A program made the position numbers and the translations under genes. Of a stretch of DNA of 29,432 nucleotides, positions 1 to 29,432 are shown piece after piece. The notes under the pieces are model-generated. The model was not told the DNA's origin. It saw only the letters and a list, made by a program, of their open reading frames with translations, and made no database searches. Source of the stretch: a virus. The stretch spans positions 1 to 29,432 of the IMG/VR virus record IMGVR_UViG_3300035698_001887; one strand, given 5' to 3'. Every line of letters starts with the position of its first letter. Within the stretch, counting starts at the first letter, position 1.

Positions 1-7631: not shown

Positions 7632-8980
7632 ATCTCGAAAGGGAGGCTTTTCTCATCCTCGTCTGCATCGTCGTCAACACCCGTATCGTCATCTACGGGC
7701 TTCTCGTCGTCGTCAGGCTCCGGCTCTGGCTGTGTTGCATACGCTGCGAGGTCTTCCACGGCTATTGGCATGTCGGTTGGCGAGAACAGGAAGAAGTCTC
7801 CGCCGACTACGTCTTTCATGCCAAGCTCGCGCCGTTTCTCGTTGATCGTCATGAACTTCGCCGGTGTAATGCGCGTCCACTTGTCGTTCTGATTCTCTTG
7901 CAGTGCCGGTATATCGTTGATATCGTACGCTAGGAATACATCGTCCCCGAATCGGGGCATTAGGCGCATATTCAGCGTATCGAGAGTGCAATCCAACAGT
8001 GGCAACGCCCCCTCGGTGTAGAACGACTGGCGTGCCTCTTGATAGTTCGCAAACGTCTTCGCCTGCCGACCACCGAGAATCTCCAAGGGCACGTGTGTAA
8101 CCTTGCTGATATCCTGCGTGCTCATTCGGATGGCTTCGATCCACTGCAATTCCTGCGGTGACAAGCCGAGCTGCTCCCAATTCATATCCCCATCGGCAAA
8201 ACTCTGTCGGACGGCTTGTATCTTCTCTTGGATGCTCTGCTCCATCTTTTGCTTCTGCTGATCTGTCTCAGGCGCTTGTTCTGACGGCACTTGGATAAAT
8301 CCGGGTGGCACACCGCCGTTGGTCATCAGCTTGAGATTCCAGCGCCGCGTCGTGTTGCCCTGATCTATGCTGAGTGCTGATGCCGTAAATGGTGACAAGC
8401 CCTCCAGTGGGTCTACGGGATTGGTGAACCACTGATAGATCATATCCTCGATCTTGATGCGTTCCGGATCCTTGTTCTTGTCGTATTTGTAGTCGAAGCC
8501 GGATATCGCCCCCATCTTTTCACCCTTGCCGGGTCGTCTCAGGGCTACGGTATCCGGTACGAGAGGCCACAATTCAGCAGGTGGACCTACCACCGGACCA
8601 GCAATCTTCGTGAACGATGATCCGGCCAAGAACAGATGCGCAATCCATACCTCAAAGAGCATACCCCATGTTAGGTCGGGGTTCGGCTTGCGTTGGAACT
8701 CGTAGAATGGATGGTCTGTCAGTATCTCTGAATCCTGATCGGGCACACCGCGCTTGCGTTGCTTCACAACAAGTTTGACTGCCTTAATCGCAGACTGCAA
8801 TTCAGACAAGGACGCCCGCACGTCGGGGTTGGCTTCGTAGCCCTCTGACACCATCTGTCGGAAGCCGGATGTACTCTTCGCACCAGCGCCGCCAACAAAT
8901 ACAGTATTGAGCCGCAAGCCCATTGACTTGCCGAGCAACGCCGACGCTCGTTTGACCCTGTAGTTCTGAATCCAGCCCAT
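7628..8980 (-). CDS. Portal protein, HK97 family
   Basis: The preferred start is the ATG at 8980 (TGATG overlap with the terminase stop), giving about 450 residues; ATG at 8986 is also possible. Family features: NPDVRASLSELQSAIKAVKL near the start, PNPDLTWGMLFEVWIAHLFL with the usual W and L pattern, a GLSPFTASALSI block, and RMSTQDISKVTHVPLEILGG toward the C-terminus. The portal is the dodecameric channel at one vertex for DNA packaging and exit. The tail of the protein is strongly acidic (DDDEKPVDDDTGVDDDADED), a low-complexity end often seen in portals. Confidence 0.94.
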   Translation of the reverse strand: MGWIQNYRVKRASALLGKSMGLRLNTVFVGGAGAKSTSGFRQMVSEGYEANPDVRASLSELQSAIKAVKLVVKQRKRGVPDQDSEILTDHPFYEFQRKPNPDLTWGMLFEVWIAHLFLAGSSFTKIAGPVVGPPAELWPLVPDTVALRRPGKGEKMGAISGFDYKYDKNKDPERIKIEDMIYQWFTNPVDPLEGLSPFTASALSIDQGNTTRRWNLKLMTNGGVPPGFIQVPSEQAPETDQQKQKMEQSIQEKIQAVRQSFADGDMNWEQLGLSPQELQWIEAIRMSTQDISKVTHVPLEILGGRQAKTFANYQEARQSFYTEGALPLLDCTLDTLNMRLMPRFGDDVFLAYDINDIPALQENQNDKWTRITPAKFMTINEKRRELGMKDVVGGDFFLFSPTDMPIAVEDLAAYATQPEPEPDDDEKPVDDDTGVDDDADEDEKSLPFEM

Positions 8981-10290
8981 CACCATATCCTGATTTCACG
9001 TCCGCCCAACATCAGATCAGTCAACGCCCACACCACGCTATCCATCCGGTTTGGCGACCAATCGCTTTCACCATTCACCCACGTACACATCTCGTCTTCC
9101 AGCTTCACCAGATTGCCCACATGATGAACCTTGCCCTGTTCATAGAGCGATACGATAGGTTCCGCTCGAGCGAACTTTCCACGGCTGGCGTGAACGATGA
9201 CAATCGGTATCCGCTTATCCACCGTACGGATTGTAGATTCGCACATCGCGCCACCGTAGTTGACCTCGATCACGATATGATCCGCGTTCCAGTCATAGAA
9301 GGCTTCACACGCCGCCGCCGCCCATCGCTCAGGAGAGGCACGTAGTGTGCGATCATCCAACACATACCCTTCATCACGTTCACCCTGACCACACACTACG
9401 ATACCTATCTCATCGCCCGTCTCGCCTCGTGAGCCAGATGGGTCAACCGCTACAACGATCTTCTTGCACCGCTTGGCTACCTCTCGTGCATTCTCGCGAG
9501 AACTGAGCCGACTCTGTTCTATTAGCAAACGTGACCACAACGCACCTTCCACGTCGTCAAGTATCTCAGCGTAGATTTCCTGTCGTCCAATGCGCGTGCC
9601 CTCGTATCTGCGTTTGATCGTCTCAAAGAATCGAGGTGCTAGGTTCGCAAGATTGTCGTATGTTGATCCGACCGATACCGCGCATGTTGGGTCGCTGTCT
9701 AGTTCCTTGACGAGTTTGCTGCTCTTCGGTGTCGTCGTGATGATGCACACGGGCCGGTCGCCTAAGCGCAGACCCATCGACAGCATATCCCACGCTTCCT
9801 GCGGGTATCGCCAGATGCCTATCTCGTCACACCATGCAGCGTCGTGCTGAGGTCCATTCAGGCGTCGTGGCTCGTCGGCACTGTACGCAATGGCAACCGC
9901 TCCACACGGCCACGTCAGGCGGCGCTTGGACGGTTCATACTCCGGGGCTTCGTCGGGTGGGTAGATATTCATCAGTCCCGATTCACCCTCGATCATCACG
10001 TCGCGTGCATCTGCTGATGTTGGTGCAACCAAGGCAATCCGCCTATACCCGTTATCCACAAGCCATCGCATGTATTCTGCGCCGGTGCGGGTCTTGCCGA
10101 ATCCACGGCCCGCACGAATCATCCACGTATCCCACGTCTGCGGTTCCGGTGGATGCTGTGCCCGCCGTGCTATACTCAATCCAGTTGTGTGCCCGAAGAA
10201 ATCCCACCGCAATACCTCTTTAGCTTCCGGTGTCGCCTGAGTCATCAGGGCGTCTATCTCGTGCCGATCGAGTTCGCTTAAGAATTGCAT
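8980..10290 (-). CDS. terL: Terminase large subunit
   Basis: This protein of about 436 residues starts at ATG 10290 (a TTG precedes it; ATG at 10245 is an alternative). ATPase motifs: Walker A in RAGRGFGKTRTG near residues 59-70, a Walker B-like segment in AAWCDEIGIW, and the coupling motif CIITTTPK. Nuclease-domain acidic residues appear in VVAVDPSGS, in VIEVNYGG, and near the end in NRMDSVVWALTDLM. It pumps DNA into the procapsid and cuts concatemers. It overlaps the small subunit gene by about 71 bases, a longer overlap than the others here. Confidence 0.97.
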   Translation of the reverse strand: MQFLSELDRHEIDALMTQATPEAKEVLRWDFFGHTTGLSIARRAQHPPEPQTWDTWMIRAGRGFGKTRTGAEYMRWLVDNGYRRIALVAPTSADARDVMIEGESGLMNIYPPDEAPEYEPSKRRLTWPCGAVAIAYSADEPRRLNGPQHDAAWCDEIGIWRYPQEAWDMLSMGLRLGDRPVCIITTTPKSSKLVKELDSDPTCAVSVGSTYDNLANLAPRFFETIKRRYEGTRIGRQEIYAEILDDVEGALWSRLLIEQSRLSSRENAREVAKRCKKIVVAVDPSGSRGETGDEIGIVVCGQGERDEGYVLDDRTLRASPERWAAAACEAFYDWNADHIVIEVNYGGAMCESTIRTVDKRIPIVIVHASRGKFARAEPIVSLYEQGKVHHVGNLVKLEDEMCTWVNGESDWSPNRMDSVVWALTDLMLGGREIRIW

Positions 10291-10690
10291 CAAACTCTTC
10301 CGCCGCTTGTGCAGTGCGGTCTATCGTTTCAATCGGTCCGCCGTCCTTGCCGGTGTGTTCTAGTCGAGTCGGAGCCTTAAGCCCCAACAGGTCATTCCGC
10401 TCCTTCTGGACGGCAAGGGCGGTCTTGTAATCCATCATCTTGACTGAGTGCTGATACAGATCGGTGAGTCGAGTCAGAGCGAGTCCAAGTTCATACTGTT
10501 CCTTCGGCTTGGCATGGTTCTCTAGCTTCCGAGTAGCACGGGCGATATACTCCCTCGCTTGCCGTTCAGCGATTTTCCACTCTTGTGCGGCATATTGCAC
10601 GATATCGAATGAGTGCGCACCCGTGAGCAGCATTGTGAACACACGCTGCACGCGCTCTTCGACCGTAGCGTTATCCGCTTTCGTTGCCAT
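10220..10690 (-). CDS. terS: Terminase small subunit (probable)
   Basis: The ATG at 10690 overlaps the previous stop (TGATG) and gives 156 residues. The N-terminal part looks like a helix-turn-helix: VFTMLLTGAHSFDIVQYAAQ, WKIAERQAREYIARATRK. It is followed by a helical region (LTRLTDLYQHSVKMMDYKTA) that would be the oligomerisation core, and a LGLKAP segment common in small terminases. Small subunits bind the packaging start site and stimulate the large subunit. Position directly before terL supports the call. Confidence 0.88.
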   Translation of the reverse strand: MATKADNATVEERVQRVFTMLLTGAHSFDIVQYAAQEWKIAERQAREYIARATRKLENHAKPKEQYELGLALTRLTDLYQHSVKMMDYKTALAVQKERNDLLGLKAPTRLEHTGKDGGPIETIDRTAQAAEEFDAILKRTRSARDRRPDDSGDTGS

Positions 10691-11310
10691 CACTTAGCAC
10701 TCAGCATCTCTTCCATCCATTCACGATGGAAATCATATAATGCACGGTCATTCACGACGACCGTTTGTTCCAATCTTGGGTTTGCGGTGAAGTTTGCGCT
10801 GCCTTCAATGACGACGAAATCAGGTGGCGAGGCGATCAGCATCACTTTCGCATGGTTGCGGAAGCTCATGTATCGCTGGCCTCGGTCCTCAAGCCCTGAA
10901 ATCAGTGTGTTCGCCACGGCAGATTCGCGGCGCTTGAAATACACACCCGTCAGCATGGCGGCGGCTTGAATCTTGCCATCGTCGAAGAGTTCGAATAAGT
11001 CAAGCACGTTCTGGCGGTTCATCGTCCACGTTGAGCCGTAGAAGTGCGTTGCCGGTCGGTTGAGGTGTTTGAGAGTGACAGGGCAATAGAGCCAGTAGTC
11101 GAATGAGCCGTTGGAAACGACATGCACGGCTTCGCCTTGCGCGGGGATGCTTGTGTAGAAGGATTCCAGGCGCTCACGCTTCACTGCCGAGATAACGCGG
11201 TTGCGGTGTTCGGCTCGCATTACACGGGGATCATCTAACGTTTGCGTGGTTTCGAGCGTGCGATCTTCGAACATCCATCCGACGCCGCTCATGTCGTGCT
11301 GTTCACTCAC
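10690..11310 (-). CDS. PLD-like domain protein beside terminase
   Basis: The GTG at 11310 has GAGGTG upstream and gives 206 residues; an ATG lies six codons in. The C-terminal half contains RNHAKVMLI and, about 20 residues later, IEGSANFTANPRLEQTVVVND. His-x-Lys followed by Gly-Ser-x-Asn-Phe is the phospholipase D/HKD nuclease signature, but the Asp that normally follows HxK after four residues is Ala here. Only one such motif is present, so an active enzyme would be a dimer, as in Nuc-type nucleases. The role is unknown: DNA processing near packaging is possible, or a catalytically weakened fold. It overlaps terS by one base. Confidence 0.75.
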   Translation of the reverse strand: MSEQHDMSGVGWMFEDRTLETTQTLDDPRVMRAEHRNRVISAVKRERLESFYTSIPAQGEAVHVVSNGSFDYWLYCPVTLKHLNRPATHFYGSTWTMNRQNVLDLFELFDDGKIQAAAMLTGVYFKRRESAVANTLISGLEDRGQRYMSFRNHAKVMLIASPPDFVVIEGSANFTANPRLEQTVVVNDRALYDFHREWMEEMLSAK

Positions 11311-11320
11311 TCGTCACACC

Positions 11321-11425
11321 TCAAATCAAAGTGCCCCCACGGAAGGCAAGACTGGGCAGAAGAGAAACCCCAGCGTTTGATTGCACCATCGTGGGGCAGA
11401 GGTCATGTATCAATCGAATGCTCAT
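11321..11425 (-). CDS. 34-codon remnant ORF sharing the methyltransferase start
   Basis: The ATG at 11425 overlaps the methyltransferase stop (TGATG) exactly as the methyltransferase itself overlaps the gene before it. It begins MSIRLIHD, the same first seven residues as the methyltransferase, because the 35-bp repeat is copied here, then diverges into sequence that resembles nothing known and stops at 11321, just before the PLD-like gene. It most likely is a scar from recombination or gene gain rather than a working gene. An imperfect inverted repeat (11332-11341 with 11390-11398) lies inside it. Confidence 0.4.
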   Translation of the reverse strand: MSIRLIHDLCPTMVQSNAGVSLLPSLAFRGGTLI

Positions 11426-11438
11426 CAGTCTACCTGTC
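11404..11438. repeat. 35-bp direct repeat, downstream copy
   Basis: These 35 bases are identical to 12261-12295. They cover the end of the methyltransferase gene (GQVD stop) and the start of the 34-codon remnant. The offset between the copies is 857 bases, one base less than the gene length, because the stop and start codons overlap. Confidence 0.97.
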
Positions 11439-12282
11439 CTGCCGGTGCGATTTCAAGAGTCAGTTGTTCCCGTGCCGCTTCGATGCGGCGCTGGGCTATG
11501 TCGTAGTAGTCGCGCTCAATCTCGATGCCGACGAATGAGCGACCGAGGTTGTGCGCAGCGACGCCGGTCGTGCCCGATCCCATGAAGGGGTCGAGGATGA
11601 TTGCGCCCTCTCGTGTCATCATCTCAACAAGCCGCTCACAGACGGGCGTCGGCTTCTGCGTTGGGTGCGATAGGTCCTGCCCATTCTTCGACAGTGTATT
11701 CGGCAGAAATGACCATACATTCGTGTAGTTCGCGGTTCGTGCGGACCTATCGCTAGGAACGGCGAATCGCTTATACTCATCAGATCGGTGACCCTTGTTG
11801 TCGTGTGGCGACTCATTGCCATTCATTTTACTGCGCAATGATGCGATGTATTTCTTTATGCCTTCGATGGACACGGTATCGAACATTACGCCGGGGCATT
11901 TCACATCTTCATAGGGGCCGCGTGTTGTGTAGAACTTCTTATTCTGCCCTACGGCGTAGACGAGAATGGACTCATGCCCACGCGACAACCTTGCACATGG
12001 TGTGCAGTGGCGTTTAACCCACGCGATGTGTTCGCAGAAATGAACGCCGCAATTCATAAACTCCGCGTGCCACTCAAACATGATCGGGGCTTGTGTAAAT
12101 ACGCAGACAAACTCACGGGCCACTCTGATCATCTCTGGAATGGCCTTGACCGCAATGTCAGATTGATCCCACGACTGACTAAGCACACCATACGGCATAT
12201 CCGTCACAACAGCATCCACGCTATTGTCTGGCATGTCTCGCATCACCTCAAGGCAGTCGCCATGTATCAATCGAATGCTCAT
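11425..12282 (-). CDS. DNA methyltransferase, beta-class order (adenine or N4-cytosine)
   Basis: This 285-residue protein starts with ATG at 12282, overlapping the preceding TGA. The catalytic motif IV is VVTDMPYG near residues 25-32, a DPPY variant with Met in second place. The S-adenosylmethionine-binding motif DPFMGSGTTGVAA lies near the C-terminus, followed by GIEIERDYYDIAQRRIE. Catalytic before cofactor motif is the beta-class order. No restriction endonuclease is encoded next to it, so it is an orphan enzyme that may protect phage DNA from host restriction. The whole gene is bracketed by 35-bp direct repeats. Confidence 0.92.
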   Translation of the reverse strand: MSIRLIHGDCLEVMRDMPDNSVDAVVTDMPYGVLSQSWDQSDIAVKAIPEMIRVAREFVCVFTQAPIMFEWHAEFMNCGVHFCEHIAWVKRHCTPCARLSRGHESILVYAVGQNKKFYTTRGPYEDVKCPGVMFDTVSIEGIKKYIASLRSKMNGNESPHDNKGHRSDEYKRFAVPSDRSARTANYTNVWSFLPNTLSKNGQDLSHPTQKPTPVCERLVEMMTREGAIILDPFMGSGTTGVAAHNLGRSFVGIEIERDYYDIAQRRIEAAREQLTLEIAPAGQVD

Positions 12283-12295
12283 CAGTCTACCTGTC
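12261..12295. repeat. 35-bp direct repeat, upstream copy
   Basis: Identical to 11404-11438. It covers the end of the 20-codon ORF (codons for RQVD and stop) and the first seven codons of the methyltransferase. Bases just outside differ at both copies, so the identity is confined to the gene junction. Confidence 0.97.
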
Positions 12296-12344
12296 GTAGT
12301 TTGCGCGTCGGGGTGGTCATCTCTCGGCGCTTTGCTTTGCTCAT
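12282..12344 (-). CDS. Possible 20-residue peptide gene
   Basis: The ATG at 12344 overlaps the stop of the membrane protein frame (ATGA), and the TGA at 12282 overlaps the methyltransferase ATG (TGATG). The peptide is short and very basic (MSKAKRREMTTPTRK...) and ends RQVD, the same last three residues as the methyltransferase because of the repeat. It may be only a coupling cistron, or the tail of an older gene lost by recombination. Nothing else is recognisable. Confidence 0.4.
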   Translation of the reverse strand: MSKAKRREMTTPTRKLRQVD

Positions 12345-12559
12345 TGCGCGTTCCTGACGACGTTGAACACCATCAGACCGACTATCTCAATGGTGACCAA
12401 AGAGGCAGAGATCGCGTTGCAGATTCCGATCATCGAGCTCCATATGCAAGGCGGCATTCGCACGTCGTCATCTGCCAATCTATCGGCTAGGTAGTCGATG
12501 TAGTGTCGAGATGCCTTTGCCGAGGCATACACTGATAGCGTGGTTGAGATGAAGCTCAT
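12341..12559 (-). CDS. Split membrane protein, downstream part
   Basis: The frame is open from 12661 and closes at 12341. With no good upstream start, the first ATG is at 12559 (GTG at 12571), giving about 72 residues. It shows a hydrophobic stretch around VLALMSFISTTLSVYASAKA, then a short charged loop (DRLADDDVR) and a last membrane segment (SLVTIEIVGLMVFNVV). Together with the 41-codon frame just upstream it matches the layout of a family of small membrane proteins carrying FDK-x-LLTLSAGALGLS near the start and LISTLLSF-x-TSQKA in the middle. It is probably the second half of one protein, read by a +1 frameshift, reinitiation, or broken. Confidence 0.6.
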   Translation of the reverse strand: MSFISTTLSVYASAKASRHYIDYLADRLADDDVRMPPCIWSSMIGICNAISASLVTIEIVGLMVFNVVRNAQ

Positions 12560-12605
12560 CAATGCCAACACCCCGATCCCTACCAGTAGTGGGCATGGAT
12601 TGGGG

Positions 12606-12731
12606 TTAGATGAGGATAAGGACAGCGACGACTGCCGAACTGAGCAGGATTGTCGCGTCAAACCTATCCCATGAGCCGATCTCTTCCTTGCGTGCCGCTT
12701 CGCGTTCCTTCAGATATTCGTCGCGTTCCAT
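12606..12731 (-). CDS. Split membrane protein, upstream part (41 residues)
   Basis: The ATG at 12731 has a strong GGAGGGG site right after the stop of the beta-rich protein gene. The product starts MERDEYLKEREAARKEE, continues SWDRFDATILLSSAVVAVLI and stops at TAA 12606 in the middle of what should be a longer hydrophobic region. The charged start followed by W/F-D-x-x-I-L-x-L-S matches the beginning of the membrane protein family named in the downstream entry. The +1 frame continues with the expected second half. On its own it would be a single-span small membrane protein. Confidence 0.68.
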   Translation of the reverse strand: MERDEYLKEREAARKEEIGSWDRFDATILLSSAVVAVLILI

Positions 12732-12742
12732 GTAACCCCTCC

Positions 12743-13384
12743 TCAGAAGTTGATCCCCACTCGAACCTTCGCTTGCCACCGGTCATCGTAGAGCTTGGCA
12801 AACGGCACGATGCCCACGCGATTCCAGCGCAAGCCCTGTATGTCTACGTATACGCTCTTGTGTGTCTGGTTCTTGTTGAACTCGTACGCGGCTTTGAGCG
12901 TTGCCGTCATTCCACCGATTGCAGGTGACCATGCGAGTGAGAGCCGACCGAGACTAGCACCGTCTCGCATCCACCGACTGGCATAATTTCTCGTGACTCC
13001 GATGCCGAAGGGTCCGCGCTTGGCTTCGAACGATCCACTGAGCCGGTATTGCTGCGCCTCTTCGGAATCAAGCCAACGAAGCTCCACGGCGAATCGTCGT
13101 CCGGTATATGAAGTCTGTGCTTCGTAATCTCTGTAGTGCTTACCATCGTCGCGCTCCTCTTGTGCCTCTGCGCTTACGTGCCACGCCTCGCCAGCGATCA
13201 CACCAGCGGAATACTGATAGTCGAATGGGTTGCCTTCGGTGCGTGCATCACGCGCTGAGTAGCTTCCCCAGAGTTCCGCGCCGTGTGCTTGGCAGAGTCC
13301 GAGCACGGACAGGACGAATATCCCCATCACGAGGAATCCTAGCCACCGCGCTGCGCCTCTGCCTTCTCGGATCGTGTCGTTCAT
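12743..13384 (-). CDS. Exported beta-rich protein, outer-membrane-like
   Basis: The start at 13384 overlaps the preceding stop (ATGA) and has AGAGGA upstream, giving 213 residues; an in-frame extension to 13450 lies inside the 50-codon ORF. Residues 15-35 (WLGFLVMGIFVLSVLGLCQA) form a signal peptide, with a likely cut near AHGA. The mature part has alternating strands with many aromatics (ELWGSYSA, FAVELRWLD, GFGIGVTRNYASRW-like segments, AKLYDDRW) and ends KVRVGINF. A last Phe after an alternating strand is typical of beta-barrel outer membrane proteins. About 180 mature residues could make a small barrel of 8 strands. In a phage this could alter the host surface, for example for superinfection exclusion; that is inference. 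Confidence 0.72.
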   Translation of the reverse strand: MNDTIREGRGAARWLGFLVMGIFVLSVLGLCQAHGAELWGSYSARDARTEGNPFDYQYSAGVIAGEAWHVSAEAQEERDDGKHYRDYEAQTSYTGRRFAVELRWLDSEEAQQYRLSGSFEAKRGPFGIGVTRNYASRWMRDGASLGRLSLAWSPAIGGMTATLKAAYEFNKNQTHKSVYVDIQGLRWNRVGIVPFAKLYDDRWQAKVRVGINF

Positions 13385-13533
13385 GCAGGATATCCTCTTG
13401 GCTTTGTCCACGCTTCGCACACCACCCCACAAACGGGGACCGCCGTGCAACGGAGGAGGACGTCACACGGCGGAGTGGGGGCACGGTATGCGAGATTCTG
13501 TGTAGTTGCTTTGGCGGTCGGGAAGCAGATCAT
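13381..13533 (-). CDS. Possible 50-residue leader ORF
   Basis: The ATG at 13533 has GGAGG nine bases upstream, and its TGA at 13381 overlaps the ATG of the exported protein gene. The peptide (MICFPTAKATTQNLAYRAPT at its start) is Pro-, Cys- and Thr-rich and resembles nothing known. It is the first frame after a strong promoter. Its start region lies in the loop of two nested potential RNA stems, so it may be a regulatory leader that couples translation of the next gene. Real coding is possible but unproven. Confidence 0.4.
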   Translation of the reverse strand: MICFPTAKATTQNLAYRAPTPPCDVLLRCTAVPVCGVVCEAWTKPRGYPA

Positions 13534-13585
13534 GCAGTGCCACCTCCAATATCTGCATACCGTGCGAGATATGCACGTTAGATAT

Positions 13586-13614
13586 AAGATACAGTGCGGG
13601 AATGGCATTGTCAA
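13586..13614 (-). promoter_or_regulatory. Sigma-70-type promoter for the leftward exported-protein/methyltransferase genes
   Basis: On the minus strand TTGACA (13614-13609) is followed after exactly 17 bases by TATCTT (13591-13586), close to the consensus -35 and -10. It lies about 50 bases upstream of the 50-codon ORF and directly downstream of the terminator at 13648-13679, so it starts a new transcription unit. Confidence 0.8.
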
Positions 13615-13647
13615 GTAGAAGATGGGTGTCAGAGACGGGGATTATGC

Positions 13648-13679
13648 AAAAAGAAAAGCCCCTGTTGATTAGGGGCTTA
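13648..13679 (-). terminator. Intrinsic terminator after the 15233-13725 gene group
   Basis: The minus strand reads AAGCCCCT, a seven-base loop, AGGGGCTT, then TTCTTTTT. The perfect GC-rich stem with a U-rich tail is a textbook rho-independent terminator. It closes the group that begins with the promoter at 15277-15305. Confidence 0.92.
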
Positions 13680-13724
13680 GAGGTGGTTTGGATGGGGTAG
13701 GTTTACGGATTATGAGATGTGGGT

Positions 13725-14024
13725 TCAAAATCCCTTAATCGGTTCGGGCACTCCTGTCAGCATCGACGGAAGCCACTTCAACGCGGATTGCTCAAACTCC
13801 AACTCGCCTGAAGCTCCATATGCTGGACGCTTAACGCAGACAGCGCATACAACCGTCACGTCCTGCGGCGAGCGCATCATGACACGGCGTATGGACAGCT
13901 CCAGTTCGCTGTCGTCGTTGATCGGAAGCACCATTGCTTCATACCCTTTTGGCGTTTCTAGTATCAAGAAATAGTCACCGTTGCCATCGTCGCCGCCGTC
14001 GTAATCCATTCTGTAGATTTGCAT
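13725..14024 (-). CDS. Unknown acidic protein, 99 residues
   Basis: The ATG at 14024 follows GGGGGGTGATT and is preferred to a GTG two codons earlier. The N-terminal part is rich in Asp and Gly (MDYDGGDDGNGDYFLI), then ETPKGYEAMVLPINDD and a segment with two Cys (VTVVCAVCVKRPAY). The C-terminal part ends LTGVPEPIKGF. No domain is recognised. It is the last gene before the terminator at 13648. Confidence 0.65.
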   Translation of the reverse strand: MQIYRMDYDGGDDGNGDYFLILETPKGYEAMVLPINDDSELELSIRRVMMRSPQDVTVVCAVCVKRPAYGASGELEFEQSALKWLPSMLTGVPEPIKGF

Positions 14025-14045
14025 AATCACCCCCCTCTGTCGTTC

Positions 14046-14303
14046 CTAAACGATACTCGCTGCAATCCGCTCGGCCTCCGCCGCCACGCTTTCTGCGTCC
14101 TTGCTCGTGATGCGCTGGAGAATGTCCTTTTGCCGGAGCCAGATGTGCCGGTGCCGGTGCTCAACTATCGGCTTTCCCTCTTCATCGTAGCCGGTGATGA
14201 CTCCGGGGCATGTGCGGTAGTACTTATCTGTATCCCCGTATGCCTTGCCGCTTGTGACCGTCGGCTTCCCGCAGACGGGGCAAAGGTAGCGCGTGCTACT
14301 CAT
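14046..14303 (-). CDS. Small zinc-finger-like protein, 85 residues
   Basis: The start at 14303 is chosen because the longer frame (to 14408) lies within the upstream gene; the ATG overlaps the end of that gene by eight bases. The N-terminus has CPVCGKPTVTSGKAYG and then YYRTCPG, with His residues in EHRHRHIW, so one Cys/His metal site is likely. The C-terminal 30 residues are a helix rich in Ala and Glu. The CPxCG-x-T-S-x-x-Y layout recalls Ogr/Delta-type phage activators, but the match is loose. It could bind DNA or protein. Confidence 0.66.
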   Translation of the reverse strand: MSSTRYLCPVCGKPTVTSGKAYGDTDKYYRTCPGVITGYDEEGKPIVEHRHRHIWLRQKDILQRITSKDAESVAAEAERIAASIV

Positions 14304-14496
14304 TTCTGCCAACCTCCTCAGCCGCTTCATCCATCTTGTCGAGCGCTTGTTGAGCAGTCGCTCCGAGCCATGTATGCACCGCACCGGCGAGTTCGTACCA
14401 TCCGGCACGGTGATCCTCCCAGCCTCCCGTCTGCAAATGCACAGGGCTGTAAAAGGCGTTGGGATTCCGTTTCCTGAGTTCGTCGCTAGGTTTCAT
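14296..14496 (-). CDS. Unknown small protein, 66 residues
   Basis: The ATG at 14496 lies just past the previous stop and has AAGGAG nine bases upstream. The sequence opens MKPSDELRKRNPNAFYSPVH and contains GWYELAGAVHTWLGATAQQA, a likely helix, ending in an acidic EEVGRNE tail. No known family. Tight packing on both sides supports coding. Confidence 0.62.
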   Translation of the reverse strand: MKPSDELRKRNPNAFYSPVHLQTGGWEDHRAGWYELAGAVHTWLGATAQQALDKMDEAAEEVGRNE

Positions 14497-14498
14497 GA

Positions 14499-15233
14499 TT
14501 AGCTCTCCTTGAGTTCTGCAAGTTTCCGCTCGGCAATCTCGTGAGCGGTCTGCGCTGGGTGCTGCTTGTTGAATCCTGCGTATGCTTCGCGTGCTTCGTA
14601 AATGCGCGGGCATCCGCTATCCCACGTGCGTTTCAATCGTGCCCATTCTGGGTCTGCGGGGTATCGGTCGTCGTAGCGAACTACTGCGGACTGGCCATCG
14701 GAAATTTCCACGGGGAAGCTGCTCGTGAGTGATTCCGAACCGTTGATTGTCGCGGGGCCGTCTACGATGCGATACTTGGTCGCGGGCTTGGCGACTGGTT
14801 TCGGTGCCGAGAGTTCGTTGATCTTCGCTTCAATCTCACGTTCCTGCTGAGTGGGTGTGTAGATCGCCTCATTCCGGTACTCGGATGCTTCGCGGTCGCT
14901 GACCATCTCGGCGTGCCATGTCGTCAGCATCTTGATTCGGTCGTCACGATCCATGCTATCGTCGGTCAATGCGGTTTCGCGGTTGGCAACTTCAGCGTCG
15001 CGTGCGTCGTTCTGAGCCTGCTTGCGGTCGGCTTCTGCACTCTCGGCGGCTTCGGTCTCGCGCTGGGCTTCGGCTTCTTCGGATTCTTTCACGGTGCGCA
15101 TTTCGTTGGTCATGCAACGACGGTGGCAGTATTCGCCGGTCTCTTCGTTTTCCCAGATCGTGTCGCCGCTCTTCATTTTGCATCCGCACTCGCTGCACTT
15201 GCTGGTGAATCTTGCGGTTGTGAAGCTCATCAT
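14499..15233 (-). CDS. Zinc-ribbon and coiled-coil protein, 244 residues
   Basis: Tandem ATGs at 15233 and 15230 follow GGAG; either may be used. The N-terminus carries CSECGCKMKSGDTIW followed by YCHRRCM, a Cys4 pattern of a small zinc ribbon like those in single-strand nick sensors and PARP-like fingers. Residues 45-90 are a charged coiled coil of Glu, Ala and Arg (SEEAEAQRETEAAESAEADR). The middle has PTQQEREIEAKINEL, and the last 80 residues are beta- and then helix-like. The first gene of a transcription unit with its own promoter and operator, so probably expressed early. Function is unknown; a DNA-binding adaptor is a guess. Confidence 0.68.
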   Translation of the reverse strand: MMSFTTARFTSKCSECGCKMKSGDTIWENEETGEYCHRRCMTNEMRTVKESEEAEAQRETEAAESAEADRKQAQNDARDAEVANRETALTDDSMDRDDRIKMLTTWHAEMVSDREASEYRNEAIYTPTQQEREIEAKINELSAPKPVAKPATKYRIVDGPATINGSESLTSSFPVEISDGQSAVVRYDDRYPADPEWARLKRTWDSGCPRIYEAREAYAGFNKQHPAQTAHEIAERKLAELKES

Positions 15234-15276
15234 CTCTCTCCTCGTTGGTGTGTTATCCGTCCCTCACTCTATATAT

Positions 15277-15305
15277 AATATACAACTCTAGTTGAGAAAG
15301 TGCAA
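15277..15305 (-). promoter_or_regulatory. Promoter with palindromic operator for the 15233-13725 group
   Basis: On the minus strand TTGCAC (15305-15300), 17 bases, then TATATT (15282-15277). Between them is the palindrome CAACT-AG-AGTTG (15283-15294), and another CAACT on the plus strand at 15303-15307, 20 bases away, or two helical turns. The -10 region is part of a 16-base block (15268-15283) also found at 16241-16256, so the two promoters are related. Confidence 0.8.
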
Positions 15306-15335
15306 CTAAAATGGTGAAATAAACACGGATTCTAC

Positions 15336-15364
15336 GAAGAAAAAAGCCCCGCCGAAACGGGGCT
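15336..15364 (-). terminator. Intrinsic terminator after the 16206-15400 genes
   Basis: The minus strand reads AGCCCCG, loop TTTCGG, CGGGGCT, then TTTTTCTTCG. It is a perfect seven-base GC-rich stem followed by a U tract, and it ends the transcription that starts at the 16250-16277 promoter. The next promoter starts within 40 bases. Confidence 0.93.
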
Positions 15365-15399
15365 GGGAGTGATGCGGGAATAGCGAGGATAGGTGGGGA

Positions 15400-15768
15400 T
15401 TATGCCTGCTGATCGTTTACAGCGCCAGCGTCGGTTGCGGGGTCAATGCCGATGAGCACGATACTGACTCCGCCCATTGATAAGCCCACAATTTCACCAC
15501 GGCATCCTAACGCCTTTCTCGCGAAGGCCAGAACCTCTTCTACGATTTCGGTCGGCAGGAATCCGACCCATCCATGCGTAGTCGCCATCATCATACGCTC
15601 GCCCGCAGGCATAGCCCAACATGGTTCGCCGAGTGGGGCATCCATAACAACGCGCCAGTTCACATCCACCAACTCTATCTGCTTTGAGCGAATTGACTCA
15701 TCTACTACGAGCTCCGGTTTCGCCGTGCCGAGCACGTACGGTTTTGGTGGTTTCGTTCCTTGGGACAT
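15400..15768 (-). CDS. Unknown protein, 122 residues
   Basis: The ATG at 15768 has CGGAGGAGAG just upstream. The protein opens with a Pro/Lys-rich stretch (SQGTKPPKPYVLG), then VVDESIRSKQIELVDVNWRV, a Met-rich segment (GERMMMATTHGWVGFLP) and a helix (EIVEEVLAFARKALG). It ends in a hydrophobic strand-rich part (GLSMGGVSIVLIGIDPA). No family is recognised. It is the last gene before a strong terminator. Confidence 0.68.
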   Translation of the reverse strand: MSQGTKPPKPYVLGTAKPELVVDESIRSKQIELVDVNWRVVMDAPLGEPCWAMPAGERMMMATTHGWVGFLPTEIVEEVLAFARKALGCRGEIVGLSMGGVSIVLIGIDPATDAGAVNDQQA

Positions 15769-15933
15769 ACTCTCCTCCGTTCAGGTTGCGTCCAATTCCA
15801 AGCTCATCTGTGCCGGTCCATAGAAGTCGCTGCCGTATTTCCGCTTCGCCACATGGTGTAGTCAATCGGCGTCAAACAACTCCACGTGCTCAGTCAGCGC
15901 CCGAAGCATCGCGTGCCGAGGGGGGCTGTTTTG
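15769..15933 (-). pseudogene. Gene-poor gap with a shortened second copy of the 56-codon gene end
   Basis: This gap holds a degraded repeat: 15855-15905 matches 17224-17254 joined to 17289-17306, so about 35 bases are missing between two short tcca repeats. On the minus strand it encodes only MLRALTEHVELFDAD before a stop, which corresponds to the end of the 56-residue protein at 17231-17401. No ribosome site is seen. A 23-codon frame (start GTG, 15786-15854) ends nearby, but there is no support for it. This is best seen as a recombination scar. Confidence 0.5.
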
Positions 15934-16206
15934 TTACGCCGCGTAACGTTGCGCTTCGTAATAGCGATCAATCGCCTTACCTCGAAGGTATTCCCAATCA
16001 AAGGGCATGGACCGCAGATCGCGTTCACAATCTTCCATGATAGCGTCGCAAACGTCTAAGACTGTATATGGAGGTTCGCCGTCAAAGAACGCCACTATCG
16101 TGCTACGCTCCACTTCACGCCACTCCGCGAGCGTTCCTGTGAATGATCGCTTCATGTCTTCGATCACTGCGTGCATTACCGTGTTGGAATTGTAGGTGGT
16201 TTCCAT
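15934..16206 (-). CDS. Unknown early protein, 90 residues
   Basis: The ATG at 16206 has a near-perfect GGAGGTGA ribosome site; the frame extends to 16263 but that part covers the promoter. The protein has helical segments (NSNTVMHAVIEDMKRSFTG, EWREVERSTIVAF) and a PPYTVLDVCDAIMEDCER block, ending DRYYEAQRYAA. No family is recognised. It is the first gene after the divergent promoter region shared with the ribbon-helix-helix regulator, so it is a likely target of that regulator. Confidence 0.7.
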   Translation of the reverse strand: METTYNSNTVMHAVIEDMKRSFTGTLAEWREVERSTIVAFFDGEPPYTVLDVCDAIMEDCERDLRSMPFDWEYLRGKAIDRYYEAQRYAA

Positions 16207-16249
16207 CGTCTCACCTCCGTGTTTGCGTTCGCTCCGTCGTTCTATATAT

Positions 16250-16277
16250 AATATACCACCCAATCCGAAGATGTCAA
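16250..16277 (-). promoter_or_regulatory. Leftward promoter of the divergent control region
   Basis: On the minus strand TTGACA (16277-16272), 16 bases, TATATT (16255-16250), or TATTAT at 18 bases. The -35 lies within a GTTGACAT box, and the -10 block matches that of the promoter at 15277. Confidence 0.75.
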
Positions 16278-16378
16278 CATGTAATCAAAATAAAGTCAAC
16301 ATTATTTTATACCCAAGATGAGAATCGTTGACATGGGCAATATAGAAGTGTATCATTGTATTCGAAAGGAGTTGACAT
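16271..16378. promoter_or_regulatory. Cluster of four GTTGAC-core boxes between divergent genes
   Basis: GTTGACAT occurs at 16271-16278 (minus), a GTTGAC core at 16295-16300 (minus), GTTGACAT at 16327-16334 (plus) and at 16371-16378 (plus, just before and into the regulator start codon). The first and third overlap the -35 elements of the two divergent promoters and the fourth overlaps the start of the regulator gene. This is the arrangement expected for operators of an autoregulated repressor. Part of the similarity comes from -35 consensus, so only the boxes at 16295 and 16371 are independent evidence. Confidence 0.5.
16328..16356 (+). promoter_or_regulatory. Rightward promoter of the regulator/lipoprotein island
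   Basis: TTGACA (16328-16333), exactly 17 bases, TATCAT (16351-16356). Transcription would start near 16363, about 14 bases before the ATG of the regulator, with an AAAGGAG ribosome site in that short leader. Confidence 0.85.
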
Positions 16379-16568
16379 GGTTACACAGACAGAGACAAAA
16401 AAGGTCAAACAGAGGTCAAATTACGTTGCGCTGCCCGCAGAGGTGGCGGCGATGCTTGACCGAATCATGGGGAAATACTTCGCAGCCACGCGGTCGGAGA
16501 TGGTTCGGCGGCTGATCGTCAAAGAAGCCGAGCGGTCTGGCGTGCGTGATGATACATCGCAGAGCTAA
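16377..16568 (+). CDS. Ribbon-helix-helix (CopG/Arc-like) DNA-binding protein
   Basis: The ATG at 16377 with AAAGGAG five bases before it gives 63 residues; an ATG at 16356 in the same frame overlaps the -10 element and is rejected. The core is a short strand (QRSNYVALP), a first helix (AEVAAMLDRIMGKYF), a turn (AATR) and a second helix (SEMVRRLIVKEAER), the standard ribbon-helix-helix layout. Such proteins dimerise through the strand, which reads the major groove. It stands alone on the plus strand, opposite to nearly all other genes, with repeated boxes in its own promoter region, so autoregulation and repression of the leftward promoter are likely. No toxin gene is recognised beside it. 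Confidence 0.85.
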   Translation: MVTQTETKKVKQRSNYVALPAEVAAMLDRIMGKYFAATRSEMVRRLIVKEAERSGVRDDTSQS

Positions 16569-16604
16569 CGCTCGCCGTACCAGTTCTGGTAATTCGGCAG
16601 CGCG

Positions 16605-16817
16605 TTGGTTGACACCGATACGTATGCCCGTATGTTTGCGGGTATGGAGGCGCGAAGGATCACGGATGTTTTCCACTCTGGAGGGCATTGGCCCAGTGAC
16701 CCCGTGATTGCACGGCACTTTGATGCGGATACCATAGACGCATTGACAGCACACCCACTTCTGGCGCTGGTCACGCGCCACCACGAAGTTCCACAACGCG
16801 AGGAGAATGCACAATGA
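16605..16817 (+). CDS. Unknown 70-residue protein between regulator and lipoprotein
   Basis: The frame begins at TTG 16605, with a stop just upstream, and ATGs occur at 16632 and 16644; no clear ribosome site marks a start. Its TGA overlaps the lipoprotein ATG (ATGA), which supports translation. The sequence has FAGMEARRITDVFHSGGHWP, then DPVIARHFDADTIDALTAHP with a helix, and ends with a polar stretch. No family is recognised. The start is uncertain. Confidence 0.5.
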   Translation: MVDTDTYARMFAGMEARRITDVFHSGGHWPSDPVIARHFDADTIDALTAHPLLALVTRHHEVPQREENAQ

Positions 16818-17146
16818 AACGACTATTGATTTTTGCGGCGACGCTCGCAGTGATTAGCGGGTGCGGGCTCATGGGCAGCGACGATGCCACCCATGAGGTG
16901 CGATTCGTAGTGGATGGGGACGCAACCAGCGCACGTATCCTGTACGGCGTCACATCGGCACTGGCGTTTGACTCAGTGGGTATACCATGGGAGGCAACGA
17001 TCAACGGCGTATCTAGCGGTACGGATGTTGAACTGAACCCGCAAGCAGTAGAGGACGACATGACGTGCCGAGCAAGCGTCTATGTGGATGGTGAACTCAT
17101 TGAGTCATATACGAGCCGTTCGCCGTTGATTCGGTTCCCACTCTAA
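16814..17146 (+). CDS. Exported lipoprotein, MmpS-like beta-sandwich
   Basis: The ATG at 16814 follows GGAG and overlaps the previous stop. MKRLLIFAATLAVISGC is a lipoprotein signal with lipobox ISGC, so Cys17 would be acylated. The mature part resembles MmpS-type or Ig-like small exported domains: EVRFVVDGDATSARILYG, a VGIPWEATI strand and MTCRASVYVDGELIESYTS. Function is unknown. A phage-encoded lipoprotein on its own strand with its own promoter and a small regulator suggests expression apart from lytic genes, as for superinfection-exclusion lipoproteins. The family link is by pattern only. Confidence 0.75.
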   Translation: MKRLLIFAATLAVISGCGLMGSDDATHEVRFVVDGDATSARILYGVTSALAFDSVGIPWEATINGVSSGTDVELNPQAVEDDMTCRASVYVDGELIESYTSRSPLIRFPL

Positions 17147-17241
17147 AACGGTAGCTCATCATCATCTTTAGGCGGTGCTGATTCCTTCGGTGCCGCCTTC
17201 GGCTGTGCTGGTTCTTCGGATCGGGTGTAGTCAATCGGCAT
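17143..17241 (-). CDS. SSB-like C-terminal tail encoded without its OB-fold
   Basis: The ATG at 17241 lies inside the last codons of the upstream gene, with GGAG seven bases before it, and the frame ends at TAG 17143. The 32-residue product is MPIDYTRSEEPAQ, then a Pro/Ala/Lys linker, and ends in KDDDELPF. Single-stranded DNA-binding proteins end in an acidic tip such as DDDIPF that docks partner proteins through the terminal Pro-Phe. Here the linker and tip remain, but no OB-fold is encoded upstream: the frame is open for only about 20 more codons, and those do not resemble an SSB. It may be a remnant, or a peptide that competes with host SSB. It ends tail-to-tail with the lipoprotein gene, with overlapping stops. 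Confidence 0.6.
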   Translation of the reverse strand: MPIDYTRSEEPAQPKAAPKESAPPKDDDELPF

Positions 17242-17401
17242 CCAACAACTCCAACTGCTCAAGTGGATTGTAACGATCTTCAGACTCATCCACATGCTCA
17301 GTCAGCATCCTAAACCGCAGAACCTCCGAGCGGCTCATGAGCACGTGCTGACCGCTGTCGAGCGTGACGACGCATATTCTGTCGTGCCATATGATCTGCA
17401 T
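17231..17401 (-). CDS. Unknown small protein, 56 residues
   Basis: The ATG at 17401 overlaps the methyltransferase stop (TAATG). The protein starts MQIIWHDRICVVTLDSGQHV, with two or three strands, then LMSRSEVLRFRMLTEHVDES and a Leu/Glu-rich end (LEQLELLDAD). No family is recognised. Its last part is repeated, shortened, at 15855-15905. The SSB-tail frame starts within its last four codons. Confidence 0.6.
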   Translation of the reverse strand: MQIIWHDRICVVTLDSGQHVLMSRSEVLRFRMLTEHVDESEDRYNPLEQLELLDAD

Positions 17402-18600
17402 TACTTCGGCTCCGTTGCAAAGAAACTCGTTTGCGCGGCGTGAGGTTGTATCCGTTTTCTTGCTAGTTCCATGTATTCAGCGTTGTTGTCGATGCCAATG
17501 AAGCGTCGTCCTTCTTTGAGCGCGACGGCGCCGGTTGTGCCTGATCCGCAGAAGGGGTCGAGGATAGTGCATGGTTCTGGTTCCAGTGGTTCAGGCGGGA
17601 ATGAGTCTCCACCCTTTGCGCATTCGCACGATGGCTTCCATCCTGTAGTGGTTTTGAGTTTCATCCCTTCGAGTATGCGACGTTTGACATCGGATGGGTT
17701 CTCGGCTAGAGATGGGTCGTAGTCCTTTCGTGCGTTGCCGTTGTATCCACCTGTGCTGTCTGCCCCGCACTGTTTCTGATGTTCCGTATCGGGTTCGCCT
17801 TTTGTGACTACTCGGACCCACGGTGCTCCACATCGGGGGCATTGTCCGTGTGCCGATGATCCAGCGAGGATACACGGTTCCACTAGCTTCTCAGGAAACG
17901 TGGCGAAGTGCGCGTCTGGATACGGCTGCGTCGGGAGCGTCCAGACCGTGCGGCGGTTGCGGCCATTACCCTGTGCGGATGCCGTTGCCGAAACAACAGA
18001 CTTCCCCCACTTCCCAGATGTGGGGCTATTTGGTTCCCGAATCGCATCTGCGTCATAGTAATATCGTGCGGACTTCGTGAGCAGGAACATGTATTCGTGC
18101 GCTCGCGTCGGTCGGTCAGTGACGCTCTCAGGCATGGGGTTCGGCTTTGCCCAGATGATATCCGAGCGCAGCCACCAGCCGTCGTCTTGCAACGCGAGGG
18201 CCACCCGCCACGGAATGCCAACGAGGTCTTTAGGCTTTAGTCCGTAGTTGCTTTTGCTTGCAACTACTCCAATACTGCCCACGTTCGCGCGTTGCATCTT
18301 ACCCTCAGTTCCATGCGATTTACCATCCGCGTAAAGCCCGCGCCCACTACCGGCATAGCTATCCCCTAGATTGAGCCATAGCGTGCCATCCTGTTTCAAC
18401 ACACGCCGCACCTCGCGGAATACATCAACGAGACGAGCGACGTATTCTTGTGGCGTGGATTCCAACCCGATCTGCCCGTCCGTGCCGTAGTCACGCAGTC
18501 CCCAGTATGGCGGGGATGTGACACAGCACTGGACTGATTCGGGGTCGAGTTGCTGGAGGCCGTCTATCACGTCGGCGTTTATCAGGTTGACGATCTGCAT
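17401..18600 (-). CDS. DNA methyltransferase with zinc-ribbon insertion (N4-cytosine or adenine)
   Basis: The start is the ATG at 18600 (TGATG junction), giving 399 residues; the longer frame to 18696 is not supported. The catalytic motif is CCVTSPPYWGLRDYG near residues 25-39, and the cofactor motif is ILDPFCGSGTTGAVA near residue 350 with GIDNNAEYMELARKRI after it. Between them are GIPWRVALALQDDGWWLRSD and PNPMPESVTDRPTRAHEYMF, both usual in beta-class enzymes. A Cys cluster (GQCPRCGAPW, later CEC) suggests a zinc-ribbon insertion seen in many phage members. SPPY often marks N4-cytosine enzymes, but adenine enzymes occur. No partner nuclease is nearby. Role in hiding phage DNA from restriction is an inference. 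Confidence 0.93.
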   Translation of the reverse strand: MQIVNLINADVIDGLQQLDPESVQCCVTSPPYWGLRDYGTDGQIGLESTPQEYVARLVDVFREVRRVLKQDGTLWLNLGDSYAGSGRGLYADGKSHGTEGKMQRANVGSIGVVASKSNYGLKPKDLVGIPWRVALALQDDGWWLRSDIIWAKPNPMPESVTDRPTRAHEYMFLLTKSARYYYDADAIREPNSPTSGKWGKSVVSATASAQGNGRNRRTVWTLPTQPYPDAHFATFPEKLVEPCILAGSSAHGQCPRCGAPWVRVVTKGEPDTEHQKQCGADSTGGYNGNARKDYDPSLAENPSDVKRRILEGMKLKTTTGWKPSCECAKGGDSFPPEPLEPEPCTILDPFCGSGTTGAVALKEGRRFIGIDNNAEYMELARKRIQPHAAQTSFFATEPK

Positions 18601-18673
18601 CACTTCGACTCCATGATTACTTCGATGTACAGCGTGTCGTCGATGACGTACGTCGTGCAGCGTTGCGTGTAGA

Positions 18674-19054
18674 TCAGAGAGCGGGCACTGGCGCAATCTG
18701 CACCCGTTGCGCTTTGTGCTGGACGCGCTGAGACGGCGCTGGTATCATGCTCCAACTGAGAAACGACATGTAGACCGCCGCGCACGATATGACGAGTGCT
18801 GGGATGTATTTTTTCATCATTCCGACTCCTGCTTTGTCAGCGAATAGCCAGCCCTTCCCACGTAAGGACAGCACGAAGCAGCCGGAGTTATGCACTTTCC
18901 ATCCCCCGATTTCCTGCTTAGAGCCACAAAAGATGCACCTCTCATGGTATTCGCCGTCGTCCTCCTTATCGAAGACGAACGGACGCCACCCCGTCTTCTG
19001 AGCGATACGGCAAAGCATCGTCTCTAGTGCATCAAGTCTTTCTTCTGTTGTCAT
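18674..19054 (-). CDS. Fusion-like small protein: Cys domain plus membrane segment
   Basis: The ATG at 19054 follows AAGAAGG and gives 126 residues. The first part, MTTEERLDALETMLCRIAQ, then ERCIFCGSKQEIGGWKVHNSGC, looks like a small phage zinc protein of the CxxCG...H...C type. From residue 79 the frame continues MMKKYIPALVISCAAVYMSF, a start-like basic N-terminus and membrane helix, followed by a Pro/Gln-rich tail. An AGGAG site sits just before these internal ATGs (18820, 18817), so a 48-residue membrane protein could be made separately in the same frame. The full product may be a fused pair of genes. Confidence 0.62.
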   Translation of the reverse strand: MTTEERLDALETMLCRIAQKTGWRPFVFDKEDDGEYHERCIFCGSKQEIGGWKVHNSGCFVLSLRGKGWLFADKAGVGMMKKYIPALVISCAAVYMSFLSWSMIPAPSQRVQHKAQRVQIAPVPAL

Positions 19055-19075
19055 CGGAACCTTCTTTCTGTGAGG

Positions 19076-19291
19076 CTAGAGAATCTTCCCGAAGTGGCTG
19101 TGCAAATATTCATTACGCACACGGCGGTATGTCTGGATGGTGTGCCGTAATTCCTTTGCGACTTCTGGTGGCACATCATAGAAATCATTGTCAATGATGC
19201 CACCTATGGAATCCTTCAGCCTATCAATGTCACGATCCCATTCACCTTGAACCGCCATCTGATGATGGTTTGCCCATCGTTCGTCGCTCAT
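19076..19291 (-). CDS. Unknown small protein, 71 residues
   Basis: The ATG at 19291 follows AAGGAGG and overlaps the previous stop (ATGA). The protein is mainly helical: ANHHQMAVQGEWDRDIDRLK, then DVPPEVAKELRHTIQTYRRV, ending NEYLHSHFGKIL. No domain is recognised. Confidence 0.68.
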   Translation of the reverse strand: MSDERWANHHQMAVQGEWDRDIDRLKDSIGGIIDNDFYDVPPEVAKELRHTIQTYRRVRNEYLHSHFGKIL

Positions 19292-19464
19292 ACCCCCTCC
19301 TTCGGTCGCTCAAGTCCGTCCGTAATGCTCCAATCCAAATCCATTTCAACGCGCCCGCACCGTTTGCAAACGCGAATAGGCAAACCCGTCGCAGCGCCCT
19401 TTTCCCACACACACCACGGTCCCCACTTATGCAATCCGAGCCAGCACTTCAGTCTACCTAGCAT
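19288..19464 (-). CDS. Small zinc-ribbon-like protein, 58 residues
   Basis: The start at 19464 has GGAG upstream and overlaps the previous gene by 11 bases; a longer frame to 19566 lies inside that gene. It opens MLGRLKCWLGLHKWGPWCVW and continues IRVCKRCGRVEMDLDW. The LKCxxGxHxW...RxCxRCG layout is common in short phage proteins of unknown function and could bind zinc through two Cys pairs or Cys/His. Confidence 0.72.
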   Translation of the reverse strand: MLGRLKCWLGLHKWGPWCVWEKGAATGLPIRVCKRCGRVEMDLDWSITDGLERPKEGV

Positions 19465-19972
19465 TAGTCGGCTCCTCTGCGCTCCACGTCCCGCCGTTGG
19501 CCGCCGCGAACGCTTCGATGCGTGGCACGTCTTCGGGGTGGATGCGATGTTCGTTGAACCATCCATCCTCGTAGTCGATTACTGCGCTGTAGGCACGCAT
19601 TCCCACATCGCCTTTATCACCTAGTTTGCAGATACATTCCACGCTGGCGCTTGTAATACGCATCACGTATTCCATCTCTGCGTGGTCACCCCACCCTGCG
19701 TTCCGATCCTCGACATGCGCCAGCGGGTCTACGATCTCCTGCACCCGCACCACCGGATACGTGATGCTGGGGCCGGTCCAGTTTTCAAGTGGCATCGTCT
19801 CTTCATCCTTTCCGTCTTCGCTGGGTTCATCGTCGTCAAGCCACGCCCAATCCTTGCCTCCCATTGCCTCTATCGCTTTCTCGCGTCGGCGTTGGCACGC
19901 TCCACAGATGCCGTCGCGGAGGCGGGCAAACGTGCCACACTCTGGGCAAATGTCGTGGATTGCCTCAGTCAT
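19454..19972 (-). CDS. Unknown protein with N-terminal zinc ribbon, 172 residues
   Basis: The ATG at 19972 overlaps the preceding stop (ATGA). The N-terminus, MTEAIHDICPECGTFARLRD then GICGACQRRR, is a CxxC...CxxC zinc ribbon. An acidic linker follows (WLDDDEPSEDGKDEE), then a mixed domain (PVVRVQEIVDPLAHVEDR, YVMRITSASVECICKLGD, YSAVIDYEDGWFNEHRIHPE). The last part is often found in proteins of mobile elements, but I cannot name it. Function is unknown. Confidence 0.68.
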   Translation of the reverse strand: MTEAIHDICPECGTFARLRDGICGACQRRREKAIEAMGGKDWAWLDDDEPSEDGKDEETMPLENWTGPSITYPVVRVQEIVDPLAHVEDRNAGWGDHAEMEYVMRITSASVECICKLGDKGDVGMRAYSAVIDYEDGWFNEHRIHPEDVPRIEAFAAANGGTWSAEEPTNAR

Positions 19973-20370
19973 CCAACTGCCCTCCGTAGCTTCTTGTTAG
20001 CGATCATCTGGCGATTCAGGTCCATGGATTTCCGTTCAAGCGCACGGATCACGTCTGCGGTCGGTTCTTCGGGTCGGAAGATTCCATACAGTCCACCCCA
20101 TATGGAGACGATGTGCGGCGTGTCGTTGCGCTCCATGTCCTCGGAGATGCCGTCCGCCTTCTCTTTCGACAGCCCGTTCATGGACTGAAGCGGATACCAG
20201 TCGAACGCATCGTAGACCATCATGGATGGATAAGCGTGGACTACCGTGCCGGTCACACCGCGTGCCGGTCGTGCGGCTGCTTGGCATCGGGGGTTGGTCA
20301 TCGTCGCGACGGTCGGCGTGTCGTTCTGACCACTTCGCGCAACGATGACCGGATCGAGTATCTGTGTCAT
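19969..20370 (-). CDS. Unknown protein, 133 residues
   Basis: The ATG at 20370 has GAGGACCGCC just upstream, the same run that precedes the ATGs at 29317 and 29407. The protein starts MTQILDPVIVARSGQNDTPT, has a hydrophobic stretch (GTVVHAYPSMMVYDAFDWYP) and a helical C-terminus (ADVIRALERKSMDLNRQMIA) ending in basic residues. No family is recognised. Confidence 0.65.
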   Translation of the reverse strand: MTQILDPVIVARSGQNDTPTVATMTNPRCQAAARPARGVTGTVVHAYPSMMVYDAFDWYPLQSMNGLSKEKADGISEDMERNDTPHIVSIWGGLYGIFRPEEPTADVIRALERKSMDLNRQMIANKKLRRAVG

Positions 20371-20386
20371 TTGGCGGTCCTCTCGG

Positions 20387-20725
20387 TTAAAACGGTCGAT
20401 CTAACGGGTACATGACAAGCATCCCTTCACGGCGTTTTATTGGACGCTTTAGGTATAATTTTGCGTCAACCTCAAACTGGCTTACAAAGCCACCTATCGA
20501 AATGTAGCCGCCGTTGGGTGTGTGGATTATTTTATGCGACCCGTTTGTTAGCGGCTTGATGCCAATGGCTCCGCTATTGGCATCATAGTAGCACTCGGCG
20601 TATTGTTCTGTGATCCCCTCTATAGTAGTTCGATTAAGCCATAGCGTCCTCCCACCGGCGTGCAAGGATGCCAACGGCTTCATTTGTCTCCGCTTTGGCA
20701 TGTAAGTGTATTTTACCCACTCCAT
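20387..20725 (-). CDS. Small beta-rich protein of unknown function ending PF
   Basis: The 112-residue protein starts at ATG 20725 just after the DnaB gene. It shows WVKYTYMPKRRQMKPLASLH, NRTTIEGI, then ECYYDANSGAIGIKPLTNGS and GGYISIGGFVSQFEVD, ending REGMLVMYPLDRPF. This pattern recalls a small bacterial and phage family with YYDxxxxxIGIKP and ISxxxF blocks, whose function is unknown to me. It ends in Pro-Phe, and its last codons and stop share TTAAAACGGT (plus-strand view) with the end of the DnaB gene. Confidence 0.66.
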   Translation of the reverse strand: MEWVKYTYMPKRRQMKPLASLHAGGRTLWLNRTTIEGITEQYAECYYDANSGAIGIKPLTNGSHKIIHTPNGGYISIGGFVSQFEVDAKLYLKRPIKRREGMLVMYPLDRPF

Positions 20726-20742
20726 CGTTTCTACCCCATCTG

Positions 20743-22182
20743 TTAAAACGGTGACTCGTTTGTATCGGTATCACTCTCGGTTGTTGCGTCTGCCCACTCG
20801 CCAGTTTCGGTCGCACTGAACTCCACGAATCGTCCGAACTCCGGCTGCCAGCGAGTCCTCATGACTCCGGTCGGGCCGTTGCGCTGCTTCTCAAGGATTA
20901 TCTCTGCCATGCCGCGCAGATCGTGCCCATCATCGTCGCGAGTCTGCCCATAATATTCCGGTCGATGAATGAAGATCACGGCGTCGGCGTCCTGTTCGAT
21001 GTTGCCGGAATCGCGGAGGTCTGACAGCCTCGGTCGGTTGTCTCCACGCTTCTCAACATCTCGCGTCACTTGCGATACGATCACAATCGGAATCTGGAGC
21101 TCGCCAGCCAGCGCCTTAAACGACTGCATGATCTCACCAATTTCCTGCCAGTGATTGTGCAGGCGTTGGTTCGGTTGCATCAATCCGATGTAGTCAACCA
21201 TGATGATGGCCGCACCTTCGTCGTTCACGAGCCGTCGTGCCTCCGCTCGCACCTGCCGTGGTGAGATGCCCGGCGTGTCGTCGATGTAGAGCGGCGCTTG
21301 CACAATGAGTCCGGTCGCGGGACTGAGCCGATTCCATGATTCATCCGACAGCCGTCCGCGTCGTGCAACGTGAGAGTTCACGCGAGCCTCTGAGCAGATG
21401 AGCCGCCGTGTGATCGCTTCGCCGGTCATTTCCAAGGAGAAGAATCCGACCGTCTGACCGACCTTCGTCGTGATGTGGCGAGCGCAATTCAGAGCAAACG
21501 CCGTCTTGCCCATGCCGGGTCGTGCCGCAATGACGGTGAGTTCGGCGGGTTGGAATCCTGCTGTCAGATTGTCCAGGCCCGTGAACCCACTCGGCACTCC
21601 GAGAATTGAGTCGGGGTTGTCGGCGGCAGCCTCGAATTGATCGTAGACGATGTTGGCGAAATGCCGGACGTGCTGTAATCCGGTGGTGTAGGTCCGGCGT
21701 GAGATCTTGCTCATGTCGCTGTCGAAGCCACCCACCATCTCGGTCAGATCGACAGACTGGTCGTAACACTGCGTAACGAGTTTGCTGGCGCGTGTGATCA
21801 TCTGCCGGCGCGTCGCATAATCTGCGAGCAACTGCGCATGGTATTCCACGTTGCTGCTTGTTCCGACGCTGAAGGCAATGTCCGCCAGATACGCGGGACC
21901 GCCGCACTCGTCGAGGACGCCTTTGCTCTCAAGCTCCTCTGAGAGCATCGTCAGATCAACAGGCCGGTTCTCGTCGTCGAGGCGGACCATCGCGTCCCAG
22001 ATTTCACGGTGCCGTCCTCGGTAGAACATCTGCCGGTCGAGGATCGTGTTCGCCTTGCCGATAGCCTGCTTGTTGAGCATCATGGCACCGAGCACGCACT
22101 GCTCAAGCTCGATGGAATGCGGTGGCAAGCGTTCGGCTGTCGGCTCTTCCATGTCGTTGACTGGCGCGTCGTCAGGAATCAT
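20743..22182 (-). CDS. dnaB: Replicative DNA helicase, DnaB family
   Basis: The ATG at 22182 overlaps the previous gene by 11 bases and gives 479 residues. The N-terminal helical domain (IELEQCVLGAMMLNKQAI, residues 24-41) is followed by a linker and the RecA-like motor: Walker A in AARPGMGKTAFALN (about 219-232), a second motif in FFSLEMTGEAITRRLI, Walker B in AIIMVDYIGLMQP, and later VIVVSQVTRDVEKR and LSDLRDSGNIEQDADAV. It unwinds DNA ahead of the fork. The DnaC-like loader and the initiator-like protein lie upstream in the same direction. The last residues, DTDTNESPF, are acidic and end in Pro-Phe, which is unusual for DnaB. Confidence 0.97.
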   Translation of the reverse strand: MIPDDAPVNDMEEPTAERLPPHSIELEQCVLGAMMLNKQAIGKANTILDRQMFYRGRHREIWDAMVRLDDENRPVDLTMLSEELESKGVLDECGGPAYLADIAFSVGTSSNVEYHAQLLADYATRRQMITRASKLVTQCYDQSVDLTEMVGGFDSDMSKISRRTYTTGLQHVRHFANIVYDQFEAAADNPDSILGVPSGFTGLDNLTAGFQPAELTVIAARPGMGKTAFALNCARHITTKVGQTVGFFSLEMTGEAITRRLICSEARVNSHVARRGRLSDESWNRLSPATGLIVQAPLYIDDTPGISPRQVRAEARRLVNDEGAAIIMVDYIGLMQPNQRLHNHWQEIGEIMQSFKALAGELQIPIVIVSQVTRDVEKRGDNRPRLSDLRDSGNIEQDADAVIFIHRPEYYGQTRDDDGHDLRGMAEIILEKQRNGPTGVMRTRWQPEFGRFVEFSATETGEWADATTESDTDTNESPF

Positions 22183-22681
22183 CGGCGGATGCCTCCATGC
22201 TGGCGAGTAGGGCGTCAGTCTTCTCCAGCCAGTCTGTGTATTCTTTGGTCAGCCGTTCACATCGCTCCGCAGCGCGGGAAGCACTACTGAGCGACGCACG
22301 GTCTGCGGCACGGATTGATTCGGTGGCAGCACGCGCTCCCACCAACGCCGCCTTGAGTGCGTCACGCTCGGTGATGGCTTCTGCGTAGGTTGGGCGCTCC
22401 GATGTGTCCTCGTCAGCAAAGACGACCGCTTCGAGATACTTGACGTTGAACATCCTCTGAACGCACCCCTCAGCGTTCTCTTCGACGATCCATGATTCGG
22501 AGCGATCTCCGAAATGTTGCCAAACGAAATGAAGCACATGCCCGTTCTCGGTGAAATCTTTGTTAGCTTTCGCTGGGTACGACCCGCCCGACAGCTCGTC
22601 CCCCTTGCTATCCACGACTGCGGGGAATGTGATGATCTTGACCAGTCTGCCGTTACTAGCTTCGTGTAGTTTCTCACTCAT
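22172..22681 (-). CDS. Unknown protein with coiled-coil C-terminus, 169 residues
   Basis: The ATG at 22681 follows GGAGG. The N-terminal half is mixed (LVKIITFPAVVDSKGDELSG, HVLHFVWQHFGDRSESWIVE) and the C-terminal half a long helix (TERDALKAALVGARAATESI, ending WLEKTDALLASMEASADDS). The parts RDALKAAL and ALLASME are shared, at DNA level as 21- and 23-base identical blocks, with the protein at 22873-23229. The gene therefore carries a partial duplication of its neighbour. No function is recognised. Confidence 0.65.
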   Translation of the reverse strand: MSEKLHEASNGRLVKIITFPAVVDSKGDELSGGSYPAKANKDFTENGHVLHFVWQHFGDRSESWIVEENAEGCVQRMFNVKYLEAVVFADEDTSERPTYAEAITERDALKAALVGARAATESIRAADRASLSSASRAAERCERLTKEYTDWLEKTDALLASMEASADDS

Positions 22682-22703
22682 GATCTATGCCTCCAGTGTG
22701 TGT

Positions 22704-22880
22704 CTAGTCGGTTTTAACTTTCGCGGGTGGCGGTACTCCGATAGTCTTGAATATTTCCACCCCGATGGCCATTGTGACTCGGCGCATGTTGGTTTCCATA
22801 TCGCCACCCAGTAATCTTGCAGAGTCGATGATGGTCTGCGCAACCTCTTCCACCAAGCACTGATCGAGGGATTCACTCAT
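22704..22880 (-). CDS. Unknown small protein, 58 residues
   Basis: The ATG at 22880 overlaps the end of the upstream gene by eight bases, after a GAGGTGAG site. It encodes MSESLDQCLVEEVAQTIID, then SARLLGGDMETNMRRVTMAI and GVEIFKTIGVPPPAKVKTD. The amphipathic helices and sensible composition make it a better gene than a slightly longer frame (22685-22876) in another phase, which is Trp- and Arg-rich. No family is recognised. Confidence 0.68.
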   Translation of the reverse strand: MSESLDQCLVEEVAQTIIDSARLLGGDMETNMRRVTMAIGVEIFKTIGVPPPAKVKTD

Positions 22881-23229
22881 CGCTCACCTCCATGCTGGCG
22901 AGTAGGGCGCGGGCGGATTCGATCAACAGGACGCCTTCGCCATCATCAGCATCCATCGCAAGATTTAGAGTGTGTGCGCACAACTCTTCCAACGCCGCCT
23001 TGAGTGCGTCGCGCTGGGTGCGGAGGGTGGCTATCTCTTGAGGTAATCCCTGAGCAACCTCGACACTCGCCAGCGGGCACTCGTCTGTGTGGAAACACTC
23101 GCAGTGATCCGAGCAGTGGTCGATCTCCTTGCCGCAGAACGGGCAGAACTTAGCCATCCACATCAGTTGCTGCTCTACCTCGTTGCTTCCCTCACTGACT
23201 TGTTCTGCGTCTTTCTTGATATCACTCAT
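22873..23229 (-). CDS. Small Cys/His-rich protein, 118 residues
   Basis: The ATG at 23229 follows GAGGAG. After an acidic N-terminus (KKDAEQVSEGSNEVEQQL), it has KFCPFCGKEIDHCSDHCECF, then HTDECPLASVEV. The CxxCG and further Cys and His suggest a zinc-binding module. The C-terminal helix (LRTQRDALKAALEELCAHTL, LIESARALLASMEVSDE) shares two sequence blocks with the 169-residue protein. No family is recognised. Confidence 0.68.
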   Translation of the reverse strand: MSDIKKDAEQVSEGSNEVEQQLMWMAKFCPFCGKEIDHCSDHCECFHTDECPLASVEVAQGLPQEIATLRTQRDALKAALEELCAHTLNLAMDADDGEGVLLIESARALLASMEVSDE

Positions 23230-23290
23230 CTTCCAGTCTCCTCAATGGTTTACGTTTACATAATGACTCTTATCGGTTGCCACGTTGCGT

Positions 23291-23518
23291 TCACTTAGCC
23301 CCCCCCATAACATCAAGTATTGCCACACCCGCGATAGAGATTACCGCCCCCATGATAGTGGACGTGGCGAAGCATCCGAAGACCCACTCGCCATCCACTA
23401 CGCTAGGGTTGTAGATGCCAGTGTAGCACGCATTGAGCGTGACAATGCCACCGACCGCAGCGATTGCTACACCAACAACCACCAGTATCCATCCAACCAT
23501 TCTCAGTTTATCCCTCAT
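23291..23518 (-). CDS. Small membrane protein with two predicted spans, 75 residues
   Basis: The ATG at 23518 overlaps the stop of the gene before it (ATGA). The product MRDKLRMVGWILVVVGVAIA, GGIVTL, then a short polar loop (TGIYNPSVVDGEWVF) and a second span (TIMGAVISIAGVAILDVM) has two membrane segments, with basic residues at the N-terminus. It ends MGGAK; eight G's in a row lie in that last part. The loop has two Cys that could pair. Function is not known. Confidence 0.66.
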   Translation of the reverse strand: MRDKLRMVGWILVVVGVAIAAVGGIVTLNACYTGIYNPSVVDGEWVFGCFATSTIMGAVISIAGVAILDVMGGAK

Positions 23519-24045
23519 CCCTCTCCACCTTTCTCTGCCACCGGGAACATCTCCGCCAGCGCGTCCGGGTCGAAGTGGCGGGCTAGCGTCTCGGCGTGGT
23601 ATGGCAAGTGCTCGATTGTCGGATCATCAACCAGCATACGGGCCGTATGGTTTGGTGCGCGAGCAACCCAACGCTCATCCCATGTTACAAGTTGCCCACC
23701 GCGCATGTAGTGCCCACCAGCCGAGAGGTCTGGGATACTCGTCCACACCCACCCGTCGAACGCCTTGATCGCGTCGCGGATGGCGATTCCCTCTTCGCAC
23801 AACCAGCCGCTTATCATCAGGTAGTCGTTGCGTAGCATCTCGTAAGTCATGAAGGCGCTCACAGCTTCGCCTACCGGCTCTGCCTTCCACGGCCACGCTC
23901 GACCTATCATTCCGCCGCCATCGATTCGGTAAAACTCGATTCGGTAAAACTCGATTCGGTAAAACGGTTCGTTCGTCGTGGCGCTGATCGTATGCAGCTC
24001 GCACCGCGCCGTCTTGATCGCCTCACGTATCTCTTCGTGCGTCAT
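23515..24045 (-). CDS. Unknown protein with FYRIE tandem repeat, 176 residues
   Basis: The ATG at 24045 overlaps the loader stop (ATGA) after GGAGG; a longer frame to 24240 lies inside the loader gene. The N-terminus (MTHEEIREAIKTARCELHTI) is followed by FYRIEFYRIEFYRID, from three perfect 15-base repeats. The rest has Trp-rich parts (AIRDAIKAFDGWVWTSIPD, GGQLVTWDERWVARAPNHTA) and ends DPDALAEMFPVAEKGGEG. The Trp/Asp/His pattern resembles phage proteins of the kind sometimes placed near loaders, but no family can be named. Confidence 0.66.
   Translation of the reverse strand: MTHEEIREAIKTARCELHTISATTNEPFYRIEFYRIEFYRIDGGGMIGRAWPWKAEPVGEAVSAFMTYEMLRNDYLMISGWLCEEGIAIRDAIKAFDGWVWTSIPDLSAGGHYMRGGQLVTWDERWVARAPNHTARMLVDDPTIEHLPYHAETLARHFDPDALAEMFPVAEKGGEG
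23921..23965. repeat. Perfect 15-bp tandem repeat, three copies
   Basis: The unit tcgattcggtaaaac occurs three times without spacing or error. It keeps the reading frame and encodes FYRIE/FYRID. The perfect identity points to a recent expansion by slippage. Confidence 0.97.
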
Positions 24046-24683
24046 TGTCCACCTCCCTGTAGTCTGAAGTCGGGTCCGTCCATCGCCAGCACCGGCGCGG
24101 ATCGCTCCAAGATTCTCGACACAACCCGCTCGTTGAACAGCGCCTTCAGTCCGCTCGGTGGCACGTTGCTGGTGTAGATCGTCGGCAACTTGTTTGCATA
24201 CCGATAGTCTGAAATCCGGTAGAACTGTTCCTGTACCCACGGCGTCGATGCACTGACAGCAACATCATCCAGCACAAGCAGCTTCGCGTCGCACGCATCA
24301 CCAAGCGGGCTTTCGGTTTCATGATCGAACGACGCCTTGATCGCAGCGTAAAGCTCTGACACGCTCCAGTATCGCACCGGCCACACACGCTGCCTGATCG
24401 CCTCTATCGCGATTGTATAGGCCGTGTGCGTCTTGCCGTTTCCGGGCTTTCCCCACACGTAGAGGTCGCCTTGCCGCCGCCAGTCATCCGTCGCCATGTA
24501 AGCCGGCGCTCGGCTGACCATCTGGGATGCGCTGGGATGCGACGTGTCGAGGTCGTCAAGCGTGGACGATCTGCGCTCTGCCGGAATGCCAGCGAGGTCG
24601 AGTCTACTGAGAAACACTGGCGCGTCGTTGGTGAATGGCTTTGATTGCTTCCTCACTTCGCCCGTCCATTCTGAGTTCATCAT
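24042..24683 (-). CDS. DnaC-like helicase loader (AAA+ ATPase)
   Basis: The ATG at 24683, after GGGAGGGA, overlaps the initiator gene by 80 bases and gives 213 residues. Walker A is VWGKPGNGKTHTAY (about residues 76-89), Walker B is AKLLVLDDVA (133-142), sensor-like TIYTSNVPPSGL follows, and an Arg finger candidate lies in RILERS. The layout matches DnaC/IstB-type loaders such as lambda P's functional counterparts in other phages. It should place the phage DnaB on single-stranded DNA at the origin. The N-terminal region is the probable helicase contact. Confidence 0.92.
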   Translation of the reverse strand: MMNSEWTGEVRKQSKPFTNDAPVFLSRLDLAGIPAERRSSTLDDLDTSHPSASQMVSRAPAYMATDDWRRQGDLYVWGKPGNGKTHTAYTIAIEAIRQRVWPVRYWSVSELYAAIKASFDHETESPLGDACDAKLLVLDDVAVSASTPWVQEQFYRISDYRYANKLPTIYTSNVPPSGLKALFNERVVSRILERSAPVLAMDGPDFRLQGGGQ

Positions 24684-25695
24684 CGGTCAATCCCTCCCCT
24701 GATAGTGCGTCGGTCCCCGTTGCGATAGGTGTCGTGTGCCCGTTCTGCGCTGCACGTTTCTGTTTGCCGCGCATCCAATCCGTAACGAATCGCCACGGCT
24801 TATCTACCGGCTCACCATCACGGAGCTTCGTAAGGTGAGATTCGGTGGCTTCCATGATATCCGCCGCGTCGAATGAGTCCCACTGTTGCAGTTGCGTCTG
24901 AATCGTTCGCCACGTGATGCGCCCCGATCCGATAGCGCGGCCCTCAATGAGCGGCTTGCATGGTGCGAGCGCTGCGAACCAGTACGCGATGATGCGTTGT
25001 GCGTCGTTGTCTGCTGGGAATGCCTTCCGAATGCGTGGCTCAATGTGGCACATGATGCTTCGCTGAATGAGATCACTCGTATCGTCGTCGATCTGGATTC
25101 CATCAGGGAAGTCAACAGCGAAGTGATCTGAGGAAGAGTCTTCTCGCGCCTGCGCGGTAGTAGTATTAGTTGTAGTAGGTTTATTTATATACGCGCGCGA
25201 GGGGGGAGAAGCGTCACCAGTGTCGTTTCTTTTGTCCGAACTTTCCAAACCTCCTACGTTTTTGTCGCTTCTCTTCAAAGGTGCGTCATTTTTGACGCTT
25301 CTTTTGTCCGATGTTTCCTGAGAAGCGTCACCAGTGTCGTTTCTTTTCAAAGGTGCGTCACCAGTGTCGTTTCTTTTGTCCGAACTTTCCAACGCGATTG
25401 TCAGATGCCTCGACCCACGAATGGATGTAATGAGTATCAAATCGCTCAATCCTTCGACGGCTCTCTGATACGTTCTCGTTTCCAATCCAGTCATCCGACG
25501 CAACGCCACATGCGTTGTCTCAAACTCTTCCGGCCAGTCCCGCTCTGCAAACTCATGAAGGATTGCCAAGTAGAGCTTGCAGGCGTTGGGAGTTAGTTGC
25601 GAAGCGAACCCGCCGTCCCAAAACTGCGACAACGCCTCGACGTATCTAGTCTCTTCCATGTCGCCCCCTGTAATCCACTCGATTCGTGCGATCAT
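24604..25695 (-). CDS. Replication initiator-like protein (O-type), carries repeats
   Basis: The ATG at 25695 has GGAGGAGG just upstream; ATG 25659 is a second choice. The 363 residues start with a likely winged helix (ACKLYLAILHEFAERDWP, FETTHVALRRMTGLETRTYQ, GLSDLILITSIRGS). Residues 102-162 are a low-complexity repeat (SSDKRNDTGDA units), followed by Thr/Asn-rich linker and a helical C-terminal domain (IIAYWFAALAPCKPLIEG, ITWRTIQTQLQQWDSFDA). An N-terminal DNA-binding wing, a repetitive middle encoded by DNA repeats, and a C-terminal domain next to a loader gene are the layout of lambda O and related initiators. Identity as initiator is inferred. Confidence 0.75.
   Translation of the reverse strand: MIARIEWITGGDMEETRYVEALSQFWDGGFASQLTPNACKLYLAILHEFAERDWPEEFETTHVALRRMTGLETRTYQRAVEGLSDLILITSIRGSRHLTIALESSDKRNDTGDAPLKRNDTGDASQETSDKRSVKNDAPLKRSDKNVGGLESSDKRNDTGDASPPSRAYINKPTTTNTTTAQAREDSSSDHFAVDFPDGIQIDDDTSDLIQRSIMCHIEPRIRKAFPADNDAQRIIAYWFAALAPCKPLIEGRAIGSGRITWRTIQTQLQQWDSFDAADIMEATESHLTKLRDGEPVDKPWRFVTDWMRGKQKRAAQNGHTTPIATGTDALSGEGLTDDELRMDGRSEEAIKAIHQRRASVSQ
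25158..25392. repeat. Candidate replication origin: repeat cluster plus AT-rich tract
   Basis: Five units with core tgtcgtttctttt or close variants lie at 25221, 25263, 25293, 25335 and 25365 (starts). A 38-base block is identical at 25211-25248 and 25355-25392, and a 28-base block at 25206-25233 and 25320-25347. At 25158-25191 a nearly pure A+T and G/T tract with ttatttatata follows on the downstream side of the initiator gene. Lambda has iterons within gene O followed by an AT-rich unwinding region in the direction of O transcription, as here. Spacing is less regular than in lambda, so the function is not proved. Confidence 0.62.
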
Positions 25696-25715
25696 GACGC
25701 CTCCTCCGCATCATT

Positions 25716-25997
25716 TTACACGCTTACGAACAGCATTGCTATCGCGCCAGCCGCGCCAACGCCAGCCAAGAATCCGGCAGTCGCCCACCCGTATCGTGTC
25801 GCTGGCACATGGATGATGACCGTCGCACCTTCTCCTTCCTCGATTCGATACCAGTTGTCGCCAGCCTCATTCTTGATGAGTTGATACAGCCGTCCCACTA
25901 CGTCGGCATATCGCTGGCATCGTGTGCTTCCTCCGCCTGCGAACTCCACACCGATCTTCTGATTTACGACCGGCTCTTTACACGGTATCATTCTCAC
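25716..25997 (-). CDS. Small protein with C-terminal membrane segment, 93 residues
   Basis: The GTG at 25997 follows AAGGAGG and begins VRMIPCKEPVVNQKIGVEFA. The middle is charged (YADVVGRLYQLIKNEAGDNW), then beta (ATVIIHVPATRYGW), and the last 22 residues form a membrane span (ATAGFLAGVGAAGAIAMLFVSV). It would be a tail-anchored membrane protein with most of its mass in the cytoplasm. No family is recognised. A hairpin and a 25-codon ORF precede it. Confidence 0.65.
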   Translation of the reverse strand: MRMIPCKEPVVNQKIGVEFAGGGSTRCQRYADVVGRLYQLIKNEAGDNWYRIEEGEGATVIIHVPATRYGWATAGFLAGVGAAGAIAMLFVSV

Positions 25998-26024
25998 GAT
26001 TCAGACCTCCTTGCGTTAAATGGA

Positions 26025-26045
26025 GGCCGGTGCGTTTCACCGACC
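26025..26045 (-). promoter_or_regulatory. GC-rich hairpin upstream of the 93-residue gene
   Basis: On the minus strand GGTCGGTG, loop AAACG, CACCGGCC form an eight-base stem (one G-T pair). No U-run follows, so a terminator is unlikely; it stands 28 bases upstream of the GTG start and could affect translation or RNA stability. Confidence 0.45.
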
Positions 26046-26081
26046 CCCGACCGTAGATTTATCCCAAGAGCTCATGCGTGT

Positions 26082-26159
26082 TCAGCTACTCGGTGGCGAT
26101 CTACTCACTTGCTGCGAGTGCTGATGCTGACGTGCTGGCAACGGGCCATCGCTGGCCAT
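26082..26159 (-). CDS. Possible 25-residue peptide with a strong ribosome site
   Basis: A perfect GGAAGGAGGTG lies five bases before the ATG at 26159. The encoded peptide, MASDGPLPARQHQHSQQVSR plus PPSS, is polar and ends at TGA 26082; another 12-codon frame (MSSWDKSTVGGR) follows in the same gap. Together with the hairpin this 270-base stretch without a longer gene looks like a leader region for the 93-residue gene. No better coding sequence is seen between 25998 and 26265. Confidence 0.4.
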   Translation of the reverse strand: MASDGPLPARQHQHSQQVSRSPPSS

Positions 26160-26265
26160 AAGCACCTCCTTCCGACCGATAACATTCCTTACGTCAACCT
26201 AGCTATTCCCTATCCGTGGGGGTCCGGCTGGAAATAGCCCCGAAATGCACCCGAATGCGGGTAGT

Positions 26266-26631
26266 TTACAGCAGTCCTTCTCGCTCAAATTCAGCCATTT
26301 GTTCACGAACGCGATCACGCCATGTGATGTAGATATCTTCCAGCACCCTCTGAGAGGGGTGGTTGAGCGTGCTATCACCATCAAGGCGGTCGGCGTGCCT
26401 CATCGCCTCAGCAGCAGCCTCAGCGCCTCCAAGCAAGTCTATTGCGCTTGCGATCTGGAAACGCAGGCGCACGATAGCAGGCTTCTTTTCCAGCAGCTTG
26501 TCCGCTATCACAACCGCATTGCTGACGAGCATATCCACATCGACAGGCGTGCGTTGATCTATGCCAGTCAGTGCGCCCGTAATTGCAGCGGACGCGAACC
26601 TATTCCACGTCGACCAATCTTTGTCAGCCAC
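26266..26631 (-). CDS. Unknown protein, 121 residues
   Basis: The GTG at 26631 follows AGGAGAGG and lies 28 bases after the RecT stop. The protein has helices throughout: NRFASAAITGALTGIDQRTP, VDMLVSNAVVIADKLLEKKP and ITWRDRVREQMAEFEREGLL. It contains an Ala-rich segment (GGAEAAAEAMRHADRLDG). It may serve with recombination genes, but no family is recognised. Confidence 0.68.
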   Translation of the reverse strand: MADKDWSTWNRFASAAITGALTGIDQRTPVDVDMLVSNAVVIADKLLEKKPAIVRLRFQIASAIDLLGGAEAAAEAMRHADRLDGDSTLNHPSQRVLEDIYITWRDRVREQMAEFEREGLL

Positions 26632-26658
26632 GTTGCCTCTCCTCTGGTTGGTGCGATT

Positions 26659-27591
26659 CTACGCCGCCACCTTGTCAGCTTCGGCGTTCATCATCTTGAG
26701 CAGGTCATCCCGCTCGTTGTCGTTCAGGTCATCGAGCTCGCGTCCGGTGTAGTTCTCCGCCGCGAACATCATGAGCTTCTCGTCGTCCCAACCGAGTGCC
26801 TGCTGAGCGTCGCGTATCGGCGTGGATTCTGGCGACTGGTCTGTTGCCGGAACGTCGATGATGTTGTCGTCCTCGAAATTTGGACGTTCGATGGTTTTCT
26901 CGTCCGCATTCTCGGATCGCGTGAACTCGCTCGACATCGGCAGATACTTCGACAGCGCACGGATGCACGTCTTCTTTGCCATCTCATCGAACTCAGTCTT
27001 CCACGGGCTGTCGGAACGAGTGTAGCCCTTGCTGTACTTGTTTCGGTGTATCTCGATATCCTCTTTACCCATCACGACGAAGCTGCGTCCGCCGTCCTTA
27101 AGAACCGCAACAGCGTAGTAAGCGTATGCCGCTCCGCGACCCTTCAGGGTGGGCTTGTGAACGAGCGTCGATTCCAGCCCGTAGGAGTATTCAAACTCGT
27201 CACCTTCGCACACCTCATGCGCGTCGATGTTGATGAGCCGTCCACTCCTGCGAGCAAGGTCGATCAGGCCACGGTAGCCGATGACGAGCGTTGCTTCCTT
27301 GCCGTATGGAATCAGATACGCCTGTCCAAGCGTCCCCGGCTCTAAGCCGAGCTTTGCGCACTCCATGACGCACCCGACAAGCGACGGCACTGAGCACTCC
27401 AGGAGCTTCGGCGTCATGCGAATCGCGTTCAGGCTGATGCGCAACAGGCGAGAGCTCGTCATATGCGATGGTAAAATACTCTCGATGGCTCGCTTATTCT
27501 GCGCCAAATACGTCGCCACCGTCTTATCGGGCGTTTCGCCGCCGTTGCTGCCGTTGGCGTTGCCGATGTTTTTTGCGAGGTCAGTCGCCAT
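26659..27591 (-). CDS. recT: RecT-family single-strand annealing protein
   Basis: The ATG at 27591 overlaps the exonuclease end by 11 bases and gives 310 residues. RecT signatures are present: TVATYLAQNKRAIESILPSH, LECSVPSLVGCVMECAKLGL followed by EPGTLGQAYLIPYG, then VIGYRGLIDLARRSG and GKEDIEIHRNKYSKG, and a conserved AKKTCIRALSKYLPMS. It binds single-stranded DNA and anneals complementary strands after the partner exonuclease resects ends. The acidic C-terminal tail (EDDNIIDVPATDQSPESTP onward) is usual. Confidence 0.97.
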   Translation of the reverse strand: MATDLAKNIGNANGSNGGETPDKTVATYLAQNKRAIESILPSHMTSSRLLRISLNAIRMTPKLLECSVPSLVGCVMECAKLGLEPGTLGQAYLIPYGKEATLVIGYRGLIDLARRSGRLINIDAHEVCEGDEFEYSYGLESTLVHKPTLKGRGAAYAYYAVAVLKDGGRSFVVMGKEDIEIHRNKYSKGYTRSDSPWKTEFDEMAKKTCIRALSKYLPMSSEFTRSENADEKTIERPNFEDDNIIDVPATDQSPESTPIRDAQQALGWDDEKLMMFAAENYTGRELDDLNDNERDDLLKMMNAEADKVAA

Positions 27592-28615
27592 TCTTCACAC
27601 TCCTCTTCTTGACTAACAGGCTTCGGTTGCCGGGCTTCTCTTCGAGGTAAAACGCGTAGGTAAGGGGCTTCTCTTCCTCGAATCGCGTGCGGTTGAACAC
27701 TGGCGGAACCGGATCGACAAACTCTGCGAACAAGTCAGGCTCAACTCCCTCGAATCGCTCCTGATCGAACACCAGCGACGGCTTCCCATTCTTCCATGTC
27801 ACGGCGGGTTTCCCATCGGGGTATCGACCGATTGTGGCGTCCTTCAAAGCGTCGCGGAGTTTGTTGCCCGCTTCCTGCTTGCGAGCCTTCGCGTCCTTCT
27901 CGTCCTGATGCGCCTGTAGGTAGCCCTGCGCCAGCGCAAGCTCATCCTCGTCGAGGTCAACAGCGTTATCGTTCTTGCCGACCGGATACAGCGTCTTGAG
28001 GACGTTCGTGCAATCGTCCGATCCGTCCATCGCTGGCGGCGTGCCACTTGTAACGAGATTCCAGAACTCCTGCTCGACACTTATGAGCGCGGCGATAGCC
28101 TCCTCGTCGCGTTCGATCTTCTCAATTCGGAGCTCGAACCCATGATTCGCTATCAGTGCCGCGAAGTATCCGAACTGGAATCCCGTGACGGCTAGGTAAT
28201 GTTGCATCTGAATCAGATACATCTCAGGGATACCGTCTGCCCAGAGTTGTTCGGATGAACTGAGCTTGCACTCCAGCACACCTTGCCCTTCGGATGTGTA
28301 GACGATCCGGTCAAGGTTCGCCAGCATCCAGTCATGTTCGTCGTGCTGTAGGATAGCGTTCCTGCGACGGATGCTCAGGCCGGTCCTCGCTGCGAACTCG
28401 CGAGCGATATCCTCCTCAAGGATCGTGCCCCACTTCATCGTCTCGGTTTCGTCCGTGTGCAGCGCTTGCCCTGTCTTCTCAAGCCACACACGCACTCGTG
28501 AGCGCCACGGATTGAGGTTGACGACGGCGGCGGCATCTGAGCCACCTAACCCCGTCATGCGGGAATCGAGCCACTGATCGCGATCAAGCTCCCGCGTCTC
28601 GGTAAGTATCCTCAT
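27581..28615 (-). CDS. YqaJ-type alkaline exonuclease (RecE/lambda exo partner)
   Basis: The ATG at 28615 overlaps the previous stop (ATGA) after GGAGGAGG. The start has the typical motif WLDSRMTGLGGSDAAAVVNL then NPWRSRVRVWLEKTG; the catalytic part is LANLDRIVYTSEGQGVLECK, where Asp and Glu-x-Lys form a PD-(D/E)xK site, followed by SEQLWADGIPEMYLIQMQHY. Such enzymes degrade one strand from a double-strand end to produce single strands for RecT. Length of 344 is near family norms with an extra C-terminal part. It forms a pair with recT. Confidence 0.92.
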   Translation of the reverse strand: MRILTETRELDRDQWLDSRMTGLGGSDAAAVVNLNPWRSRVRVWLEKTGQALHTDETETMKWGTILEEDIAREFAARTGLSIRRRNAILQHDEHDWMLANLDRIVYTSEGQGVLECKLSSSEQLWADGIPEMYLIQMQHYLAVTGFQFGYFAALIANHGFELRIEKIERDEEAIAALISVEQEFWNLVTSGTPPAMDGSDDCTNVLKTLYPVGKNDNAVDLDEDELALAQGYLQAHQDEKDAKARKQEAGNKLRDALKDATIGRYPDGKPAVTWKNGKPSLVFDQERFEGVEPDLFAEFVDPVPPVFNRTRFEEEKPLTYAFYLEEKPGNRSLLVKKRSVKNGD

Positions 28616-28965
28616 GCTAGTACGCCTCCTCCAATCACGATGTCCGTCTCACGACACGTCCGATACCGGTATTTCGCCAGCGTCAGAGCCTCGTCGTCCT
28701 CGTCGGACATCCAGTAAAACGCATCCCACACATCCTCGATAGCGTCATCGAGTGCGCCGCGAACGACCGTGACGTGTGTCGGTTTCGCGCCCTGTGCCAT
28801 CGCGTCGTTCATCCGCACAAGCAGCCACATGCTACCGTGTGGATAGAGTCTGATCGCAAAGTTCCGCTCAGTGTGAGCGACGCACAATTCCGGCTCGCAG
28901 TCCGCGCTCGTGAGCAGTCCACGCATCACGTTGGGGTCGGTGACTATTTGGATTGTCTCAGTCAT
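28612..28965 (-). CDS. Unknown protein, 117 residues
   Basis: The ATG at 28965 overlaps the end of the upstream gene by eight bases; a longer frame to 29004 is inside it. The product starts MTETIQIVTDPNVMRGLLTS and has FAIRLYPHGSMWLLVRMND, DAIEDVWDAFYWMSDEDDEA and a C-terminal YRYRTCRETDIVIGGG. No domain is recognised. Close coupling with the exonuclease hints at a recombination or early role. Confidence 0.66.
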   Translation of the reverse strand: MTETIQIVTDPNVMRGLLTSADCEPELCVAHTERNFAIRLYPHGSMWLLVRMNDAMAQGAKPTHVTVVRGALDDAIEDVWDAFYWMSDEDDEALTLAKYRYRTCRETDIVIGGGVLA

Positions 28966-29317
28966 CGTCCGGTCCACCGAATACGGCGCCAAACATGATC
29001 TCAAACGAAATCGCGTTCTGCATACGTTCGTGAGCTTGGCTCGCGTCGCACTGAACCCAGTTCGCGGGGCCGTTGCAGACCTCGTAAACCCAGTATTCCG
29101 CGCCGGTGTCGCATCTGATGTGAGTCACTGAGTGGGTGTCATCGTAAGACTGAAACTTGCTGGCGAACGGGTATCGCCACTGAGCAAGCGTCAGGCCGTT
29201 TGGAAGTGCCTCTACCGTTCCGCGTGTGTAGCTATCCATCTGTGGATCGAACACGATAGCTTCACCGGCGTACGGCGGCTTCTGGTCTGCGGAGAGTGCT
29301 ACAGGAGTGGAATTCAT
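28958..29317 (-). CDS. Unknown protein, 119 residues
   Basis: The ATG at 29317 follows GGAGGACCGCC; extension to 29350 would run through the hairpin upstream. It begins MNSTPVALSADQKPPYAGEA and has beta-rich parts (AIVFDPQMDSYTRGTVEALP, LAQWRYPFASKFQSYDDTHS, CDTGAEYWVYEVCNGPANWV). The C-terminal helix ends DDD. The small beta-rich fold could be regulatory or structural; nothing is recognised. Confidence 0.66.
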   Translation of the reverse strand: MNSTPVALSADQKPPYAGEAIVFDPQMDSYTRGTVEALPNGLTLAQWRYPFASKFQSYDDTHSVTHIRCDTGAEYWVYEVCNGPANWVQCDASQAHERMQNAISFEIMFGAVFGGPDDD

Positions 29318-29328
29318 GGCGGTCCTCC

Positions 29329-29350
29329 GTGCGGTACTGCGGGACCGCAC
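29329..29350 (-). promoter_or_regulatory. Hairpin just before the ribosome site of the 29317 gene
   Basis: The minus strand reads GTGCGGT, eight-base loop, ACCGCAC, a perfect seven-base stem ending directly at the GGAGG of the next gene. It may hold the ribosome site open or be an RNA processing signal. There is no U tract, so a terminator is unlikely. Confidence 0.55.
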
Positions 29351-29377
29351 TTGTTAACTGACCGGAGAGGCGTTATA

Positions 29378-29407
29378 TTAGGAGATGCCATCTCCAATCG
29401 AGAACAT
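29378..29407 (-). CDS. Possible 9-codon minicistron MFSIGDGIS
   Basis: The ATG at 29407 has the same GAGGACCGCC before it as the gene at 29317 (13 bases identical at 29315-29327 and 29405-29417). The frame stops after nine codons at TAA 29378. The match suggests a duplicated translation start, perhaps a leader peptide. The region to the right edge (29408-29432) is too short to judge. Confidence 0.3.
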   Translation of the reverse strand: MFSIGDGIS

Positions 29408-29432
29408 GGCGGTCCTCGGCTGGATGATACTC

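Follow-up and report, generated by a model that had tools for sequence, protein, structure and literature searches.

Phage replication origins can lie inside the gene of their own initiator protein, a principle known since lambda and SPP1. In SPP1, gp38 binds the oriL direct repeats within gene 38, beside an AT-rich unwinding element, and initiation requires gp38, the loader gp39, and the helicase gp40 (PMC6316719). The lambda origin maps within O, where near-perfect 19-bp inverted repeats bind O dimers and a 40-bp A+T-rich region lies beside these iterons (PMC5043065; PMC7466680). We located the lambda iterons at positions 535–619 of locus L097, inside O.

The DNA analyzed here (the window) is the whole IMG/VR virus record IMGVR_UViG_3300035698_001887, 29,432 bases long. 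The record is a genome fragment of an unclassified, uncultivated tailed phage with a base composition of about 44% A+T. The original prediction placed a lambda-like origin within the putative initiator gene of this phage.

Gene context and the putative initiator

The early genes are found on the minus strand in the order exonuclease, RecT, two small unknown ORFs, initiator-like gene, loader, further ORFs, and DnaB. The head genes (portal, terminase, protease, and capsid) lie at 4–10 kb. The genes relevant to replication are:

27581–28615, minus strand: YqaJ/RecE-type exonuclease (PF09588, 1.5e-38; phrog_434, 3.9e-93)
26659–27591, minus strand: RecT annealing protein (PF03837, 3e-51; top phage matches GBK2 and SPP1 G35P)
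24604–25695, minus strand: putative replication initiator, O/G38P-like by position (ORF directly upstream of the loader; weak PHROG matches)
25387–25659, minus strand: putative N-terminal DNA-binding domain of the initiator (phrog_8102 match at residues 20–79; winged-helix-like by eye)
24042–24683, minus strand: DnaC-like helicase loader (PF01695, 1.3e-10; phrog_50, 1.6e-46)
20743–22182, minus strand: DnaB-type replicative helicase (PF03796, 1.6e-90)

Genes for a loader and a replicative helicase are therefore present beside the putative initiator. The loader gene is adjacent to it, as had been predicted, but DnaB is nearby and not next to the loader, the two being about 1.9 kb apart with other ORFs in between. 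The loader ORF start (ATG at 24683, with GGGAGGG upstream) overlaps the 3' end of the initiator gene by about 80 nt (24604–24683). The ORF downstream of the loader carries an exact 15-nt tandem repeat, TCGATTCGGTAAAAC, in three copies at 23921–23965. Two DNA methyltransferases, both phrog_67 and both on the minus strand (11425–12282 and 17401–18696), are also encoded in this one 29-kb fragment.

The initiator ORF encodes 363 aa counted from the first ATG. The true start is likely M13 (25659), which is favoured by its AGGGGGCGACATG context. No significant match to the protein was obtained in Pfam or NCBIfam, including any significant profile match to Phage_rep_O or an O-like family, and the weak PHROG matches are confined to the N-terminal domain, the best being to two replication initiation families (E of 0.0032 and 0.043). 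A comparison with lambda O by hhalign gave a probability below 1%, with no significant similarity. AF2 modelling from the single sequence resulted in no confident fold (pLDDT of 40 for the whole protein and 53 for the N-terminal domain), and a Foldseek search with the predicted structure returned nothing at E below 1. The initiator is thus an orphan protein, and we infer its class membership from the layout of the locus.

Homologs of the initiator were not found in viral contigs, genome contigs, or phages. Searches with the loader or DnaB gave no close relatives, the repeat pattern had no match in viral contigs, and neither a capsid search of genomes nor a portal search of viral contigs recovered relatives. 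The only close relative found is L098 (IMGVR_UViG_3300033141_000569), an 8.7-kb fragment whose major capsid protein is 74% identical; an initiator match is absent from this fragment. The RecT loci L003–L005 are distant, and the L003 initiator is unrelated.

The repeat array and the AT-rich tract

Within the initiator gene, the repeats follow the region for the putative N-terminal DNA-binding domain and precede the C-terminal part. Listed in coding order, the elements are:

25355–25377, minus strand: repeat copy 1, AAAAGAAACGACACTGGTGACGC (23-mer search)
25325–25347, minus strand: repeat copy 2, the same 23-mer as copy 1 (23-mer search)
25283–25305, minus strand: repeat copy 3, perfect dyad GCGTCA-AAAA-TGACGC (23-mer search and arm pairing)
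25253–25275, minus strand: repeat copy 4, right half decayed (core search and arm pairing)
25211–25233, minus strand: repeat copy 5, 23-mer identical to copy 1 (23-mer search)
about 25157–25191, minus strand: AT-rich tract, putative DNA unwinding element (best 30 nt 80% A+T)

Five related repeats with a 13-nt core had been predicted within the O-like gene. Allowing up to two mismatches, the core tgtcgtttctttt has five matches in the window, all of them within the array region (0.71 expected), one copy being decayed. The core is present in the array, but the conserved unit is longer than first described: it is 23 nt, AAAAGAARCGWCAMWRRTGACGC on the coding strand, with four clear copies and the decayed one. 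This 23-mer occurs four times in the array, with 0 expected from shuffles, and nowhere else in the 29.4-kb window, even allowing three mismatches. When the codons of the initiator gene were shuffled 1000 times, none of the shuffles reached the four copies of the real gene and one reached three; by the same detector, no other window gene of at least 200 aa exceeds three copies. The repeat array is not explained by chance.

In coding order, the copies are spaced 30, 42, 30, and 42 nt, so that a 72-nt/24-aa unit is repeated 2.5 times in the array. All of these spacings are multiples of three and keep the copies in frame, and this gene therefore does not offer the strongest argument for selection at the DNA level, which is the presence of out-of-frame copies. 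The encoded linker is charged and of low complexity, in agreement with the original prediction. Given the close likeness of copies 1, 2, and 5, recent duplication can account for their identity and common rare codons.

The AT-rich tract adjoins the array directly 3' of copy 5 in the coding direction, which is the lambda order that had been proposed. It ranks second in the window for A+T, surpassed by a single place near 16280; this top A+T place of the window spans 16262–16312. GC skew, which had been suggested as a check, tracks the coding direction over the window and points to no origin.

Copy 3 contains a perfect 6-4-6 palindrome with 6/6 arm pairs, while most copies have a partial dyad (arm pairs in copies 1 to 5: 4/6, 4/6, 6/6, 3/6, and 4/6). 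Copies 1 and 3 differ at two arm positions, and at both of them a mismatched pair in copy 1 is a matched pair in copy 3; the probability of this for two random substitutions is 0.007. As a sign of a palindrome this improvement is suggestive only, because the copies are related to one another and this gene gave no significant result in the automated palindrome test (p of 0.375).

The codon usage score over the repeats is −0.64, more atypical than all 299 windows from ten other phage genes (mean −0.32, sd 0.06, minimum −0.47), and the rare codons AGA, ACT, CCT, and TTG recur in the repeats. Between the 72-nt units, amino acid changes are nearly as free as silent ones (pN 0.30 vs pS 0.40). Both observations fit the earlier suggestion that the DNA rather than the protein is under selection, although the copies are non-independent through duplication and the in-frame spacing gives this suggestion no help.

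Comparison with other phages

Phages of similar gene order were compared because no homolog of the initiator had been found. SPP1 resembles the window in having repeats and an AT-rich element in its initiator gene, with exonuclease/RecT-type genes before it and a loader and a DnaB-type helicase after it. On the other hand, the SPP1 loader is the small G39P, whereas that of the window is a DnaC/IstB-like AAA+ protein. Sequence similarity between the two initiators is undetectable, and their repeats are unrelated, those of the window being clearer by the same measure.

The Geobacillus phage GBK2 has the same operon order in its gene 45 region. Its RecT is the best match of the window RecT (about 50% identity), and its portal is the second-best portal match. 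As in the window, repeats in the middle of the initiator gene are followed by AT-rich DNA. Those of GBK2 are palindromic: seven GTTGGTAAAACACCAAC-like repeats (GTTGGT-ACCAAC) are spaced 21–33 nt apart, and one is out of frame. The last two, copies 6 and 7, share an identical stretch of 21 nt and lie 23 nt apart; they are therefore read in different frames, which indicates selection on the DNA and not the protein. The GBK2 initiator matches phage O N-terminal and DnaD models, which the window protein does not. These mid-initiator repeats are a candidate origin of GBK2.

Lambda has four iterons followed by the 40-bp AT-rich region in the middle of the gene, and along the gene the two elements succeed each other as they do in the window. 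However, lambda uses the host DnaB and an unrelated loader, P, while the window phage encodes both a DnaC-like loader and DnaB, and the lambda iterons are spaced 20–24 nt compared to 30/42 nt in the window. By gene content, the window is closer to SPP1 and GBK2 than to lambda, and the term lambda-like is right as a description of the layout.

To cover this arrangement more widely, the gene upstream of the loader was taken from phages and from 80 viral loci that encode a DnaC-like loader. The resulting 77 genes formed 25 clusters, of which one RecT cluster was dropped to leave 24. L021 and L025, with repeats spaced 30/42, were rejected as relatives of the window phage since the gene picked there was RecT and the cluster was the one dropped. 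An array was scored when at least three copies of a 14-mer exceeded codon-shuffled controls (p below 0.05), using the best member per cluster. Arrays were detected in 18 of the 24 clusters, mostly near residues 85–170; not all of the surveyed genes are proven initiators, but most match replication-initiation PHROGs, and the arrays of L010, L018, and L019 are short low-complexity tandems that may not be iterons. Ten of the 18 have a spacing that is not a multiple of three. In 16, the most AT-rich stretch within 150 nt on the downstream side exceeds that on the upstream side, with one tie and one reverse case. The detector finds three copies in lambda O, while SPP1 gene 38 and L016 fall below its threshold; since SPP1 oriL has been demonstrated by experiment, true arrays can escape this detector. 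Judging from the survey, repeat arrays within the gene next to a helicase loader seem to be widespread among phages.

In Pseudomonas phage Skulduggery, CCCCTTCGGAAAAC repeats are spaced 20, 22, and 23. Arrays were observed in initiator genes of GBK2, Skulduggery, and IMG/VR contigs (L006:8985–9151; L014:2185–2271; L083, L076, L035, L062, and L091). Several of these are palindromic and out of frame, and the GBK2 and Skulduggery records have no origin annotation there.

Origin reading and alternatives

The repeats are very likely initiator-binding sites (iterons) and the AT-rich tract an unwinding element, which together would form a lambda/SPP1-type origin inside its own initiator gene. This reading fits because of the gene context, the position of the array, the array-then-AT order, the aberrant codons, and the recurrence of such arrays in unrelated phage initiators. 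The original prediction is thereby supported as a layout. At the level of sequence every element is present, and the locus can be assigned to the class of in-gene origins in this sense, as a believable new case of a known layout. The N-terminal domain of the initiator would bind the repeats, possibly as dimers, as the partial dyad hints. The nucleoprotein complex would then melt the AT-rich tract beside copy 5, and the C-terminal part of the initiator would recruit the DnaC-like loader, the product of the next gene, which in turn would load the phage DnaB.

The in-frame spacings and the 2.5 repeats of a 72-nt unit could also be produced by a protein-level tandem repeat, in which a flexible charged linker of 24 aa was expanded by slippage or unequal recombination and the DNA has no function; the charged, low-complexity sequence of the linker agrees with this. 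We consider such an expansion improbable, since the amino acids vary freely between the units, no other measured part of the phage has codon usage as aberrant as that of the repeats, the array directly borders one of the richest A+T places of the window, and unrelated initiators often have out-of-frame arrays in the corresponding position. Alternatively, the initiator or a different phage regulator may bind the repeats in operon autoregulation or a transcription block, with the true origin located elsewhere. Arrays of binding sites can serve in regulation, the SPP1 initiator also binds a second site, oriR (PMC6316719), and the contig is a fragment. The chance of this is nevertheless very small, as the 23-mer has no further copy in the 29.4 kb, the array sits in the middle of a gene, and the adjoining AT-rich tract is the partner expected of an origin and not of an operator. 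It is also rather unlikely that the initiator represents a separate protein family that independently acquired the layout of in-gene iterons and unwinding element, with an unusual paired 30/42-nt spacing.

The reading of the array and AT-rich tract as an in-gene origin gives an uncultivated orphan phage a testable origin. Beyond this phage, origins might be predictable from sequence in many phages that have no annotated origin.
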